Part shown: positions 1 to 64,000 of the stretch, piece by piece
How the letters are laid out: each line of letters starts with the position of its first letter
Numbering within the stretch: the stretch's first letter is position 1
NCBI RefSeq assembly: GCF_004768465.1
Contig: NZ_SRMF01000012.1
Coordinates: 1 to 64,000, forward strand
Length of the DNA: 64,000 nucleotides
Reading direction: 5' to 3'
From: Natronospirillum operosum
Lineage (GTDB): Bacteria; Pseudomonadota; Gammaproteobacteria; Pseudomonadales; Natronospirillaceae
The notes under the pieces: generated by a model
The model's database searches: none
The model's input: only the letters and a program-made list of their open reading frames with translations
What the model was told of the DNA's origin: nothing
Made by a program: the position numbers and the translations under genes

Positions 1-1
1 T

Positions 2-187
2 TATCCGCCCAATCCGGTTGATGCTGGAGCGTCAAGAAATGATGGTTGCGTGAGAAAGCGGATACTTCAGGACCGACTAATTAGCATGACAGCTTCTGTT
101 GTTACAGGAGGAGGCACTCATGACAACAACCTTCTTGAACAAGGACCAGAGCATGGAAAAGGGCCTTGGCCATGGAGTAATCCGTAA
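2..187 (+). CDS. 3' end of an unidentified gene (partial)
   Basis: The second reading frame is open from the window edge to a TAA at 185-187, giving 61 residues that end in a Gly/Pro/Trp-rich tail (GPWPWSNP). The next gene can start one base after this stop, at 189, which suggests translational coupling. The frame is much longer than the two other short frames here and overlaps the alternative start of the next gene at 120. I do not recognise the product. Small lipoproteins directly after a C-terminal tip are often found in effector/immunity arrays, but that reading is inference. Confidence 0.4.
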   Translation, partial: YPPNPVDAGASRNDGCVRKRILQDRLISMTASVVTGGGTHDNNLLEQGPEHGKGPWPWSNP

Positions 188-188
188 T

Positions 189-602
189 ATGAAAATGAAG
201 AGAGTAGCAACACTTTTTGTCACTTCTTCTATATATTTGACATTACTAGGCTGTCCTCGAGTAGCATATATAGAGGTGTACAACAACACGAGCCATACAA
301 TAAAGATTGACACATCCACTGATATCGCTGAGGCAGAACCTGCAGGTTCAGTTACACTGCCTATCGCCTACTCATATTTTCATATTGAATTTAACCAAGA
401 AACATGGAGGTATAATCGGAACATACCCCATGATGGAAGTGATGGCCCATATTTCGATGGGACCTTGCGCATACAAATAAACTCAGACAAATTGGGGTAT
501 GCTTTAGAAACAAACCAAAAACCTCCCGTAGTGGACTTTGAAGAGCAGCCTACTGGTTATCCAATTGAACCAGACAAGGTTATTCCAGCTATGGAACAAT
601 AA
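189..602 (+). CDS. small lipoprotein, unknown function (A)
   Basis: From the ATG at 189 the protein has a charged start (MKMKRVA), a hydrophobic stretch and a lipobox LTLLGC with Cys22, so it should be a lipidated periplasmic or outer-membrane protein of 137 residues. An in-frame ATG at 120 has a stronger Shine-Dalgarno (AGGAGGAG) but would put 23 polar residues in front of the signal peptide. I prefer 189, which follows the upstream stop by one base. The mature part begins with Y-x-E-V-Y-N-N-T, resembling the start of lipoprotein B at 721. The base composition is clearly more AT-rich than the rest of the window, a sign of transfer. Function unknown; an immunity role is only a guess. Confidence 0.6.
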   Translation: MKMKRVATLFVTSSIYLTLLGCPRVAYIEVYNNTSHTIKIDTSTDIAEAEPAGSVTLPIAYSYFHIEFNQETWRYNRNIPHDGSDGPYFDGTLRIQINSDKLGYALETNQKPPVVDFEEQPTGYPIEPDKVIPAMEQ

Positions 603-715
603 AGATATCCAATCTACTAAGTGACCTTGGCCAGCAGATGCGCTACGGTAAAGTAATCCATACGAACAGGCCGCTCAGGGATACGGAAAAGGCGAAGGTC
701 ATTGTAGCCGGGTAG
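569..715 (+). pseudogene. possible remnant of a gene 3' end before lipoprotein B
   Basis: A reading frame of 48 codons without its own strong start runs from 569 to a TAG at 713-715, five bases before lipoprotein B. The translated piece (QMRYGKVIHTNRPL and onward) looks protein-like. It overlaps the 3' end of lipoprotein A in another frame, so it is a fragment at best. The arrangement repeats that at 2-187: a C-terminal tip directly followed by a lipoprotein. No homologue is recognised. Confidence 0.25.
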
Positions 716-720
716 ATATT

Positions 721-1356
721 ATGAATAAATTTTCAGCACATGTGAAAACAGCCACTCTCAATCATACTGGACATATAATAACATCGTTGCTTCTTGTTGC
801 TTTCACGACAATTTACGGATGCACACGCCCAGCCGTTCTCTATTTACACAACAACACAGCGGAAACATTCTCTGCATGTAACTTAAATCATTCAGAGGAG
901 CCGTGTTATATTATTGAGTCCAGCAATACTGACGAGATAGTTTTAACTGGAAACATCCCTCCAGCTGAGAGAGAGCCAGGCTGGAATATTTTGATCACGG
1001 GCGGCCAGGGCAACAAGTCTTTGTATAGATACATATACCGAAGAGATTTCGGCTCCTTATCAGACTATATCTCTGAGTCATATTGCAAAGGGCGTATTTT
1101 TCGACTTTGTGGAATCGCTATTCAACTGAATCAAGATCAAGTAATCTATTGGGCTGGACAGGATAGCACTATGCCTATCAGTGAGATCCCGGAGCAGCCA
1201 ACAATCAAAGGGGTCAGAGTCGTTGATTTTGTACACCGGCCAGTACGAGACCAACCTCACCGGCCTGATCCATATGGATGTAACCCGGCTACTAATGCTT
1301 CTGTATCATTACCAATGCAACAACCTGCTAACGTATCTCCGCAGCATCATTGCTGA
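721..1356 (+). CDS. small lipoprotein, unknown function (B), C-terminus probably run-on
   Basis: The 211-residue product has a long N-terminal region, a hydrophobic segment and a lipobox TTIYGC (Cys34), so it is a predicted lipoprotein. The mature start (C-T-R-P-A-V, then HNNT) and an EQPT stretch near residue 159 echo lipoprotein A, so the two are likely diverged paralogues. The last 45 or so residues are Pro/His/Asn-rich, low in resemblance to A, and overlap the end of the antitoxin gene on the other strand by 29 bp. The original stop has probably been lost through rearrangement next to the toxin-antitoxin pair. The gene is AT-rich like its neighbour. Function unknown. Confidence 0.55.
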   Translation: MNKFSAHVKTATLNHTGHIITSLLLVAFTTIYGCTRPAVLYLHNNTAETFSACNLNHSEEPCYIIESSNTDEIVLTGNIPPAEREPGWNILITGGQGNKSLYRYIYRRDFGSLSDYISESYCKGRIFRLCGIAIQLNQDQVIYWAGQDSTMPISEIPEQPTIKGVRVVDFVHRPVRDQPHRPDPYGCNPATNASVSLPMQQPANVSPQHHC

Positions 1357-1648
1357 CCGGTTTATCGTAGCCTGACAGTTCAATGTTGAACGAGGCTCCC
1401 ACCGCCACACTGGCACGTGCAAGTGTGGCCAGAGTCACACTGGTGTCATTTTCATCCAACAGGCGGTTGATGACCGGCCTGCTGGTGTGCATTCGCCGCG
1501 CCATTTCCGTCTTGGTAATGTGTTGCCGCTTCATCGCCTGTGACAACTGCCAGGCAATGACGCGCTTCATCGCGGCGGCAGTAACATCTTCCCTGACGCC
1601 ATATTCTTCCAGAAAGTCGTCAAAATCAGAGCCAATATGCCTGTTCAT
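1328..1648 (-). CDS. higA: HigA-type XRE antitoxin
   Basis: This is a 106-residue helix-turn-helix protein; the HTH runs about residues 35-75 (SQAMKRQHITKTEMARRM, then TSRPVINRLLD). It should bind and neutralise the adjacent toxin and repress the operon. The start at 1648 is fixed by a GAGGAG ribosome site and by an ATGA overlap with the toxin stop codon, so the genes are translationally coupled. The order toxin-then-antitoxin is that of HigBA-type systems. The longer upstream extension of this frame is only the toxin gene read in another frame. Confidence 0.82.
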   Translation of the reverse strand: MNRHIGSDFDDFLEEYGVREDVTAAAMKRVIAWQLSQAMKRQHITKTEMARRMHTSRPVINRLLDENDTSVTLATLARASVAVGASFNIELSGYDKPVSNDAAEIR

Positions 1649-1992
1649 GATGTACTCCTCAGTGTCTTCAGACGTTGCTCTGCCGTCTTCAGTTCTTTCT
1701 TGGGCGTCTTTTGATCTTTCTTCACAAAACTGTGTAACAGCACCATTTGGCTGTCTACCACAGTAAAAAGAACTCGCACGATGCCATCGTTGATGGTCGA
1801 TCGAACTTCCCACAGGTCATCACCCATTTTTCGCACCAATGGCATGCCCAGTGGCCAGCCAAACTGTACGGCTTTGATGTCTGTCCCGATTGTTTTCCGG
1901 TCTTCTGCTGTCTGATCTCGCAGGAAGTCTCTAACAGGCTCCCTGCCACCGGCAGTGCAGAAGAATCTTACAGAAAGTATCGGTTCAGGCAT
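1645..1992 (-). CDS. higB: HigB/RelE-type toxin (phage-derived Gp49-like)
   Basis: The 115-residue basic protein has the features of the HigB/Gp49-like mRNA interferase family: a GGREPVRDFLRD start, a central D-I-K-A-V-Q-F-G-W-P-L-G-M-P segment, LWEVRS, then RVLF and LLHSFVKK. Family members cleave translated mRNA at the ribosome when the antitoxin is degraded. The C-terminus is lysine-rich (KKDQKTPKKELKTAEQR). It is followed directly by the antitoxin with a 4-bp overlap. An operator and promoter lie just upstream at 1999-2026. Assignment to the family is firm; the exact target is unknown. Confidence 0.85.
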   Translation of the reverse strand: MPEPILSVRFFCTAGGREPVRDFLRDQTAEDRKTIGTDIKAVQFGWPLGMPLVRKMGDDLWEVRSTINDGIVRVLFTVVDSQMVLLHSFVKKDQKTPKKELKTAEQRLKTLRSTS

Positions 1993-1998
1993 GAACTA

Positions 1999-2026
1999 AG
2001 TGTATCAAAAAAGATACATCGTGCAA
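1999..2026 (-). promoter_or_regulatory. higBA promoter with autoregulatory palindrome
   Basis: On the minus strand a -35 like TTGCAC (2026-2021) and a -10 TACACT (2004-1999) are 16 bp apart. The spacer holds a perfect inverted repeat, TGTATC and GATACA separated by six A/T bases (2001-2018). A palindrome between -35 and -10 just ahead of the toxin start is where HigA-type antitoxins usually bind their own promoter. Confidence 0.7.
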
Positions 2027-2106
2027 CTCAACAGCGCAGTTAAACCTAAAACAGAGAACGACATTATCGTAGAGATCGCGATATTCTGTGCCATGTAAGC
2101 ACCTGA

Positions 2107-2122
2107 TCGACCAGGTGGTCGA
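2107..2122. promoter_or_regulatory. palindrome upstream of dksA-like gene
   Basis: TCGACCA and TGGTCGA form a perfect inverted repeat with a 2-bp centre, about 50 bp before the start of the DksA/TraR-type gene. The short centre favours a protein-binding site over an RNA hairpin. The binding protein is unknown. Confidence 0.35.
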
Positions 2123-2170
2123 GGTGACGCGGCTGGTGTAGTGTATTGCTCATCGCGAGGGAGCAATTTC

Positions 2171-2512
2171 ATGAACCACCCCGATCTCGACATGCAGGAC
2201 ATGGCCCGCCAGCTGCGTACCCTGCGCGAAGAGCTGGAAGCCCAGAGCAAGGGCTCCGCAGGTGCGCGCTCGACGGTGGTGCTGGACCAGACCACGGTCG
2301 GACGCCTCTCCCGCATGGATGCGCTGCAGGGTCAGGCCATGGCCAACGCCGAGGAAGAACGCCGACGCCTGATGATGCGGCGTATCGACGCCGCGCTGAC
2401 CCGCATCGACAACGGCGAGTTCGGTGCCTGTATCAAATGCGATGAGTGGATTGAGGCCAAACGGCTGGCGTTCGACCCGACCGTACTCAAGTGCATGGGC
2501 TGCGCCAGCTGA
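2171..2512 (+). CDS. DksA/TraR-family C4 zinc-finger protein
   Basis: A 113-residue protein with a predicted coiled-coil N-terminal half (about residues 10-70, Arg/Glu-rich) and a C-terminal C4 zinc finger: CIKC and CMGC separated by 17 residues. This is the domain order of TraR/DksA proteins, which enter the RNA polymerase secondary channel and modulate initiation. The protein is shorter than canonical DksA (about 150 residues) and lacks its long N-terminus. The start at 2171 has GAGGGAG upstream; the in-frame extension back to 2141 has no such site. The gene stands alone on the plus strand with convergent genes after it. Confidence 0.82.
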   Translation: MNHPDLDMQDMARQLRTLREELEAQSKGSAGARSTVVLDQTTVGRLSRMDALQGQAMANAEEERRRLMMRRIDAALTRIDNGEFGACIKCDEWIEAKRLAFDPTVLKCMGCAS

Positions 2513-2517
2513 TACCC

Positions 2518-2835
2518 TCAAAAAGCCTCGTCGCCCATGGTGGCCATGGCTATCACGCCACGGGCGGTGGCGGTCCGGCAGATATAGTCCAGATGCTCGT
2601 TCAGGCTGGCCTCGCCCGGCATCTGCTCGACATCGGTGCGCTGGCACCTGTACACCTCCAGCAGCGTCATGTCGTCTGCACTGAGGTCTTCATGCAGAAG
2701 TTTCAGGGCCTGCTCCAGATCCTTTTCGGGCACTGCGGCAATACAGCAGGTCTGGGTCGAGCCGTCCAGGCGCTGAGCCGAGGCTTCGCCGATCGCGGCC
2801 CTGAGGTAGATCAGCCAGATGATGTCGTCAGTCAT
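2518..2835 (-). CDS. conserved small protein, unknown
   Basis: A 105-residue acidic protein starting MTDDIIWLIYLRAA with an AGGGAAG site before the ATG at 2835. It has no signal peptide or membrane segment. It contains three cysteines (TCC near residue 30 and RC near 63). I do not recognise a family. It is the last gene of a same-strand run that begins with the heme receptor at 7535, so it may be at the end of that operon. It ends 5 bp from the convergent zinc-finger gene. Confidence 0.5.
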   Translation of the reverse strand: MTDDIIWLIYLRAAIGEASAQRLDGSTQTCCIAAVPEKDLEQALKLLHEDLSADDMTLLEVYRCQRTDVEQMPGEASLNEHLDYICRTATARGVIAMATMGDEAF

Positions 2836-2879
2836 GGTCTTCCCTGTTCGAATTCCCGCGCCTGTGCACCGGCAGGGCC

Positions 2880-3230
2880 TCAGTCCTCCGCCAACGTCAC
2901 TTCGCTGGCGCGTATCAGTCTGCCGCCGTCTCTGTTGACCATGAATCGCCCCTGCACCCGTACCCGCTCGCCCACATGATCAGCCACCAGCGCGGCCGGT
3001 TCGATGGCGACCCGGTTGAGCTGTGCGTCCTCGATCCAGTAATGCAGGGGGTCGTCGAACATGCGCACGGTACCTTCGGTGATCACGTCGCGCCCGTTGT
3101 AGCCGGACTGGTAGGTCACCAGGCGGTCGAGTGAGCGCTCCATGACCGGATCGGCACAGGCTGTCAGCAGGCCGAGCATCAGACAGCAGAGTAGCCGGCC
3201 GGCCCAACCGGAATGCGGGGATTGATTCAT
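2880..3230 (-). CDS. small lipoprotein, possibly OB-fold-like
   Basis: A 116-residue protein with a lipoprotein signal ending LLTAC (Cys25), so it is anchored to a membrane on the periplasmic side. The rest has alternating strands (GTVRMFDDPLHYWIED, VGERVRVQGRFMV, GGRLIRASEV) that read like a small beta-barrel of OB type, but this is structural inference from pattern only. The start is 15 bases from the TonB stop codon, so it is likely co-transcribed with tonB and the heme receptor. No specific function is assigned. Confidence 0.6.
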   Translation of the reverse strand: MNQSPHSGWAGRLLCCLMLGLLTACADPVMERSLDRLVTYQSGYNGRDVITEGTVRMFDDPLHYWIEDAQLNRVAIEPAALVADHVGERVRVQGRFMVNRDGGRLIRASEVTLAED

Positions 3231-3245
3231 GGTGAGATAGTAAAC

Positions 3246-4193
3246 TCACTGCAGCCGATAATCGACCGGCACTTCAAAACGCAGCGAGTCAATGCCCTGC
3301 CGGGTCAGTTCATCCGGCAGCGGCGGCAGGTCATCCAGATGATCCAGCAGCGCCAGGGCGGCGGCATCCAGGCTGTCGTAGCCGGTGGATTCACGCAGGC
3401 CCAGACTTTCTACCCGGCCATCGGCACGAACCTCGAACGCCAGCAGCGCCGTACCTTCCTGATTCAGCCGCTGGGCGCGGCGCGGGTACTGATGGGCCCT
3501 GGCCAGGGCAGACTGAATCAGCGCCTCGTATTGCGGGCGCATCTCGGCTTCCAGTTCTTCGCCGTCAGGCGGGCCGGGTGAAGGCACAGCCACATCACCG
3601 GGCAGTGCCCAGTCTGTGGCACGGCGTTCGTTCAGCCGTTGTTCCAGAGCCCGGGTATCCACCTCCCGGGAGGCGGCAGTGGAAAAGGCCTGCAGTTCGT
3701 CTCTGAGTGCCTCCAGATCAGGTTGATCCGGTGCAGAATTCCGATTCAGATACTCTCTCTGCAGATATTCAGGCAGCGGCTGGGCAGTGGGTCTTTCCGG
3801 CTCGGGTTCCGCTGTCGGTTCGGGCTCTGGCACCGTGATTGGCTCGGGTTCCGGCAGCGGCTCGGGCAGGGGTTCGGGGGTGGCAACGGGTGCCGGCAGC
3901 GCCCATTGCCAGGCGCCGGCCGGCGAGGCAATGACGGCATCAGCATCGGGGGGATCCAGCTCCGACCGGGCGGGTACTGCCATGGCCATCAGTTCCATCT
4001 GTACCGGTTCCGGCATCCGTGTTTCGGCGGCCGCCAGCAACGGCGGTGCCTCCGACAACAAGGCCCAGACCAGCAGACCATGGGCCAGCAGTGACAGCGC
4101 AACGGCAGGTACCAGACCCCCCGGCGGCTCGGGGCCGGGACGCCGGGTCAATTCCGCCGGCAGTACCTGGCTGTCACCGCTCATTACCAGCAT
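3246..4193 (-). CDS. TonB-family energy transducer
   Basis: The 315-residue protein has one N-terminal membrane segment (about 27-47), a long Pro/Glu-rich linker (about 95-150, many EPLPEPEP units) that can span the periplasm, and a C-terminal TonB domain (about 235-315; FEVRADGRVESLGL, TGYDSLDAAAL). It should couple ExbBD proton-motive energy to outer-membrane receptors, here surely the receptor at 5532-7535. ExbB and ExbD are not in the window. I start it at 4193, 8 bp after the preceding gene, not at the far upstream in-frame start, which lies inside that gene. Confidence 0.82.
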   Translation of the reverse strand: MLVMSGDSQVLPAELTRRPGPEPPGGLVPAVALSLLAHGLLVWALLSEAPPLLAAAETRMPEPVQMELMAMAVPARSELDPPDADAVIASPAGAWQWALPAPVATPEPLPEPLPEPEPITVPEPEPTAEPEPERPTAQPLPEYLQREYLNRNSAPDQPDLEALRDELQAFSTAASREVDTRALEQRLNERRATDWALPGDVAVPSPGPPDGEELEAEMRPQYEALIQSALARAHQYPRRAQRLNQEGTALLAFEVRADGRVESLGLRESTGYDSLDAAALALLDHLDDLPPLPDELTRQGIDSLRFEVPVDYRLQ

Positions 4194-4201
4194 GGCTGGC
4201 C

Positions 4202-5449
4202 CTACGGAGTTTCCAGCAGGACCGCACGCAGGGTGATGTAACCACTGGTACCGGAGTCCGGATGGTAGTAGCGCGTGGCCTGTACCAGCACGATGTCGTC
4301 CGTGGTGGCCTCGTCGCCGTCCAGATCCAGCGCAAAGACCCGGTAGTTCGGATGCAGCCGATGGCCTCCGGCCACACCGTAGCGGAACCACTCATTGCTG
4401 GTGAAGACGTTGTCTGCCGAGTCACTTTCGAAGCCGAAACCGAAGGCGGTATCGGAACCATCCAGTGCATTCACCTCCGCTTCGGTATAGGGCGAGTCGA
4501 CATGCAGGGCTACATTGCCATCGCCGGTCACACCGCCGTTCAGGCGCAGCACACCGACCGAACCGGTACCCTGGGCGCTGGTGGTGGTTTCGACGGTATA
4601 GCGAATATCCCAGTCTGCAGTGGCACTGGTGCTGTAGGTGCCGGCGTCGAGGTCGATATAGACCGAGCCTCTGGGGTCATCCAGTTCTGCTGTCAGTTCG
4701 GTGCCGCCCGTCAGGTCGAAACTGCCGTCGCCGGACATCGGCGTGATACGCAGAATAATGGCGGCATCATCGAAACTGGCATCGGTATCCCGGGTATCAA
4801 ACAGCGGCTCATTATTGTCCAGCAGTTGCACAATGAAGTTGTCCCCTTCGGTGCTGCGCACGGCCCAGTAGTGGTCCTCGTTCGCAGTCACATAACCACC
4901 CCCCGGGCGCCCTGCGGGCAGATCGCTGCGGTAGGTCGCCCAGTCACTCCAGGCCCCGAAAGCCGGCTGGAAGTCTTCTGCCGCAAAATCCAGATCAGTC
5001 GGGTCATAGGGGTAGGTCAGGTCGGCCAGATACATCTCCGGCGTGGCATTGACAAAGGTGTTCTCGACCGGGTCACCATTGCCGTCATAGAAGGCATCCT
5101 GGGCATGGGCGAGTGCGGCCGTGACCGAGCCGGTACCGGCAACACCGCCATTGAGCATCACTATATTGTAGCGCTGCAGTGCGACGTGCCAGTCGTCACC
5201 CGACAGGTCGGTGGTCATGACGCCGGTCTGGAGATTGACACCGGTCAGGTCTGTATAGCTGGAGGCGTCCACGACCACGGACGCCACCTTTCCGGCCTGC
5301 AGATCGGCGGCAAAATCCGTCGATCCGCCACCATTGTTGTTGCCATTGCTGGAGCTGCTGGAACTGTCAAAGCAGCCGCCCAGAGCGACCAGGCTGGTCA
5401 GCAGCAGGGTTCCACCCAATGTTTGATATGCCTTGTGTGAACACGACAT
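4202..5449 (-). CDS. HmuY-like heme-binding lipoprotein
   Basis: The 415-residue product has a clear lipobox (LVALGGC, Cys26) followed by a Ser/Asn/Gly-rich linker, and then regions typical of the HmuY family: VVVDASSYTDLTGVNLQTG followed by DDWHVALQRYNI. HmuY proteins are surface lipoproteins that bind heme and hand it to a TonB receptor. Its place between a heme-type receptor and tonB agrees. There are two similar internal stretches (RYNIVMLNGGVAGTGSV and VLRLNGGVTGDGNV), perhaps a duplicated beta sheet. The start at 5449 has GGGAG eight bases upstream. Family assignment is from pattern and context; heme binding is not shown. Confidence 0.7.
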   Translation of the reverse strand: MSCSHKAYQTLGGTLLLTSLVALGGCFDSSSSSSNGNNNGGGSTDFAADLQAGKVASVVVDASSYTDLTGVNLQTGVMTTDLSGDDWHVALQRYNIVMLNGGVAGTGSVTAALAHAQDAFYDGNGDPVENTFVNATPEMYLADLTYPYDPTDLDFAAEDFQPAFGAWSDWATYRSDLPAGRPGGGYVTANEDHYWAVRSTEGDNFIVQLLDNNEPLFDTRDTDASFDDAAIILRITPMSGDGSFDLTGGTELTAELDDPRGSVYIDLDAGTYSTSATADWDIRYTVETTTSAQGTGSVGVLRLNGGVTGDGNVALHVDSPYTEAEVNALDGSDTAFGFGFESDSADNVFTSNEWFRYGVAGGHRLHPNYRVFALDLDGDEATTDDIVLVQATRYYHPDSGTSGYITLRAVLLETP

Positions 5450-5484
5450 GACGATAACTCCCAAATTTGATTTCCTTTCCGTTT

Positions 5485-5502
5485 GCTCCGTTGCAGCGGA
5501 GC
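5485..5502. other. intercistronic stem-loop between receptor and HmuY-like gene
   Basis: GCTCCG and CGGAGC form a 6-bp stem with a 6-base loop in the 82-bp gap between the receptor stop and the next start. There is no U-tract on the minus strand, so it is more likely an mRNA processing or stability element than a terminator. Confidence 0.35.
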
Positions 5503-5531
5503 GCCTGTGTCGTGATGGCTGACTCGTTGCT

Positions 5532-7535
5532 TCAGAACCGGCCCTGCACGCCGGCAAAGACCCGCCGACCGATCAGCGGTCGGCGGTCGCCACTGGTATC
5601 CAGGGGCTGATACTCGTCGAGCAGATTGTCGCCGCCGGCAAACAGCTCCAGATGACGGCCCGCTTCGACATTGACCACGGTGCCGAGATCCACCCAGGCC
5701 GGAGTGCGCTGGGTATTGTCGCTGTCCGACCAGGTGCGGCTGTGGTGCCTGGCCGACGCCAGCCACTGCACCCGATCGAGCGGCTGCCACTCAACACCGG
5801 CCGTCACCACATGCGGTGTGCGTCCCGGCAGTCTGTTGTCGGTCTCCCGGTTGCGGGCCTCCGTGTAGCTGTAGGCAAGACGCGTCTCCCACTGGGGTGA
5901 CAGCTGCAGGCGCCCTTCGGCATCCATACCCCTGATCTCGGCCTCGTCGATGTTCTGGTAGCGATAGATATCCAGGTTGGCCTGCTGACTGGCCGCCTCG
6001 TCGAGGTCGGTCACAATCAGGTTCTCGGCCTGATTCAGATAGACGCCGAAATCGGCACTCCAGCGCTGGCCGCTCAGCGCCATTCCGAGTTGCCAGGACA
6101 GGTTCTGTTCCGGGTCCAGGTCGGGGTTGCCGCGTACCTGATAACCGAACTGGCTGTGGTCAAAGAAGTAGTACCGCTCCTTCAGGTTGGGCACGCGATA
6201 ACCCACGCCCACACCGGCGCGCAGATGGCCGGTAGCGCCCGGAAACTCCAGCCAGGTCGGGTCCCAGCGCAGGTTCAGTTTGGGCGCAAGGAAGAAGCCG
6301 AAACCCTCGTCCCACTGGGCCCGGGCACCGGGCAGCAGCTCCAGCCGATCGCCGACGAAGAAATCATCCTGAACATAGAACGCGAAATCCTGCTGGCTGC
6401 GCTCGGATACCTCTTCGGTCGAAGACGTGGTGCCGTCCAGTGCCTGCGTGGTGCGGGTCTGCTCCAGGCTGCTGTAGCGGTAGTCCATGCCCAGGGTCAG
6501 CAGGTGCTCACCCCACTGCGCATCCCACTGCTGGCTGACCGAACGCAGCCACATCTCGGCCTCCCGCTCGCGCTCGGTCACATCGGTCAGGATGGCATCC
6601 TGCGTGGTGGTCTGATCAAAGCGCTCCAGGCGCGCCTGGGTAGTGCTGTCGATGTCATCACCCAGCACCGAGGGCCGCTGCCAGCGCAGCGCGCCCGCCA
6701 GACGCAACGTCTCGTCGGTATAGTTGAAGGGCACGCCGTCTTCATCCACCGGCCGCCACAGGTCGGTCACGAACAGCTCGGTATCCAGGCGCCAGCTATG
6801 GGCTCCGTGCTCCAGACTGAGGCGGTTGTCCACCGACCAGGTCTGGCCGCTGAAGGTGTCCTGAGTGCGGACATCGGGGTTTCGGTCCGAACCATAGCTT
6901 TCACGAAAGTCGAAGCTCAGCCGGTTGCTCAGCGGACCGATCTGGCCGGTGGCGCCACTGAGGCTGAGGCGCTGTTCCCCCAGCAGGCCCAGCGCCGCAT
7001 CGTCCGTGTTCAGATCCCCGTAGGAAGTGCCCTGCCAGCGCACCCGGCCTTCCGGGCGAGCCGGTTCGGCGGTGATGATGTTGACCACACCACCCATCGC
7101 ATCGCTGCCGTACAGGGCCGAGGTGGCTCCGCGCACAACCTCGATGCGTTCGACCTGATTCAGATTCAGCCGCGACAGATTCACCGTGGAACCGGTCGAG
7201 GCCGACACCGGCATGCCGTCTATCAGCACCGCTACCTGGTCGCCCTGCATGCCCTGCATGATGACCTGTTCGCCCTCGTCCCCGTGGATGCTGCCCAGTT
7301 GCACACCCGGTATGTGGCGCAGGGCTTCGGCGACGGTGTTCACCTGCCGCGCTTCCAGTTCTTCCCGCTGCAGTACAGTGACCTGCACCGGCGAATCGCT
7401 GATCGACTTCTCGGTGCGGGTGCCGGTAATCACCAGAGTATCCAGTGCTGTTTCCTCGGCGGCTGCCGTCACCGTCATTGCTGCCAGCAGCAGGCCGAGG
7501 GCCCTGATCCTTCCTGCCCGATAGCGCCTTGTCAC
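5532..7535 (-). CDS. TonB-dependent outer-membrane heme receptor (HmuR-like)
   Basis: The 667-residue protein has a signal peptide (about 1-26), a TonB box region (DTLVITGTR, about 32-40), a plug domain (SPVQVTVLQ to about 150, with VERIEVVRGATSALYGSDAMGGVVNI) and a C-terminal beta-barrel ending in Phe. The stretch YRVPNLKERY, a following FFDHSQFGY and GNPDLDPEQ correspond to the FRAP/NPNL region of heme receptors, with a His between them as expected. I use the GTG at 7535 with AGGGAG upstream; the ATG further up at 7589 falls in the Fur box. It faces hmuSTUV and leads a run with the HmuY-like and TonB genes. Confidence 0.88.
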   Translation of the reverse strand: MTRRYRAGRIRALGLLLAAMTVTAAAEETALDTLVITGTRTEKSISDSPVQVTVLQREELEARQVNTVAEALRHIPGVQLGSIHGDEGEQVIMQGMQGDQVAVLIDGMPVSASTGSTVNLSRLNLNQVERIEVVRGATSALYGSDAMGGVVNIITAEPARPEGRVRWQGTSYGDLNTDDAALGLLGEQRLSLSGATGQIGPLSNRLSFDFRESYGSDRNPDVRTQDTFSGQTWSVDNRLSLEHGAHSWRLDTELFVTDLWRPVDEDGVPFNYTDETLRLAGALRWQRPSVLGDDIDSTTQARLERFDQTTTQDAILTDVTEREREAEMWLRSVSQQWDAQWGEHLLTLGMDYRYSSLEQTRTTQALDGTTSSTEEVSERSQQDFAFYVQDDFFVGDRLELLPGARAQWDEGFGFFLAPKLNLRWDPTWLEFPGATGHLRAGVGVGYRVPNLKERYYFFDHSQFGYQVRGNPDLDPEQNLSWQLGMALSGQRWSADFGVYLNQAENLIVTDLDEAASQQANLDIYRYQNIDEAEIRGMDAEGRLQLSPQWETRLAYSYTEARNRETDNRLPGRTPHVVTAGVEWQPLDRVQWLASARHHSRTWSDSDNTQRTPAWVDLGTVVNVEAGRHLELFAGGDNLLDEYQPLDTSGDRRPLIGRRVFAGVQGRF

Positions 7536-7574
7536 GATCTTGCTCCCTGCTGGGTTGATTTTATGAATGCAAAC

Positions 7575-7603
7575 GATAATACTTCTCATTCTATTAAATG
7601 CAA
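7575..7603 (-). promoter_or_regulatory. Fur box and promoter between receptor and hmuS
   Basis: Bases 7575-7593 (GATAAT, six bases, CATTCTA) match 13 of 19 positions of the Fur consensus by my count. On the minus strand a -35 TTGCAT (7603-7598) and -10 TATTAT (7581-7576) with a 16-bp spacer overlap it, so Fur would block the receptor promoter. The site lies about 40 bp from each start codon and could control both arms of the heme locus. Confidence 0.7.
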
Positions 7604-7634
7604 CTCGAACTTTGCAGCATTTCCGGGAGGGGTT

Positions 7635-8717
7635 ATGACACAGCTAACCAGGGAGGCGGTCACCACCGCTGGACAGAACGGGCAGGGCAGTCCTGCCGAT
7701 ACCTTGCGCCAGCGCTGGCTGGCCCTGCTCGATCAACAACCCGGGCTGCGCATTCGCAATGCAGCCGAACTGCTCGGGGTGAGCGAAGCGGAGTTGCTGG
7801 CCACCGAATGCGGTGACACCGTGACGCGATTGGCGCTGGAACCCTATGACCTGCTGGGCGAACTCCACCGCTGTGGCCGGCTGATGGCTCTGGCCCGCAA
7901 TGATGGGGCCGTGCATGAAACCCTCGGCCCCTTTGGCGAACTGAAGGGCAAGGGCAATATCCGGCTGTTTCTCGGCGCCCAGGACCAGCGCCTGTTTGCC
8001 CACCGCTGGACACGCGCCTTCGCCGTGCAGGACGACAAGCGCGAGAGCGTGCAGTTCTTCAACGCCCAGGGACGCGCCAGCTTCAAGATCTTTACCACCG
8101 CTGACACCGACAAGACGGCCTGGCAGCAACTGGTCAGCCGGTTTGTGGCCACCGACCAGTCGCCGCTGGAGCGGGACATCCGGCCAGACGAACCCAAGCG
8201 CCACCGAGCCACACTGAACCGGGACGAAATCAGCTACCTGCAGCAACGCTGGGATGCCATTACCGATGTGCACCAGTTTCATGGCCTGCTGAAGGACTTT
8301 GATCTGCGCCGATTGACGGCCTTCCAGTACGCCGGCACAGAGCGCGCCTGGGCCATTCAGCCGGAAGCTGTTGAACGCCTGATCCAGCTCGCCGACGAGC
8401 GTCAGCTACCGCTGATGATCTTTGTCGGCAACGGCGACGTGGTACAGATCCACACCGGTACTCCGGGCCGACTGCTGCGCACCGGACCCTGGTTCAATAT
8501 TCTGGACCCGGATTTCAACCTGCACCTGAACACCGAAACCATTCAGTCAGCCTGGGTGGTGCGCCGCCCCACACGCGACGGGGTGGTCACCGCCGTCGAG
8601 GCCTTTGATCGGCATGGCGAGTCCATTGTGCAGTTTTTCGGTGAACGTCATGAAGGCGAACCGGAGAGCCTCAAGTGGCGCGCGCTGGCCGAGGAGATGC
8701 CACATGCTGCGCACTGA
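7635..8717 (+). CDS. hmuS: HmuS/HemS-type heme handling protein
   Basis: A 360-residue cytoplasmic protein of the HemS/ChuS/HmuS family, which holds imported heme and in some members degrades it. Two similar halves are seen: residues about 25-180 (LGPFGELKGKGNIRLF) and 210-350 (IFVGNGDVVQIHTG, then NILDPDFNLHL), as is usual. Family proteins are about 340-360 residues long. The start at 7635 has GGGAGGGG just upstream and follows the Fur box by 41 bp. The longer in-frame extension back to 6090 is the antisense of the receptor gene. The gene overlaps hmuT by 14 bp, so the four genes form an operon. Confidence 0.88.
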   Translation: MTQLTREAVTTAGQNGQGSPADTLRQRWLALLDQQPGLRIRNAAELLGVSEAELLATECGDTVTRLALEPYDLLGELHRCGRLMALARNDGAVHETLGPFGELKGKGNIRLFLGAQDQRLFAHRWTRAFAVQDDKRESVQFFNAQGRASFKIFTTADTDKTAWQQLVSRFVATDQSPLERDIRPDEPKRHRATLNRDEISYLQQRWDAITDVHQFHGLLKDFDLRRLTAFQYAGTERAWAIQPEAVERLIQLADERQLPLMIFVGNGDVVQIHTGTPGRLLRTGPWFNILDPDFNLHLNTETIQSAWVVRRPTRDGVVTAVEAFDRHGESIVQFFGERHEGEPESLKWRALAEEMPHAAH

Positions 8718-9582
8718 TCGCCGATGCACGGGCCAGCGCCTGATGGCCCTGTGCCTGCTGCTCTGGTCCGGGCTGGCCGGCGCCGCCGAGCGCATTGTCG
8801 TCGCCGACGGTGCGCTCACGGAGATACTCTATGCTCTGGGCGCCGAAGACCGCATCGTGGGGGTGGATACCACCAGCATCTATCCGCCGGAGGCCGAGGA
8901 TTTGCCCAATATCGGCTACCTGCGCGCGCTGTCGGCGGAGGGCATTCTGTCGCTCTCTCCCGATCTGCTGCTGACCACGCAGGATGCCGGGCCGTCGGCC
9001 GTGCTGAACCAGTTGCGGCAAGCCAACCTGCGAGTGGAAATGCTGGAGGCCGACTACTCCGCCAGCGGCACCCAGGCCCTGATCGAACGGGTGGGGCAGA
9101 TAGTCGGGCTGGAAGACGAAGCCGAGGCGCTGGGCCAGGAGCTGCGGGACCAGGTCGAGGCCGCACGGGATCAGATTGACCCCGACACCCGCATTCTGTT
9201 CGTGCTGCGCGGCGGCGGCCGGGGATTCATGGTCAGTGGCAGCGGCACCCGCGCCCATGCGCTGATTGAGCTGACAGGCGCCAGTAATCCGCTGGCGGCC
9301 ATGGACGGCTACAAGCCGCTGGCCAATGAAGCCGCTCTGGAACTGGCACCGGATGTCATTCTGGTGTCGCACATGGAAGGCGACGTGGCTGCGCTCTACG
9401 AACACCCGGCCCTGCAACACACCCCGGCAGCGCGCCACGGGCGCATCCATTCGATTGACGACACGCACTGGCTGCAGTTCGGGCCGCGGCTGGGCGAAGC
9501 CGTGACTGAACTCAGCGAGCTGATTCGCAATGGCCAGGGTGATACGGCTGGCCTGTCCGCTGACAGCCGCATGACGCCATGA
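8704..9582 (+). CDS. hmuT: heme ABC transporter periplasmic binding protein
   Basis: The 292-residue protein has a signal peptide (cleavage near residue 27, AGA-AER) and the two-lobed class III binding-protein pattern: RIVVADGALTEILYALGAED, VGVDTTSIYPPEA, LSPDLLLTTQDAG. It should carry heme to HmuU. The chosen ATG at 8704 has GAGGAG before it and overlaps the hmuS end. Its last codons overlap the hmuU start by 4 bp (ATGA). Family and context agree well. Confidence 0.9.
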   Translation: MLRTDRRCTGQRLMALCLLLWSGLAGAAERIVVADGALTEILYALGAEDRIVGVDTTSIYPPEAEDLPNIGYLRALSAEGILSLSPDLLLTTQDAGPSAVLNQLRQANLRVEMLEADYSASGTQALIERVGQIVGLEDEAEALGQELRDQVEAARDQIDPDTRILFVLRGGGRGFMVSGSGTRAHALIELTGASNPLAAMDGYKPLANEAALELAPDVILVSHMEGDVAALYEHPALQHTPAARHGRIHSIDDTHWLQFGPRLGEAVTELSELIRNGQGDTAGLSADSRMTP

Positions 9583-10682
9583 GTGTACTGGCTCGACCCG
9601 CCAGCCCAAGCCTGTTGCGCGCGGTCAGCCGACTGCCCCGGCAGCCGCTGTTGCCCTGGTTGCTGCTGAGCAGTCTGCTGCTGGGGTCCATACTGGCCGG
9701 CCTGAGCTTTGGCGCTGCCGCCATACCCGGCGTGGATGTCACCACGGCGTTGGTATCCGGCCTCACGGGGTGGCGCATCGGTGACCACACGGTGGCGCAG
9801 GAACTGATTGTGTGGCAACTGCGCCTGCCCCGGGTCCTGATGGGCGGGCTGATCGGTGCCGGGCTGGCGGTTGCCGGGGCAGCGGTGCAGGCGGTGTTCC
9901 GCAACCCGCTGGCCGACCCGGGCCTGATCGGGGTATCGAGCGGCTCGGCGCTGGCAGCCATTACGCTGATCGTACTTGGCGATGTGATTCTGGTCGGCTG
10001 GCTGAGCCAGTTCGAAGCCGTGGCGCTGCCCATTGCCGCCTTTACCGGCGGCCTGATTACCACGGCGCTGATCTATCGCATCTCCACCATGAACGGCACC
10101 ACGCGGATTTTCACTCTGCTGCTGGCCGGCGTGGCCATCAGTGCGCTGACCGGTGCCGTGACCGGGGTGCTGACCTATCTGGCCGATGACGGCCAGCTGC
10201 GTACCCTGACCTTCTGGAGCATGGGCAGCCTGGGCGGGCTGTCCTGGCAGTCGCTGTGGACGGCCGGCCCCTGGATAATGCTGACGCTGATCGTGCTGCC
10301 GTTCTTTCGTCAGGCTCTGAATGCACTGCTGCTCGGAGAACAGGTGGCACAGCATCTGGGCATGAGTGCGCAGCGCATCAAGAAGGTGGTGATTGCCATA
10401 GCGGCCGTGGCCGTGGGCGCTTCGGTGGCGGTGGCCGGCATGATCGGCTTTGTCGGTCTGGTGGTGCCGCATCTGATGCGCCTCTGGCTGGGGCCGGACC
10501 ATCGCCGCCTGCTGCCGGCCTGTGCCCTGAGCGGCGCCAGCCTGCTGATCCTGGCAGATGTGATCGCCCGCACCATCGCCGCCCCGGCCGAGATCCCCAT
10601 CGGCATCATTACCGCCCTGATCGGCAGCCCCTTCTTCCTGTGGCTGCTGCTCAGCCAGGGGCAACGCGGGCAGTTCAGTTGA
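9579..10682 (+). CDS. hmuU: heme ABC transporter permease (FecCD family)
   Basis: A 367-residue integral membrane protein with about ten hydrophobic segments. It carries FecCD-family signatures: LRLPRVLMGGLIGAGLAVAG, QAVFRNPLADPGLIGVSSG, and near the end GFVGLVVPHLMRLWLGPDHR and PAEIPIGIITALIGSPFF. It forms the channel of the heme importer with HmuV as ATPase. The start overlaps hmuT by ATGA. The N-terminus is about 25 residues longer than many FecCD permeases before the first segment. Confidence 0.92.
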   Translation: MSVLARPASPSLLRAVSRLPRQPLLPWLLLSSLLLGSILAGLSFGAAAIPGVDVTTALVSGLTGWRIGDHTVAQELIVWQLRLPRVLMGGLIGAGLAVAGAAVQAVFRNPLADPGLIGVSSGSALAAITLIVLGDVILVGWLSQFEAVALPIAAFTGGLITTALIYRISTMNGTTRIFTLLLAGVAISALTGAVTGVLTYLADDGQLRTLTFWSMGSLGGLSWQSLWTAGPWIMLTLIVLPFFRQALNALLLGEQVAQHLGMSAQRIKKVVIAIAAVAVGASVAVAGMIGFVGLVVPHLMRLWLGPDHRRLLPACALSGASLLILADVIARTIAAPAEIPIGIITALIGSPFFLWLLLSQGQRGQFS

Positions 10683-10696
10683 AGGAGTTCACCACC

Positions 10697-11515
10697 ATGT
10701 TGCGCGCACAGAATCTGACCGTACGCATTGGCGCCACCACGCTGCTTGCTGACGTGAGCTGCACCCTCAGGCCGGGCGAACTGGTCGCCGTTCTGGGCTG
10801 CAACGGCGCCGGCAAGTCGACTCTGCTGGGCGCTGTGTGCGGAGACCTGCGCTTTCAGGGCGGCAGCGTGCACCTCAATGAGCGGGCACTGCGCGACTAT
10901 CGAATGGTCGACCTGGCCCGTATCCGGGCCGTGATGCCGCAGAGTGTGCAGCTCGGCTTTCCCTTTCAGGCGCATGAAGTAGTCGCGCTGGGGCGCATGC
11001 CCTTCAATGAACCGCGCGCCCGTACCCGCGAAGCCGTCCGCCAGTGCATGGCCCTGACCGAGACGGCCCACCTGCAGACCCAGGTCTATCCGACCCTGTC
11101 CGGCGGCGAAAAGCAGCGTGTGCAACTGGCGCGGGTACTCAGCCAGCTGTGGCCCTTTGCGCCCGACCAGCGGCAATATCTGTTTCTGGACGAAGCCACG
11201 GCCAGCCTGGACCCGCTGCATCAGCAGCAGGTGTTTTCGCTGGCCCGCCAACTGGCCACCCGGGGCCTGGGCGTGATGGCCGTGGTCCATGACATCAACC
11301 TGGCCAGTCAGTTTGCCGACCGGGTGCTGGTGCTGCGACAGGGTCGATTGCTGGCGGAGGGCACGCCGCAGGCCATACTGACCCCGGAGCTGATTGCCGA
11401 GGCCTTCAGTGGCCTGCGCGTACAGTGCACACCGGATGCCCTGACCGGTCAGCCCTGGGTCCTGCCATTGCGCGATCAGCCCCTGCCGCGACTGGGCGAA
11501 GCACTGGCCGACTGA
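10697..11515 (+). CDS. hmuV: heme ABC transporter ATP-binding protein
   Basis: A 272-residue ABC ATPase with Walker A GCNGAGKST (34-42), signature LSGGEKQR (near 134), Walker B YLFLDEATASLD (near 160) and switch His in VVHDINLA. These are the features of the HmuV/FecE group. GAAGGAG lies upstream of the ATG at 10697, and the gene is 14 bp after hmuU. The C-terminal 40 bp overlap, tail to tail, the DUF1989 gene on the other strand, so both stop codons lie inside the neighbour. Confidence 0.92.
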   Translation: MLRAQNLTVRIGATTLLADVSCTLRPGELVAVLGCNGAGKSTLLGAVCGDLRFQGGSVHLNERALRDYRMVDLARIRAVMPQSVQLGFPFQAHEVVALGRMPFNEPRARTREAVRQCMALTETAHLQTQVYPTLSGGEKQRVQLARVLSQLWPFAPDQRQYLFLDEATASLDPLHQQQVFSLARQLATRGLGVMAVVHDINLASQFADRVLVLRQGRLLAEGTPQAILTPELIAEAFSGLRVQCTPDALTGQPWVLPLRDQPLPRLGEALAD

Positions 11516-12381
11516 TCACCGAACCGGCCGTGAGTGCGATCATAGGCCGAGACCGGCGGCGGCTGCCGCTGCGCCAGCAGCGCCGGGTCCGGCTGGTAGA
11601 TATCGATCTGCAGCGGAAAGCAGGCCGCCGTGTCGCTCGAATGCTCACTGCCACAATCCCCGCCCGGGCAGGCCGACAACCCGCCGAGCAGGTCCACCTC
11701 GGCAAAGAACTCCAGATAGTCGCCCGGCCGCACCGGACTGGCCTTCATGAAGTACTGATGCGTGTCTCGGGTAAACCCGGTGCACATGAAGACATTGAGC
11801 ACGTCATGCACCAGCGGCTCGGCCTCGTGCAGTGACAGGCCGGTTTCGGCAGCCAGGGCCCGGGTCAGATTGGAGTGACAGCAGTGGTGGTAGTCGTGAC
11901 CCGCCAGCAGACGCTGGGTGTAAGGGTCACAGCGGGTGCCGATCACATCATGCACGCTGCCGCCATCGGCATCGAAGCCGTACCAGTCCAGCGTATCCGC
12001 AGTGATGGTGGCCAGCGGACGCAGGCACGGAAAACGGCTCCACAGCCGGTCGCCAGTACTGAGGTGGGTGCCGTGCAGAGCCCGTGTCTTGCCGCTGTAG
12101 AAGTGTTCCTGCAGGTTGTCGGCCGCCCACAGATTCAGGTCACCGACCTGCGGCCCCTCCACACTGATAATGCGAAAGAAGGCTCCGGCCGGCACCCGAA
12201 AGGTACGGGCCTCACGCGGCGGCACGAGCACCGACTGCTGCCGGGTCAGGGTGTCGCGCGCCCGCTGCAACAGCGCCAGGTCCGGGTCGGGCAGGGTGGT
12301 ATCCGAATAGGCCACCACCGGCGTTCTGGCCTGGCGCGCGGCGGCGTCCGCGGGGGTCGGATACTCGGGCGTACGCTTCAT
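11476..12381 (-). CDS. DUF1989 (urea-carboxylase-associated family) protein
   Basis: The 301-residue protein has the layout of the DUF1989 family: a VPAGAFFRIISVEGPQVGDLNLW start region, HGTHLSTGDRLWS, DVIGTRCDPY, HHCCHSNLTRAL, DVLNVFMCTGF and PGDYLEFFAEVDLLGGLSACPGGD. Conserved Cys/His suggest a metal site. Members often sit near urea or amine catabolism genes and their reaction is poorly known. Start 12381 has GGAG eight bases ahead. It follows the TetR gene by 38 bp on the same strand and may be its operon partner. It overlaps hmuV by 40 bp. Confidence 0.75.
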   Translation of the reverse strand: MKRTPEYPTPADAAARQARTPVVAYSDTTLPDPDLALLQRARDTLTRQQSVLVPPREARTFRVPAGAFFRIISVEGPQVGDLNLWAADNLQEHFYSGKTRALHGTHLSTGDRLWSRFPCLRPLATITADTLDWYGFDADGGSVHDVIGTRCDPYTQRLLAGHDYHHCCHSNLTRALAAETGLSLHEAEPLVHDVLNVFMCTGFTRDTHQYFMKASPVRPGDYLEFFAEVDLLGGLSACPGGDCGSEHSSDTAACFPLQIDIYQPDPALLAQRQPPPVSAYDRTHGRFGDQSASASPSRGRG

Positions 12382-12419
12382 AAGATTTCTCCACAATTGT
12401 AATGTGTCGCTGCCCCCTT

Positions 12420-13064
12420 TCAGCAGGACAAGGGGGTGAGACGACGCCGGAGCAGCGCCCGCGTCAGGTCGGATGTCGAATCCAGACCATAGTGCACCGG
12501 GTCCAGACCGCCATCAATCATCAGCATGGCCAGCCCGTGCACGGTGCTCCAGGCATCCAGCGCCTGTATCTGCAGGGCCTCGGGCTCTGACTGCCCCGGA
12601 GTCAGAGCCGCCACGGTGTCTTCCAGCACGCGGTAGGAGGCCGCCCCGGCCGCAACCAGGTCCGGAAAAATCTCGCATTGTTCAATGGTGCCGCCGAACA
12701 TGAGCCGGAACAGCCCGGGATTGTGCGTGGCAAAATCCACGTAGGCCACACCGCAGGCCACCAGCCGTTCGGCGGGGTCTGTACCGGCCTGTGACATCCC
12801 CTCCACCATGGCCCGTGTAAAGGTGCGGTGGCCTTCAGCCGCCACCGCTGCCAGCAGGGCAGTCTTGTCCCGAAAATGATGGTAGGGCGCCGCCTGCGAC
12901 ACACCGGCCCGACGGGCTGCTGCACGCAGACTCAGTTTGCTCAGCCCTTCGGTCTCCAGTATTTCCCGGGCGGCCTGAACCAGTGCCGGGGCCAGGTCCC
13001 CGTGATGATAACGCTGACCCGCACCTGACAATGATTCGGATGCAGGCTGTTCGACAGACTTCAA
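12420..13064 (-). CDS. TetR-family regulator
   Basis: A 214-residue regulator with an N-terminal TetR HTH (about 20-66: ILETEGLSKLSLRAAARRAG, then VSQAAPYHHFRDKTALLAAV) and a ligand-binding C-terminal part. The HTH sequence with HHGDLAPAL before it and the FATHNPGLFRLMFGG segment are typical of the TetR group with a WHG-type C-terminal domain. It is divergent from the carotenoid-oxygenase gene with a perfect palindrome in the shared promoter region, so it probably represses both. Confidence 0.85.
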   Translation of the reverse strand: MKSVEQPASESLSGAGQRYHHGDLAPALVQAAREILETEGLSKLSLRAAARRAGVSQAAPYHHFRDKTALLAAVAAEGHRTFTRAMVEGMSQAGTDPAERLVACGVAYVDFATHNPGLFRLMFGGTIEQCEIFPDLVAAGAASYRVLEDTVAALTPGQSEPEALQIQALDAWSTVHGLAMLMIDGGLDPVHYGLDSTSDLTRALLRRRLTPLSC

Positions 13065-13116
13065 GACAGGCTCCTGTAGCGGCTTCAGTCATGAATAAAG
13101 TGTAACAGATCAAATC

Positions 13117-13145
13117 TTGACAACGTTAAAATAAGATTTATCTTA
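13117..13145 (+). promoter_or_regulatory. promoter and TetR operator before carotenoid oxygenase gene
   Basis: TTGACA (13117-13122) and TATCTT (13139-13144) are 16 bp apart. A perfect palindrome TAAGATTTATCTTA (13132-13145) covers the -10. A regulator bound here would block the plus-strand promoter; the divergent TetR is the obvious candidate. Confidence 0.6.
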
Positions 13146-13176
13146 ACAGTTACAAGATAAGCCTGGAGGTACAGGA

Positions 13177-14721
13177 ATGAACGATCACACAGATACAACA
13201 CGACGGGATCTGCTCAAGGCCGGTATGGCAGGCACCGCCCTGGCAAGTCTGGGCGCTGCCGGTTGCAGCCGCAGTCAGCCGGTGGCAGAGGGTCTGCAGC
13301 GCGAGACCGCTCCGCCGCCGGACTGGATTCTGCCGCTGGCCCGGTCTGTCGAAGGGCCTGCTGCGTACACACCCGAAGTCGAAGGCACACTGCCAGCCGA
13401 CCTTGCCGGCACCCTGTATCGCAACGGGCCCGGCCGGTTTGATCGGGGCCAACGCCGGAAGAAACACCTGCTGGACGGCGACGGTTTCGTTCAGCGTCTG
13501 CACTTTGCAGAGGGTCGGGTCCATTTTCGGGCTGCCTTTGTGCAGACCCCCAAGTTCGAGCGCGAAGAGGCCGCAGACCGGTTCCTCTATTCGACCTGGA
13601 CCACGCCCCGTCCGGGTGGCCCCCTGCGCAACCTGGGGGGCGGGCCCATGCAGTCTCAGGCGGGCATTACTGTGTACCCGGTGGGTGATCGGGTCTATGC
13701 GCTGGATGAGGGCAACCCGGCCTGGTCACTTGACCCCGACACCCTGGCCACCCTGGGCAGTCATCAGCTTGGTGAAGGCAATATCGGCATCAAGGCGCAC
13801 AGCAAGCTGGACCCCGTCAGCGGCGAGTGGCTGCTGGCCGGGCAGGACTTCGGGCGCGTCAGCAGCCTGAATACGGTGATTCACGATCAGGCCGGTGATC
13901 TGCTGCACCAGCACAGGGTCTCCGATCAGCCATTGCGCTACTTCCATGATTTTCTGGCCACCGAGCACTATTATGTGTTCGTGCTGCACCCCTGTGTGCT
14001 GAACCCGTTCGGTTTTCTGTTCGGCATGCGCAGTGTGGTCGACTCGCTGGAATGGCAGCCGGAGCTGGGCAACCGGGTCGTGGTCGTACCCCGGTCAGGT
14101 GGTGAACCGCGCAATTTTGAAGCCACAGGCGCCTTCATGTGGCATGCACTGAACGCCCACGAACGCGGTGACGAGATAGTGGCGGATATTGTGGCCTATG
14201 ATCATCCGGACCATTTCATCCCCATCAACGGGCGTGAACCCCTGTTGAGCGCCCTGATGGAGGGCCGCATGGGTGCGGCAGAGGAACCCGGCCGCATTCG
14301 CCGCTATGTGATCAACCTGCGTACCGGTCAACTGCGCGAGGAGATACTGCACAACGGGAACCACGAATTCCCGTTCGTGGACCCGCGAACGGCCACCCTC
14401 AGGCATCGCGTCGGCTATTTTGCCTGGTCCGGTATCGGCACGATGAATACCGGCATCAAGCGTATGGACATGGACAGTGGCGCGGAACAGGTGTTCGATT
14501 TCGGGCCCGGCACCCATGTCGGCGAACCTGTTTTTGCAGCTGATTCGTCAGACCAGACGGATGCCGGCTGGTTGCTGGCGCAGTGCCTGGATGGTGCCAG
14601 CGGACGGGCGTTCTACGCCGTGTTCGACGCCCGCCAGGTGGCTGCCGGCCCGCTGGCCAGAATCTGGCTGCAGGATGCACTGCCCATCAGCTTTCATGGC
14701 TGGTGGCAGCCGCTGGCATGA
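13177..14721 (+). CDS. carotenoid-oxygenase-family protein with Tat/lipoprotein signal
   Basis: The 514-residue protein belongs to the retinal-pigment/carotenoid cleavage oxygenase family, iron enzymes that split C=C bonds in carotenoids or stilbenes. Four His that would bind Fe(II) are visible: His208 (KAHSKLD), His257 (RYFHDF), His323 (MWHALNAHE) and His507 (FHGWW). Unusually it begins with a twin-arginine motif (TTRRDLLKAG) and a lipobox-like AAGC (Cys30), so it may be exported folded and lipidated. GGAGG precedes the ATG. The substrate is unknown; a lignin-type stilbene is conceivable given the neighbouring aromatic cluster. Confidence 0.85.
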   Translation: MNDHTDTTRRDLLKAGMAGTALASLGAAGCSRSQPVAEGLQRETAPPPDWILPLARSVEGPAAYTPEVEGTLPADLAGTLYRNGPGRFDRGQRRKKHLLDGDGFVQRLHFAEGRVHFRAAFVQTPKFEREEAADRFLYSTWTTPRPGGPLRNLGGGPMQSQAGITVYPVGDRVYALDEGNPAWSLDPDTLATLGSHQLGEGNIGIKAHSKLDPVSGEWLLAGQDFGRVSSLNTVIHDQAGDLLHQHRVSDQPLRYFHDFLATEHYYVFVLHPCVLNPFGFLFGMRSVVDSLEWQPELGNRVVVVPRSGGEPRNFEATGAFMWHALNAHERGDEIVADIVAYDHPDHFIPINGREPLLSALMEGRMGAAEEPGRIRRYVINLRTGQLREEILHNGNHEFPFVDPRTATLRHRVGYFAWSGIGTMNTGIKRMDMDSGAEQVFDFGPGTHVGEPVFAADSSDQTDAGWLLAQCLDGASGRAFYAVFDARQVAAGPLARIWLQDALPISFHGWWQPLA

Positions 14722-14722
14722 C

Positions 14723-15139
14723 TCAGCCGGCAAAGGCCCCCAGTACCTCTTCGGGAATGGCCTGGGCCTGGATGCCGCCAGGCCGTTCCGGTGCACTGCG
14801 CACCCAGACCCGGGTTTCGAAGCCTTCCACTGCCAGGGCTTCGCCCTTGTAGAGCCGATGCGTGACGTCGAAGCTGCTGCGCCGGAATTCGGTAACCGTG
14901 CTTTCGATCACGACTTCGTCGCCGTAGCGCGACGGAATGTAGAATTTGGACCGGGTATCCACCATGGGGATGCCGACAATATCGAACCGCTGTGTCATCT
15001 CGTATTTGGGGAAACCGGCCGCTGCAAACAACTGCCCCGTGGCATCATCGAAGAAGGCGAAGTAGCGCGGGTAGAAGACGATGCCGGCGGGGTCGCAGTC
15101 ACCCCATTCTATGGTTCTGTTGACGCGGTTGGTCAGCAT
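14723..15139 (-). CDS. 4-hydroxybenzoyl-CoA thioesterase-type hotdog protein
   Basis: A 138-residue hotdog-fold thioesterase with the diagnostic EWGDCDPAGIVFYPRYF stretch (about residues 11-27); its Asp is the catalytic residue in the Pseudomonas 4-hydroxybenzoyl-CoA enzyme. It should release the aromatic acid from the CoA thioester that the thiolase makes. I start it at 15139, which has AGGAG seven bases ahead, not at the upstream in-frame codon that lies in the ligase gene. It is the last gene of the six-gene operon, and its stop codon is separated by one base from the convergent oxygenase gene's stop. Confidence 0.82.
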   Translation of the reverse strand: MLTNRVNRTIEWGDCDPAGIVFYPRYFAFFDDATGQLFAAAGFPKYEMTQRFDIVGIPMVDTRSKFYIPSRYGDEVVIESTVTEFRRSSFDVTHRLYKGEALAVEGFETRVWVRSAPERPGGIQAQAIPEEVLGAFAG

Positions 15140-15167
15140 GATGGACTCCTGAATAGTCTGCTTGTCT

Positions 15168-17021
15168 TCAGTCACAGCAAATCACCTGATCGCCGGGACT
15201 GTCGCTGTAGAGGTTGTCTACCAGATGGGCACGGGCCGTCAGCACGGCGCGCTGGTTGATGGATCCCTTGTCGGTGATCTCGTTGGCATCCAGACGCGGC
15301 GGCGGCTCGAGCAGCGCCAGACGCCGCACCCGGTTCGAGCTGCCGGTACTGGTTTCGCTCAGTTCCCGCAGCAGGGCCCGGAAGCGTTCCCGCACCGGCT
15401 CACTGCGCAGAACCTCGGCCCGACTGGCCGACGCGGGCAGGCCGGCGAGTTGCCGGCAGGCCGACTCGTCCGGAAAGACCAGCGCCGACACATAAGGCCG
15501 GTCCAGACCGGCGATGACGACATCCTGCACATGGGGCGCACCGGCACTGATGATGCGGGTCCGCAGCGGCCCCACACTGACCCAGGTGCCGGTATCAAGC
15601 TTGAAATCTTCCGCAATGCGACCATCGAACCGCATGCCCCGTTCCGGCTTGTCGGGGTCTATGAAGCAGGCGGCATCGCCCAGGCAGTAGAACCCCTCGT
15701 CGTCGAAACTTTGCGCTGTCACCTCGGGCTGGCGCCAGTAACCCGGCATCACATTGGGCCCTCTGACGCGGCACTCCAGCTTGTCACCGTCAGGCACCAG
15801 CTTGATCTCGACGCCGCGTGCCGGCAGGCCTATCACCCCTGAGCGCGATTCTTCCAGTGAAGCAAACATGGCCGAAGGTGCGGTCTCGGTGGCCCCCAGT
15901 CCGGTCAGCATGCCGACCTTGCAGCCCAGGGTGCGCAGGGCCTGCTCGTCCAGGCGGTCCCAGACATGCTGCGCCAGACCGGCACCGGCAAAGAACATCA
16001 GGTTCAGGTTGCAGAAGAAGGACTCACGCAGGCGGTCGTTGCGCTCCAGTTCGGCGGCCAGCAGCTCGAAGCCCTTGGGCACATTGAAATAGACGGTGGG
16101 CGACAGTTCCTGCAGGTTGCGCAGGGTCTCCCGCATGCGGTCCGGCGTCGGCTTGCCGTCATCAATGTACAGCGAGCCGCCGTTGTAGAGCACAATGCCC
16201 ACGTTGTGGTTGCCGCCAAAGGTGTGATTCCAGGGCAGCCAGTCCACCAGCACCGGCGGCTGTTCGGCCATGAAGGGCATCAGGCCCCGCAGCATGGACT
16301 GGTTCGAACACAGCATGCGATTGGTGTTGATGACCCCCTTGGGCATGCCGGTCGAGCCCGAGGTGAACAGGAACTTGGCAATGGTATCGGCGCTGCAGTT
16401 CCGATGCGCCGCGTCGACAGCTTCCGTGGGCTCGGTACGCAGCCAGTCGGCAAAGGTCGATACGGGCCCGTCATAGCCGTCCGGGGTTACCGCCAGCACC
16501 TGCATGCCGGGTTTGACCAGGGCCTGCAGTGCCGGGGCATAGGCCCCGGCGTCATCCGCAAACAGCACGCCGGGCGTCAGCAGATCACAGATATGATGCG
16601 CCTTGCTGTAGTCCTGGCTGACCAGACAATAGGCCGGGGACACCGGGGCGTAGGGAATACCCACATACATGGCGGCAAAGGCCAGCAGCAGGTGCTCGAT
16701 GCTGTTGCCGGACAGTATGACCAGGGGTCGCTCGGGGCTCAGGGACTGGTTCAGCAGGGCCTGGGCCAGGGCTCTGATCTGCTGTCGGGCCTGTGCATAG
16801 GTAACGGTCCGCCACGCCCCGTCGGCATCACGACGGGCCACCAGCACCTGATCCGGACGTGCGTCTGCCCAGTGGTCCAGGCAGGACATCAGTGTTTCCG
16901 GATAGGGCGCCAGCGGTTCTTCGATAGTCAGCAGTCGGGTACCGTCGGGCCGCTCACGCATGATCAGCGTACTGCTGCCAATCGTCACATCTCGGTATTC
17001 AGCGGTTATGGGTTGCCTCAT
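15168..17021 (-). CDS. feruloyl-CoA-synthase-type acyl-CoA ligase
   Basis: A 617-residue adenylate-forming ligase. The ATP-binding loop is FTSGSTGMPKG (near residue 220), the second motif GLGATETAPS (near 375), and the stretch FDGRIAEDFKLDTGTWVSVGPLR (near 475; split as DGRIAEDFKL plus GTWVSVG) is characteristic of feruloyl-CoA synthases. The C-terminal Lys lies in ITDKGSINQ. It would activate hydroxycinnamates or phenylpropanoates with CoA. The ATG at 17021 is preferred over a GTG at 17051 that overlaps the previous gene. Exact substrate not known. Confidence 0.82.
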   Translation of the reverse strand: MRQPITAEYRDVTIGSSTLIMRERPDGTRLLTIEEPLAPYPETLMSCLDHWADARPDQVLVARRDADGAWRTVTYAQARQQIRALAQALLNQSLSPERPLVILSGNSIEHLLLAFAAMYVGIPYAPVSPAYCLVSQDYSKAHHICDLLTPGVLFADDAGAYAPALQALVKPGMQVLAVTPDGYDGPVSTFADWLRTEPTEAVDAAHRNCSADTIAKFLFTSGSTGMPKGVINTNRMLCSNQSMLRGLMPFMAEQPPVLVDWLPWNHTFGGNHNVGIVLYNGGSLYIDDGKPTPDRMRETLRNLQELSPTVYFNVPKGFELLAAELERNDRLRESFFCNLNLMFFAGAGLAQHVWDRLDEQALRTLGCKVGMLTGLGATETAPSAMFASLEESRSGVIGLPARGVEIKLVPDGDKLECRVRGPNVMPGYWRQPEVTAQSFDDEGFYCLGDAACFIDPDKPERGMRFDGRIAEDFKLDTGTWVSVGPLRTRIISAGAPHVQDVVIAGLDRPYVSALVFPDESACRQLAGLPASASRAEVLRSEPVRERFRALLRELSETSTGSSNRVRRLALLEPPPRLDANEITDKGSINQRAVLTARAHLVDNLYSDSPGDQVICCD

Positions 17022-17047
17022 GTTGAAACCTGTTCCTGTTGTTGTTG

Positions 17048-18790
17048 TCACTGTTCGACCGCCAGGCGAGCTGCCTGCCCCCAGTCGGCCCGTTGCAGAC
17101 GCTGCAGGTGCGCGCCCACATCCGGCAGAAACTGGGCGCAGTAGGCGTTGAGCAGGTCCGGCAGATCGGCCTGCGGGTCCGTTGCCGGGGCGGTGCTGTC
17201 CATGGCCGTCACCGCTCGCACCAGCTGCCAGGCGCTGGCCAGCACACCCATGGCCTCCAGCAGGGCGACACTGCCGCCATGCAGCCGTATGGGGTTCTCC
17301 GCCGAGGTCTGCAACAGCGTGCGCACGCCCCGATCCAGTTGCTGCAGTGCTGAGCTGATCAGGGGCATGGCGACGGTCACCTGCGGGTGCCGACAGAGTT
17401 CCAGGTCGGCAGCCACCTGATCGACCCAGATCTGGAACACAGTGCCCTGATCACGCAGCAGTTTGCGCAGCACCAGATCCTGCGCCTGAATGCCGGTTGT
17501 GCCTTCATAGATGGTGCTGATGCGCAGGTCGCGATACAGCTGGGCCACGCCGGTCTCCTCGACAAAGCCCAGACCGCCGAAGATCTGGATCACGTCACCG
17601 GCCAGTCGGTTGGCCGCCTCCGATGCATAGGCCTTGAACACCGGGGTGAGCAGATCGACCAAGCCCTGGGCCGGCACGTCAGCAGCGCTGGCCACGCGGT
17701 CCTGCTGAAAGGCCAGCCAATAGCCCAGCAGGCGCAGCGCCAGCGTCTGGCTGCGTATCCGCAGCAGCAGCCGTTTGACGTCTGGATGCTCAATCAGCAC
17801 GGCGGACTCACCGGTCACCGGGTGGTGGCCCTGCCGGCGTTCACGGGCCCAGCCCAGAGCAGTCTGATAACCGCGTTCAATGACCCCCACGGCCTGCATG
17901 CCCACACTGAGACGGGCCGCATTCATCATCACGAACATGATGGGCAGACCCTGATGCAGCGTGCCGACCAGATACGCCAGAGCACCTTCTTCGGCCCCGA
18001 ACTGCAGGCTGCAGGTGGGACTGCCGTGCAGACCCAGCTTGTGTTCCAGACCGGTACAGGTCACCGCATTGCGTTGCCCGACATCCAGATGCGAAGGCAC
18101 GGCAAAAAGAGAAAGGCCACGGCTGCCGGCCGGGGCGTCAGGTACCCGTGCGAGCACGAGGTGCAGTATGCCCGCAGCAAGATCATGATCCCCATAGGTG
18201 ATGTAGATCTTGTTTCCACTGAGTCGGTACCTGCCATCCCCGGCCGGAACAGCCTTTGTGGCAACCCTGCCCAGATCTGATCCGGCAGCGGGTTCGGTCA
18301 GCGCCATGGTCGCTGCCCACTCCCCCTGCGTCAGTCCGGGACCATATTTGTCCAGCAAGTCGGTGGCGCCACCTTCAGCCAGTGCCTCCAGAGCGCCATC
18401 CGTCAGCGGCTGCAACAGGCTGAACGCCATGTTGGCGCCCTGCCAGAATTCCGTGATCATGGTCGCAAGCAGTTGCGGCAGGGCCTGCCCGCCCAGCTCT
18501 TGCGGGGCCCGGGCGGCCGTCCAGCCGGCGGCACGAAACTGTGCAAAGGCTTCAGTCCAGCCCTCCGGCGTGCGCACCCGGCCCTGTTCGTCGAGCCGAC
18601 AGCCCTGCTGATCACCCACCCGCTGCAGGGGCGCCAGCACTTCGACTGCGAAGCGCGCGGCTTCCTGCAGGATGGCGTCCACAGTGTCCTCATCCAGATC
18701 CGCAAAGGCCGGCACCGAGGCCCGCTGCTGCGGGCCAATCAGGTGCTTCAGCACAAACCGGATATCTGCCAGAGGCGGGTGATAGACCAT
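17048..18790 (-). CDS. acyl-CoA dehydrogenase (long, DmdC-like)
   Basis: A 580-residue FAD-dependent dehydrogenase. It has the N-terminal extension, the middle region ALTEPAAGSDLG, the C-terminal YRDLRISTIYEGTTGIQAQD with the catalytic Glu (near residue 427), and an extra C-terminal helical domain found in long family members such as DmdC. It would introduce the 2,3 double bond into an arylpropionyl-CoA so that saturated phenylpropanoates can enter the pathway. It lies between the SDR (12 bp away) and the ligase (26 bp) in the operon. It could instead serve other acyl-CoAs. Confidence 0.85.
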   Translation of the reverse strand: MVYHPPLADIRFVLKHLIGPQQRASVPAFADLDEDTVDAILQEAARFAVEVLAPLQRVGDQQGCRLDEQGRVRTPEGWTEAFAQFRAAGWTAARAPQELGGQALPQLLATMITEFWQGANMAFSLLQPLTDGALEALAEGGATDLLDKYGPGLTQGEWAATMALTEPAAGSDLGRVATKAVPAGDGRYRLSGNKIYITYGDHDLAAGILHLVLARVPDAPAGSRGLSLFAVPSHLDVGQRNAVTCTGLEHKLGLHGSPTCSLQFGAEEGALAYLVGTLHQGLPIMFVMMNAARLSVGMQAVGVIERGYQTALGWARERRQGHHPVTGESAVLIEHPDVKRLLLRIRSQTLALRLLGYWLAFQQDRVASAADVPAQGLVDLLTPVFKAYASEAANRLAGDVIQIFGGLGFVEETGVAQLYRDLRISTIYEGTTGIQAQDLVLRKLLRDQGTVFQIWVDQVAADLELCRHPQVTVAMPLISSALQQLDRGVRTLLQTSAENPIRLHGGSVALLEAMGVLASAWQLVRAVTAMDSTAPATDPQADLPDLLNAYCAQFLPDVGAHLQRLQRADWGQAARLAVEQ

Positions 18791-18802
18791 GAATGCTGCC
18801 TC

Positions 18803-19567
18803 CTAGCGCGGTGCCATCCGCAGTGCTCCGTCGAGCCGGATGACTTCCCCGTTGAGCATGGGGTTGCCGATGATGTGGCTGACCAGGGCAGCAAATTCAT
18901 CCGGGTCACCCAGCCGGGGCGGAAAGGGTACCGAGGCACCCAGGCTCTGCTGCACGTCTTCCGGCAATACCTCCATCATGGGGGTCCGAAACAGCCCTGG
19001 CGCGATGGTCATGACACGTATGCCCTGGGCAGCCAGTTCACGGGCGAGCGGCAGGGTCATGCTGACAATGCCGCCCTTGGAGGCCGCATAGGCGGCCTGG
19101 CCGATCTGACCGTCCCAGGCCGCTATGGATGCCGTATTGATGATGACACCGCGTTCACCCGCGCGGTCGGGTTCATGCTCCGCCATGGCTGCAGCACCCA
19201 GGCGCACCATGTTGAAAGTGCCCACAAGGTTGACCTGTACCGAGCGCGCAAAGGCATCCAGATCATGCACCCCCTTGCGCCCCAGCACACGCGCCGCGCC
19301 AGGGATACCGGCACAGTTGATCAGGCCGGTCAGCGGCCCCTGTTCCAGCGCGGCATCGAAACAGCGGCTGGCATCCTCCTCGCGAGTGATATCGGTACGA
19401 ATGAAACGGGCCCCGGGGCCGAGTTCGGCGGCCAGCGCCTCGCCGGCTTCCTCGTTGAGGTCGGCCAGGGTGACGCGGGCGCCCAGCCCGGCCAGGTGTC
19501 GGGCCGTGCCCGCGCCCAGACCGGAGCTGGCCCCGGTCACGACACAGTTGAGGGTATCCGGACGCAT
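18803..19567 (-). CDS. SDR 3-hydroxyacyl-CoA dehydrogenase
   Basis: A 254-residue classical short-chain dehydrogenase: nucleotide motif TGASSGLG (11-18), NCAG, catalytic Ser in NTASIAAW and YAASK (Tyr near 158). The sequence resembles the HSD10/FadB2-type 3-hydroxyacyl-CoA dehydrogenases ([46 protein letters not shown]). It would oxidise the 3-hydroxy intermediate. It is 2 bp after the thiolase gene. Confidence 0.87.
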
Positions 19568-19569
19568 GA

Positions 19570-20838
19570 TCAGTGCCCTCCCGTTGCGGCATTTTCCAGC
19601 AGGATGGCGATGCCCTGACCGCCGCCGGCGCAGGCCGAGCTGATGCCGAACTGCTGGTCGTCCTGCTGCAGTTGACGCGCCAGGGTATGGGTCAGGCGAA
19701 CGCCGGATACCGCCAGCGGATGGCCCATGGCAATGGATCCGCCCTTACGGTTCAGCCGCTCACGATCCAGGCCGAGCTCGCGTTCGCAGGCAATGACCTG
19801 GGCCGCAAAGGCTTCATTGATTTCGAACCGGCCGACCTCGTCCAGCGTCATGCCCCGGTTGGTCAGCAGCGCCCGAATGGCCGGCGCCGGGCCAATGCCC
19901 ATGATCTCGGGCGGCACGCCGACCACAGAGCCACCGGCGATACGCGCCAGTGGCTTGAGCCCGTGGGCACGCACGAAATCACCCGAGGCCACGAATACGG
20001 CACCGGCACCATCAACGATGGCGGACGAATTGCCCCCGGTCTGCACACCGCCAAAGGCCGGACGCAGTTTTTCCAGTACTTCCAGCGGGCTGGGTCGCAC
20101 ATGGTTGTCGCGGGTGAGCTCCTCGACCCGGTTGGCCAGTTTCAGGCGCCGGGGCTGGTAGCCGTCGAGCGTCCATTCGGCATTGCGCACCGGGGTCACT
20201 TCGGTATCGAAATAGCCGCTGTCCCACGCCGCTTCGGCATTGGCAAAGCTGCGTGCCGCGAACTCGTCGGCTTCGCGCCGCGAGACATCATAACGTGCGG
20301 CCAGATTCTCTGCGGTGTGGCCCATGGACACATCAGGCGCCGGGTCATGCAGCGCTTCCCAGAGAAAATCCCGGAAGTCCACCTGGCCCATGCGGAACCC
20401 GGAACGATGCGTGTAGGACGCCACCGGGTTGCGCGACATGGACTCTGCGCCCACGCAGAGCACCAGTTGCGCGCGCCCCAGGCTGATCTGGTCGGCCGCC
20501 GTTATGATGGCCTCGAAGCCGGTGGCGCAGAGTCTGTGCACCAGCAACGCCGGCACATGCTGCGGCACACCGCTGTACAGGCCGATATGCCGTGGCAGCA
20601 TGTAGGCATCGAAACTGGCCTGAGCCACATTGCCGGCAATGACGGCATTGACCTCGGAGGGTGCTATGCCGCTGGCCTCAAACAGGGCTCTGGCTGCCTG
20701 GATGCCCAGATCGGTGGGAGACACATCACGCAGGACGCCACTGAGGTCGGCAAAGGGGGTGCGGCGGCCGTCCACCAGCCAGACATCGTCATAGCTGGCC
20801 TGCAGGGCATGCTGTTCTGATTGGGAGAATGCCGTCAT
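19570..20838 (-). CDS. thiolase (acetyl-CoA acyltransferase)
   Basis: A 422-residue thiolase with the acyl-accepting Cys in [10 protein letters not shown] (near 104), [15 protein letters not shown] (near 370) and the second Cys in SACAGGGQG. It would cleave the 3-keto thioester with CoA to give acetyl-CoA and the aryl-CoA. It begins with an ATGA overlap with the crotonase gene. The residue after GHPL is Ala rather than Gly, seen in other thiolase subgroups, so activity is expected. Confidence 0.9.
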
Positions 20839-21599
20839 GATGATTGCTTCCTGTTGAGAAACTGACCAATTCGGGCCTGCACTTCCGGGCTGGTCTGGGT
20901 CATGCCGGCGACCAGAGACTCGGTGAACAGGCCGTCGTCCATGGACATGCTCTCGATTCGGCTCAGGGCCGTTACCATGGCCCAGTTGGACAGCGCCGAG
21001 TTCTGGCTGATGGTCTCCGCCAGCTCGGTGGCCCGGGTTTCGAGCGCCTCGGCCTCCACCCGATAGTGCACCAGACCGTACTGCTCGCCTTCCGCTGCCG
21101 ACAGGCGCCGACCGGTGAGCATCATGTCCGCCATCCGGTTGCTGCTGATGATATTGGCCACGCGCACCGAGGCCCCGCCGCCGACAAAGATGCCGTGACG
21201 ACCCTCGGGCAACTGAAAATAGGTCGACTCATCCGCCACCCTGACATGCGCACAGGCCGCCAGCTCAAGTCCGCCGCCAATGACAGCGCCCTTGAGCGCG
21301 GCCACGACGGGCAGGCCGGAGCGATGCAGCTTGCCCAGCACCCGGTGCCACATCTGCGAGTGACGAACCACTGCAAAGGGTTCCCGGGCCTGGTGTTCCG
21401 ACAGGTCCAGGCCGGCGCAGAAGTTCTCGCCCTCACCGGAGAGCACGATCACGCGGACGCTGTCCGGCAGGTCGTCCAGCTGTTGCTCCAGCGTCAGCAG
21501 CAGGCGGTCATTGATGGCGTTGTGTTTTTCCGGCCGGCTCAGCCGCAGACGGGCCAGAGGGCCCTGCACGTCACAGCGGATCAGTGCGGAATCAGTCAT
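20835..21599 (-). CDS. enoyl-CoA hydratase/crotonase
   Basis: The 254-residue crotonase has the CoA-binding/oxyanion segments FCAGLDLSEH and GAVIGGGLELA, and two acidic residues in the positions of the catalytic pair: Glu in GGGLE and Glu in LPEGRHGIFVGGGASVR. The latter stretch is like that in hydratases of aromatic side-chain degradation clusters. It would hydrate cinnamoyl-type CoA. It is the first gene of the operon, 192 bp from the divergent TRAP gene. An aldol-cleaving hydratase-lyase is the alternative, but the SDR and thiolase next to it favour beta-oxidation. Confidence 0.85.
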   Translation of the reverse strand: MTDSALIRCDVQGPLARLRLSRPEKHNAINDRLLLTLEQQLDDLPDSVRVIVLSGEGENFCAGLDLSEHQAREPFAVVRHSQMWHRVLGKLHRSGLPVVAALKGAVIGGGLELAACAHVRVADESTYFQLPEGRHGIFVGGGASVRVANIISSNRMADMMLTGRRLSAAEGEQYGLVHYRVEAEALETRATELAETISQNSALSNWAMVTALSRIESMSMDDGLFTESLVAGMTQTSPEVQARIGQFLNRKQSS

Positions 21600-21646
21600 G
21601 GTCAGGCTCTTGTATCAGGATGTGTTGTCATTGTGATTGACCGCGA

Positions 21647-21692
21647 GTATAAACAATACTGTTTACTACCACAACAATTATGTGTATAAACA
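21647..21692. promoter_or_regulatory. repeated GTATAAACA sites between the divergent aromatic operons
   Basis: GTATAAACA occurs at 21647-21655 and again at 21684-21692, 37 bp apart. The first copy is part of the inverted repeat AAACA-ATAC-TGTTT (21651-21664). The gap of 192 bp separates the degradation operon from the transporter operon, which ends in a MarR gene. These are candidate operator sites for that MarR protein. Confidence 0.5.
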
Positions 21693-21791
21693 GTTTTAAG
21701 CCCATTAATTTGATGGAGCTGCCAGAACAAGTACAGAACAAGTAATAATTGTCGCGACCCACAACAAATCCAATAGGTGAGGACTCTGACC

Positions 21792-22922
21792 ATGTACAAG
21801 TCATCCATTACTCGAATAACGCTGGCTGCAGCTGCTGCCTTTGCCTTGCTGAGTGGCATCGCCAGTGCTCAGGAACTGCGTCTGACACCGGGATTGCCCC
21901 CGGCACACCCGGGCCATACACCGTTGTTCACTGTGTTCCAGGAGCAGCTTGAAGAGCGCTCGAACGGCGAACTGAGCGGCCAGATCCTGGGCACCGAAGT
22001 GGCCAACATCGGCAACATGCGCAACGCCATCACCTCCGGCCTGTCGGATGCGGGCATGTTCCTGCCGGCCTACTTCCCGTCCGACCTGCCGAACATCAAT
22101 CTGGTGGGTGATCTGTCCTTCATGGGCAACAACCCCATGGCCATGGCAGCTGCCATGACCGAATACGTCGTGACCTGTGACGACTGCCAGGCTGAACTGC
22201 AGCGTCTGGGTGTGGTCTACACCAGCAGCCACTCGTCCGACATCTACCACCTCCTGACCACCGAGCCGGTGGAATCGCCCGATGATCTGCGCGGCCTGCG
22301 TCTGCGTGTCGGCGGCCCCCACTATGCGCGCTGGGTTGAATCGATGGGCGGCTCTCCGTCCAACACCTCGGTCGGTGAGACCTTCGAGGCTATTTCACAA
22401 GGCGTGCTGGACGGCACCCTGACATCGACCTCGGACATGATCTCGTTCCGGCTGGACGATGTGGTGGACTATGTGACCACGTTGCCGCTGGGCACCTACC
22501 ACTCCACCATCTCGCACACCTTCAACAACCGAACCTGGAACAACCTGACCCCGGAGCAACGTCGCATTGTGGCCGAGTCTTCCAGCTACGCCAGCACCAT
22601 GGCCACCCAGCGCTGGGGTTACGAACTGCCTGAGATCGCCACCAGCAACGCGCTGGACAAGGGCATCGAGTTCCTGGACCCGACTCCGGAACTGATCGAA
22701 GCCTCTGAGCGCTTTATCGCCGGTGATCTGGACAGCATCCCCGGCCGCGCCGAAGGTGAAGACGGACTGACCGATGCCTCGGCCAAGGTGGCGCGCTTCC
22801 AGGTGCTGGTGAACAAGTGGGAAGACATTGCCGAATCCGTCGACAATGATCCCGCTGCCGTGGCAGAAGCCATGAGCCGGGAAATCTGGGATGAGGTAGA
22901 CTTTGCTACCTATGGTCTCTGA
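21792..22922 (+). CDS. TRAP transporter substrate-binding protein (DctP family)
   Basis: A 376-residue periplasmic binding protein with a signal peptide cleaved near residue 26 (ASA-QE). It has TRAP-specific segments: GLSDAGMFLPAYFP, DDLRGLRLRVGGP and the helix ending in ISQGVLDG with the following TSTSDM. A Cys pair (TCDDC) near residue 130 may form a disulfide. It should bind the organic acid used by the divergent operon, as TRAP systems for phenylpropanoids do in other proteobacteria. GGTGAGG precedes the ATG at 21792. Confidence 0.88.
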   Translation: MYKSSITRITLAAAAAFALLSGIASAQELRLTPGLPPAHPGHTPLFTVFQEQLEERSNGELSGQILGTEVANIGNMRNAITSGLSDAGMFLPAYFPSDLPNINLVGDLSFMGNNPMAMAAAMTEYVVTCDDCQAELQRLGVVYTSSHSSDIYHLLTTEPVESPDDLRGLRLRVGGPHYARWVESMGGSPSNTSVGETFEAISQGVLDGTLTSTSDMISFRLDDVVDYVTTLPLGTYHSTISHTFNNRTWNNLTPEQRRIVAESSSYASTMATQRWGYELPEIATSNALDKGIEFLDPTPELIEASERFIAGDLDSIPGRAEGEDGLTDASAKVARFQVLVNKWEDIAESVDNDPAAVAEAMSREIWDEVDFATYGL

Positions 22923-22944
22923 TTCGGACCAGCGATAAACCGGG

Positions 22945-22982
22945 CGGGCAGCACAGGCTGATATCAGGCCTCTGGCTGCCCG
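22945..22982 (+). other. intercistronic stem-loop after TRAP binding-protein gene
   Basis: CGGGCAGC (22945-22952) pairs with GCTGCCCG (22975-22982); the loop itself holds the palindrome CTGATATCAG (22958-22967). No U-tract follows. It sits between the binding-protein gene and the two membrane genes, where such loops stabilise the upstream message. Confidence 0.5.
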
Positions 22983-23016
22983 TTCTGTCAGCCTTTCCCG
23001 TGTTGAGGACCCTGGT

Positions 23017-23535
23017 GTGCATCGACTGCAACTGATGACTGACCGCCTGGTGATGACCCTGGCCCTGCTGGGCACCCTGGGCATCGCCGCCATTGTGCTG
23101 CATGTCACGCTGGATATTGTGCTGCGCTCCACGCTGTCAGTATCCATGCCGGCCACACTGCAGATGGTGACCCGCTACTACATGGTGCTGCTGGCGCTGA
23201 TGCCACTGGGCTGGGTAGAGTGGAAGAACCGCATGATCTCGGTGGAGATTGCGGCCGACATGATCCCCGCTCGTCTGCAGCCCTGGATTGACGGCTTCGT
23301 CACTCTGTTCTGCCTGCTGATCTACCTGGTGTTCATGTGGGCCACCTGGGGCAAGGCCGTGGATCAGTTCAACACCGGGTCCTATGTGATGGCACTGGAC
23401 CGGCGCCTGCCGGTCTGGCCCACCTATTTCGTATTACCCCTGGCCTTTTTCCTCGCGTCTCTGGTCTGCTGCGTGCGCGGCTTGTTCCTGCTGACCGGAT
23501 ACCCGACACAACCACAACAAGCCGGAGCTGAATAG
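23017..23535 (+). CDS. TRAP transporter small membrane subunit (DctQ family)
   Basis: The 172-residue protein has four hydrophobic segments (about 12-35, 47-64, 90-108, 128-152), the layout of DctQ subunits, and the family-like LPLGWVEWKN-type segment (here MPLGWVEWKNRMISVEI). It begins at a GTG with GAGG eight bases upstream; an ATG at 23035 is possible. The stop codon touches the DctM start. Confidence 0.87.
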   Translation: MHRLQLMTDRLVMTLALLGTLGIAAIVLHVTLDIVLRSTLSVSMPATLQMVTRYYMVLLALMPLGWVEWKNRMISVEIAADMIPARLQPWIDGFVTLFCLLIYLVFMWATWGKAVDQFNTGSYVMALDRRLPVWPTYFVLPLAFFLASLVCCVRGLFLLTGYPTQPQQAGAE

Positions 23536-24834
23536 ATGTCGGTAGAAACCGGAGTTTACGGGCTGATCATCCTGCTGATTCTGTTGCTGCTGCGCATTCC
23601 CGTGGCGGTGGCACTGATGGCGGTATCCCTGGGTGGCATTGCCTACATGCTGGATTTCGGCGTGGCCATCAGTCTGCTGGCGAGCACGCCCTACGAGTTT
23701 GTGGCCCGCTGGTCGCTGTCGGCCATTCCCATGTTTCTGCTGATGGGTTATGTGGCTTTCCATACCGGCCTGACCGCCGGCCTGTTCGATGCCGCCAAGG
23801 CGGTCTTTCGCTGGGTGCCCGGCAATCTGGCCATTGCCAGTATTTTTGCCAGTTCCGGCTTTGCGGCCGTCAGCGGCTCCAGTGTGGCCTGTTCGGCGGC
23901 CATGGGGCGGATTGCCATCCCGGAAATGGTGCGCGCCGGCTACCGACCCAGCTTCGCCTGCGGCACCATAGCTGCCGGTGGCACCATAGGCGCGCTGATA
24001 CCGCCCAGCATCCTGATGATCCTGTATGGTGTCTTTGCCCAGGTCTCCATCACCCAGGTTTTTCTGGGCGGCATCGCCGTGGGCCTGCTGACGGCCGTCA
24101 GCTATGCGCTGATCGTGCTGTTCGTCAGCTGGATACGTCCCGACATCGTGCCCCGTCGTACCGAAGAGGCCGAGCACATGACCGCTGTCGAGGCGGTGCG
24201 GGCCATCTGGCCGGTTCTGGTACTGGGCCTTATGGTCTTTGGTGGGCTGTTCAGCGGCTATTTCACAGCCACGGAAGCTGGTGCTGTAGGCGCTGCCGGC
24301 GCCGTGTTGATTTCCGCCGTGCTCGGTCGACTGGGCTGGGACCGCCTGCGCGTATCGCTGCTGGACACCCTGGCGACCACCGCCGCCTTGCTGATCATCG
24401 GCGTCGGCGCCACCATGTTCACCACCTTTCTTAGCCTCAGTGGCATGGCCGGCGCCATTTCCGGCCTGGTGACCGGCTGGGACCCGACCTACCTGCAACT
24501 GATGCTGGTGATCGTGTTGATCTATCTGTTTCTGGGGCTGTTCATGGAGCCCTTCGGCGCCATGCTGGTCACCTTGCCGATCTTTCTGCCCATATTCGAA
24601 ACCTATGATGTCAGCCTGATCTGGTTCGGTGTACTGCTGGTCAAACTGCTCGAAATCGGCATGATCACGCCCCCGGTGGGGATGAATATTTTCGTGATCC
24701 GGGGCGTGGCCGCCCAGTATGCGTCTCTGGTGGATATTTTCCGGGGTGTCTGCTGGTTCCTGATTGCGGATGTCGCCGTGGTAGCGCTGATCATCTTCTA
24801 CCCCGATATCGTGATGCTGCTGACCAGTGGGTGA
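23536..24834 (+). CDS. TRAP transporter large permease (DctM family)
   Basis: The 432-residue membrane protein has about twelve hydrophobic segments and DctM signatures: SIPMFLLMGYVAFHTG (here SAIPMF), GFAAVSGSSVACSAAMGRIAIPEM, GTIAAGGTIGALIPPSILMILYG and, near the end, ITPPVGMNIFVIRGVA. It is the sodium-driven transport channel for the acid captured by the binding protein. It directly follows DctQ. Confidence 0.93.
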   Translation: MSVETGVYGLIILLILLLLRIPVAVALMAVSLGGIAYMLDFGVAISLLASTPYEFVARWSLSAIPMFLLMGYVAFHTGLTAGLFDAAKAVFRWVPGNLAIASIFASSGFAAVSGSSVACSAAMGRIAIPEMVRAGYRPSFACGTIAAGGTIGALIPPSILMILYGVFAQVSITQVFLGGIAVGLLTAVSYALIVLFVSWIRPDIVPRRTEEAEHMTAVEAVRAIWPVLVLGLMVFGGLFSGYFTATEAGAVGAAGAVLISAVLGRLGWDRLRVSLLDTLATTAALLIIGVGATMFTTFLSLSGMAGAISGLVTGWDPTYLQLMLVIVLIYLFLGLFMEPFGAMLVTLPIFLPIFETYDVSLIWFGVLLVKLLEIGMITPPVGMNIFVIRGVAAQYASLVDIFRGVCWFLIADVAVVALIIFYPDIVMLLTSG

Positions 24835-24908
24835 ACCATCATCCTCCAATGCCGTAGAATGAACAGGCCCCACAAACGGACAGACACAGAGAGCAGGAAC
24901 CCTGACCC

Positions 24909-25346
24909 ATGACAGACCCCTCCATCGACTATTCGCTGCTGGATTCGCTGGTCGGCTATCGCCTGCGCAAGGCGCAGCTGGCCTATTTCGAGGATTTCAC
25001 GGCGACCTGTGCGGAAGAGGGCATCACACCCGGCCTGTTCGGCATTCTGGCCGTGGTCCAGCGCAACCCCGGCCTGACCCAGACCGCCGTATCGCAGGCC
25101 ATGGGCACCGACCGTTCGGCCATGGTCGCTGCGGTGGACAAGCTGGAAAAGCGACAGTTGATGGAGCGTCGCCCCTCCGACAACGACCGCCGCTCCTATG
25201 CCCTCTTTCTGACCCCGGAGGGTGAACAATTCACACAACGGCTGCACGAGCGGGTGCAGGAGCATGAATCCCATTTCGACCGGGTAATGAAACCCGGCGA
25301 AAAGGAATGGCTGCTGGACCTGCTCGACCGCGTGATTCGGGCCTGA
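24909..25346 (+). CDS. MarR-family regulator
   Basis: A 145-residue winged-helix protein: GLTQTAVSQAMGTDRSAMVA as recognition part (about 55-78), then the wing ERRPSDNDRRSYALFLT. MarR proteins control hydroxycinnamate degradation in several bacteria (FerR, CouR, PhdR) by releasing DNA when the CoA ester binds. It is the last gene of the TRAP operon, 74 bp after DctM, so it is the likely local regulator of the 21.65 kb operator sites. Its stop lies 9 bp from the convergent gene. Confidence 0.85.
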   Translation: MTDPSIDYSLLDSLVGYRLRKAQLAYFEDFTATCAEEGITPGLFGILAVVQRNPGLTQTAVSQAMGTDRSAMVAAVDKLEKRQLMERRPSDNDRRSYALFLTPEGEQFTQRLHERVQEHESHFDRVMKPGEKEWLLDLLDRVIRA

Positions 25347-25355
25347 GACAGTCAG

Positions 25356-25682
25356 CTATCCATTGTTGTTTGCGCCAGACGGATACACCACCCACTCCGG
25401 GTCATGAAACTCGCCGATGGTGCGAATCTCGCAAAACGGTGCCGCACTGCGGATAATGCGTTTGATATCTTCGTTGGGCCGGCTTTCCATCGCATCCCGG
25501 TCGGCCTTGCTGTCCCAACTGGCGATGGCGATGAGCTTTTTCGGGTCGTCGATGCTGCGGTGCAGCTCGGTGCCCCGTGCCCCCGGCGCCTGCTGAATCA
25601 GCGCGCTGGCCCGCACCCAGGCATCGGCATAGTCTTCGGCGCTGTAGCCGTCCTTGATATGCACTTCGAAAATGTATTTCAT
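25356..25682 (-). CDS. dimeric alpha-beta barrel (ABM-like) small protein
   Basis: A 108-residue protein of the antibiotic-biosynthesis-monooxygenase/ferredoxin-like barrel type: MKYIFEVHIKDGYSAEDYADAW (as MKYIFEVHIK then YSAEDYADAW), RGTELHRS and LIAIASWDSKADRDAME. Such proteins can be small oxygenases, isomerases or regulators of unknown ligand. Its start overlaps the stop of the AraC-type regulator gene by ATGA, so they form one operon. Confidence 0.65.
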   Translation of the reverse strand: MKYIFEVHIKDGYSAEDYADAWVRASALIQQAPGARGTELHRSIDDPKKLIAIASWDSKADRDAMESRPNEDIKRIIRSAAPFCEIRTIGEFHDPEWVVYPSGANNNG

Positions 25683-26704
25683 GGCTGTGCCTCCCGTAGC
25701 GGACCAAACTGGGCGCGATACTGTTCCATGGTCATGCCCAGCTCGCGCTTGAACAGGCGCCGGAAATGGCTTTCGTCCTGGTACCCCACCTCCAGCGCCA
25801 CGCGAGCCGAGGTCAGCTGACTGCTTTCCAGATACTGGCAGGCCCGTTTCAGGCGTTCCTTCTGTAGAAACTTCAGCGGCGACAGCCCGGTGGCCTGCTG
25901 AAAACGACGCACCAGCTGGCGTGTGCTGATGCTGAGCTCGGCCGCCATCTGCTCCAGGCTGACCGTCTGATGCAGTGATTCCCGCAGTCGGGTCATGGCC
26001 GCCCGCACCAGATCATCCGCATGGGCCTGCACATCATCCGTGACACTGTAGACCGGTGGCGGCGTCGGTGTCGGGTCGACCAGCATCATCCTGGCGCTGG
26101 TCAGGGCCAGCTGTCGACTGCCGTAGCGTTCCGCCAGATGCAGCACCAGATGATGTGCCGTCTGGGCACCGCCGGTGGTACAGATGATGCGCCCATAGTC
26201 GGCCAGCACCGAACGCGTATCGGTGCGCACGCCCGGGAACAGTTGCCGAAAGTTGGCTTCACTGCGCCAGTGCATCAGCGCCGGCGAATGACTGAACAGG
26301 CCCGCCCGGGCCAGCAGGAAGGAACCGGTACAGCAGCTTCCCACCAGGCCACCGCGTCGATAATGCTCTGCCACTCCGTCCACCATGGGGCTGAGCTGCT
26401 CCAGTACCGCCTCAATCTTCGTCTGGCTGGAGATGGCGTCATACACCGAAGGTACCACCCAGAGCTGGTCCGATACCGGTGCGCTGCGATCTGCCAGCGC
26501 CTCTGCCAGCGAACAGTCGGCCGGCAGGGGCACACCATTGAAGGGCAGGACGGGCTGGCCGTCGACCGATACCGTCTTCCACTCGAACAGTGGCGCCCGC
26601 CCGGCTGCCTTGATATGACAGTAGTTCACGGTGATCAGGGCATCAATCAGGCTGACCGGCAGCGAGCCCAGGCAACGGTCGGTCAACAGTATCATCAGCT
26701 TCAT
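25679..26704 (-). CDS. GlxA-like AraC regulator (DJ-1/PfpI + HTH)
   Basis: The 341-residue protein joins an N-terminal DJ-1/PfpI-like domain (about 1-190, with the nucleophile-elbow-like GSCCTGSFLLARAG) to a C-terminal AraC DNA-binding domain (about 235-335; SLEQMAAELSISTRQLVRRF and VALEVGYQDESHFRRLFKRE). Such regulators respond to small amines or related metabolites. A 246-bp piece of this gene reappears, about 95% identical by eye, at 29976-30222. The gene is divergent from the hydrolase gene at 26807. Confidence 0.85.
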   Translation of the reverse strand: MKLMILLTDRCLGSLPVSLIDALITVNYCHIKAAGRAPLFEWKTVSVDGQPVLPFNGVPLPADCSLAEALADRSAPVSDQLWVVPSVYDAISSQTKIEAVLEQLSPMVDGVAEHYRRGGLVGSCCTGSFLLARAGLFSHSPALMHWRSEANFRQLFPGVRTDTRSVLADYGRIICTTGGAQTAHHLVLHLAERYGSRQLALTSARMMLVDPTPTPPPVYSVTDDVQAHADDLVRAAMTRLRESLHQTVSLEQMAAELSISTRQLVRRFQQATGLSPLKFLQKERLKRACQYLESSQLTSARVALEVGYQDESHFRRLFKRELGMTMEQYRAQFGPLREAQP

Positions 26705-26806
26705 GAAATGTCCGTTTTCGCCATTTATTGGTCAAATATGACACTTATGCGCAACAGCGGCAAGGTGCAAGATTGGGTCCGTCAAGTCAGCAACGGGTGC
26801 AGATCC

Positions 26807-27793
26807 ATGATGTCAGACCCCAGAACCAATTCCGCACAAAACGCTCAGACCATCGAATCACCGGCTCAAGCCAGGGGTTCGGCCAGCCCCATTTCTCCGG
26901 TTTTGCGGTTGCTTGCAGGCTCACTCAATACCCTGGCCCGCATCAGCCCGAATACAGGGGCCGCCATGCTGCAGCAGCTCTGGTTCAGACCCTTGCACGG
27001 CAAACCCAGCGCCCGGTCCCGAGCCTTCTGGCGCAGTGCGGAGCGGGAATGTACGGTAAACAGTACGCGCGAGGATATCCGGGTTCATTTGTGGGGGCAG
27101 CCAGATGCGCCCCTGGTGCTGGGTGTGCACGGCTGGCGGGGCAGTGGCGTGCAGTTTCGCCATCTGGTCCAGCCACTGGTGGCCCAAGGCTATCAGGTCG
27201 GCCTGTTTGATCTGCCAGCCCATGGCATGCACCCTGCCCGCGCTACGCATGTGCTCGAATTTGCCCAGGTGCTGGTGAATATTCAGGCCGCTCTGGGCCA
27301 ACCAGCGGCCGTGGTGGCCCATTCATTCGGCTGCCAGTCGGTGGTGCAGGCCATGGCCATGGGGTTCAGCCCGCAGTACCCGGTGTTTGTGGCACCGGCA
27401 CTCGACATGACAGTGATGATGCAGCGTTTTGGTGCCGCTCTTGGCCTGATCAGCCCCCTGCAGACTCGCTTTGAAGCACGCGTTGACCGGACCGTGCGCG
27501 CCATTGCCAAACAGTGGACAGGCCAGCCGATGTCACTGACCGAATTGCTGTCACATGATTTTGTGCGCCGGCATCTGAATGACCCGGGCCTGCTGATCGC
27601 CGACCGTGATGACGACGAAATCCCCTGGTCGGAAATCGAGCGGGTAGCCTCCTACTGGCACCAGGCCGACACCTGTTTTACCCGGGGCCTCGGGCACTAC
27701 AATGTGCTCAAGGATACAGGGGTTGTCGAGACTCTGGTTGGTAGGGTGTTAAGCATGTCTAGGAAGCCAACCGTGGATGCAGTCGACAAGTAA
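26807..27793 (+). CDS. alpha/beta hydrolase
   Basis: The 328-residue protein has the hydrolase core: LVLGVHGWRGSGVQF (oxyanion part), nucleophile elbow VVAHSFGCQS, VFVAPALD, and C-terminal His in GLGHYNVLKD. The start is uncertain: ATGs at 26807/26810, or 26738. The longer frame back to 26021 is the antisense of the regulator. Parts of the gene are repeated almost unchanged at 30222-30466. The near identity stops abruptly at CTCAAGG (about 27716), and the last 26 codons of this copy differ from those of the second copy. That suggests a recombination end point here. Confidence 0.7.
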   Translation: MMSDPRTNSAQNAQTIESPAQARGSASPISPVLRLLAGSLNTLARISPNTGAAMLQQLWFRPLHGKPSARSRAFWRSAERECTVNSTREDIRVHLWGQPDAPLVLGVHGWRGSGVQFRHLVQPLVAQGYQVGLFDLPAHGMHPARATHVLEFAQVLVNIQAALGQPAAVVAHSFGCQSVVQAMAMGFSPQYPVFVAPALDMTVMMQRFGAALGLISPLQTRFEARVDRTVRAIAKQWTGQPMSLTELLSHDFVRRHLNDPGLLIADRDDDEIPWSEIERVASYWHQADTCFTRGLGHYNVLKDTGVVETLVGRVLSMSRKPTVDAVDK

Positions 27794-27928
27794 GATGCAA
27801 AAACAATGCAGTACAAGGAGCTCCCTGATCGCTTCAGTGTTCGTCAACTTGTACTGATGGTGTTATCATTCTTTGTAAGTCTTTTTCAGGCACTTTTTTG
27901 CCTAAATATCAACTTAGAGCCAATCACC

Positions 27929-29230
27929 ATGCTTGTTGACTTCACAGTAAAGAACTTCCGTTCAATTCGCGACGAGCAAACTTTCAGCTTTTATGCGCAA
28001 AACCATGTCAATCACTTTGCAGGCTCTATCCATTACCCCAGCTCGGAAAAACTGGGCATTCTTGCCTCGGCAGGAATTTATGGAGCAAATGCCTCTGGTA
28101 AGTCCACTGTGTTGGATGCACTCAAGAACTTCTTCGATTTTATAAGTAACAGCCACCGGCTATCCGAGGGAGATAGCATTGAGGAATACCAACCATACCG
28201 GCTCTCGGCAAAGCACCAGGAATTACCCAGTTGTTTTGCCATCGAATTCATCGTCGACAGAATGCGCTATGTTTATGAAATAGAGCTGGACGCAAAACGC
28301 ATCATTTCAGAAAGACTGGACTTCTACTCCCAGGGCGCAAGCCGGCAAGTTCGCTCAAAATTATTCGAAAGGGCGAAGAATGCAACATGGGAGGACATTA
28401 CTTTTGGCACTTATTTCAAGGGAGGGACCAGAAAGATTCCCGTATTTGACAACCAGGCTTATTTATCCAAAGCAGGAAACAGCCCAGACGCACCCGGAAT
28501 AATTCGAAAAGTTTATCAATTTTTCCGACGGAACGTAATTTTTGCGCCTAAAGAATCGGGCAATCAGCCAGGATGGCGTAAGGATCAGGACCTAGTCAAC
28601 CAAGTGGGCAATTTTTTGTCCTTGATCGACACAGGCATTAGTCGAGTGGTAATAAAAAAGGAACAGGATGAAGACTTTATTCGCCACTTGCCAGAAGATT
28701 TGCCTGATGCAATCAAGAGCCGGGTGCTGGAAGAGATTTCGCTGGTCAATTATTTCGAGCACAAGGCTGAAGACGGCAGGCCTGTTCTGTTTACGGAAAA
28801 CGAAGAGTCGGATGGTACTCAGGCCCTTTTTCACAGTCTGCCCTTACTGTTCCATGTATTGAAAGAAGGGCGCGTCCTGATTTGGGACGAACTGGAATCA
28901 AGCCTGCATCCGCACGTATCAGAATTGGTTGTAAGTTTGTTCAACAACCCTGCCGTCAATCGTCACCATGCACAGCTACTGTTTACTACCCACAACCTCG
29001 ATCTCATGGATTCATCCAAAATGCGTAAGGACCAACTATGGCTGACTGAGAAGGTCAACGGGGCCACACAGCTGATTTCGCTGGACGAGTTTGACTCCAC
29101 CCTGAAACCATCGAGTCCGTTTGCCAAGTGGTACGATGAAGGCAGACTGGGCGGATTGCCCGCCATTGGCAGCAACAAAATAGAAGCTATGCTGGAACGT
29201 TGGGGTGAAAATGGAGGTCGGGATGCCTAA
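27929..29230 (+). CDS. AAA/ABC-type ATPase of a RloA/AbiLi-like defence cassette
   Basis: A 433-residue ATPase of the AAA_21/AAA_15 kind. It has an N-terminal FTVKNFRSIRDEQTFSF, Walker A YGANASGKST (52-60), Walker B VLIWDELESSLHPH (near 318) and LLFTTHNLDLMD (near 353), as in OLD-like and Abi ATPases. It is followed, with an 8-bp overlap, by an RloB-family gene. This pair is known from restriction-linked and abortive-infection loci (RloAB, AbiL). The region is more AT-rich than the flanks. The start at 27929 matches the family's N-terminus; the frame is open further up but has no such match. Confidence 0.82.
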   Translation: MLVDFTVKNFRSIRDEQTFSFYAQNHVNHFAGSIHYPSSEKLGILASAGIYGANASGKSTVLDALKNFFDFISNSHRLSEGDSIEEYQPYRLSAKHQELPSCFAIEFIVDRMRYVYEIELDAKRIISERLDFYSQGASRQVRSKLFERAKNATWEDITFGTYFKGGTRKIPVFDNQAYLSKAGNSPDAPGIIRKVYQFFRRNVIFAPKESGNQPGWRKDQDLVNQVGNFLSLIDTGISRVVIKKEQDEDFIRHLPEDLPDAIKSRVLEEISLVNYFEHKAEDGRPVLFTENEESDGTQALFHSLPLLFHVLKEGRVLIWDELESSLHPHVSELVVSLFNNPAVNRHHAQLLFTTHNLDLMDSSKMRKDQLWLTEKVNGATQLISLDEFDSTLKPSSPFAKWYDEGRLGGLPAIGSNKIEAMLERWGENGGRDA

Positions 29231-29897
29231 GCGAAGGAAACAGTCTCGCAGGCGCGTCAAGCCAAAGATTCATATATTTTGTGAAGGCGAAAAGACCGAG
29301 CCCAACTATATTCGTGAGTATATCAGAGAATTTCATCCAGCCTGTGCACGCCTGAAGGATGCCGAAAGGCCGATAACCATCAAGAGAACTACTAAAAACA
29401 CGCCGAAACAGTTGGTAAAAGAAGCCGTAAAATTGACCAGAGACCCAGCAGAGTGCATTAAAGATGATCAGGTCTGGGTAATGTATGACCGAGAGGCTAT
29501 TTCCAAATATTCTGAAGATGATCACTCAAAGGCTTGGGATCAGGCCAAAAGGAATAACATCGAAGTAGCCTTATCTAATGTCTGTTTTGAGTACTGGGTG
29601 CTTTTGCATATGAGAGAGTCCAGCCGACCCGCCGTAAACTGTGACGACCTGATCAGTTCAAGAGATTTCAGGTTAGCTCTACAGGAGATTGGAATTCACG
29701 ACTATGAAAAAGGACAGCCAGATATAACAAGAAAACTCATGGACCAACAACGAATTGATCAAGCTAAAGAACGTGCTCGCAGAATTAATGAACAATCGAG
29801 GTCGGCTTCTCCTGGCAACAAAGACCGCCCTTACTGCCTGAATCCCTTTACCAACGTTTATGAAGTGCTTGAAGCCATTGACGAGATCGCGAGCTGA
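29223..29897 (+). CDS. RloB-family protein (AbiLii-like effector)
   Basis: A 224-residue basic protein with the RloB-family features: KIHIFCEGEKTEPNYI (TOPRIM-like Glu, about 15-30), VWVMYDREA and SNVCFEYWVLLHM (near 122). RloB proteins are the likely nuclease or effector partners of RloA-type ATPases. The ATG at 29223 has GGAGG upstream and overlaps the ATPase end (ATGCCTAA), so the two are co-translated. Anti-phage role is from family context, not shown here. Confidence 0.8.
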   Translation: MPKRRKQSRRRVKPKIHIFCEGEKTEPNYIREYIREFHPACARLKDAERPITIKRTTKNTPKQLVKEAVKLTRDPAECIKDDQVWVMYDREAISKYSEDDHSKAWDQAKRNNIEVALSNVCFEYWVLLHMRESSRPAVNCDDLISSRDFRLALQEIGIHDYEKGQPDITRKLMDQQRIDQAKERARRINEQSRSASPGNKDRPYCLNPFTNVYEVLEAIDEIAS

Positions 29898-29911
29898 GGG
29901 CAGTCCTCAGT
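29895..29911. terminator. hairpin after the RloB gene
   Basis: CTGAGG, five bases and CCTCAG form a 6-bp stem that includes the RloB stop codon. No U-tract follows, so termination is doubtful. It marks the right edge of the AT-rich cassette. Confidence 0.35.
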
Positions 29912-30523
29912 CGCTATAGAGCTGTTCGATCTCGTCCCGATACTGTTCCGACACCTGCTTGCGCCGCACCTTCATGGCGCTGGTCAGCGCAAGCTGTCGA
30001 CTGCCGTAACGCTCCGCTAGATGCAGCACCAGATGATAGGCGGTCTGGGCACCGCTGGTGGTACAGATGATGCGCCCATAGTCGGCCAGCACCGAACGCG
30101 TATCGGTGCGCACGCCCGGAAACAGTTGCCGAAAGTTGGCTTCACTGCGCCAGTGCATCAGCGCCGGCGAATGACTGAACAGGCCCGCCCGGGCCAGCAG
30201 GAAGGAGCCAGTGCAGCAGCTCTGGTTCCGCCCCTTTCACGGCAAACCCAGCGCCCGGTTCGATCTGCCGGCCCATGGCATGCACCCTGCCCACGCTGCG
30301 CAAGTACTCGAATTTGCCCGCGTGCTGGTGAATATTCAGGCCACTCTGGGCCAGCCGTGATGACGACGAAATCCCCTGGTCGGAAATCGAGCGGGTAGCC
30401 TCCTACTGGCACCAGGCCGACACCTGTTTTACCCGGGGCCTCGGACACTACGATGTGCTCAAGGCGCCGCAGGTCATTACGCAGTTGACCGATCACCTGG
30501 CCGCGCGGTCAACCGGTACGTGA
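29907..30523. pseudogene. mosaic remnant: acyl-CoA synthetase tail + AraC fragment + hydrolase fragments
   Basis: On the minus strand 29907-29975 encodes a tail (KVRRKQVSEQYRDEIEQLYS) like the last residues of long-chain acyl-CoA synthetases. It then joins at a shared GGCGCTGGTCAG to a 246-bp middle piece of the AraC gene (29976-30222; source 26092-26338). At a shared CAGCAGCT the sequence switches to the hydrolase gene: three blocks (30215-30258, about 30260-30353 and 30355-30466; sources about 26965, 27208 and 27603) with the parts between deleted. The last block ends with a C-terminus not present in the intact copy, and a stop at 30521-30523. None of the three can make a working protein. 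Confidence 0.85.
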
Positions 30524-30548
30524 TCGCATTCGGCACCGTTGGCGGCCG

Positions 30549-31283
30549 TCAGGTCTGCAGTGCCCTGGCGGCTGATCTGCAGTCGGCGGCCAGCAGCGCA
30601 GCGGTCAGCTGGTTGGGTATGGACAGCATCGGCCAGTGCCCACCCTCCAGCAGAATGTGCTGCCAGTTCCGCTCGGACTCCGGTTGCGCCAGCCAGTCCC
30701 TGATGACAGTCGGTGCCTGGCGACCCACATAGGTGGCTGACAGGCCTGCCAGCGACCCCTGAAGGCGGGCAGGGTCGGTGACCGTTCTGCCGGGGTGGTC
30801 TACAAAGCGTTGCTCGAGTGCCGCCCGATCAGCTTCTGTCAGCCGTGTTTCATAGGCCAGAACGTCCTGACTCGGAGCCGGCCAGAGACCCTGATTGCCA
30901 TCGATCTGCCGCTGCACGGCCTCCACGTCGAGGCCCGCCAGTTCCAGCAGAGAGCAGCCGTCTTCCGGTACATAGGCTTCCAGAAAGACGGTATGACAAA
31001 CCTGTTCGGGCAACCGTTGGGCAACTTGCCCCACGACCAGCCCCGAATAGTTGTGACCCACCAGTATCACCTCCCTGAGGTTGGATACTGTCAGAAAATC
31101 GGCCACATACTGGACATGGTTCTCGAGGCTGATCTGGTAATGGAGCAGTGGCGGTGACTCCAGGCCCGGCAGGGTCATCGCATGGACAACCTGCCCTCTG
31201 GCCCGCAACCGCTGCTCGATCCCGGCCCAGATCCACTCATCCATCCAGGCACCCGGAACCAGTATAAAGGTACGTCGATTCAT
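30549..31283 (-). CDS. alpha/beta hydrolase fold protein with altered nucleophile
   Basis: A 244-residue protein of the methylesterase/hydroxynitrile-lyase-like alpha/beta hydrolase group: FILVPGAWMDEWIW, LPGLE, ILVGHNYSGLV, and GGHWPMLS with the C-terminal His. In relatives the elbow reads GHSYSG or GHSYGG; here Asn78 (codon AAC) stands where the nucleophilic Ser is expected. So it may be inactive, or use another mechanism. AAGGAG precedes the start at 31283. It follows the AraC gene on the same strand. Confidence 0.75.
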   Translation of the reverse strand: MNRRTFILVPGAWMDEWIWAGIEQRLRARGQVVHAMTLPGLESPPLLHYQISLENHVQYVADFLTVSNLREVILVGHNYSGLVVGQVAQRLPEQVCHTVFLEAYVPEDGCSLLELAGLDVEAVQRQIDGNQGLWPAPSQDVLAYETRLTEADRAALEQRFVDHPGRTVTDPARLQGSLAGLSATYVGRQAPTVIRDWLAQPESERNWQHILLEGGHWPMLSIPNQLTAALLAADCRSAARALQT

Positions 31284-31379
31284 AATATCTGACTTCTCCT
31301 TGGGCCGCTTTCCCTGGCGGGTCACCGCATGATAAACCCGGCGCCTCGGCTGCAATTGTACAAATCCGACAATGACGCC

Positions 31380-32150
31380 TTAGCCGTACAACACTGCAAA
31401 TTCCCCGGGACTGAAACCTGAAAAGGACCTGAACTCGCGATTGAAATGCGACTGATCGTAGTAGCCGGCAGTCATTGCCAACTCCGTCATCGACGCCACC
31501 TGTGGCAACAGATCCACTGCATTCCCGAAGCGGACAATGCGCGCATACAGCTTGGGCAGAAAGCCGGTGTGCTGGCGGAATACCCGTTCGAACTGTCTCA
31601 CCGACAAGCCATAACGGACGCTCAGTTCCGCCAGCGTGACATTGCCATGCCGAGCCCTGATGTACCTTTCGGCGTCAGCGGCCAGCGCATGCCCGGGCCT
31701 GAGGCCAATCAGTCGCTGCTCGAAATGACGGCGCAGCAGACCTACGCGCTGGCAGGTGCTCGTCGTCTGCGACAGCCTATCCAGCAGCTCATTCAGGTTG
31801 GTCCAGGGCAGGTCGGACAGTTCCAGAATATGTTCACTGAGTTCACCGGCCGGCATCCTGAACAGCAACGGCACCGCCTGCGGGTACAGCCCCACGCCAA
31901 TCATTTCATTACACTGTGGGGTCGATGTGAACCGATCCGGCTGCCGGGTCTGGCCCTGCAAGCCGGAGAACACGACGTCGGTTGAACCGGGCCGGGTCTG
32001 AAAGGCGAAGACGATCTTGGTCATGACATCCGCAATGGAGTAATAGACCCCATCACCAACACCCGGATACGGCTGCTGCTGGCTGACCGACCAGAAACCA
32101 TCGACAAACCCTGCCAGCAGCGGCCCGGGTTCATACACCGCTTCTTCCAT
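31380..32150 (-). CDS. AraC-family regulator
   Basis: A 256-residue regulator with an N-terminal sensing part (about 1-150; EPGPLLAGFVDGFWSV, as in the DUF6597 type) and a C-terminal AraC HTH (about 160-250; VTLAELSVRYGLSVRQFERV and LAMTAGYYDQSHFNREFRSF). It precedes the hydrolase gene at 31283 by about 96 bp on the same strand, and probably controls it. Confidence 0.83.
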   Translation of the reverse strand: MEEAVYEPGPLLAGFVDGFWSVSQQQPYPGVGDGVYYSIADVMTKIVFAFQTRPGSTDVVFSGLQGQTRQPDRFTSTPQCNEMIGVGLYPQAVPLLFRMPAGELSEHILELSDLPWTNLNELLDRLSQTTSTCQRVGLLRRHFEQRLIGLRPGHALAADAERYIRARHGNVTLAELSVRYGLSVRQFERVFRQHTGFLPKLYARIVRFGNAVDLLPQVASMTELAMTAGYYDQSHFNREFRSFSGFSPGEFAVLYG

Positions 32151-32250
32151 ATTCAGTCCTCCCTCCCCAGACAGCCGATCAGATTAACCGACCCGGTCGA
32201 TTCGAACTTGTAAAAAATGGACGTCCTGAGCCATAGCACCCGCAACGTCG

Positions 32251-32295
32251 TCACACCTGAGGCTGACTGAGTATAATCGGCCTGTTGTTCATCAT
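32251..32295 (-). CDS. possible 14-residue leader or gene remnant
   Basis: A very strong GGAAGGAG site is followed, seven bases on, by ATGATG and a 14-codon frame (MMNNRPIILSQPQV, stop at 32251-32253). It lies in the 230-bp gap between the MFS gene and the AraC gene, on their strand. It may be a leader peptide or the start of a deleted gene. Low support beyond the ribosome site. Confidence 0.3.
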   Translation of the reverse strand: MMNNRPIILSQPQV

Positions 32296-32380
32296 ACGAT
32301 CTCCTTCCTGTACCTGAATGTACGGGCATGTAAATGATCGAATAAGCCGAGCCGGTATCGACATCAGATCGCCATACCGG

Positions 32381-33799
32381 TCAGGCGTCCGCCTCGGCTC
32401 GATGCAGCCAGGAATGAAAGCGAGCCCAGATCAGGGCAACACAGCCCACCAGCGCCATCGCGGCGAGGGCCAGCACACCGCTGTGCAGTCCGGCCACGCC
32501 ACCACCACTGAGAGTCCAGGCCAATGCGGCCACTGCCGGCCCGACAATGGAACCCAGGGTTCTGGCTACACTGGCCAGCCCGCTGGCCGTGCCCATTCTG
32601 TCGCCGGGTGCAGCAGCCATCAGGGTGGCCATCACCGGCGCGTTGAATATGGCCATGCTGCCCCCGACCAGTGCCGTGCGAGCAGTAAGCCCCGCGACAG
32701 AGGCCTGGGCATCCAGCTGCAACAGGGTCAGCAGGCCCAGAACAGTCAGTCCGGCACCCAGAGAGGCAATATTGAGCGCTCCATAGCGGTCTGCCAGGAT
32801 GCCGGCGAGCGGTGACATCAGGGCCCCGGCAATGACAAAACCCAACACGGCAAGACTCAATGTCTGTGACCCCCTGCCCATGACCTCAACCACGAAGAAA
32901 GGCAGCGTGAAGCTGATCAGACCGATCAGCGCCGCTATCAGCAAAAGCGACAGCGCAGGCAGCCCGAAGCCGGGATGTCGGACCAGGGTCAACAGAGTCC
33001 TGGATGCTGCAAGTCGGCTCCACCAGAACAGAATGGCCACACCGACCGTGACCAGGCTTGCGGCCAGCAGGCGTTGCTGCGCAGCCACTTCAAAGGCCAT
33101 CAGCACAGCAGACAGTGCTGCCCCGATCAGCAGGGTTTCCCACAGCATGGGTTGATCCGGCCATGGCAAGCGCTGCCGCAGCGTCAAGTCTCCCGCTTTC
33201 CGGGGCAGCACGCGGTAACCCAGCCACAGCACCAGAACCAATAATGGCAGCTTGACGAGAAAAACCATGCGCCACCCCAGATGATCGGCCACCCAGCCGC
33301 CCAGAGGCGCCAATGCCACACTGCCCAGCATCATGATGGTGGCCACCATGCTGATGGCACGCCCGCGCTGGGCCCTCTTCACGGTGAGCGACACCACCGG
33401 CATATAGACTGCCAGATACAATGCCGAAGCCAGACCCAGCATTACCCGGCTGACCATCAAGGCAGCATAGCTGGGAGCCGCTGCCCCCAGTATGCTGGCG
33501 ACAGCCACCAGTGCCAGCGCCAGCAGGAACACCAGACGGATATCGGCACCATCAGCCCAGCGCCCGGCCGGAATTGCCAGTGCCACCATGGGCAGGCTGT
33601 AGGCCAACAGTACCCAGGCCGTTGTCTCGGGGGCGACGGCAAAATCCGTGCTGATCAGCGGCAATGCAAAAGCGGCCATCGTCATTTCACTGGCGATGAT
33701 CAGGGTGGCCAGAGCCAGAACGATCACCGCGCTCCATTGGGTATTCCGGTCCTCTGCCGAGTCAGGTATCAGCGCTGGCAGTTGTTCCCTTGCGGTCAT
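32381..33799 (-). CDS. MFS transporter (DHA2-like drug exporter)
   Basis: A 472-residue membrane protein with about 14 hydrophobic segments. Motif A-like PAGRWADGADIRLVF follows segment 2, and motif C-like LGSVALAPLGGWVADHLGWRMVF follows later, as in 14-segment drug/proton antiporters (QacA/EmrB group). It follows the FMN reductase gene by 51 bp with AAGGAG before its start, so both could be driven from the SoxR-type promoter at 34.46 kb. This would fit export of redox-active compounds. Substrate unknown. Confidence 0.85.
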   Translation of the reverse strand: MTAREQLPALIPDSAEDRNTQWSAVIVLALATLIIASEMTMAAFALPLISTDFAVAPETTAWVLLAYSLPMVALAIPAGRWADGADIRLVFLLALALVAVASILGAAAPSYAALMVSRVMLGLASALYLAVYMPVVSLTVKRAQRGRAISMVATIMMLGSVALAPLGGWVADHLGWRMVFLVKLPLLVLVLWLGYRVLPRKAGDLTLRQRLPWPDQPMLWETLLIGAALSAVLMAFEVAAQQRLLAASLVTVGVAILFWWSRLAASRTLLTLVRHPGFGLPALSLLLIAALIGLISFTLPFFVVEVMGRGSQTLSLAVLGFVIAGALMSPLAGILADRYGALNIASLGAGLTVLGLLTLLQLDAQASVAGLTARTALVGGSMAIFNAPVMATLMAAAPGDRMGTASGLASVARTLGSIVGPAVAALAWTLSGGGVAGLHSGVLALAAMALVGCVALIWARFHSWLHRAEADA

Positions 33800-33850
33800 C
33801 TGTCTTCTCCTTCTGTAGCTCGGACAGGGGGCCGGTTATCGACCACCGGA

Positions 33851-34414
33851 TCAGGCCACCTGCGAGTAGGGTGTTTCATTGCCCGCCAGGCGGGAGGCAG
33901 TTGCCCACCAGGCCAACTGTGCGAAGACCCGACCGAGCGCCTGGGTCGGGCCTTCGGGCTCAATCAGGGCTCCATTGGCATCGAACAGGTCCCAGACATT
34001 GGGCAGCGCCACTGCATCACGGACCGTGATCGCATGCAGTTCGGAAAATACCGGACGCAACTGCTCGACAGCACGTATGCCCCCGGAGCGGGCGCCATAG
34101 CTGACGAAGCCCACCGGCTTTGCCTGCCATTCATAGTAGCCGTAGTCGATCAGTTGCTTGAGGACGGCGGGAAAACTGTGGTTGTACTCAGGCACCACCA
34201 CCAGAAAGGCATCAGCCACCCGGAGGTGCTGGCACAGGGCCTCTGATTCCTCAGCCATGCTGGCTGGCAGATCGAATTCCAGCGGATCGATCAGAGACCA
34301 GGTCAGATCAGAGCGTTTATCCAGCTCCTGGCCGACCCAGCCCGCCACTGAGCTTCCGAGACGCCCTTCACGGGCACTGCCGATGATGACGCCGATATGG
34401 GTTGTCGAGTTCAT
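33851..34414 (-). CDS. NAD(P)H-dependent FMN reductase
   Basis: The 187-residue flavodoxin-like protein has the FMN loop GSAREGRLGSSVAGWV and PEYNHSFPAVLKQLIDY, as in the YieF/ChrR/azoreductase family that reduces quinones or chromate. It is divergent from soxR, with a SoxR palindrome and a 19-bp-spaced promoter in between, so it is likely induced by redox-cycling agents. Confidence 0.88.
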   Translation of the reverse strand: MNSTTHIGVIIGSAREGRLGSSVAGWVGQELDKRSDLTWSLIDPLEFDLPASMAEESEALCQHLRVADAFLVVVPEYNHSFPAVLKQLIDYGYYEWQAKPVGFVSYGARSGGIRAVEQLRPVFSELHAITVRDAVALPNVWDLFDANGALIEPEGPTQALGRVFAQLAWWATASRLAGNETPYSQVA

Positions 34415-34459
34415 GTCAGACTCCCTGCGTTCTTTACGCGTTTTGTTGATTTCACCGGC

Positions 34460-34490
34460 AGTCTAATTGTTAAAGTTAACTTTAAATCAA
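34460..34490 (-). promoter_or_regulatory. SoxR box in a 19-bp-spaced promoter
   Basis: A perfect palindrome TTAAAGTTAACTTTAA (34470-34485) shares the AAGTTAACTT core of the SoxR operator. On the minus strand it lies between TTGATT (34490-34485) and TAGACT (34465-34460) with a spacer of exactly 19 bp, the overlong spacing typical of promoters that SoxR activates by twisting DNA. The target is the FMN reductase gene, perhaps with the MFS gene. Confidence 0.78.
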
Positions 34491-34583
34491 GGGTCAATTG
34501 CTGCTACTATTGTAAAGATTGCAAACAGCTGACTGCCGCCATACGGCGAGGCAGCTTCACGTCAAACCAGGCAGGAGATCGAC

Positions 34584-35066
34584 ATGTCCAGCCAGAATGT
34601 CAGCGTCAAGGGAAAGGTACTGACCGTGGGCCAGGTGGCCAAAAGAACCGGGGTGGCTGCCTCAGCGCTGCGCTTTTACGAATCCAGGGGTCTGATCAGC
34701 AGCTGGCGCAATGATGGCGGGCAACGACGCTATTCGCGCGAAGTGCTGCGCCGTGTCTCCATCATCAAGACGGCCCAGCGTCTGGGTATCAAGCTGTCGG
34801 ATATCGCGGACGCTCTGGCCACCCTGCCCAGAAGCCGTACGCCGACGCCATCGGACTGGCAGCAGTTGTCCCGGCACTGGCAGCAGCATCTGGACCGGCG
34901 CATTGAGAAGCTTACCCTGCTGCGGGACGAACTGGATGGCTGTATTGGCTGTGGGTGCCTGTCCCTCGAGGTCTGCCCGCTGCAGAACCCGGACGACGTC
35001 GCCGCCGACGCCGGGCCGGGTCCGATCATGTTCAGCGATGACTGGGATGAGGAACAGGCTGAGTGA
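34584..35066 (+). CDS. soxR: SoxR, redox-sensing MerR-family activator
   Basis: A 160-residue MerR-type protein: HTH VGQVAKRTGVAASALRFYES (15-34), a dimer helix, and the [2Fe-2S] cluster Cys in CIGCGCLSLEVC (C-x2-C-x-C-x5-C). Oxidation of the cluster by redox-active agents activates target promoters. It is divergent from the FMN reductase over a SoxR box. Its 3' end overlaps the convergent DUF4287 gene by 35 bp. No soxS is present, as usual outside enterics. Confidence 0.93.
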   Translation: MSSQNVSVKGKVLTVGQVAKRTGVAASALRFYESRGLISSWRNDGGQRRYSREVLRRVSIIKTAQRLGIKLSDIADALATLPRSRTPTPSDWQQLSRHWQQHLDRRIEKLTLLRDELDGCIGCGCLSLEVCPLQNPDDVAADAGPGPIMFSDDWDEEQAE

Positions 35067-35613
35067 GGTGAGTGCTCTGATAGGCCGCCTGCAAGGCCCG
35101 CAGACCCGGCGCCAGCGACTCCACAAACAGGCCCCGAGTCATGCTGTCCGCACCCCCGCGTGAAAGCTTGTGCGGTATCGTTGCAAAATCGAAGTCAGTG
35201 CCCGTCAGGCCGAGATACAGCCCGTCACGCATGGGTTTGAAGGAGGCGAAAATCCTGCCCCTGGGCGTATACAGCGGTACATAGCCCTTGCAGGGGTTGA
35301 TATCAAACTGCTGTGCGACACGGAAGCGCTCCATCAGGGTGTTCCACAGCGCATACTGGTCAGGGTAGCGGTCAAACAGGCTTGTGATCAGTTGCTCCGG
35401 GTTGTCATAGAGCGGCTGGCCAGCCCAGCGGTCGGCGACCAGACGCGCCTGGATATGGCCCAGGCCCTGCTCTTTCAGCCATGCCACTATCGCTTTCTGC
35501 TCCGTCAAACCCTGCGCGCTCACCGCGCGCAACCACTCATCCAGCGTCTTGCCGGTTTTCGTTTTCAGATTGGCGGCAATGGCTTCGCCCATCGCCTTGG
35601 GTCCAAGTGCCAT
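35032..35613 (-). CDS. DUF4287/DUF5655-type protein
   Basis: A 193-residue protein. Residues about 1-70 (MGEAIAANLKTKTGKTLDEW, then AIVAWLKEQGLGHIQARLVA) fit DUF4287; about 80-185 (LFDRYPDQYALWNTLMERF, YVPLYTPRGRIFASFKP) fits DUF5655. The domains often occur together in small bacterial proteins near AraC or SRPBCC-type genes; function unknown. The start lies within the end of the AraC gene (77-bp overlap) with GGAAGGA ahead. Confidence 0.7.
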   Translation of the reverse strand: MALGPKAMGEAIAANLKTKTGKTLDEWLRAVSAQGLTEQKAIVAWLKEQGLGHIQARLVADRWAGQPLYDNPEQLITSLFDRYPDQYALWNTLMERFRVAQQFDINPCKGYVPLYTPRGRIFASFKPMRDGLYLGLTGTDFDFATIPHKLSRGGADSMTRGLFVESLAPGLRALQAAYQSTHLTQPVPHPSHR

Positions 35614-36307
35614 GATGATCCTTCCTGTCGGTGTTTGCCAAAGACACCCTTATTGTCTGCAGGTCCTGCCCGCAGCGATAGAACGTTGCCGACACATTTC
35701 TCCATTCACTGGGGGTGCACCCGGTGTGCTTGCGACATTCGCGGATATAGTGCGACTGATCGGCATAGTCACCGGTCGGCACATGCTCTGACGCGGCCAG
35801 ATCCCGGGCCAGCTGACGGGCCAGCCGCAACTGCCTGCTGACGGCGCCCGGTGTCTGCCCGGCGTAACGCCTGCACAGGCGCTCCGCCTGGCGCTCCTGG
35901 CCGCTGTCGCCGGGCCTGAATCGCTGCCGGACCAGCAAGGACCACAGTTCGGTGAACTGATATTCATCATGGGTCATGGTGACTGCAGCGCGCAGATCCT
36001 CCAGCAGCGCCAACCAGGCCGACGGTGAACTGTCCTGAAAGACGGCCAGCAACGACAGCTCAGCGGGCGAAAAACTGCGGTTCAGGAAATAGCGCGGATG
36101 GCCGAGCAAGGCCTTGATAAAGGCTGGTGCAGCAAACAGTACCGACACAGATCCTTCCGGCTGCAGACAGTGCACCCGGCTGTGCGGCCCGAACAGCCGC
36201 ACCGTTCCCGCTGCCCTCACGAGCGTGGCAAAGGGCGTGGGCAACAGCGCCAGCGGACCCGACCCGTGGGTCACCAGGCGCGCAGCAAAATGATTTCTAT
36301 CCGACAT
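35537..36307 (-). CDS. AraC-type HTH regulator
   Basis: A 256-residue protein with a partly recognisable AraC C-terminal half (LRLARQLARDL, then GDYADQSHYIRECRKHTGCTPSEW, about 165-210). The N-terminal half is an unassigned sensing domain (VRLFGPHSRVHCLQPEGSVSV). The tail (RKDHHGTWTQGD onward) is read through the start of the next gene, and an earlier natural end is possible. Adjacent DUF4287 and NAD(P)-binding genes are on the same strand. Confidence 0.7.
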   Translation of the reverse strand: MSDRNHFAARLVTHGSGPLALLPTPFATLVRAAGTVRLFGPHSRVHCLQPEGSVSVLFAAPAFIKALLGHPRYFLNRSFSPAELSLLAVFQDSSPSAWLALLEDLRAAVTMTHDEYQFTELWSLLVRQRFRPGDSGQERQAERLCRRYAGQTPGAVSRQLRLARQLARDLAASEHVPTGDYADQSHYIRECRKHTGCTPSEWRNVSATFYRCGQDLQTIRVSLANTDRKDHHGTWTQGDGRSHCRQSENENRQDAG

Positions 36308-36319
36308 GAGCCTGAGTCA

Positions 36320-36940
36320 TCAGTAGGTAATTCCCGGTGCCCGGTGCAGGTATTCATTGCTCGTCAATTGCTCCAGTATGAACCAGGCCACGTCCGCCCG
36401 CGAGATTTTCAGTGCCAGACCGGTCTCGTGCGGTCCGCTGACCCGCCTGAACGCGCGGGTCAGCGGGCCGTCGGCAAATGCGCCTGGCCGCACCAGGGTC
36501 CAGTCGAGTACGCTGGCCATCACGCAGGCCTCCTGTTGCTGATGGTCGGCGTAAGCGCGTCGCAACAACAGCCCGAACATGATGTATTTCCAGAAAAAAT
36601 CGAGATGAACCCGACTGTCACCCGCACCCAGTGTCGACAGGCAGATCAGCCGACGAACATCATGCGCCACCATGGCCTGCACGATGTTGCGCGTTCCGGT
36701 GGACCGCACTGTGCCTCTGGCACCGGCACCCAGGGTACAGATCACGGCATCCGGCCGGTCAAAGGCACGCTCGACATCATCCGGGTCGAGCACATCGCCC
36801 GTGACCACCGTCAGCCCGCTTTGCGGCTCGAACGCGTCTGCAGATCGGACCAGTGCAGTGACCTGAAAGTCGCGCGCCAGGGCCTGACGCACCACTTCTC
36901 TGCCAATGGTTCCCGTGGCGCCAAAGATCAACAGTTTCAT
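36320..36940 (-). CDS. NAD(P)-binding atypical SDR
   Basis: A 206-residue Rossmann protein with the nucleotide motif GATGTIGREV (6-15), VVTGDVLDPDDVERAF and ICLSTLGAG, as in NmrA/YwnB-type NAD(P)H-binding proteins. These often act as redox sensors or small reductases. GAGGTGA lies six bases before the chosen ATG. It ends 12 bp before the AraC-type gene start on the same strand. Confidence 0.78.
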   Translation of the reverse strand: MKLLIFGATGTIGREVVRQALARDFQVTALVRSADAFEPQSGLTVVTGDVLDPDDVERAFDRPDAVICTLGAGARGTVRSTGTRNIVQAMVAHDVRRLICLSTLGAGDSRVHLDFFWKYIMFGLLLRRAYADHQQQEACVMASVLDWTLVRPGAFADGPLTRAFRRVSGPHETGLALKISRADVAWFILEQLTSNEYLHRAPGITY

Positions 36941-37041
36941 GCTTGTCACCTCATTGTCACTTGCTGGTATTGAAGATGACAGCAACCGTATACGGGGGCC
37001 CGTAACGGCAATAGAACAAACCCGACATGACGCGGCGTCAG

Positions 37042-37851
37042 TCAGGGCAGTGCCAGGTCCAGATCATGACCACACAGCAGTTGAGCGGCAGAGTGCCTGC
37101 AATCGCCCGGCGTCAGGCCGCCGAATCGTCTGAAGTCACGAATGAAATGGGACTGGTCAGCATAGCCGCTGGCAAAGGCTATCTCGGTCAGAGGACGCTC
37201 GGTTTCACGCTGAATCACGTGCAGCGCCGACTGGAAACGAAGGATGCGGGCAAACAGCTTGGGTGGCACACCGACCTGCTGCCTGAACCGGCGCTGAAAC
37301 TGCCGTTCCGACATCTGCAGGGTCTGCGTCAGTGCCATAACAGGCAGGCAACCCTGGCTCTGAACAAACATGCGGATGCTGCTTTCCACGGCACAGTCCC
37401 GGTCCGGCGACTGCCTCTGTTGTCGGGTCAGAAAATGGGTCAGAAGCCCCATCACAGCCGCCGCAGTCGGTGCATTCAACAGTTGGTCGACCAGGCTCCC
37501 CGCCAGTGGCTCGAGGTCCCATATCTGATCAGTGCACTCCCGCGCATCCACTCCCAGCAGCATGGTCAGCCCGTGCGGAAAGAGATTGATGCCGAACAGC
37601 CGGTCCGCATTCTGCAGGTACAACCGACCCGGCCCAGTGGACTGCCCATAGACAAAAAGGTGAGGCAGCCTCTGCGGTGCCAGGGACGGCCGGGCATACG
37701 CCACCGCGCCGCGATGAAACATGATGCCGGGGCAGCCATCCGCCACTATGTTGTAATGCCTGGCTGACGATCCGGCCGGCACTTCCAGAGTCCAGAAGAA
37801 CCGGACCAGATGCCGCAGTGCAGCCGGCGCTGTGTACTCCCGATAGTGCAT
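37042..37851 (-). CDS. AraC-family regulator
   Basis: The 269-residue protein has an N-terminal domain starting MHYREYTAPAALRHLVRFFW (DUF6597-like, about 1-140) and a C-terminal AraC HTH (LTQTLQMSERQFQRRFRQQV and IAFASGYADQSHFIRDFRRF, about 165-255). GGAGG precedes the ATG at 37851. It probably controls the NAD(P)-binding gene after it. It is the fourth AraC-type gene between 25.7 and 37.9 kb. Confidence 0.83.
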   Translation of the reverse strand: MHYREYTAPAALRHLVRFFWTLEVPAGSSARHYNIVADGCPGIMFHRGAVAYARPSLAPQRLPHLFVYGQSTGPGRLYLQNADRLFGINLFPHGLTMLLGVDARECTDQIWDLEPLAGSLVDQLLNAPTAAAVMGLLTHFLTRQQRQSPDRDCAVESSIRMFVQSQGCLPVMALTQTLQMSERQFQRRFRQQVGVPPKLFARILRFQSALHVIQRETERPLTEIAFASGYADQSHFIRDFRRFGGLTPGDCRHSAAQLLCGHDLDLALP

Positions 37852-37891
37852 GGGCCGCACCTCCAATCAGGGCCTCTGACCTGCCGGCAGG

Positions 37892-38704
37892 TCAGAAATC
37901 CGAAGCGAGATCCCGCTCCGGCTGAGCGCCGGCGGCACTGGCCTGGCCGCTGGGCCAGTCGCCCAGGCCGGGCAGTTTAAGGGCCGGTACACGGGGATTG
38001 ACCCCCAGCACCAGCCCGAGCAGGTTCAGCTCGAAGCCTTCTGCCGGGCCGGCGAGAATGCCGGCAACACCGCCCAGCGAGAACTGGAAACCGGAACCAC
38101 CCGGCAGGCTGCCTTGTACTGTCTGGCCCAGATAATCCTTGCCGACGGCATGACTCGGCAATGCCACCTCGAGCCCCGGCGTTTCCCGAATGATCCAGGC
38201 CACAAAGGTGTTGCTGTTGGGGCCCGGCCAGGCCACATAGCGGTCACTGAACGGATAGTCTTCCACCGCCTGCAGCAGGTCCGGTATCACCGCCTCTGCG
38301 GCATCCCCCCGCAGCTCTGCGATCAGGCGGGGCGCCGCACCATACCAGGCCCGGTCCGGCACATCGCGGCGGGCATTGACCACCGGCCGCCGCCAGCCGG
38401 TCACTTCATAGACGGTATAGTAGTCGGCATCGGACTGTTTGACACTGATCCAGGTATGCAGCGCAAAGTAACCGCGCCAGTTGAAGGCACGGGCACCATA
38501 AACCTGCACCACGGCCTCCGGGGTCACTTCCGGTGCCGGCGCCAGCCCGGCGCTGTCACGGCTGGCCGTGCGCCAGTTCGAATCGTATTGATGGGCGCCG
38601 GACAGCGACACCGCCAGTGGCCCTGCCAGCAAGAGCAGCAGCAAAGCGACGACAACGACAGCCGACCATTTGATGAAGCGTACAATATTCTTCGCTATCG
38701 ACAC
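37892..38704 (-). CDS. DUF3750-type membrane-anchored protein
   Basis: A 270-residue protein with one N-terminal membrane anchor (about 12-34) and a periplasmic part. ARAFNWRGYFALHTWISVK, YYTVYEVTGW and YVAWPGPNSNTFVAWIIRE match the pattern of DUF3750 proteins. The WPGPNSNTF stretch with Asn/Ser resembles a papain-like or NlpC-type active region but I cannot confirm a catalytic set. Divergent from the methyltransferase-like gene at 38906. Confidence 0.7.
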   Translation of the reverse strand: MSIAKNIVRFIKWSAVVVVALLLLLLAGPLAVSLSGAHQYDSNWRTASRDSAGLAPAPEVTPEAVVQVYGARAFNWRGYFALHTWISVKQSDADYYTVYEVTGWRRPVVNARRDVPDRAWYGAAPRLIAELRGDAAEAVIPDLLQAVEDYPFSDRYVAWPGPNSNTFVAWIIRETPGLEVALPSHAVGKDYLGQTVQGSLPGGSGFQFSLGGVAGILAGPAEGFELNLLGLVLGVNPRVPALKLPGLGDWPSGQASAAGAQPERDLASDF

Positions 38705-38905
38705 TGTTTTCGACTCCGCATTGTTCGGCCTCTATCGACCTGCCGGATCGGGCGCAGCGAATATAGTGCACCCTGAGGTCGCAGGCCGCATCACGTAGTC
38801 TGTAAAGAAGGTTCAAGGGCGCCTGTTAAACGCTAATATCAAACCGTACATGCACTGCCATCCCTGTAATAGCAGGACAACAACGGAACAAGAAGTAGCC
38901 TTGCC

Positions 38906-39559
38906 ATGCCCGAAATCGACCTGCTCGTCCGCCATTTTCTCGGCCTCTATTTCCTGCTGATCGGCCTGCACTATACCAGCACGGCGCTGGGGCTCTGGCG
39001 TCGTACCGGCATCAGCCACATCCAGTATGGTCCCAGGGGCTCCGCCACCTGGTGGAATCGCCAGGTGTTCAACCTGTTTCGGGCCACAATCCTGGGGGTC
39101 TGTCTGGCCCGTATTCTGTGGCCCATCGACCCCTGGCTGGGGGTCATCCCGGCACTGTATCAGCCGCCAGTCCTGCTGACCGGCATGGTACTGATGCTGG
39201 CCGGCTACGCCATTATTGCTTATGTCCACGCCTACATGCAGCAGGATTGGCGCTCGGGCATTGACGAGGAAAAGAGCCAGCCGCTGCTAACCGAGGGACC
39301 CTTCGGGCGTTCACGCAATCCGCTGTTTCTGGGCATCATGCTGGGGCAGTTCGGGTTCTTTCTGGCGCTGCCCAGCCTGTTCACCGGGGTCTGCCTGATT
39401 GTGGGGGTCAGTGTGCTGGTGCGCCAGGCTCGCCGCGAGGAGCAGGCCCTGGCCGCTGCCTTTGGCGACACCTACCAACGCTATCGTCAGCAGGTGCCGC
39501 GCTGGCTCCGGTTCTCTGCGGCGTTGACCTCTCGGGTCAGAAGTTCTGATCCAGAATAG
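38906..39559 (+). CDS. isoprenylcysteine carboxyl methyltransferase-like membrane protein
   Basis: A 217-residue protein with four to five hydrophobic segments and the ICMT/PEMT-type C-terminal motif: LLTEGPFGRSRNPLFLGIML, then RREEQALAAAFGDTYQRYRQ. Such enzymes methylate lipids or prenylated compounds at the membrane using SAM. Its 3' end overlaps the convergent SDR gene by 23 bp. The substrate is unknown. Confidence 0.78.
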   Translation: MPEIDLLVRHFLGLYFLLIGLHYTSTALGLWRRTGISHIQYGPRGSATWWNRQVFNLFRATILGVCLARILWPIDPWLGVIPALYQPPVLLTGMVLMLAGYAIIAYVHAYMQQDWRSGIDEEKSQPLLTEGPFGRSRNPLFLGIMLGQFGFFLALPSLFTGVCLIVGVSVLVRQARREEQALAAAFGDTYQRYRQQVPRWLRFSAALTSRVRSSDPE

Positions 39560-40253
39560 CCGGCATCACCAGTTCCCGCACAAAGGAAGCATCGGACAGT
39601 TTCAGCAGCGCCCGTACCATGGCGACCACATCATGCACCGGGATCTGCTCGCCCTGGCTGGTGGCCACCGCCTGGCTGAGGGGAGTATTCAGTCCATCAT
39701 CCGTGTTGAGATACCCCAGCTGCAGCGTGGTGACCGCCAGTTTCTGCTCACGAAAGCCTTCCCGCAGGGCATCCGCAATGCCTGACAAGGCGAACTTGGA
39801 GGCGCCGAATGCGACTTCCGGCTGGCCGCTCTGGCGCAGCCCGGAGGTGGAGCCGGTCAGCACCACCTGTGGTCTGGCGGACTGCAACAAGCGGGGCAGC
39901 AGCCTTTTCAGCAGCAACAGCGTCGCCGTGACATTGATGTTGATCAGGTCGGCCAGGGCCGCTTCGTCATCCTCCAGAAAGGCGTACTCGTCCGAGAAGG
40001 CCCGATCTTCCCAGACGCCGACGTTGTAGAGAATGACATCCAGTGTGTCCGGCGCCTGTTGCTCTATCTGCTCGACTGCCGTTTGGGGCGACGCCAGATC
40101 CGCCTCTATCCACTGCAACTCGACTCCGGACGGCGCCTGCAGCTGCTGCGGGCGCGAGCGTGAAACGCCGATGACGGTGTCGCCCGGCTCACACAAGCCT
40201 TCGACAAACGCCCGACCCAGACCACGACTGGCCCCGACTATCAATATCCTCAT
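39537..40253 (-). CDS. short-chain dehydrogenase with Phe in place of active-site Tyr
   Basis: The 238-residue protein has GASRGLG (7-13), LYNVGVWED (like NNAG), Ser in VLTGSTSG (135/137) and AFGASKFAL, where the catalytic YxxxK reads F149-x3-K153. Loss of the Tyr hydroxyl should impair normal SDR chemistry. GAGGGAT is upstream of the ATG at 40253. A MerR-type promoter lies 34 bp upstream. It may be a regulatory or binding protein rather than an enzyme. Confidence 0.78.
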   Translation of the reverse strand: MRILIVGASRGLGRAFVEGLCEPGDTVIGVSRSRPQQLQAPSGVELQWIEADLASPQTAVEQIEQQAPDTLDVILYNVGVWEDRAFSDEYAFLEDDEAALADLININVTATLLLLKRLLPRLLQSARPQVVLTGSTSGLRQSGQPEVAFGASKFALSGIADALREGFREQKLAVTTLQLGYLNTDDGLNTPLSQAVATSQGEQIPVHDVVAMVRALLKLSDASFVRELVMPAILDQNF

Positions 40254-40286
40254 GACTGATCCCTCTGGTTGACTGTGGAACCCTGA

Positions 40287-40317
40287 GTTATAGAAGTTCA
40301 ACCTTGGTTCAAGTCAA
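40287..40317 (-). promoter_or_regulatory. MerR-type 19-bp-spaced promoter before the SDR gene
   Basis: On the minus strand TTGACT (40317-40312) and TATAAC (40292-40287) are 19 bp apart. The spacer carries AACCAAGGTT flanked by TTG and GAA, nearly symmetric. Near-consensus -35 and -10 with a 19-bp spacer and a central inverted repeat is the mark of MerR-family activation. No MerR gene other than soxR is in the window. Confidence 0.6.
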
Positions 40318-40331
40318 GCTCGGGGTCTGTT

Positions 40332-40751
40332 TTATTGAATATCGGGCTCCGGCAATACCGGCGGGGCACTGTCCATATGGGTAAGGAAGCTGATCCAGAG
40401 ATCATGCGTGCGCTGCCGGGTCAGGCGTTCGCTGCAGGTGATGCTCATCACGGTGCGGATGGTGCCGCCCCGCCAGTAGGTAAAGACAGAGCCGCAGTGG
40501 TCGTCGCGGTAGGCCTGCCAGGACACCTGTGCCTGCCGGATGGCCGCGACCGTCTCCGGGTCATCACCATGGCGCTCCAGACTGGCCGCCAGGTACTCGG
40601 CCATGGTGTCCTCGGCAGCCTGCAATTCCAGACCCGCACAGTGGTTGACGTCCGGGGTCGTGACCGCCTTGTCGCAATCGAGTTCGTCAGCTGACGTTGC
40701 CGCCATCAAGCCAAGGGTCAACAGCAGTATCAGCCCTGTGTATTTGTGCAT
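40332..40751 (-). CDS. LprI/DUF1311-type periplasmic protein
   Basis: A 139-residue protein with a signal peptide (about 1-21) and four Cys. The pattern LDCDKAVTTPDVNHCAGLEL, QVSWQAYRDDHCG and SITCSERLTRQRTHDL is typical of the LprI family, some members of which inhibit lysozyme. I use the ATG at 40751 with GAGGTGA upstream. It is 80 bp after the SDR on the same strand. Confidence 0.78.
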   Translation of the reverse strand: MHKYTGLILLLTLGLMAATSADELDCDKAVTTPDVNHCAGLELQAAEDTMAEYLAASLERHGDDPETVAAIRQAQVSWQAYRDDHCGSVFTYWRGGTIRTVMSITCSERLTRQRTHDLWISFLTHMDSAPPVLPEPDIQ

Positions 40752-40900
40752 GTCAGTCAATCACCTCACCTGTTTGTGCATCCGGAAAAAACATGCGCGG
40801 AGCGCGAACAAGCAGGCTAGAGGAGCCGGGGAGCAGATGTAAGCGGGATGTGCCCGAACTGTGAAAACGGTCTCATGAATGCCACGTCAGGCCCTGCAGA

Positions 40901-41422
40901 TCAGACTTTCAGGCGGGAAACAAAGGGCTGATTGCGGCGCCGGTCTTCCCACGGCAGGCCATAGCCGACCAGCAGATCGTCGTTGTCCATCTCGAAGGCA
41001 TGGTACTGCGGCACCGGGATGTCGACGCGCCCGGGCTTGACCAGCAGGGTTGCCACTGACAACGAAAGGCACTGGTAGCCCAACTGCAGGTGCTCGACCA
41101 GACGCTGCATGGTGCCGCCCGACTCAATGGCATCATCCAGCAGCAGCACATGGCGGTGCTGCGGTGACACTGTCGGGTGATAGACGATGGGGGAGTCGTT
41201 GTGACGTGCCCCCGGCGTATGCGGACAGGCCATCACATCCATGCTGACGTCAAAGGTCAGTTGCCGCACCAGGTCAGCCGTAAACAGGATACCGCCCGGC
41301 ACCACTGTGATGACCACCACATCCTGACCGGCAAAGCGGTCATTCAGACGGGCAGCCACTGCGGCCACACCGGCCTGAATCTGTTCAGCGCTGAGGACCA
41401 GGTCCTCGTCAGCAGCAGTCAT
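40901..41422 (-). CDS. HPRT-type phosphoribosyltransferase, folA partner
   Basis: The 173-residue protein has the PRPP loop HVLLLDDAIESGGTMQRLV (about 93-111) and the end VGYGLPWEDRRRNQPFVSRL, as in hypoxanthine phosphoribosyltransferases (VGYGxDYxxxxRNLPY). It is the second HPRT-type gene within 1.2 kb. It starts 3 bp after folA, so both are co-transcribed. The PRPP loop has Glu-Ser instead of Asp-Thr/Glu, so substrate preference may differ from Hpt. Confidence 0.8.
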   Translation of the reverse strand: MTAADEDLVLSAEQIQAGVAAVAARLNDRFAGQDVVVITVVPGGILFTADLVRQLTFDVSMDVMACPHTPGARHNDSPIVYHPTVSPQHRHVLLLDDAIESGGTMQRLVEHLQLGYQCLSLSVATLLVKPGRVDIPVPQYHAFEMDNDDLLVGYGLPWEDRRRNQPFVSRLKV

Positions 41423-41425
41423 GCC

Positions 41426-41932
41426 TCACTCCACCCGGTCATAGACCACAAAGCTGTAGTCGTAGGGGTTGGGGCCGCTGGCCTTGAAGTCGGCGCGGCT
41501 GACCTCCTGAAACTGTGCCCAGTCCACCTCCGGGAAGAGGGCATCGCCCTCGACATCGGCATGCACATGGGTGACATAGAGGCGGTCGGCCTGCGGCAAT
41601 GCCAATTCGTAGATCTGGGCGCCGCCCATGATGATGATTTCTTCTTCACCATTGACCAGTGCATTGGCTTCGGCGGTGTCGATGGCCTGCTCCAGGCTGG
41701 TAACCCCGGTCACGGTGGCGGGCAGGTCATCCGGGTGGCGGGTAATGATGATGTTGGCGCGCCCGGGCAGCGGCTTGCCGATGGAGTCGAAGGTGCGACG
41801 CCCCATGATAACGGGTTTGCCGAAGGTGGTGCGCTTGAAGAACCTGAGGTCTTCGGGCAGATACCAGGGCAGTTTGTTGTTGCGGCCGATGACGCGGTTG
41901 CGCGCCTGGGCCCAGATCAGTGCTTTACGCAT
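41426..41932 (-). CDS. folA: dihydrofolate reductase
   Basis: A 168-residue DHFR: WAQARNRVIGRNNKLPWYLPEDLRFFKRTT (as NKLPWYLPEDLRFF), GKPVIMGRRTFDSIGKPLPGR, IIIMGGAQIYE and the Asp that binds the pteridine (PEDL). It makes tetrahydrofolate. The start at 41932 has AAGGA upstream, 78 bp from the divergent hpt. The longer frame upstream is antisense of hpt. Confidence 0.95.
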   Translation of the reverse strand: MRKALIWAQARNRVIGRNNKLPWYLPEDLRFFKRTTFGKPVIMGRRTFDSIGKPLPGRANIIITRHPDDLPATVTGVTSLEQAIDTAEANALVNGEEEIIIMGGAQIYELALPQADRLYVTHVHADVEGDALFPEVDWAQFQEVSRADFKASGPNPYDYSFVVYDRVE

Positions 41933-42010
41933 GAATTGCCGAATATCCTTGAGATTTGTGTGCTGTATGTGGATTATACGCGTCCGCTTTTCGAACGCTA
42001 TGGACCCTTC

Positions 42011-42568
42011 ATGTCTGTCACCCTGACTGAAATCAACCAGGTGATGCAGGAAGCCGACCTGCTGTACACACCGGACCAGCTCAATGTGGCCATGGACCAG
42101 ATGGCCGAGGGCATCAACCGCGACCTGGCCGAGGCCAATCCGGTCGTCTATTCGGTGATGAACGGTGCCCTGGTACTGACCGGTCATCTGGTCACACGCC
42201 TGAAATTCCCGCTGGAAATCAGCTATCTGCACGCCACCCGCTACCGCAACAAGACCGTCGGCAGTGATCTGGACTGGCGCGCCTTTCCGGCACAGGATGT
42301 AACCGACCGCAGCGTGCTGATCGTCGATGACATCTATGACGAAGGCGGCACCCTGGCCGCCATCGTGGACCACTGCTACGAAGCCGGCGCCCGCGACGTA
42401 AAGATCGCCGTGCTGGTCAACAAGGACCATGAACGCAAGGTGCGCCCGGAGATGGAGGTCCACTACGAGGGCCTGAAGTGCATCGACCGCTATATCTTCG
42501 GCTTTGGCATGGACTACAAGGGTTACTGGCGCAATGCCGACGGTATCTATGCCGTGAAGGGCATGTAG
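42011..42568 (+). CDS. hpt: hypoxanthine-guanine phosphoribosyltransferase
   Basis: The 185-residue protein has VYSVMNGALVLTGHLVTRL, SYLHATRYRNKT, the PRPP loop VLIVDDIYDEGGTLAAI (about 97-113) and the end FGFGMDYKGYWRNADGIYAV. It salvages hypoxanthine and guanine with PRPP. The ATG at 42011 is used; the longer frame runs through antisense folA. It is divergent from folA. Confidence 0.93.
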   Translation: MSVTLTEINQVMQEADLLYTPDQLNVAMDQMAEGINRDLAEANPVVYSVMNGALVLTGHLVTRLKFPLEISYLHATRYRNKTVGSDLDWRAFPAQDVTDRSVLIVDDIYDEGGTLAAIVDHCYEAGARDVKIAVLVNKDHERKVRPEMEVHYEGLKCIDRYIFGFGMDYKGYWRNADGIYAVKGM

Positions 42569-42676
42569 AGACTGTCACCGGAAACTGACACCCCCTGTTA
42601 TCGACCATCCATGGTGTTGTACAGCCACCGATTGGACTAGACTCTTTCTTCAGGGTTCAACAGAGGGGGCGGCGAC

Positions 42677-43570
42677 ATGCGTGTTCTGATCTGTGGCGGC
42701 AGCGGTTTTCTCGGCCAGGCGCTAGCCCGGCAGTTGCTGGCCGATGGCCATGAGCTGGTTATTCACACCCGTCATCCACACAAGCACAGGGCCCGTGGTC
42801 AATTGCAGGCGGAATGGGTCGGTGCCTTCAAGGACATCCGGGAGCCGGTGCAGGCTGTGGTCAATCTGACCGGGGCCAACCTGTTCACCCTGCCCTGGAC
42901 CAGTGGACGCAAAAAGACGCTGCTCGACAGTCGCATACGGACGACCGAGAAGCTGGTGGCCTGGATGGCTGCACAGAAACAGAAACCACAGGTCTTCCTG
43001 ACCGGTTCGGCAGTCGGTTTCTACGGGGATCAGGGCGATACCCTGCTGACCGAGGACAGCGAACCCGGCATGGGCTGGCCAACGGAAATGGTCATGGCCT
43101 GGGAGAGTGCGGCCCGCCCAGCCGAACAGAGCGGCATCCGCACCATCTATCTGCGCACCGGCCTGGTGCTCGGCAGCGGCGGTGGCCTGCTGCAGCCCCT
43201 GCTGCCGGCCTTCAAACTGGGTCTCGGCGGGTCTCTGGCCGATGGCGAATTCTGGTACAGCTGGATACATCGGGACGACTGGGTCAGAGCCGTACGTTTT
43301 CTGATCGACACGCCGACCTTGCAAGGGCCGGTAAACCTGACGGCGCCACATCCGGTACGCTACCAGACCTTTGCCCACTGTCTGGGCCGGGTGCTGCGGC
43401 GGCCGGTCTGGCTGACGCCGCCGCGCTGGCTGCTGAAACCGATACTGGGCGAACGCAGTGACCTGATGCTGGCCAGCACCCGCGCGCTGCCGGATCGGCT
43501 GGTGGAGGCCGGGTTCGAGTGGACTCATGAAGAGCTGGAGCCGGCGCTGGCGGCTATTTGCCGCCGCTGA
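42677..43570 (+). CDS. TIGR01777-type NAD-dependent epimerase (YfcH-like)
   Basis: A 297-residue extended-SDR-like protein: GGSGFLGQALARQLL (8-22), VVNLTGANLF, SRIRTTEKLV, FLTGSAVGFYGDQGD, and the C-terminal domain TPPRWLLKPILGERSDLMLAS. YfcH/SulA-type proteins are widespread but lack a defined reaction. Its stop codon lies inside the first unit of a short repeat array. Confidence 0.88.
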   Translation: MRVLICGGSGFLGQALARQLLADGHELVIHTRHPHKHRARGQLQAEWVGAFKDIREPVQAVVNLTGANLFTLPWTSGRKKTLLDSRIRTTEKLVAWMAAQKQKPQVFLTGSAVGFYGDQGDTLLTEDSEPGMGWPTEMVMAWESAARPAEQSGIRTIYLRTGLVLGSGGGLLQPLLPAFKLGLGGSLADGEFWYSWIHRDDWVRAVRFLIDTPTLQGPVNLTAPHPVRYQTFAHCLGRVLRRPVWLTPPRWLLKPILGERSDLMLASTRALPDRLVEAGFEWTHEELEPALAAICRR

Positions 43571-43674
43571 GGGCATTTCACCTGCTCACCTCCGCTGAGG
43601 GCTCCTCCTCTGCCTCCGCTGAGGGCTCCTCTCTGCCTCCGCTGAGGGCTCTTTTTTGCTTGCGCTGAAGGCTC
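43564..43674 (+). repeat. five-unit degenerate tandem repeat
   Basis: The core CCGCTGAGGGCTC occurs at 43592, 43616 and 43639, with variants at 43564 (CCGCTGAGGGC) and 43662 (GCGCTGAAGGCTC). Steps are 28, 24, 23 and 23 bp. The first unit includes the stop codon of the epimerase gene; the fourth step contains a run of six T. No similar copies noticed elsewhere in the window. Confidence 0.85.
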
Positions 43675-43721
43675 TATGGCATGATGCTGTCATGTCCAGC
43701 CTGCCTGCGGGCCCTTGCCTG

Positions 43722-44840
43722 ATGAACCCGAAATCGACTGCGTCCAGAGCCCTGCTCTGGATGGTACCCATAGTGCTGTTTCTGGCCGCCTGCAGCCAGC
43801 AGGCCGAGCTGTGCAGCCGCCCCGACCAGCACCCGGATTGTGCCAGCGAACTGCAGCAGCGGCTGGCGGAGGCCCGGGTGCCTGGCGTCAGTGTGGCCAT
43901 CATCGACAACCGTCGCCTGGTCAGTCAGTGGACCATGGGCGACCATGCTGACCAGAACGGTCGGCTGCTGTCATCGGTCACCCCCTTTCAGGCCGGTGAC
44001 CTGACCCAGGTGGTCACGGCAATGGGCGTACTGGCGTGGCTGCAGCAGGCCGATATTCCGCTGGACACTGCAGTCAACGAGGGCCTGGACAACTGGCAGA
44101 TTCCCGACAACAGCCGCTGGTCCGGTGACGATGTCACAGTCCGCCATCTGCTCAGTCATCGCAGCGGCCTGACTCCGACTCGCTTTCAGGGCTACCGCTT
44201 CGGTGAGCGCCAGCCCAACTGGGATGCCCTGCTCAATGGCACCGAGCCGGCCCGCTCGGCACCGGTGCAACTGGCCGGCCAGCCCGGACAAACCTGTCAC
44301 TCGTCTGCTGCGGCCTATGAAGTGCTCGCTTACTGGCTGGAAAACCAGACCGGCGACAACTTTTCCCTCTGGCAGAGTCGCACGGTGCTGACACCGCTGA
44401 ACATTCCCGCCCGCTATCGGCTGATCGGCCTGCCATCACCAGCCCTGGGCCACGACTGGCGCGGCGAGACACTGGACGGCGGTTTCAGACGCTTCGTGGA
44501 GCGCGCGTCCTCCGGCCTCTGGGCCAGCCCCAGCGATCTGGCACGGGTACTGATGGAAATCATGGCGGCGGAACAGGGTGTCGGTCGCGTTCTGACCGAC
44601 TCCAACCTGATCAACGAGATGCTGTCTCCCCAGGGCTGCGGCTGGGGTCTGGGCATGCGTGTCGAACGCATGGAAAGTGGCACCATACTGTCCGCCGAGG
44701 GCATCACGCCCGGCTACCGGTCCCGGATGATCGGCCACCTGCAGGACGGACACGGTGTGGTGGTCATGACCAACGGCGACCGGGGTGATCGCATCATTGA
44801 TGATATCGTGGCTGCGGTCAGGCGCGACTACAACTGGTAG
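43722..44840 (+). CDS. beta-lactamase-fold lipoprotein lacking catalytic motifs
   Basis: The 372-residue product has a lipoprotein signal (LFLAAC, Cys24) and the serine beta-lactamase/penicillin-binding-like fold pattern: VPGVSVAIID, FQAGDLTQVVTAMGVLAWLQ, HLLSHRSGLTP, SSGLWASPSDLARVL. The catalytic S-x-x-K position reads D93-L-T-Q96. The Y-x-N motif reads H193-S-S195, and the third motif (HxG) is GITPGYRS. It is therefore a probable pseudoenzyme, perhaps a cell-wall or scaffold binding protein. Start chosen for the signal peptide; 43692 is possible. Confidence 0.75.
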   Translation: MNPKSTASRALLWMVPIVLFLAACSQQAELCSRPDQHPDCASELQQRLAEARVPGVSVAIIDNRRLVSQWTMGDHADQNGRLLSSVTPFQAGDLTQVVTAMGVLAWLQQADIPLDTAVNEGLDNWQIPDNSRWSGDDVTVRHLLSHRSGLTPTRFQGYRFGERQPNWDALLNGTEPARSAPVQLAGQPGQTCHSSAAAYEVLAYWLENQTGDNFSLWQSRTVLTPLNIPARYRLIGLPSPALGHDWRGETLDGGFRRFVERASSGLWASPSDLARVLMEIMAAEQGVGRVLTDSNLINEMLSPQGCGWGLGMRVERMESGTILSAEGITPGYRSRMIGHLQDGHGVVVMTNGDRGDRIIDDIVAAVRRDYNW

Positions 44841-44898
44841 ACAACAGGACGCGGCGCCGGAGCAGACGGGAAAGCAAAAGGAGAAAGGTTATGCCGGG

Positions 44899-45336
44899 TC
44901 AGACTTCCAGCAGGAAGGTCACCGGCCCTTCATTGACCAGTTGCACCGACATCATGGCCCCGAACTCGCCGGTGGCGACCGGCTGATGAGCCTGCCGGGC
45001 CATGGACACCATCCGACTGAACAGGGCTTCTGCGGCCGCCGGTTCCGCCGCAGTGGAAAAACCGGGACGATTGCCCTTGCGGGTATCGGCCGCCAGTGTG
45101 AACTGTGATACCAGCAACAGGCCGCCTCCGGTATCACGCAGGCTGCAGTTCATGCGGCCCGCGTCATCAGCAAAGACCCGATAATTCAGCAGCCGTTCGA
45201 CCATGCGACGCGCGGTGCTCTCATCGTCTGCCGGCTCTACTCCGACCAGCACCAGCAGCCCTTCGTCAATGGCCCCCACGGTGTCATCTGCAACCACTAC
45301 GGCCGCCTCCGACACCCGTTGCAAGAGCGCTTTCAA
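44899..45336 (-). CDS. dtd: D-aminoacyl-tRNA deacylase
   Basis: A 145-residue DTD: MKALLQRVSEAAVVV start, LLLVSQFTLAADTRKGNRPGF (with SQFTLA) and the C-terminal NEGPVTFLLEV that places the Gly-cisPro motif. It removes D-amino acids from tRNA. Its start overlaps the stop of the phosphatase gene (ATGA). Confidence 0.95.
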   Translation of the reverse strand: MKALLQRVSEAAVVVADDTVGAIDEGLLVLVGVEPADDESTARRMVERLLNYRVFADDAGRMNCSLRDTGGGLLLVSQFTLAADTRKGNRPGFSTAAEPAAAEALFSRMVSMARQAHQPVATGEFGAMMSVQLVNEGPVTFLLEV

Positions 45337-45935
45337 GCCCGGGTCTCCTCCACCAGGATGACCTTTTCCTCGTCATTGTGCAGTTGAATGATCTGGCGAT
45401 GCGGGTGCATCAGCGCAAACATTTCCTGCTTGGGCAGCTTCAGATACTGACCGCGGATCACGCGACTGGTCCACTGATGCGTGACGGCAATGGTGACGCC
45501 ACCCTGCTCCTGGGCATTCTCCATCCACTCGGCCACCCGGCTGCACAGCAGCGGATAGCTCTCGCCGTTCGGATAAGCAAAGCCCCAGCGGTTGAGCTGA
45601 CGCTCACGCCACTGATCCGGGAAGCGTTCGGCTATTTCGTCGTCGGTCAGCCCCTGCCAGTCACCGAAATCCATCTCCTCCAGCATTGGGGTTGCCTGAA
45701 TGCGGTCCTGATCAATGCCCAGTTCCTCGGCAATGATCGCTGCCGTGCGGCGCGAGCGGCCGGCAGGGCTGGTGGCGACATGAATACGCTTCTCACCTTC
45801 CAGCAGCAGTCTCAGTTGCTGTGCCACCGCCCGTGACTGCGCAACGCCGGCGTCGGTCAGCGCAGAGTCGCCACGCCCCTGACGGCGACCTTCTGTGTTC
45901 CAGATCGTTTCGCCATGGCGAATCAGAAAAATCAT
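45333..45935 (-). CDS. histidine phosphatase family protein
   Basis: A 200-residue phosphoglycerate-mutase-like phosphatase: FLIRHGETIWNTEGRRQGR (catalytic His7), TSPAGRSRRTAAIIAEELG, MDFGDWQGLTDDEI and VTHQWTSRVIRG with the second His. GAGGT lies before the ATG at 45935. The substrate is not evident; it sits between tmcA and dtd on the same strand. Confidence 0.9.
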   Translation of the reverse strand: MIFLIRHGETIWNTEGRRQGRGDSALTDAGVAQSRAVAQQLRLLLEGEKRIHVATSPAGRSRRTAAIIAEELGIDQDRIQATPMLEEMDFGDWQGLTDDEIAERFPDQWRERQLNRWGFAYPNGESYPLLCSRVAEWMENAQEQGGVTIAVTHQWTSRVIRGQYLKLPKQEMFALMHPHRQIIQLHNDEEKVILVEETRA

Positions 45936-45967
45936 GGGATCTACCTCACTCCGATGGACCCGACCTT

Positions 45968-48058
45968 TTACCACAGACTGCCATTTGGCGCTATATCCAA
46001 CAACCGACGCAGGTCGGCCTGCATGGCCTTGCGATCCGCCAGATGCAGCGCCTGCTGCACCTCCGGCCAGGTCTGCTGCCACCAGAGACGACGCACCGCC
46101 ACCGAGCTCAATACAGGTTCGGGGCCGGTGTGCTGCTGCGCCAGGCAAGCCCACCAGGCCTTGGCCAGGATCGGCTGCAGGCTCGCCTCCGGCTGGTGAC
46201 TGCGGCACCAATGGGTCAGCCGCTCGCACTCCAGCGCCGACAGCGTCGGGGCAGGCAGCGCCCGTGCCAGCGCCAGTAGCGTGTGTTCCGGTTCCAGTCG
46301 GCGCGCCTGCTCTGGATGCAGCAGGACGCTCTCTCCCAGCAGCCTGGCATTGTCCTGACTGAATGCGGCCGCCCGCTCCTGCAGCGGCCGCAGCATCAGC
46401 AGCGACAGCTGGCCACTGGCCGCTTCCGGTTGTCGGCCCAGCCGCACCGGCACAAAGTCGGCCCGGACCCAGAAGTCCAGCAGCTCCGGGGTCAGGCCAA
46501 AGGCCGCCGCCAGATAATCTGCGCCCTGATCAGCAGCCTGCCGGGTCAGCGTTTGCACCAGTTGGCGGGCAATGCCCCGGCGGCGCCAGCCCGGATGCAC
46601 GACCAGGCGCCAGACCCGCCAGCCGGTCCAGTGGGCGGCCGGCCGATGACCCAGTTGGCCAAGCAGGCTCTGTTTGGCCAGTTGCTGTGGCGGTCGCCGC
46701 TGGCCGGCCCATATGGCTGCGGCCAACGACGGCTCCAGTTGGGGTTCATGCAGCGCCACCAGGAGGCCCACGAGGCGGTTATTGTCAAAGGCACCCAGCG
46801 CCAGCAGGTCCGGGTTGTCGATACACTGGCGCAGGTCATCGGGTCGGGTCTGATAGTGTGCCGTGGCCAGCAGTTGCACCCAGTCTTCGCACCATTCGGG
46901 TCGGTGCACCACCTGCGCCAGCGGCAGTTCGCGGATCACCAACTGATCTGCAGTAGCAGTATCCTGCGGTCGATCGGCCTGCCATTCCAGCGGCTCTCGC
47001 ACCGGATAGAGCAGGGACTGGCGCAGCGCTCGCGCCATGACATCATCACTGCGCCAGCGGATGGCCTGCTGCAGGCGTACATGCGTCAGTTCCCGGGCCT
47101 GCTGCTGCAGCCAGGGCAGAAAACGCAGCAGAAAGCCCTGGCCACTGCCTTCATAACCCTCGGTGGTGGTGGCACAGACCAGCCGGCGGCTGCGTGCAAA
47201 CAGGGTCTGCAGACGCGACACGCCCAGCATGGCCGCTTCGTCGGCCAGCACCAGATCGCCCGCATCCGGCTCAGCCAGCCACTGGTCCCAGGTGCAGAAG
47301 CGGGGCGCCTGTACCGCTGGCAGGTCTGCGGTCACTTCGGCCCAGCCGCTTTGCAGGCTGCGCAAGGGCTCGCCCTGCGGCGCCAGGCAGGTCAGGCGCT
47401 GCCCCTGATGAGCCAGCGCCCGGGCCGCCAGCAACAGGGCCATGGTTTTGCCATGGCCGCGCGCGGCGGTCATGACAAGGGCAGAGCCCTCGGCTGCTGC
47501 AGCCAGATCGATGATGGCCCGGGTGGCCGCAGCCTGATCCGCAGTGAGTGGTTGGCGCACCGGGCTGTGCAAGTGGGGCGCCGCCGCCTCAGGGGCCGGC
47601 AGCTCGGCCACCTGGCTGAGCACCCGGGCGCCCTGCGCCAGCACCGCCTGGCGCCAGTGTACAAACCAGTTCGAGGCCTGCCCCGGCTGCCAGCCGAACC
47701 GTTCGGAACAATCCGGGTTGAGCAGAATAACCAGCTGACCGCCGGCGCGCACGGCACCGGCCGCCTGCGTCAGGTGGTTGAGGTGCCAGCCCTGGCGCCA
47801 GTCTAGAACCAGGCGATCCACGGTCTGCCCCAGCAGGCGATAAAGCTGTCGGCTGGGAAGGGTCTCGGGCCAGTTGTCTTCGGAGTCGGGCTCGGGTGTG
47901 ACCCACAGGGTCCGGTCGCTGCCGGTATGGGCCTGCTCGGCAAGGGCAGGGATGGCCTGCGCCAGGGCCGTGTCGTCACCTTCCAGCAACCACCATTGCC
48001 GATCCGGCAGCCGGCTCAGGGCGGGGCGGGATGTCTGGTCGGGAGTGGGCACAGCCAT
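45968..48058 (-). CDS. tmcA: tRNA(Met) cytidine acetyltransferase
   Basis: A 696-residue enzyme that forms ac4C at the wobble base of elongator tRNA-Met. An N-terminal DUF1726-type part is followed by the helicase-like ATPase (Walker A TAARGHGKTMALL near 199, DEAA in VLADEAAMLGV, TTTEGYEGSGQGF) and the GNAT domain (VHPGWRRRGIARQLV, near 495). All three parts are intact and the length fits the E. coli enzyme. Confidence 0.93.
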   Translation of the reverse strand: MAVPTPDQTSRPALSRLPDRQWWLLEGDDTALAQAIPALAEQAHTGSDRTLWVTPEPDSEDNWPETLPSRQLYRLLGQTVDRLVLDWRQGWHLNHLTQAAGAVRAGGQLVILLNPDCSERFGWQPGQASNWFVHWRQAVLAQGARVLSQVAELPAPEAAAPHLHSPVRQPLTADQAAATRAIIDLAAAAEGSALVMTAARGHGKTMALLLAARALAHQGQRLTCLAPQGEPLRSLQSGWAEVTADLPAVQAPRFCTWDQWLAEPDAGDLVLADEAAMLGVSRLQTLFARSRRLVCATTTEGYEGSGQGFLLRFLPWLQQQARELTHVRLQQAIRWRSDDVMARALRQSLLYPVREPLEWQADRPQDTATADQLVIRELPLAQVVHRPEWCEDWVQLLATAHYQTRPDDLRQCIDNPDLLALGAFDNNRLVGLLVALHEPQLEPSLAAAIWAGQRRPPQQLAKQSLLGQLGHRPAAHWTGWRVWRLVVHPGWRRRGIARQLVQTLTRQAADQGADYLAAAFGLTPELLDFWVRADFVPVRLGRQPEAASGQLSLLMLRPLQERAAAFSQDNARLLGESVLLHPEQARRLEPEHTLLALARALPAPTLSALECERLTHWCRSHQPEASLQPILAKAWWACLAQQHTGPEPVLSSVAVRRLWWQQTWPEVQQALHLADRKAMQADLRRLLDIAPNGSLW

Positions 48059-48061
48059 GGC

Positions 48062-49024
48062 TCAGGCGGAGCTTTCGGGCGCACCCAGCATATGCGCCAG
48101 GTCCTCAGCCGCCTTGACCAGGCCATCCACCATGGCCGGATCATGCGCCGAGTGACCGGCCTCGCGGATGATTTCCAGACGGGCGCCGGGCCAGGCCTGT
48201 TTCAGATCCCAGGCGTTGCTGACCGGGCAGACCATGTCATAGCGACCATGCACCAGAATGGCCGGATGCTCGGCCAGCCTGTCCATGCCCGCCAGCAGCG
48301 GCTGCGGCAGCCACTCATCCCGACCGGAGAAATAATGGGTACAGAGGCGGGCCATGCTGTAGGCCGTGTGATGACCGATCATGCGCGCCACCGTCTTGGG
48401 TGACGGTTTCAGCGTTGCAATCAGCCCTTCCCAGGCGGCCCAGGCGCGGGCGGCGCGGGACCGCTCCAGTTCATCCGGGCCCGTCAGACGTCGATGATAG
48501 GAGGTCAGAAAGGGGCTCTCATCACCCACCGCCTGCCGGAACTTCTGCCAGTGCTCGGGAAACACGTGGCCGGCACCGCCTTCGTAGAGCCAGTTCAGGT
48601 CCTCATCACGGCACAGGAAAACACCGCGCAGCAGAAAACCCAGTACGCGCTCGGGGTAGGTCTGGCCATAGAGCAGCGCCAGGGTGGTCCCCCAGGAACC
48701 GCCAAAACAGAGCCAGCGCTCTATGCCGAGACGCCTGCGAATCTGTTCGATATCAGCCAGCAGATGGCGCGGGGTATTGTCTTCCAGGCTGCCATGCGGG
48801 GTCGAGTGCCCACAGCCGCGCTGGTCGAACTGGATCATGCGATAGTGTTGCGGATTGAAGAACTGCCGGTCGCGTTCGCTGCTGCCCACACCCGGGCCAC
48901 CATGCAGCATCAGTACCGGTATGCCATCCGGGTGCCCGCTCTCGGCGACCCAGAGACTGTGCCCGTCACCCACCGCCAGGTGTTGCTCCCGGTAGGGCTG
49001 GATTTCGGGATGATAGTAGCGCAT
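48062..49024 (-). CDS. pip: prolyl aminopeptidase
   Basis: A 320-residue serine peptidase: LMLHGGPGVGSS, MIQFDQRGCGHSTPH, nucleophile in GGSWGTTLALLYG, and the C-terminal Asp/His (HGRYDMVCPVSNAW, EAGHSAHDPAM). This is the classical proline iminopeptidase set. GGAGC is six bases before the ATG at 49024. It is 3 bp upstream of tmcA, so it likely shares a transcript with it. Confidence 0.94.
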   Translation of the reverse strand: MRYYHPEIQPYREQHLAVGDGHSLWVAESGHPDGIPVLMLHGGPGVGSSERDRQFFNPQHYRMIQFDQRGCGHSTPHGSLEDNTPRHLLADIEQIRRRLGIERWLCFGGSWGTTLALLYGQTYPERVLGFLLRGVFLCRDEDLNWLYEGGAGHVFPEHWQKFRQAVGDESPFLTSYHRRLTGPDELERSRAARAWAAWEGLIATLKPSPKTVARMIGHHTAYSMARLCTHYFSGRDEWLPQPLLAGMDRLAEHPAILVHGRYDMVCPVSNAWDLKQAWPGARLEIIREAGHSAHDPAMVDGLVKAAEDLAHMLGAPESSA

Positions 49025-49223
49025 GCACAGCTCCGGTTGGGCAAACAGGAATTCAGCCCATCTACTATATAGGGTTCCCCGAGGTTCGGAAACCACACCC
49101 GAGGAGAGGGCGAATCAGCGCGTATTCAAATATTGTGAACCAGGGTTTCAGATGTTTCCGCTGTCTCGCCGTTCGCTAATGGGGCAGACTGCGGACCGGT
49201 TTTCAGTATGACAGGAGGCAGCA

Positions 49224-50207
49224 ATGGGTCTGCTTGTAGAAGGGCAATGGCACGACAAATGGTACGACACCGGCAAGACGGGCGGCCGCTTCAAGCGTGA
49301 AGAGGCGCAGTTCCGCTCCTGGGTGACGGCCGACGGCAGTGCCGGGCCGACCGGGCAGGACGGGTTCCGGGCCGAATCCGGACGCTACCACCTCTTTGTG
49401 TCCATGGCCTGCCCCTGGGCCCACCGGACGCTGATTGTCCGTCATCTGAAAGGGCTGGACGCACACATCGGCGTCAGTGTGGTGCACCCGGACATGCTGT
49501 CCAATGGCTGGGAATACAGCGGCCCGACGCTGGATTCACCGACCCCAGTCGGCGACCAGTTGTATGGCCATGATTTCCATTACCAGCTCTATCTGAAGGC
49601 TGACAGACACTACACCGGGCGCGTTACAGTGCCGGTGCTGTGGGACCGCGAGCGCGAGACCATGGTCAGCAACGAGTCCGCCGACATCATCCGCATGTTC
49701 AACAGTGCCTTCGATGACATCACCGGCAATACCGACGACTTCTACCCGGAGTCGCTGCGCGCCGACATTGATGCCATCAACGAGCGGGTTTATCACACCG
49801 TCAACAATGGTGTTTACAAGACCGGCTTTGCGACCACCCAGCAAGCCTACGAGGAAGCCTTTACCGACCTCTTCGACAGTCTCGACTGGCTGGATGAGCT
49901 GCTGGGTGAACGACGCTACCTGGCCGGTGATCGCATCACCGAGGCCGACTGGCGGCTGTTTACCACCCTGGTGCGTTTCGATGCCGTCTATGTGGGGCAC
50001 TTCAAGTGCAACCTGCGGCGCATTGCGGACTACCCGAACCTGAGTGGTTATCTGCGCGAGCTGTATCAGCAGCCGGGTATTGCCGCCACCGTGGACATGA
50101 CCCATATCAAGCGGCACTACTATTACAGCCACGACACCATCAACCCGACCCGGATCGTGCCCAAGGGGCCGGCACTGAACCTGGACGCACCGCACGGGCG
50201 GGGATGA
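49224..50207 (+). CDS. glutathionyl-hydroquinone reductase (Xi-class GST)
   Basis: The 327-residue protein has MACPWAHRTLIVRHLKGL with the redox Cys of the CPWAH motif (near 63), SNESADIIRMF and a C-terminal GST helical domain (YLAGDRITEADWRLF, VYVGHFKCNLRRIADYPNL). It removes glutathione from glutathionyl-hydroquinones, consistent with aromatic metabolism elsewhere in the window. AGGAGG precedes the start. Confidence 0.92.
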   Translation: MGLLVEGQWHDKWYDTGKTGGRFKREEAQFRSWVTADGSAGPTGQDGFRAESGRYHLFVSMACPWAHRTLIVRHLKGLDAHIGVSVVHPDMLSNGWEYSGPTLDSPTPVGDQLYGHDFHYQLYLKADRHYTGRVTVPVLWDRERETMVSNESADIIRMFNSAFDDITGNTDDFYPESLRADIDAINERVYHTVNNGVYKTGFATTQQAYEEAFTDLFDSLDWLDELLGERRYLAGDRITEADWRLFTTLVRFDAVYVGHFKCNLRRIADYPNLSGYLRELYQQPGIAATVDMTHIKRHYYYSHDTINPTRIVPKGPALNLDAPHGRG

Positions 50208-50233
50208 GGAAGAGCAACAGGGGGCTGCATATC

Positions 50234-50285
50234 TGTAGGCGGTGAGCCTTGCTCACGCATGCGTGGCCGAGGGCCACAGCCTACA
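50234..50285. repeat. REP-like doublet (BIME type)
   Basis: An outer stem TGTAGGC (50234-50240) with GCCTACA (50279-50285) encloses two hairpins, TGAGC/GCTCA (50243-50255) and TGGCC/GGCCA (50264-50276), joined by the palindrome CGCATGCG (50256-50263). Read as two inverted units, each is GTAGGC + 2 bases + hairpin + CGC, as in Pseudomonas-type REP sequences. It lies in the 90-bp gap between convergent genes. Confidence 0.75.
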
Positions 50286-50297
50286 AATGAGGCGGAC

Positions 50298-51245
50298 CTA
50301 CAGCAAACCGATCTCGCGCAGGCGCTCTTGCAGGAACTCATGGGCCGTAATCGGGGCATACCGCTGCGGGTTGTCCGCGCTCACACACTGCGGCAGTACG
50401 CTCAGGTCCATATCCGGATTGGGATGCAGAAAGAACGGCACCGAGTAGCGGCTGACTCTGGCCGCCGGGCCGGTGGGGTTGACCACCCGATGGGTGGTGC
50501 TGGGCAGCAGGCCATTGGTCAGTCGCTGCAGAATGTCGCCGATATTGACCACTATGGTGCCGGGCAGCAGGGACACCGGCACCCAGTCGCCCTGCCGGCT
50601 CTGGATCTCGAGCCCGGACTGGCGCGAGCCGACCAGCAGGGTAATCAGATTGATGTCTTCATGCGCGGCGGCACGCAGACTGCCGGCCGGAGGCTCGTCA
50701 GGCAGCGGCGGATAATGCAGCACGCGCAGTATGCTGTTGCCCTGGTCGGTACGGGCAGCAAACCAGTCCGCTGGCAAGTCCAGATAGCGGGCCAGCGCCT
50801 GCAGTAGCTGCTGCCCCACACGCTCCAGTTCGGCATAGAGCGTCAGCGCCGCCGCTCTGAAGGCCGGCTGCTCCTGCGGCCAGATATTGGGTTGCAGCTG
50901 CGCGTAGCGGGGCGCCGCCAGTTCGCGCCCGACATGCCAGAATTCTTTCAGATCGTGCACCGCCGCCCCCTTCGCCACCTCGCGCGCAAAGGGCGTATAG
51001 CCCCGGGCGCCGCCCGGGCTGCCGGCATACTGCAGCTTGGTGGCTGCGGGCAGGGCAAACAGGGCTTCCGCAGCATCCAGGGCATGCTCGATCACTGCGT
51101 CCGGCACACCGTGCTGCTGCACCCCCACAAACCCCCATTGCCGATAGGCCCGACCCAGGCATCGGGCAAACTCGTCCGGCTGCCGGGCCTGCTCACGCAG
51201 ATCGAACACGGGAATGGTGTGCTCTGGCGCTGCGGTTTCACTCAT
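50298..51245 (-). CDS. isopenicillin-N-synthase-like 2OG-Fe(II) oxygenase
   Basis: A 315-residue enzyme of the 2-oxoglutarate/Fe(II) family: IPVFDLREQARQPDEFARCL start, iron ligands His/Asp in AAHEDINLITLL (near 192) and His in STTHRVVNP (near 248), and the R-x-S pair in ARVSRYSVPFF. The substrate is unknown. It is 17 bp downstream of the amidohydrolase gene on the same strand and probably co-transcribed with it. Confidence 0.85.
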   Translation of the reverse strand: MSETAAPEHTIPVFDLREQARQPDEFARCLGRAYRQWGFVGVQQHGVPDAVIEHALDAAEALFALPAATKLQYAGSPGGARGYTPFAREVAKGAAVHDLKEFWHVGRELAAPRYAQLQPNIWPQEQPAFRAAALTLYAELERVGQQLLQALARYLDLPADWFAARTDQGNSILRVLHYPPLPDEPPAGSLRAAAHEDINLITLLVGSRQSGLEIQSRQGDWVPVSLLPGTIVVNIGDILQRLTNGLLPSTTHRVVNPTGPAARVSRYSVPFFLHPNPDMDLSVLPQCVSADNPQRYAPITAHEFLQERLREIGLL

Positions 51246-51262
51246 GGCGCACAGTCTCCGCT

Positions 51263-52423
51263 TCAGTCGGGCCAGCGGCGCACCACGCCGCCACTGATCA
51301 CCCCCAGCACCTCATGGTGCTCCGACCACAGCACCAGATCGGCGTCGGCCCCGGCCTCCAGACGCCCCTTGCGCGGCAGACCCAGGGTCTCGGCCGGGTT
51401 CAGCGATACGGTACGCAGCAATGTCTCAAAGCTCAGCCCCACATCACGCACACCGCGCTGCACCGCATCCGCCAGGCTGTCCAGGCGCCCCATGCCAACG
51501 CGCAGAAAACGGCCTTCGGCATCGAATTCGGGCAGGCTGGCATAGGCATCGCTGGACAATGTGATGCGATCACCCGGCACGCCGGCGGCCAGCGCTTCGG
51601 CAACTGCCAGCGGACTGTCCACATCCCCGGCCGCCAGCAGGCCTGCATTGGTGGTGGCGGTAAAGTCGATGGTGCCGCCTTCGCGGGCAAAGCGACAACC
51701 CTGCTGCAACAGGTCTCGGGTGCGGTTGATATGGGTGGGGTAGAAGTGCGACAGGCGCACCGGATAGTTCTCGGCCGCCTCGAACAGCACATTCAGCCCG
51801 GCGTCATGATCCCCCACATGGATACTCAGTACACCCTGCTTGCCGCCCAGCATGGCGCCTACGCGCACCTCTGAAGCCAGACGGGCCAGTTCGGCGGCAC
51901 TGGGATGGCTGCCCCGATGATCGGCAATGGCGACTTCGCCGACGCCGATGACCTCCGGAATCCAGGCCAGATCGGTCTGTACCGAGCCGGTCAGGGTACG
52001 GATGGGCAGATGATAGTTGCCGGCATAGATATGGGCCGACACCCCGGCGGTGGCGAGCAGGCGGGCATGGGCCAGCAGTTCGGTGTGACTGCGCTGCACC
52101 GCATCCGTGCCCAGGGCGCCGGTCACCGTGGTCACCCCACTGAGCCAGGCATCTTCGGGTGGCATGGCCGGCATGCGCGAGCCATAGCCTCCTTCGCCGC
52201 CACCGCCAGTGATATGGGTCAGGGTATCGACCAGTCCGGGGCTGACCACGGCGCCCTGTGCATCCATTTCGTGCAGGCCGGGCAGGCCGGTGATCTCAAT
52301 TGAGGCATCCACGGCCAGAATGCGGCCTTCCACCATCAGCAGATCACGCAGGCCGAGGGGCCGGGGGGCATAAACCCGGGCGTTGCGTAGCAACAACGGG
52401 GGATTGGCGGACTGAGGGGTCAT
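51263..52423 (-). CDS. isoaspartyl-dipeptidase-like amidohydrolase, altered metal site
   Basis: A 386-residue protein of the IadA group: [19 protein letters not shown] (65-79), [53 protein letters not shown] and SSDAYAS. Compared with E. coli IadA as I remember it, the first ligand of the HxH pair (His68) is Leu68 and the carboxylated Lys162 is Glu163. The remaining His and Asp ligands are present. So the metal centre should differ. AGAGGAC lies before the ATG at 52423. Role in isoaspartyl peptide turnover is inference. Confidence 0.78.
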
Positions 52424-52775
52424 GGTGTCCTCTGCTGAAGTGCTGTGCAGTCTGCTTGACGGGCATCGTCGGCTCGGGCGTATTCTTGACGCCATTGCCT
52501 GCAAATTTGTGGCAAAATGCTCTGGCGCCGATCTTGCTTCGGATCGGGTTCGGGCAATCGCTGCGCTCTTACCTTACCAGAGCACGATCAGAGCCAATAC
52601 CGGGACCGGTTTGGCTTTGCGAACAGATGCTTTGGTTTTGCGACAGCAGAATTGCAATGGTCAGTGCCATGATGCTTTAGTGTGCGTCAAACTGGCACAA
52701 CAACAACTGCCGGCCTCGCGAGGCAGCGCGATCCAGAGGCTGCGAGCCGGCACCGCAACAGATTCGGGAGTCATC
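52424..52775. other. 352-bp gap: divergent promoter region
   Basis: The gap between the divergent amidohydrolase and ABC genes has no credible gene; open frames here lack ribosome sites and are extensions of the ABC ATPase frame. It holds the repeated TTTGCGAACA/TTTGCGACA site (52616-52655) and a GGGAG ribosome site for the gene at 52776. Confidence 0.6.
52616..52655 (+). promoter_or_regulatory. repeat operator before ABC ATPase gene
   Basis: TTTGCGAACA at 52616-52625 and TTTGCGACA at 52637-52645 start 21 bp apart, with AATTGC at 52650-52655. The same three elements with identical spacing occur at 54459-54498. Two helical turns between direct repeats suits a dimeric regulator acting on both transcripts. 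Confidence 0.65.
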
Positions 52776-53546
52776 ATGTCTGACGCACACCCACCGCTGG
52801 TGGTTCAGGATATCCATAAATCTTTCGGCGACACCGAGGTCTTGAAGGGTATCTCCATCACTGCCCACAAAGGTGATGTGATTTCCATGATCGGCTCATC
52901 AGGCTCCGGCAAGAGCACCTTTCTGCGTTGCATCAATCTGCTGGAGATTCCCAACCAGGGCGAGATCCGGGTCCATGGTGAAGAGATTCTGTTTCGCGGC
53001 GACGGGCATGACCGGCGCCCGGTGGATGCCAAACAGGTACAGCGCATCCGGGCCCGCCTGTCCATGGTATTCCAGAGTTTCAATCTGTGGTCGCACATGA
53101 CCGCGCTGCAGAATGTCATTGAAGCCCCGATACAGGTGCTGGGCCTGAAGCGGGATGAGGCCATTGCACGAGGTGAGGCCCTGCTGCGCAAGGTCGGCCT
53201 CTATGAACGCAAGGACGCCTACCCGGCACAGATGTCCGGGGGCCAGCAGCAGCGTGCCGCCATTGCCCGCGCCCTGGCCATGGAGCCGGAGGTGCTGCTG
53301 TTCGACGAGCCCACCTCGGCACTGGACCCGGAACTGGTCGGTGAGGTCCTGCAGGTCATGCGTGACCTGGCCCGCGAAGGTCGTACCATGGTCGTGGTCA
53401 CCCATGAGATGGGCTTTGCGCGTGACGTGTCCAGTCAGGTATTGTTCCTGCATCAGGGTCGGCTGGAAGAACAGGGCGAGCCGAAGGAGCTGTTTGGCAA
53501 CCCCAAATCCGAACGCCTGCGCGCCTTTCTGAAACCCAAGTACTGA
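52776..53546 (+). CDS. polar amino-acid ABC transporter ATPase
   Basis: The 256-residue ABC ATPase has Walker [27 protein letters not shown], signature MSGGQQQR, Walker [12 protein letters not shown] and [11 protein letters not shown]. These are typical of the HisP/ArtP/GlnQ group that imports polar amino acids. The ATG at 52776 with GGGAG upstream is the start. A binding-protein gene follows by 11 bp; the permeases come at 55.6 kb. Confidence 0.92.
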
Positions 53547-53557
53547 GCTTCCGCCCC

Positions 53558-54355
53558 ATGACCGACAAGAGCCGCTACATAGCGCCCCTGATCGTCTTCT
53601 CGCTGGCCATTGCCGCGTCCCTGTTCGTGCTTGACCTGTACCGGGTCGAGCCACAGGACCGCACCATCCGCATGGCCGTGGATGTGCCCTATGAACCCTT
53701 CGAATACTATGATTCCGATGGCAATCTGACCGGCTTCGAGATCGAGCTGGGTGAGGCCGTCTGCGAGGAAATGGGGCTGTACTGTCAGTGGGTCGTGCAG
53801 GCCTGGGACGACATCATTCCCGGCCTGCTGGACCGCCGTTACGAAGTCATCTTTTCGTCCATGAGCATTACACCGGACCGCGCCGAGCGCGTGCTGTTCT
53901 CGGCCCCCTACTACACCACCCCCAGCGGCTGGTTTGCCCGTCAGGATGCCGGTTTCGATCCGCAGAGTCCGGCTTCCATGGTCGGTCTGCGGGTCGGGGT
54001 ACAGCGCGGCACCATTCAGGACGACTATGTCACCGACTATCTGGAAGGCATTGATGTGCGCCGCTTCAGCACTGCGGATGACATCGTACTGGATCTCGAA
54101 GGCGGTCGACTGGATGCCATCTTTCTGGACTTCCCGGTCGGTGAGCAGACCATTCTGGGCCGCCCGGGCTATGCCGTCATTGGCGAGCCGGTCAACGAGC
54201 CGCGCCACATTTTCGGGGACGGTGTAGGCGCTGCCTTTCACCCGGACGAACAGGAACTGGCCGAAACCTTCAATGAAGGCCTGCGCCGGGTTAAGGAAAA
54301 TGGCACCTATGAGGCCATCATGAACAACTACTTTGCTTATGACATCATGATCTGA
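53558..54355 (+). CDS. ABC substrate-binding protein, possibly membrane-anchored
   Basis: A 265-residue polar-amino-acid binding protein: RTIRMAVDVPYEPFEYYDSD, FEIELGEAVCEEMG, FSSMSITPDRAERV, RVGVQRGTI and IMNNYFAYD. The N-terminus (about 8-26) is hydrophobic but has no clear signal-peptidase site and is followed by charged residues, so it may remain as a membrane anchor. It is one of two binding proteins for the same locus; the second (54818) has a normal signal. Confidence 0.82.
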   Translation: MTDKSRYIAPLIVFSLAIAASLFVLDLYRVEPQDRTIRMAVDVPYEPFEYYDSDGNLTGFEIELGEAVCEEMGLYCQWVVQAWDDIIPGLLDRRYEVIFSSMSITPDRAERVLFSAPYYTTPSGWFARQDAGFDPQSPASMVGLRVGVQRGTIQDDYVTDYLEGIDVRRFSTADDIVLDLEGGRLDAIFLDFPVGEQTILGRPGYAVIGEPVNEPRHIFGDGVGAAFHPDEQELAETFNEGLRRVKENGTYEAIMNNYFAYDIMI

Positions 54356-54817
54356 TGCGCAGTTGTGGCGCAGTGCCCTGCAGCCCGCGCCACATCAGTG
54401 CATGCGGACTTCAATGGAGGTTCATCAATACCCCGACGGCGCCAGGCAACGGTTTTGTTTTGCGAACAAATACTTGTTTTTTGCGACAGATCAATTGCTT
54501 TGGTGACAATGCTGGGGTGATATTGACTCTACAATAACAATGACCAGAGCATGGCACAGGCGGTCAGAAAGCCCACTGCATCTGGTGTTGCGCCAGAGTA
54601 GTGCAGTTGATACTGGCCTTCCAGCCTGCGAATCCGACCGGTCAGGTCCGGACTACCCAGAGATTCAGCCAGGTATTGTTTTTGCGACAGGCACTGTTCT
54701 TGCTGACTGGTCCCTGCACCGTCAGTCCACTGGCAGCACGCCCATTCTGGGGCAGCCGGTCAGCATGGTTGAGTGAACGGAAGGTAAAACCAAACCGATA
54801 ACAACGGAGACGCAACA
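54356..54817. other. 462-bp gap with promoter region
   Basis: No credible gene: the short frames at 54540-54801 lack ribosome sites. The gap holds the second repeat operator (54459-54498), a third single TTTGCGACA at 54681-54689, and an AACGGAGACG ribosome region before the next gene. Confidence 0.6.
54459..54498 (+). promoter_or_regulatory. second copy of the repeat operator
   Basis: TTTGCGAACA (54459-54468), TTTGCGACA (54480-54488) and AATTGC (54493-54498) repeat the arrangement at 52616-52655 base for base in spacing (0, 21 and 34). A lone TTTGCGACA follows at 54681-54689. It lies upstream of the second binding-protein gene. Confidence 0.65.
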
Positions 54818-55540
54818 ATGAAAAAACTGACACTTGCAATGGGCGTACTGGCACTGGGTGCCAATATAGCCCTGGCAGACGTGGTACGCATGGGTTCGGA
54901 GGGCGCTTACCCTCCCTACAACTTCATCAATGATGACAATGAGCTGGACGGCTTCGAGCGTGAACTGGGTGACGAACTGTGCCGCCGCGCCAACCTGACC
55001 TGTGAATGGGTCATCAACGACTGGGATACCATCATCCCCAACCTGGTCGCCGGCAACTACGACACCATCATGGCCGGCATGTCCATCACTGACGCGCGCA
55101 AGGAAGTGATTTCCTTCACGCAGGATTACCTGCCCAATGATCCGTCTGCCTACATGGCTCTGGCCGGTACACCGACAGACGTGATCGATAACGGCATCAT
55201 CGTGACCCAGTCCAATACCATTCAGGCTGGCTATGTTGCCGAGACCGACGCTGACCTGATCGAGTACCCGACTCCGGATGAAACCATCTCTGCAGTGCGC
55301 AACGGCGAAGCCGACGCGGTACTGGCGGACAAGGAATTCCTGGAAGCCTATGTACGTGATTCCGGTGGTGAACTGGTGCTGATCGCCGAGATCACTCTCG
55401 GTGGCGGCATCGGCATGGGTGTGCGTCAGTCCGACAACGAACTGCGTGAAACCTTCGACGCGATCATCGCTGAAATGAAGGAAGACGGTTCGCTGAACGA
55501 GCTGATCGTCAAGTGGTTCAACGAAGACCTGACTTACTGA
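54818..55540 (+). CDS. polar amino-acid ABC substrate-binding protein
   Basis: The 240-residue protein has a signal peptide (about 1-20, ALA-DVV) and the family-3 solute-binding layout: VRMGSEGAYPPYNFINDD, FERELGDELCRRANL, YDTIMAGMSITDARKEVISF, GVRQSDNELRETFD. A Cys pair (Cys near 60 and 67) should form a disulfide. It likely supplies polar amino acids to the permeases that follow, across a hairpin. Confidence 0.9.
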   Translation: MKKLTLAMGVLALGANIALADVVRMGSEGAYPPYNFINDDNELDGFERELGDELCRRANLTCEWVINDWDTIIPNLVAGNYDTIMAGMSITDARKEVISFTQDYLPNDPSAYMALAGTPTDVIDNGIIVTQSNTIQAGYVAETDADLIEYPTPDETISAVRNGEADAVLADKEFLEAYVRDSGGELVLIAEITLGGGIGMGVRQSDNELRETFDAIIAEMKEDGSLNELIVKWFNEDLTY

Positions 55541-55561
55541 ACCACGACCAATCTGTAAAAT

Positions 55562-55582
55562 GACGGGGCCCCTGGCCCCGTC
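55562..55582 (+). terminator. terminator-like hairpin after binding-protein gene
   Basis: GACGGGGCC, loop CCT and GGCCCCGTC make a 9-bp stem followed by TTTC. It lies 22 bp after the stop and 20 bp before the permease start, so it probably attenuates transcription into the permease genes. Confidence 0.75.
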
Positions 55583-55601
55583 TTTCTACCGGCACTGACT
55601 T

Positions 55602-56510
55602 ATGTTTTCGTTCTGTACCGATCCATCCATACTGCCCACCTGGCAGTGGTATGCCTGCTACCTGACTTCCGGTACGCACCAGGCTTTCTACTGGTCTTTC
55701 GGGGTGGTCATCCTGCTGCTGTTGCTGGCCGCCCCCATGGCCCTGCTGTTCGGCTTTGGCGGCGCCCTGGCCATGCGCTCCCGCTTTCTGCCGCTGAACC
55801 TGTTGGGGAAAGGCTATACCGCACTGGTACGCGGCGTGCCTGACATCGTATTTTTCCTGTTTATCCCCATTGCGATCGGTCAGGGTATCGAATTTCTGCT
55901 GCATCACATCAACTGCCCGGACTGGGATCAACCGCTCCGACAGGGCAACGACTTCCGGGTCTGTGCCGATGCCCGCGTGCCTCCGCGTGGGTCGCCAGCC
56001 TGGGTCTACAATGTGTACGGGTTTATCCTGGCGCTGATCGCCTTTGCCATAGTATTTGGCGCCTTTGTCGCCAACACCCTGTATGGGGCCATGCGCGCCG
56101 TACCCAGAGGCCAGATTGAAACCGCCGAAGCCTACGGCATGACACCCAGAAAGACCTTCATGCGCATCATCCTGCCGCAGATGTGGATCTTTGCCCTGCC
56201 GGGGCTGTCCAATATCTGGATGATCCTGACCAAGGCCACGCCGCTGCTGTTTCTGCTCGGCATTCAGGACATTGTCTACTGGGCACGCGAACTCGGGGGC
56301 CAGAAAACCTCACTGTACAAGTACCCGCACCCGGACTGGCGAGTCTGGTACTTCCTGGTGGTGCTGGTGTTCTATCTCTGCATTACCGCGCTGAGCGAAC
56401 GCTTCTTTGATCACATGATGAATCGACTGAGTATCGGCCAGGCCACCTCCGGTGGTGACCGTTTGCGGCCGAAAGGCAAGAAGAAAGCGAAAGCGGAGGC
56501 GCCCGCATGA
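55602..56510 (+). CDS. polar amino-acid ABC permease 1 (HisQ-type)
   Basis: A 302-residue membrane protein with about five hydrophobic segments, the early LGKGYTALVRGVPDIVFFLF, and the EAA loop QIETAEAYGMTPRKTFMRIILPQ, which docks on the ATPase. The loop between segments 2 and 3 is longer than usual (about residues 95-145, with Cys). Its end overlaps the next permease by ATGA, and it has a Lys-rich C-terminal tail. Confidence 0.9.
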   Translation: MFSFCTDPSILPTWQWYACYLTSGTHQAFYWSFGVVILLLLLAAPMALLFGFGGALAMRSRFLPLNLLGKGYTALVRGVPDIVFFLFIPIAIGQGIEFLLHHINCPDWDQPLRQGNDFRVCADARVPPRGSPAWVYNVYGFILALIAFAIVFGAFVANTLYGAMRAVPRGQIETAEAYGMTPRKTFMRIILPQMWIFALPGLSNIWMILTKATPLLFLLGIQDIVYWARELGGQKTSLYKYPHPDWRVWYFLVVLVFYLCITALSERFFDHMMNRLSIGQATSGGDRLRPKGKKKAKAEAPA

Positions 56511-57358
56511 GAACCTGTGCCGAAAGTTTTCAGGGTTACATCCTGCGCTCTCTGGGCCGCGACTACGGTGAGCGACTGCTGCCGCGCGGCCTCGACATCA
56601 CCTACTGCGACCAGCTGTTCCTGATCGGTTCCGGCATGATCTGGAACATCTACTTCGCCTTTATGGCTGTGGTGCTGGCGTTTTCTCTGGCCACGCTACT
56701 GGCGTTGGGCAAGTTCAGCAACAACCTGTTCCTGCGCAAGCCCGCGAGCTGGTTTATCTTTCTGTTCCGCGGTTCACCGTTGTTTATCCAGTTCTTTTTC
56801 TTCTATTCGCTGTTTGTGCTGCTGCCGCGTCAGGGCATCGAGATCAACCTGCTGTTCACCACCATTACCGCCGATACCGGGGCCTTGCGCACCGCAACAG
56901 TGGGTGGGCTGGTAGTATTGACGCTGAACACGGCGGCCTATACCGCAGAACTGTTCTATGGCGCCCTGCGGTCCATTCCCAAGGGCGATCTGGAGGCGGC
57001 GGATGCCTATGGCCTGAGCGGGTTCACCAAGTTTCGGCGCATTGTCTGGCCAACCATGATGCGTCTGGCCTGGCCGTCATACACCAATGAGGTGATCTTC
57101 CTGTTCCACTCCACCACCCTGGTCTTTCTGTCGGCCTTCCCGGCCCGACAGCAGTCCGGTGAGGCGCTGTACTATGCGCGCTACTTTGTGGATCAGACCT
57201 TCAACCCGTTCGTGTCCTTCCCCATAGTGGCGGGTTACTTCATTGTTGCGACGCTGCTGATCATCTGGCTGTTTTCATGGGGCAACCGCTACCTGAATCG
57301 CCATCTGCCGCAGGCCATGCGCCCACGCATTCGCTTCAAGCCACAGTATCTGCGCTGA
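56507..57358 (+). CDS. polar amino-acid ABC permease 2 (HisM-type)
   Basis: A 283-residue membrane protein with about five segments; FLFRGSPLFIQFFFFYSLF is the typical start of the domain and DLEAADAYGLSGFTKFRRIV is the ATPase-contact loop. It pairs with permease 1. It is the last gene of the operon and is followed by a terminator. Confidence 0.92.
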   Translation: MRTCAESFQGYILRSLGRDYGERLLPRGLDITYCDQLFLIGSGMIWNIYFAFMAVVLAFSLATLLALGKFSNNLFLRKPASWFIFLFRGSPLFIQFFFFYSLFVLLPRQGIEINLLFTTITADTGALRTATVGGLVVLTLNTAAYTAELFYGALRSIPKGDLEAADAYGLSGFTKFRRIVWPTMMRLAWPSYTNEVIFLFHSTTLVFLSAFPARQQSGEALYYARYFVDQTFNPFVSFPIVAGYFIVATLLIIWLFSWGNRYLNRHLPQAMRPRIRFKPQYLR

Positions 57359-57378
57359 CTCACAAGGCAACAGGAAAC

Positions 57379-57402
57379 AACAGGGCCCCATCGGGCCCTG
57401 TT
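57379..57402 (+). terminator. terminator between permease 2 and GH9 gene
   Basis: AACAGGGCCC, loop CATC and GGGCCCTGTT form a 10-bp stem followed by CTGCTT. It lies between two convergent genes (stops at 57358 and 57407) and can serve both strands. Confidence 0.78.
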
Positions 57403-57406
57403 CTGC

Positions 57407-59644
57407 TTATGGCCTCTGCTCGGACAGCCCGGTCAGCAGACTCAGGTAGTTGGCCCAGGCGGCCTGCCAGTTGATGGCGATTTCATTGGTGGCCCAGGAG
57501 TCCTGATGATCGGTATATACCATCATCGGCGGACCATCGAAGTAGGGCTGTGCCGCCATATCGCCCTTGAGTTCATAGGAGTTCGGCCCCCCGGCAATCA
57601 GGCCCTGCGGGTTGCTTACCGTACCCGATACCCAGGGCCGGAAATGCGGTGCCTGTACCTGATGACGTGACAGTCCGGTGGTCCAGATCATGCCGTGCGG
57701 ATTGAGGCCGAAGAACCAGTGACTCATGTCAAAGGCGGCGTCATACCACTCCGGCTCACCGGTCAGATGATGCAGCCACAGCAACTGACTGCCGACAGTG
57801 GCGATGACGCCATTGCTGCCCCAGTCGAAGCCATCTTCCAGCCCGGCATACATCAGCCCGTACGGATGCGCGAGCTGATCTTGCCGCAGCGGCCGGAAGT
57901 TGTCCTCCACTGCCGCCAGCAACTGTGCGCGCTGCTCGGCATCGACCTGTGGCAGGGCCAGATAGTTGAACAGAGCCAGGAAATTGACATGCCGCCAGTC
58001 CGGCACGGCATCACCGAGACGCGGTTCTTCCGTCAGCGCCAGCAGGCGCGCGAACAGAGCGGCTGAGCCCGCATCATCCGGCTCTACCCAGAGCCGTGCC
58101 ACTTCTGCCCACAGACGCTCGTCGGTATCGTCATAGTCGGCATAGGGGCCACCATACTCGATGTTGTCGTAGCGATCCTCGATCATGATCATGTCCGGAT
58201 GCGCCAGCAGAAAGGCTCTGGCCTCGTCGGCCGCTGCCTCGTAGACATCGGCCTGGGCATGGTCCTCGCTCAGCGGTGACTGCCGATAAGCCGCTGCGGC
58301 CATGTACATGACCGAGCTGAAATTGGCCGTGGCCGTGGTGCTGATCGGCATCACCCACTTGATGCGGTCGTCATCCAGAGGCGAGTCGGTCAGCGGCGGC
58401 CAGGCGGCACTGGCGGCCTTGTGATGCACGGCACCGTCGTCGCGCTGCATGGTCAGCAACCAGTCCAGTTCCTGTTTCAGCAGGTCCAGTGTCGCCGGCC
58501 GTTCCGGGTTGCGATCGGCCAGCGGTTCAATCTCTTCCGGCAGGACCTCGGGTACCATCAGCCAGGTCAGCAACGGCAGGGCAACCGTCCAGGCGCCATT
58601 CACCACATACTTGCCATAGTCCCCGGCGTCATACCAGCCACCCCGGATATCCATGGTTTCGCTGTCCGTGCCGAACACGCGCGCCCGGGCATCCTGCTCA
58701 TGCGCGCCCTCATAGGCGGCACTGTCCACATAATGGAAAGCACCCCAGGCCTGGTCGCGGTGCTCCAGATAGGGCTCGGGGAATTCCCGTACCTGAAAGG
58801 TCGCAGTCGTGTGGCGGGTTCGACCACCGGCTTCCGGCACGATCACGGTGTAGAAGCCGGTTTCCTCGCGGTGTCCGAAATCGAGCAGATCCTGGCGCCG
58901 GCCGGAGCCGGCATAGGGCTCTGCACTGGCCTCGAAACGGGTGTTGTCCTCGCTGCCACCGGCCCGGCGCAATGTGACCGGCAGGGCGTCCACCTCAAGG
59001 TCTTCCTGCCATTCCAGTACCACCCAGCGGCGCTGGTCTTCCACATAACCCAGACGGTTGTAGAACAGGAGATAGTCTCTTGGCCGGGTGTCCTCCTCGG
59101 GCCAGACCGTCACTTCGATGTCCCGCAGCGTGGCATCATACTGCTCGGCTCCGGCGGTCATGAAGGAGATGAAGCGCAGGTCTTCCAGGCCCTTGTCCAG
59201 GCGGAACCGGTAGGTGCCATCCTCTGCCGGGATGAAACCCTTGCCGTCACCTCCCATATCCAGCTCGAAGTCCGGCGTGCCGTCGGCATCGACCCAGACT
59301 TCCGGCTCGCGGCCATTGACCTGGAACTGCAGCAGCTTGTTGTCCCACAGCGGCACATGATCGGCGCCGACCTCGACCGTCACCGAAATCAGTTTGTCGC
59401 CATAGGGCAGGGTCTGGATACTGTCGACCCGAAACTGCTCGGCATCGTCAAAGGCGTCGGCCTCGATATCATGAATGCGGAAACCGGTATTGTCGGGCAG
59501 AACCTCACCTTCGAGGCGCAGTTTACTCCAGCCCGGCTCAGGGGTCTGGTAGAACGACAAGGGGTAGCGCTCAGCGCTGTCGGCCGGCGCCTGGGCCGCC
59601 AGCGACCCGCCCAGCAGACATAGCAATAGCATTGCGGTGCGCAT
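57407..59644 (-). CDS. GH9 family glycoside hydrolase (endoglucanase/beta-glucan type)
   Basis: The 745-residue secreted enzyme has a signal peptide (about 1-18), an N-terminal beta-rich domain (about 30-190), an Ig-like GH9 N-domain (YLLFYNRLGYVEDQRRWVV near 205) and the (alpha/alpha)6 catalytic domain. The latter has GGWYDAGDYGKYVVNGAW (near 335; catalytic Asp residues) and the acid Glu in SWATNEIAINWQAAW (near 722). GH9 enzymes cut cellulose or related beta-glucans. AGGAG precedes the ATG. It is divergent from a sugar importer across two LacI-type palindromes. Confidence 0.9.
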   Translation of the reverse strand: MRTAMLLLCLLGGSLAAQAPADSAERYPLSFYQTPEPGWSKLRLEGEVLPDNTGFRIHDIEADAFDDAEQFRVDSIQTLPYGDKLISVTVEVGADHVPLWDNKLLQFQVNGREPEVWVDADGTPDFELDMGGDGKGFIPAEDGTYRFRLDKGLEDLRFISFMTAGAEQYDATLRDIEVTVWPEEDTRPRDYLLFYNRLGYVEDQRRWVVLEWQEDLEVDALPVTLRRAGGSEDNTRFEASAEPYAGSGRRQDLLDFGHREETGFYTVIVPEAGGRTRHTTATFQVREFPEPYLEHRDQAWGAFHYVDSAAYEGAHEQDARARVFGTDSETMDIRGGWYDAGDYGKYVVNGAWTVALPLLTWLMVPEVLPEEIEPLADRNPERPATLDLLKQELDWLLTMQRDDGAVHHKAASAAWPPLTDSPLDDDRIKWVMPISTTATANFSSVMYMAAAAYRQSPLSEDHAQADVYEAAADEARAFLLAHPDMIMIEDRYDNIEYGGPYADYDDTDERLWAEVARLWVEPDDAGSAALFARLLALTEEPRLGDAVPDWRHVNFLALFNYLALPQVDAEQRAQLLAAVEDNFRPLRQDQLAHPYGLMYAGLEDGFDWGSNGVIATVGSQLLWLHHLTGEPEWYDAAFDMSHWFFGLNPHGMIWTTGLSRHQVQAPHFRPWVSGTVSNPQGLIAGGPNSYELKGDMAAQPYFDGPPMMVYTDHQDSWATNEIAINWQAAWANYLSLLTGLSEQRP

Positions 59645-60052
59645 GGATTGGGCACTCCTGTTCAGCCGGGCAGGCATTCGTCTGCATTGCAAATCGTCTT
59701 GACAACGATGGCGCAATTTCTGTAATGTTAAATGTAAGCGGTTACATGTTCAATACCCGATCAACACCTTATGAGTACTTTGAGTGAGTACAGGGTAGCG
59801 ATACGTACATTGAACCGGAGCCGCCCGGGGGTTGAAACCCCTGTTTAGATCGATTTGTGGGCGCTCTCTCGAACAACAATGTAAGCGCTTACAAATTTAT
59901 CCAAGAGGCAGCCTTGCAGGCCCTCTGGCAATCATTGACGCGTGAAACCACTTACAACAACGAATAGTCGGGCACATTCGTCGGTGCGTCAGCGGTTAGA
60001 CAGGCCTGACAGGCAAAGCACAACAACAAAGAGCAACAACTGGAGGCATTCC
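59645..60052. promoter_or_regulatory. 408-bp divergent control region with two LacI-type operators
   Basis: Two palindromes are present: TGTAAGCGGTTACA (59733-59746, one mismatch pair) and TGTAAGCGCTTACA (59880-59893, perfect). Their CGNT/GCGC centre is that of LacI/GalR-family sites. One lies 89 bp from the GH9 start and the other 160 bp from the sugar binding-protein start. A small GGGG/CCCC hairpin (59828-59841) lies between. A frame back to 59942 adds nothing convincing to the gene at 60053. Confidence 0.75.
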
Positions 60053-61276
60053 ATGAAAACAACACTCAGGGCCGGCGCCGCACTGGCTACCCTCGCATTG
60101 GCTGGCGGCACGCTGGCAGCCGATATCCGCTTTGATGGCTTTCCGGACTATGACAGCCAGCTCAACGCCATCCTCCCCGATTTTGAAGCTCAGACCGGCA
60201 TTTCTGTCGACATGCTGATGAACGAGCACGGCGGTCACCACGAGCGTATCGCCACCACACTGGCCACCGGCAGCGGCCTGGGCGATGTCGTGCTGATCGA
60301 TGTTGGCTTCGTCGGCTCCTATGTTGACGGGGGCGGTTTCATGGATCTGACCGATCTGTTTGCACCCCATGCCGACCAGTTTGCTGAATACGCCGTAACT
60401 CAGGGTCAGGGCTCCGATGGCCGCCAGTACGGCATTCCCGTCGATCTGGGCCCCGGTGTCATGTACTTCCGTCGCGACTACATGGAAGATCTGGGCTATG
60501 ACGTCGACGAAGTCATGGCTGACTGGGATTCCTACCTTGAATACGGCCGTGATCTGCGGGACAACCATGATGTACTGCTGATCGGGCACGCCAACGACGT
60601 TGCCCAAGCCTACTACAACTTCAATGTCGAGCCCGGTAACGGCCTCTATTTCGATGCAGACGGTGAGCCGCTGGTGACCAACGAGCGCTTCCAGCGCGCC
60701 TTTGAACTGGCCAGGACTGTGCGTGACGAAAACATGGATGGCCGCATCAATGCCTGGTCGGAAGACTGGTATCAGGGCTTCCAGGAAGGCAAATTTGCCA
60801 CCCAGATGTCCGGCGCCTGGCTGCTCGGTCACCTGCAGAACTGGATGGCCCCCGACACTGCCGGCAACTGGGGTGTAAGCCACCTGCCTTCCGGCATGTA
60901 CGGCACCTGGGGTGGTTCCTTCCTGGGTATTCCGGTCCAGTCCGGCAACCCGGACCAGGCCTGGGAACTGATCGAGTATATGATCAGCGAAGACATCCAG
61001 TTGGCCGGATTCGACAACATCGCGGCTTTCCCGGCCAACGTCAATACCTATGATGACTCCATGTTCGAAGAGTCCATCGACTTCCTGCGTGGTCAGCAGG
61101 CACGCCAGATGTGGGCCGAGATCGCGGAAAATGTCGAGCCTGTCGCCCCGCATCGGGGTGATCAGATCGCCAACTCACTGATCGACGAAGCGCTGGAAAA
61201 TGTGCTTGATGAAGGCATGGACATCGAGCAGGCGCTGCGCAACGCGGAAAACCAGATCCGCCGTCGCGTACGCTGA
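60053..61276 (+). CDS. CUT1 sugar ABC transporter binding protein
   Basis: A 407-residue extracellular solute-binding protein with a signal peptide (cleavage near 22, LAA-DIR). It has the family-1 layout: DIRFDGFPDYDSQLNAILPD, GSGLGDVVLIDVGFVG, VMYFRRDYMEDLGYD, FQEGKFATQMSGAWLLGH and GIPVQSGNPDQAWELIEYM. It likely binds cello- or beta-gluco-oligosaccharides made by the GH9 enzyme. TGGAGG precedes the ATG. Confidence 0.9.
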   Translation: MKTTLRAGAALATLALAGGTLAADIRFDGFPDYDSQLNAILPDFEAQTGISVDMLMNEHGGHHERIATTLATGSGLGDVVLIDVGFVGSYVDGGGFMDLTDLFAPHADQFAEYAVTQGQGSDGRQYGIPVDLGPGVMYFRRDYMEDLGYDVDEVMADWDSYLEYGRDLRDNHDVLLIGHANDVAQAYYNFNVEPGNGLYFDADGEPLVTNERFQRAFELARTVRDENMDGRINAWSEDWYQGFQEGKFATQMSGAWLLGHLQNWMAPDTAGNWGVSHLPSGMYGTWGGSFLGIPVQSGNPDQAWELIEYMISEDIQLAGFDNIAAFPANVNTYDDSMFEESIDFLRGQQARQMWAEIAENVEPVAPHRGDQIANSLIDEALENVLDEGMDIEQALRNAENQIRRRVR

Positions 61277-61295
61277 AGCCAGGCGGACAGGATGT

Positions 61296-61377
61296 CTGCC
61301 GGGCCTGGCGCCCGGCAGCGCCTGACCTGAAGGCTTGAGTAGCAGACGTGGGCCCTGACCATCCGGTCGGGCCCATT
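61296..61377 (+). other. two hairpins after the sugar binding-protein gene
   Basis: CTGCCGGGC and GCCCGGCAG (61296-61318, 5-base loop) form a 9-bp stem. TGGGCCC-T-GACC and GGTC-GGGCCCA (61351-61377) form a bulged stem followed by TTT. They lie in the 154-bp gap before the permease gene and would reduce expression of the permeases relative to the binding protein. Confidence 0.6.
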
Positions 61378-61430
61378 TCACCAAAAGGCAGGCCACTGTC
61401 TGTCGCGCAGACTCATTTCCGGTATTCGTT

Positions 61431-62441
61431 ATGACCAATCAAGCTGAAATTACGGTGGACACTCCAGACGATGAGCGGTCCAAAGAAGTACGTTCCGGCC
61501 GGCTGAAGCGCTTCCTGGAGAACGGGACGCCCTACTGGTTTCTATCCCCCTACATCATCATCTTCGGTACATTCGGGATTTTTCCCGTATTTTTCATGAT
61601 TTTCCTCTCATTCCACACGTGGAACCCGGTCGCAGGCCTGGGCTCCATGCGCTTTGTGGGGCTGGAAAACTACGCGCTGTCGCTGACCGACCCCAGGCTG
61701 TGGAAAACGATGTGGAACACCATCGCCATCGCTGTCATGTCCGGCCTCGCCCAGCATCTTGTCGCACTGCCCATGGCCTATCTGCTGATCTCTCTCGGCG
61801 CGCGTGCTCGGCACTGGCTGAGCACGGCCTATTTTCTGCCCTATGTCACCTCGACCGTCGCCGTGTCGATGATTTTCTACATCATGTATTCACCGCAGAG
61901 CGGCATTATCAACCAGGGCCTGAACCTGCTGGCCAACGGCACGCTGACCAGTTGGGCCTTTGGCTGGATTGGCCAGTTCCAGCCCATTGGCTGGCTGCAG
62001 GAAAACAGCCTGATCCGCTATTCGATTTCCTTTGTCGTGTTCTGGAAGTATGTCGGCTTCAACATCGTTATCTATGCCGCCGGCCTGTCGACCATCAATC
62101 AGGAACTCTACGAAGCCGCCAAGATAGATGGCGCTTCGCATATGCAGCGTTTCCGCTACGTGGCGCTGCCGCTGCTCAAACCCTTTATCTTCTTCGCCGT
62201 GACCCTGACCATCATTGGCAACATGCAGCTGTTCGACGAACCCTATGTACTGACCCGGGGCCTGCAGCAGGCCACCAGCAACGGCATGACCATTTCCAAC
62301 TACCTTTATCGTATCGGCTGGGAATGGCTGGATATGGGCAGCGCAGCCGCTGTGTCCTGGATTCTGTTCGTTGTCATCGCCCTCTTTACCGGGCTGTATT
62401 TCTGGCTGTTCGGCCGTCAGGGCCTGGGAGGCAATGAGTGA
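61431..62441 (+). CDS. CUT1 sugar ABC permease 1
   Basis: A 336-residue membrane protein with six main segments (about 38-62, 105-128, 139-161, 206-226, 250-271, 307-328) and the EAA loop ELYEAAKIDGASHMQRFRYV near 222. It is the MalF-like subunit. Its TGA overlaps the ATG of the next gene. Confidence 0.92.
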   Translation: MTNQAEITVDTPDDERSKEVRSGRLKRFLENGTPYWFLSPYIIIFGTFGIFPVFFMIFLSFHTWNPVAGLGSMRFVGLENYALSLTDPRLWKTMWNTIAIAVMSGLAQHLVALPMAYLLISLGARARHWLSTAYFLPYVTSTVAVSMIFYIMYSPQSGIINQGLNLLANGTLTSWAFGWIGQFQPIGWLQENSLIRYSISFVVFWKYVGFNIVIYAAGLSTINQELYEAAKIDGASHMQRFRYVALPLLKPFIFFAVTLTIIGNMQLFDEPYVLTRGLQQATSNGMTISNYLYRIGWEWLDMGSAAAVSWILFVVIALFTGLYFWLFGRQGLGGNE

Positions 62442-63298
62442 TGTTTCAGCTATTCGAGAACCCGCACTATCAGCGCGGCATTTCGCTGGCCGCACGAACA
62501 GTCCTCTGGGCCTTCCTGCTGCTCGGTGTGCTGCTGACCATCTTCCCTTTTTTCTGGGGTGCCCTGCTGGCCACGCACGATCGGACCACCATGTTCAGCT
62601 CGGCCTTCGTGCTGACTTTCAGTGACCAGTTGTTCAACAACTACGAGCGTCTGATCGACATCATGCCGTTCTGGATCGGCATGTTTAACAGCTTCAAGAT
62701 TGCGCTGATCGGCACCCTGGTGTCACTGCTCTTCTGCAGCATGTGCGGCTATGCCCTGGCCGTGTTCAAGTTCCGGGGCAAGAGTGCCATCTTCACGATC
62801 ATGATCTGCTCCATGATGCTGCCACCCATCCTGACGCTGATACCCTACTACATGATTGTCAGTGCCATCGGCCTACGCGATACGCACCTCGCGGTCTGGC
62901 TGCCGTTCGTGATCAACCCGTTCGGTATCTTCCTGATGCGCCAGTATGTCGTCGCCTCGATACCGACAGCGCTGCTGGAAGCGGCCAAGCTGGATGGCGC
63001 CAGCGCCTTTCGGACCTACTGGAGCATTGCGCTGCCCCTGTTGCGCCCGGGCCTGGCGACCCTGGCCATCGTGCAGTTCGTGTTCCTGTGGAACAACTTC
63101 CTGCAGCCGCTGGTGATCCTGACCTCAACGGACCAGATGGTCATCACCCAGTTGCTGCGGCGCATGCAGGGCATTCCCAACACCCCCTGGGGGGCGGTCA
63201 TGCTCGGCACCACCATTTCGATCATTCCACTGATCTGCATCTACCTGGTATCCAGTAAACAGATGATATCCGGGTTGACCAGTGGCGCGGTCAAATAA
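62441..63298 (+). CDS. CUT1 sugar ABC permease 2
   Basis: The 285-residue MalG-like subunit has six segments and the EAA loop ALLEAAKLDGASAFRTYWSI near 176. It starts at the ATG overlapping the previous stop, with GGGAGG upstream. The ATPase subunit is not in the window; it may lie downstream or be a shared MsmK-type protein. Confidence 0.92.
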   Translation: MFQLFENPHYQRGISLAARTVLWAFLLLGVLLTIFPFFWGALLATHDRTTMFSSAFVLTFSDQLFNNYERLIDIMPFWIGMFNSFKIALIGTLVSLLFCSMCGYALAVFKFRGKSAIFTIMICSMMLPPILTLIPYYMIVSAIGLRDTHLAVWLPFVINPFGIFLMRQYVVASIPTALLEAAKLDGASAFRTYWSIALPLLRPGLATLAIVQFVFLWNNFLQPLVILTSTDQMVITQLLRRMQGIPNTPWGAVMLGTTISIIPLICIYLVSSKQMISGLTSGAVK

Positions 63299-63319
63299 AG
63301 CACTCAAGGACTCAATACC

Positions 63320-64000
63320 ATGCAATTCGACATTCCTCAGGACTCTCCCGTTCGGCGCTCCGACTTCGTGTTCGGCGTGGCCACCGCCGCCTTCCAGGTA
63401 GAGGGTCATCGTTATGCAGATGGACGGACCGATTCCATCTGGGACACCTTCTGCGAGCAACCGGGCCGCGTGCTGAATGGTGACAACGGAGAGCCGGCGT
63501 GTGACCACTACGAACGCTGGGAAGAAGACCTGGACATGATGCAGGCCATGGGCGTGGATGCGTATCGCTTCTCCATTGCCTGGCCGCGCATCGTTCCGGC
63601 ACCGGGAGTCATCAACGAGGCCGGTCTGGCGTTCTATGAACAGCTCGTGGACGGGATGATCGCCCGTGGTATACGACCGGTGGCGACGCTGTATCACTGG
63701 GACCTGCCACAGTATCTGGATGACCAGGGTGGCTGGCTGAGTCGCAGTACCGCTGAAGCCTTTGCCGACTACGCAGAGGTCGTGGTCAGGCGCCTGGGGG
63801 ATCGAGTCACCCACTGGGCCACCTTCAACGAACCTTTCTGCAGTGCCTTTCTGGGCTACGAGGTCGGCAACCACGCACCCGGCCATCAGCGCGCTGACTG
63901 GGCCTTCGCCGCCGCACACAATCTGCTGCTCGCCCACGGTCTGGCCCTGCCCCGCATGCGGGCTGCAGCCCCGAACAGTGCACATGGCATCGTGCTGAAC
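63320..64000 (+). CDS. GH1 beta-glucosidase (5' part; cut by window end)
   Basis: The visible 227 residues match GH1 beta-glucosidases: FVFGVATAAFQVEGHRYADG, DSIWDTFCEQPGRV, YRFSIAWPRIVP, LYHWDLPQYLDDQGGW and the acid/base Glu in THWATFNEPFCSAF. The frame is open to the last base. It lies 21 bp after the permease gene and would hydrolyse imported cello-oligosaccharides. AAGGA precedes the ATG. Confidence 0.92.
   Translation, partial: MQFDIPQDSPVRRSDFVFGVATAAFQVEGHRYADGRTDSIWDTFCEQPGRVLNGDNGEPACDHYERWEEDLDMMQAMGVDAYRFSIAWPRIVPAPGVINEAGLAFYEQLVDGMIARGIRPVATLYHWDLPQYLDDQGGWLSRSTAEAFADYAEVVVRRLGDRVTHWATFNEPFCSAFLGYEVGNHAPGHQRADWAFAAAHNLLLAHGLALPRMRAAAPNSAHGIVLN

What the first reader, a model, noticed from the sequence alone, without database searches (positions are those of the whole stretch)
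52616..54689. Exactly spaced direct-repeat operator in two promoters of one transport locus
TTTGCGAACA, TTTGCGACA and AATTGC recur at offsets 0, 21 and 34 upstream of the ABC ATPase gene and again before the second binding-protein gene, while the sequence around them differs. A third single TTTGCGACA is at 54681. This defines a probable regulon motif for a regulator not encoded in the window.
Basis: seen in the sequence. Interest (0 to 1): 0.65.

Follow-up and report, generated by a model that had tools for sequence, protein, structure and literature searches.

The report
Twin arginine-regulator switches, one transporter locus
Two copies of a DNA switch that most likely binds ArgR, an arginine-sensing regulator known from Pseudomonas, stand before two parts of one amino-acid uptake locus; the kind of switch is known, but one copy seems to serve a transporter piece acquired from other bacteria.

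Summary
In detail: TTTGCGAACA, TTTGCGACA and AATTGC recur at offsets 0/21/34 before the ATPase gene (52616) and the second binding-protein gene (54459); shuffles give none. On the other strand each is a tandem of half-sites TGTCGC… and GTTCGC… 21 bp apart, the layout of the ARG box of the AraC-type ArgR of Pseudomonas. The genome, probably Natronospirillum, encodes such an ArgR beside its arginine-succinyltransferase genes on another contig. A matrix from astC boxes of other genera ranks the two operators 1 and 2 of 127,928 positions, the second with a modest score. A sister genome keeps both. One ATPase-first operon in each of five Pseudomonas-type genomes carries the same reverse-oriented pair: 5 of 12 ATPase-first upstreams, 0 of 16 others. 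Exact sites occur nowhere else in the two genomes of the genus. AATTGC is more likely a -35 element; the third copy (54681) is not conserved. Most likely arginine-loaded ArgR activates both promoters. The kind is known; unusual is a second operator inside the operon, before a permease module that looks acquired. Neither binding nor expression was tested.

The parts
52609..52645 (-). Operator A: tandem ARG-box-like half-sites TGTCGCAAAACCAAAG (52630-52645) and GTTCGCAAAGCCAAAC (52609-52624), 21 bp apart, reverse oriented relative to the transporter genes
52652..52657 (+).
   Evidence: AATTGC conserved in the sister species and in register with the SBP2 promoter; no consensus sigma-70 promoter is scored here
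52676..52681 (+). Candidate -10 (TTTAGT, 18-bp spacer, TGn before it)
   Evidence: TGATGCTTTAGTG conserved between the species; inferred
54452..54488 (-). Operator B: tandem half-sites TGTCGCAAAAAACAAG (54473-54488) and GTTCGCAAAACAAAAC (54452-54467), 21 bp apart, same orientation as operator A
54495..54500 (+). Candidate -35 (TTGCTT) of the internal promoter before SBP2
   Evidence: conserved and in register; inferred
54519..54524 (+). Candidate -10 (GATATT, 18-bp spacer)
   Evidence: in register with TTTAGT of the ATPase promoter; inferred
54674..54689 (-).
   Evidence: ranks 2 of 127,970 as a lone 16-mer with the family matrix; not conserved in the sister species
52776..53546 (+). ABC ATPase of the HisP/AotP kind
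   Evidence: below the equivalog cut-off
53558..54355 (+). SBP1, Lys/Arg/Orn-type binding protein
   Evidence: below the cut-off
54818..55540 (+). SBP2, His/Arg/opine-type binding protein, first gene of the module shared mainly with Alphaproteobacteria
   Evidence: below the cut-off
55602..56510 (+). permease (ArtQ/HisQ-like)
56507..57358 (+). permease (HisM-like)
51263..52423 (-). iadA, isoaspartyl (beta-aspartyl) dipeptidase, divergent from the transporter
   Evidence: TIGR01975 355.2 bits, cut-off 331.25; adjacent to an argR-like gene in 12 of 16 genomes with iadA over the cut-off
50298..51245 (-). 2-oxoglutarate/Fe(II) oxygenase following iadA, kept beside iadA in L069/G001 and G007

Best explanation
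Each repeat is an operator for the AraC/XylS-family arginine regulator ArgR (GATase1-like AraC subfamily), encoded elsewhere in the genome beside the arginine-succinyltransferase (ast/aru) genes. Two ArgR subunits would bind the two 16-bp half-sites, 21 bp (two helical turns) apart. The footprint would lie at about -79 to -43, just upstream of a weak -35 (TTGC..) with a -10 18 bp further on. In this reverse, class-I-like arrangement, arginine-loaded ArgR would recruit RNA polymerase to two promoters: one for ATPase-SBP1 and an internal one for SBP2 and the two permeases. The locus would then take up arginine, related cationic amino acids or beta-aspartyl dipeptides when arginine is available. 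Shown by sequence: motif, spacing, conservation in one sister species, match to astC-promoter boxes, presence of the regulator gene, and a like reverse pair at one ATPase-first operon in each of five Pseudomonas-type genomes. Inferred: binding, activation, effector, transcription starts and substrate.
For: Published ARG box: TGTCGCN6GNAA in tandem with 5 bp between, the second repeat weaker (PMC10963909 passages); related CdhR: GGTCGC half-sites with a 15-bp spacer, said to be very similar to those of GbdR, SouR and ArgR (PMC5806209 passages). ArgR-like AraC protein directly upstream of astC-aruF-aruG-astD-astB in G000; orthologue in G001, 85%. TGTCGC is the most enriched 6-mer upstream of astC in 13 genomes outside the window's genus and the four Pseudomonas-type ones: 10 of 13 forward, 3 of 13 reverse, shuffle mean 0.70. 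TAnnnT stands exactly 37 bp downstream in 22 of 31 boxes. A matrix from 11 of those boxes ranks operators A and B 1 and 2 of 127,928 tandem positions (25.1, 13.2; next 7.2); with 200 column-permuted matrices both are never in the top 2. Both operators are kept in the sister species in diverged DNA and are the top two (18.2, 17.2; next 11.2) of that 19-kb locus. Reverse GCGACA-N15-GCGACA stands before one ATPase-first operon in each of five Pseudomonas-type genomes: 5 of 12 ATPase-first upstreams, 0 of 16 others, 0 of 5000 shuffles of those five. P. alloputida's aotP-artJ operon, of that gene order, is reported as positively regulated by ArgR (passage). iadA, divergent from the transporter here, lies next to an argR-like gene in 12 of 16 genomes.
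Against: The GNAA end of the published box is not exact (AAAG, CAAG). With a matrix from five Pseudomonas boxes only, operator A ranks first (9.66) but narrowly: an overlapping place on the other strand scores 9.43, another place 8.97, and operator B is not in the top five. Operator B's 13.2 is not exceptional by itself: at other gaps the window's best chance scores reach 13.5, 13.1 and 12.9, and a place in L149 reaches 12.7. Boxes at astC and aotJ are forward, the operators reverse. Seven of 12 ATPase-first upstreams lack the exact pair, among them the two nearest by ATPase in the same family (L265, L266; 71% and 70%; L265 has one reverse GCGACA); three of the five that have it are near-copies of each other. 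The same genome has GbdR, a related regulator with TGTCGC sites upstream of its own gene. The ArgR of this genus sits on a long branch, outside the clade of the other argR genes of the family. The G007 operator has only one clear half-site. No sigma-70 consensus promoter was scored.
Confidence: 0.77

Rival explanations
1. The same kind of operator, but bound by another GATase1-like AraC regulator of this genome: GbdR (glycine betaine, contig C29) or the C1:1377 kb protein, so that the locus answers to another compound.
For: The GbdR-like protein has a similar HTH and lies beside gbcA/gbcB- and dehydrogenase-like genes (named by eye); TGTCGC recurs upstream of its gene and is partly conserved in G001; relatives of this subfamily have similar sites.
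Against: The transporter is of the Lys/Arg/Orn/His kind; iadA is adjacent to an argR-like gene in 12 of 16 genomes; boxes at argR-linked astC promoters rank the operators on top; the one GbdR half-site quoted reads GCCGC.
Confidence: 0.13
2. ArgR binds but represses: the reverse orientation marks negative control.
For: ArgR of Pseudomonas also represses (argG); the operator orientation is opposite to that at astC and aotJ.
Against: The operator sits upstream of the putative -35, not on it; five operons with a like reverse pair have the gene order of one reported as positively regulated; reverse sites at about -50 to -70 are the usual class I activating layout for MarA (PMC6900184 passages, which also report exceptions).
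Confidence: 0.13
3. No operator: the similarity is left over from duplication of one promoter, kept by chance.
For: The two promoters are alike in register outside the motifs too, 29 of 64 against 17.0 (sd 3.4).
Against: The motifs are the best conserved parts between two species whose flanking DNA has diverged; independent match to boxes at other genes and in other genera.
Confidence: 0.04

Closest known systems
aotP-artJ-PP_0281-PP_0280 arginine transporter operon of Pseudomonas alloputida KT2440, positively regulated by ArgR (PMC10963909, passage)
   Same: Gene order ATPase-SBP-permease-permease as reported; one ATPase-first operon in each of five Pseudomonas-type genomes searched here carries a reverse tandem GCGACA-N15-GCGACA
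   Different: Here the distal half-site reads TTCGC; a second binding protein and two unlike permeases follow, with their own second operator.
ARG boxes of aotJQMOP-argR and aruC (Pseudomonas ArgR; gene names recalled)
   Same: TGTCGC core; published tandem 21-bp period with a weaker second half-site
   Different: Those boxes are forward, with TAnnnT at +37; these are reverse and lie further upstream
CdhR/GbdR/SouR operators of P. aeruginosa (PMC5806209, passages)
   Same: CdhR: direct repeats of GGTCGC with 15 bp between; the paper calls the other sites very similar
   Different: Other regulators and ligands (carnitine and glycine betaine; SouR's ligand not looked up)

Membership tests
ARG box of AraC-type ArgR | TGTCGC core in the better-conserved half-site | tested here: met
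   exact at 52640-52645 and 54483-54488 on the minus strand
ARG box of AraC-type ArgR | GNAA at the far end of the 16-bp half-site | tested here: inconclusive
   AAAG and CAAG here; astC boxes of relatives vary at these positions (GTAA, GAAA, AAAC)
ARG box of AraC-type ArgR | tandem direct repeat with 5 bp between half-sites (21-bp period) | tested here: met
   among gaps 16-26 both operators are the top two only at 21, though the best chance scores at gaps 18, 20 and 26 (13.1, 13.5, 12.9) match operator B's 13.2
ARG box of AraC-type ArgR | second repeat weaker than the first | tested here: met
   GTTCGC against TGTCGC in all four operators of two species
ARG box of AraC-type ArgR | an ArgR of this type encoded in the genome, beside arginine genes | tested here: met
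   C28:6294-7283, upstream of astC-aruF-aruG-astD-astB; AraC HTH 86.5 bits, no Pfam DJ-1 match at E <= 0.01
ARG box of AraC-type ArgR | orientation and place as at known ArgR targets | tested here: inconclusive
   reverse as at 5 of 12 ATPase-first operons, which are inferred, not proven, ArgR targets; opposite to astC and aotJ
ARG box of AraC-type ArgR | binding and arginine-dependent regulation | not testable with these tools
   needs EMSA and reporter assays
GbdR operator | half-site as at the one GbdR distal half-site quoted (GCCGC) | tested here: inconclusive
   GTCGC and TTCGC in both operators; one quoted site does not define the family, and the GbdR site of this genus is unknown

The most novel reading that the evidence does not exclude
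When this lineage placed a horizontally acquired SBP2-permease-permease module behind its own ATPase-SBP1 genes, an ArgR operator and its promoter were copied in front of it, so that one regulator drives two promoters of a chimeric operon. With iadA (linked to argR in relatives) on the divergent side, the locus would be an ArgR-controlled salvage system for beta-aspartyl-arginine from cyanophycin.
Probability: 0.3. Interest if true: 0.55.

Novelty: new member of a known kind. Interest (0 to 1): 0.36.

Why it matters
It assigns an unnamed motif to a known kind of regulator, extends the ARG box to a lineage outside Pseudomonas, and separates two operator layouts (forward at astC and aotJ, reverse at some ATPase-first transporters) that direct tests could compare. 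It is also a compact case of an operator standing at the joint with an apparently acquired transporter module, and it ties an isoaspartyl dipeptidase to arginine genes.

Tried and rejected
Rejected: that the motif is genome-wide. One search found three exact hits for the shorter pattern; the third lies inside a short ribosomal-protein frame before the S13 gene, read by eye as rpmJ. Counts with up to 3 mismatches do not stand out from the reversed-pattern controls (264 against 332; 58 against 59 and 64 against 52). Rejected: that a regulator in the window is the obvious candidate. The window holds four AraC-type HTH matches, one of them GATase-like by eye (25.7 kb), but the ArgR query found only the C28 and C29 proteins at E <= 1e-30 in G000. 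Weakly tested: alphaproteobacterial relatives as the source of the operator. A scan of the 49 loci for TGTCGC pairs (one mismatch in one copy, offsets 20-22) listed seven pairs in L069, L070, L072, L077, L078 and L112, none of which I judged to be the operator pair; but that scan also missed the sister's two operators, whose distal half-site has two mismatches, so it cannot exclude weak ones. With the matrix, L077 and L078 gave tandem maxima of 7.3 and 9.7; the other alphaproteobacterial loci were not scanned with it. Tried without result: DJ-1/PfpI search for the regulator (one search missed ArgR); cyanophycinase in G000 (no match; G001 has two sub-cut-off matches); tandem boxes in G007 (only one clear half-site); P. 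aeruginosa ArgR, GbdR or OruR in the main text of one binding-site atlas (no occurrence); promoter and terminator consensus (none). One paper search for iadA-type enzymes together with ArgR and succinyltransferase terms listed 10 of 12 papers, none of them on that link by title and abstract start; this is no proof that the link is unpublished. Structure prediction was not used.

Mended on checking: I had first written that five of five operons of the same gene order carry the reverse pair. A recount, gives 5 of 12 ATPase-first upstreams (one in each of five Pseudomonas-type genomes). The seven without it are L265, L266, L267, L273, L276, L282 and L285; in L276, L282 and L285 the stop-free frame of the ATPase runs on to 682-686 aa, so a promoter may not lie there. 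The confidence was lowered from 0.8 to 0.77 and one membership row set to inconclusive for this reason.

Full report
What was claimed, and whether it is there. The three words and their offsets are exactly as described. TTTGCGACA occurs exactly three times in the 64-kb window, all in this locus. As one composite pattern with up to three mismatches it occurs twice, and never in 100 shuffles. The two copies stand between iadA and the ATPase gene, and between SBP1 and SBP2.

What it is. On the minus strand each copy reads TGTCGC-N15-GTTCGC, two half-sites 21 bp apart. A Pseudomonas paper gives the ARG box of ArgR, an AraC/XylS-family regulator, as TGTCGCN6GNAA in tandem with a 5-bp separation, i.e. 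a 21-bp period, the second copy generally being weaker (passages). A paper on the related regulator CdhR gives GGTCGC half-sites with a 15-bp spacer and calls them very similar to those of GbdR, SouR and ArgR (passages). That is the family resemblance to be tested.

Is there an ArgR? The genome (4.34 Mb, 32 contigs) has 36 AraC-type matches. One of them, C28:6294-7283, lies directly upstream of astC, two arginine N-succinyltransferase subunits, astD and astB (gene names by eye and by tblastn). A second one of the same subfamily lies beside glycine-betaine genes and is GbdR-like. The sister genome G001 has orthologues of both.

Does the ArgR box of this group look like the operator? In 250 bp upstream of astC from 13 genomes outside the window's genus and the four Pseudomonas-type ones, TGTCGC is the most enriched hexamer: 10 of 13 in forward orientation, 3 of 13 in reverse, shuffle mean 0.70. 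One genome (L205) has neither TGTCGC nor GGTCGC forward. Over the 19 astC upstreams and four aotJ upstreams 31 boxes were listed; 22 have TAnnnT exactly 37 bp downstream (one box for each of 18 astC and each of four aotJ upstreams), and the other nine do not. Some of these genomes are close relatives, so the counts are not independent. A matrix from 11 astC boxes ranks operators A and B first and second among 127,928 tandem positions of the window (25.1 and 13.2, next 7.2); none of 200 column-permuted matrices puts both in the top two. Operator A stands out clearly. Operator B's score taken alone does not: at other gaps chance places in the window reach 13.5, 13.1 and 12.9, and one in L149 reaches 12.7. 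A matrix from five Pseudomonas boxes alone is weaker still: operator A first, but narrowly, and B outside the top five.

Conservation. In the sister species (L069, Natronospirillum sp.; permease 85% identical) both operators are kept in the same places while the flanks have drifted, and they are the two best tandem places of that 19-kb locus. In register, all four promoters share CGGT, TTGCGAACA, TGCGACAG, AATTGC and a TA.TG block. AATTGC with the hexamer 18 bp downstream (TTTAGT, GATATT, GTTATT) fits a weak -35/-10 pair, so I read AATTGC as promoter, not operator; a consensus scan reports no promoter there. The lone 54681 copy is not kept. With exact letters the tandem occurs only at these two places in each genome.

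Orientation. Boxes at astC and aotJ point towards the gene; those here point away. This was the strongest objection, so it was tested. Ten genomes were searched for the window's ATPase and 28 upstream regions of 400 bp were examined. In 12 of them the ATPase gene comes first, followed by a binding protein. Five of these 12, one in each of five Pseudomonas-type genomes, carry an exact reverse GCGACA-N15-GCGACA pair 133-170 bp before the gene. The other seven do not, nor do the 16 other regions, nor any of 5000 shuffles of the five sequences. Against the reading: the two nearest by ATPase in the window's family, L265 and L266, lack the pair (L265 has one reverse GCGACA), and three of the five with the pair are near-copies (184, 155 and 151 identical of about 190), so there are about three independent cases. 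The published P. alloputida operon aotP-artJ-PP_0281-PP_0280, of this gene order, is positively regulated by ArgR (passage); that the five operons correspond to it is inferred. In the AraC family, MarA sites at about -50 to -70 are usually reversed and those overlapping -35 forward, with exceptions (passages), which gives a mechanical reason for two orientations. With transcription starting about 7 bases after the -10, the operators lie at about -79 to -43 (inference).

Neighbourhood. iadA over the family cut-off was found in 16 of 57 genomes. In 12 of them an argR-like gene is adjacent, and in 7 of those 12 ast genes follow within the fetched stretch; in G011 the longest reading frames of iadA and argR overlap by 26 bases, their true starts being unknown. 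In one (G029) no such regulator was found in 15 kb, and in G000, G001 and G007 iadA is divergent from an ATPase-SBP1 transporter. G007 has the same iadA, oxygenase, ATPase (79%) and SBP1 (62%) but different permeases (31-33%), and one reversed TTTGCGACAG in the intergenic stretch (rank 8 of 31,972 as a single box). By contrast SBP2 and the permeases of the window are closest to L069/G001, then G014 and Alphaproteobacteria such as Roseinatronobacter, and at about 60% SAR11 relatives. So the window's operon looks like a native ATPase-SBP1 pair with an imported SBP2-permease-permease module, and the second operator stands at the joint. No tree of these transporter genes was built. The two promoters are alike beyond the motifs (29 of 64 positions against 17.0, sd 3.4), as expected from a duplication or from shared constraint.

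Function. The transporter belongs to the Lys/Arg/Orn/His kind. IadA-type enzymes are promiscuous and hydrolyse beta-Asp-Arg from cyanophycin (passages); no cyanophycinase was found in G000, so salvage of such dipeptides is a guess.

Verdict. A real, conserved operator of a known kind. That it is an operator of the ARG-box type is very likely on sequence grounds; that ArgR is the protein is likely (about 0.77); activation by arginine is likely but rests on analogy.

Noticed in passing
window 52776-57358; L069, L233, L149: The operon looks chimeric: ATPase and SBP1 resemble G007 (79%, 62%), while SBP2 and both permeases resemble G014 and Alphaproteobacteria; G007 has other permeases at that place.
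   Followed up: partly
L201, L202, L191, L224-L231, L234: iadA lies next to an argR-like gene in 12 of 16 genomes with iadA over the cut-off, in G011 within a GDPD-iadA-argR-ast cluster; in G000 a GDPD-argR-ast cluster has no iadA.
   Followed up: partly
L150, L190, L196, L199-L205, L186-L189, L224-L234: ARG boxes at astC and aotJ hold a fixed distance to the putative -10: TAnnnT at +37 from TGTCGC/GGTCGC in 22 of 31 boxes, none at +33 to +36 or +38 to +45.
   Followed up: yes
L065 4271, 4300, 4331: Three forward TGTCGC copies 29 and 31 bp apart upstream of the GbdR-like gene, partly kept in G001.
   Followed up: no
window 50298-51245: A 2-oxoglutarate/Fe(II) oxygenase of unknown substrate stays beside iadA in G000, L069/G001 and G007.
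   Followed up: no
L078 11734-16486: In Roseinatronobacter the related transporter is followed by two glutamine-synthetase-like genes, an amidotransferase-like gene and an FAD oxidoreductase, read by eye as a gamma-glutamyl-polyamine pathway.
   Followed up: no
window 25709-25948, 31398-31619, 35696-35896, 37096-37329: Four AraC-family HTH matches on the minus strand within 12 kb, one with a GATase-like N-terminus by eye.
   Followed up: no
L150 6294-7283; L196; L190: The ArgR of this genus and of G007 forms its own long-branch clade although it keeps the place beside astC; the G000 protein has no Pfam DJ-1 match.
   Followed up: no
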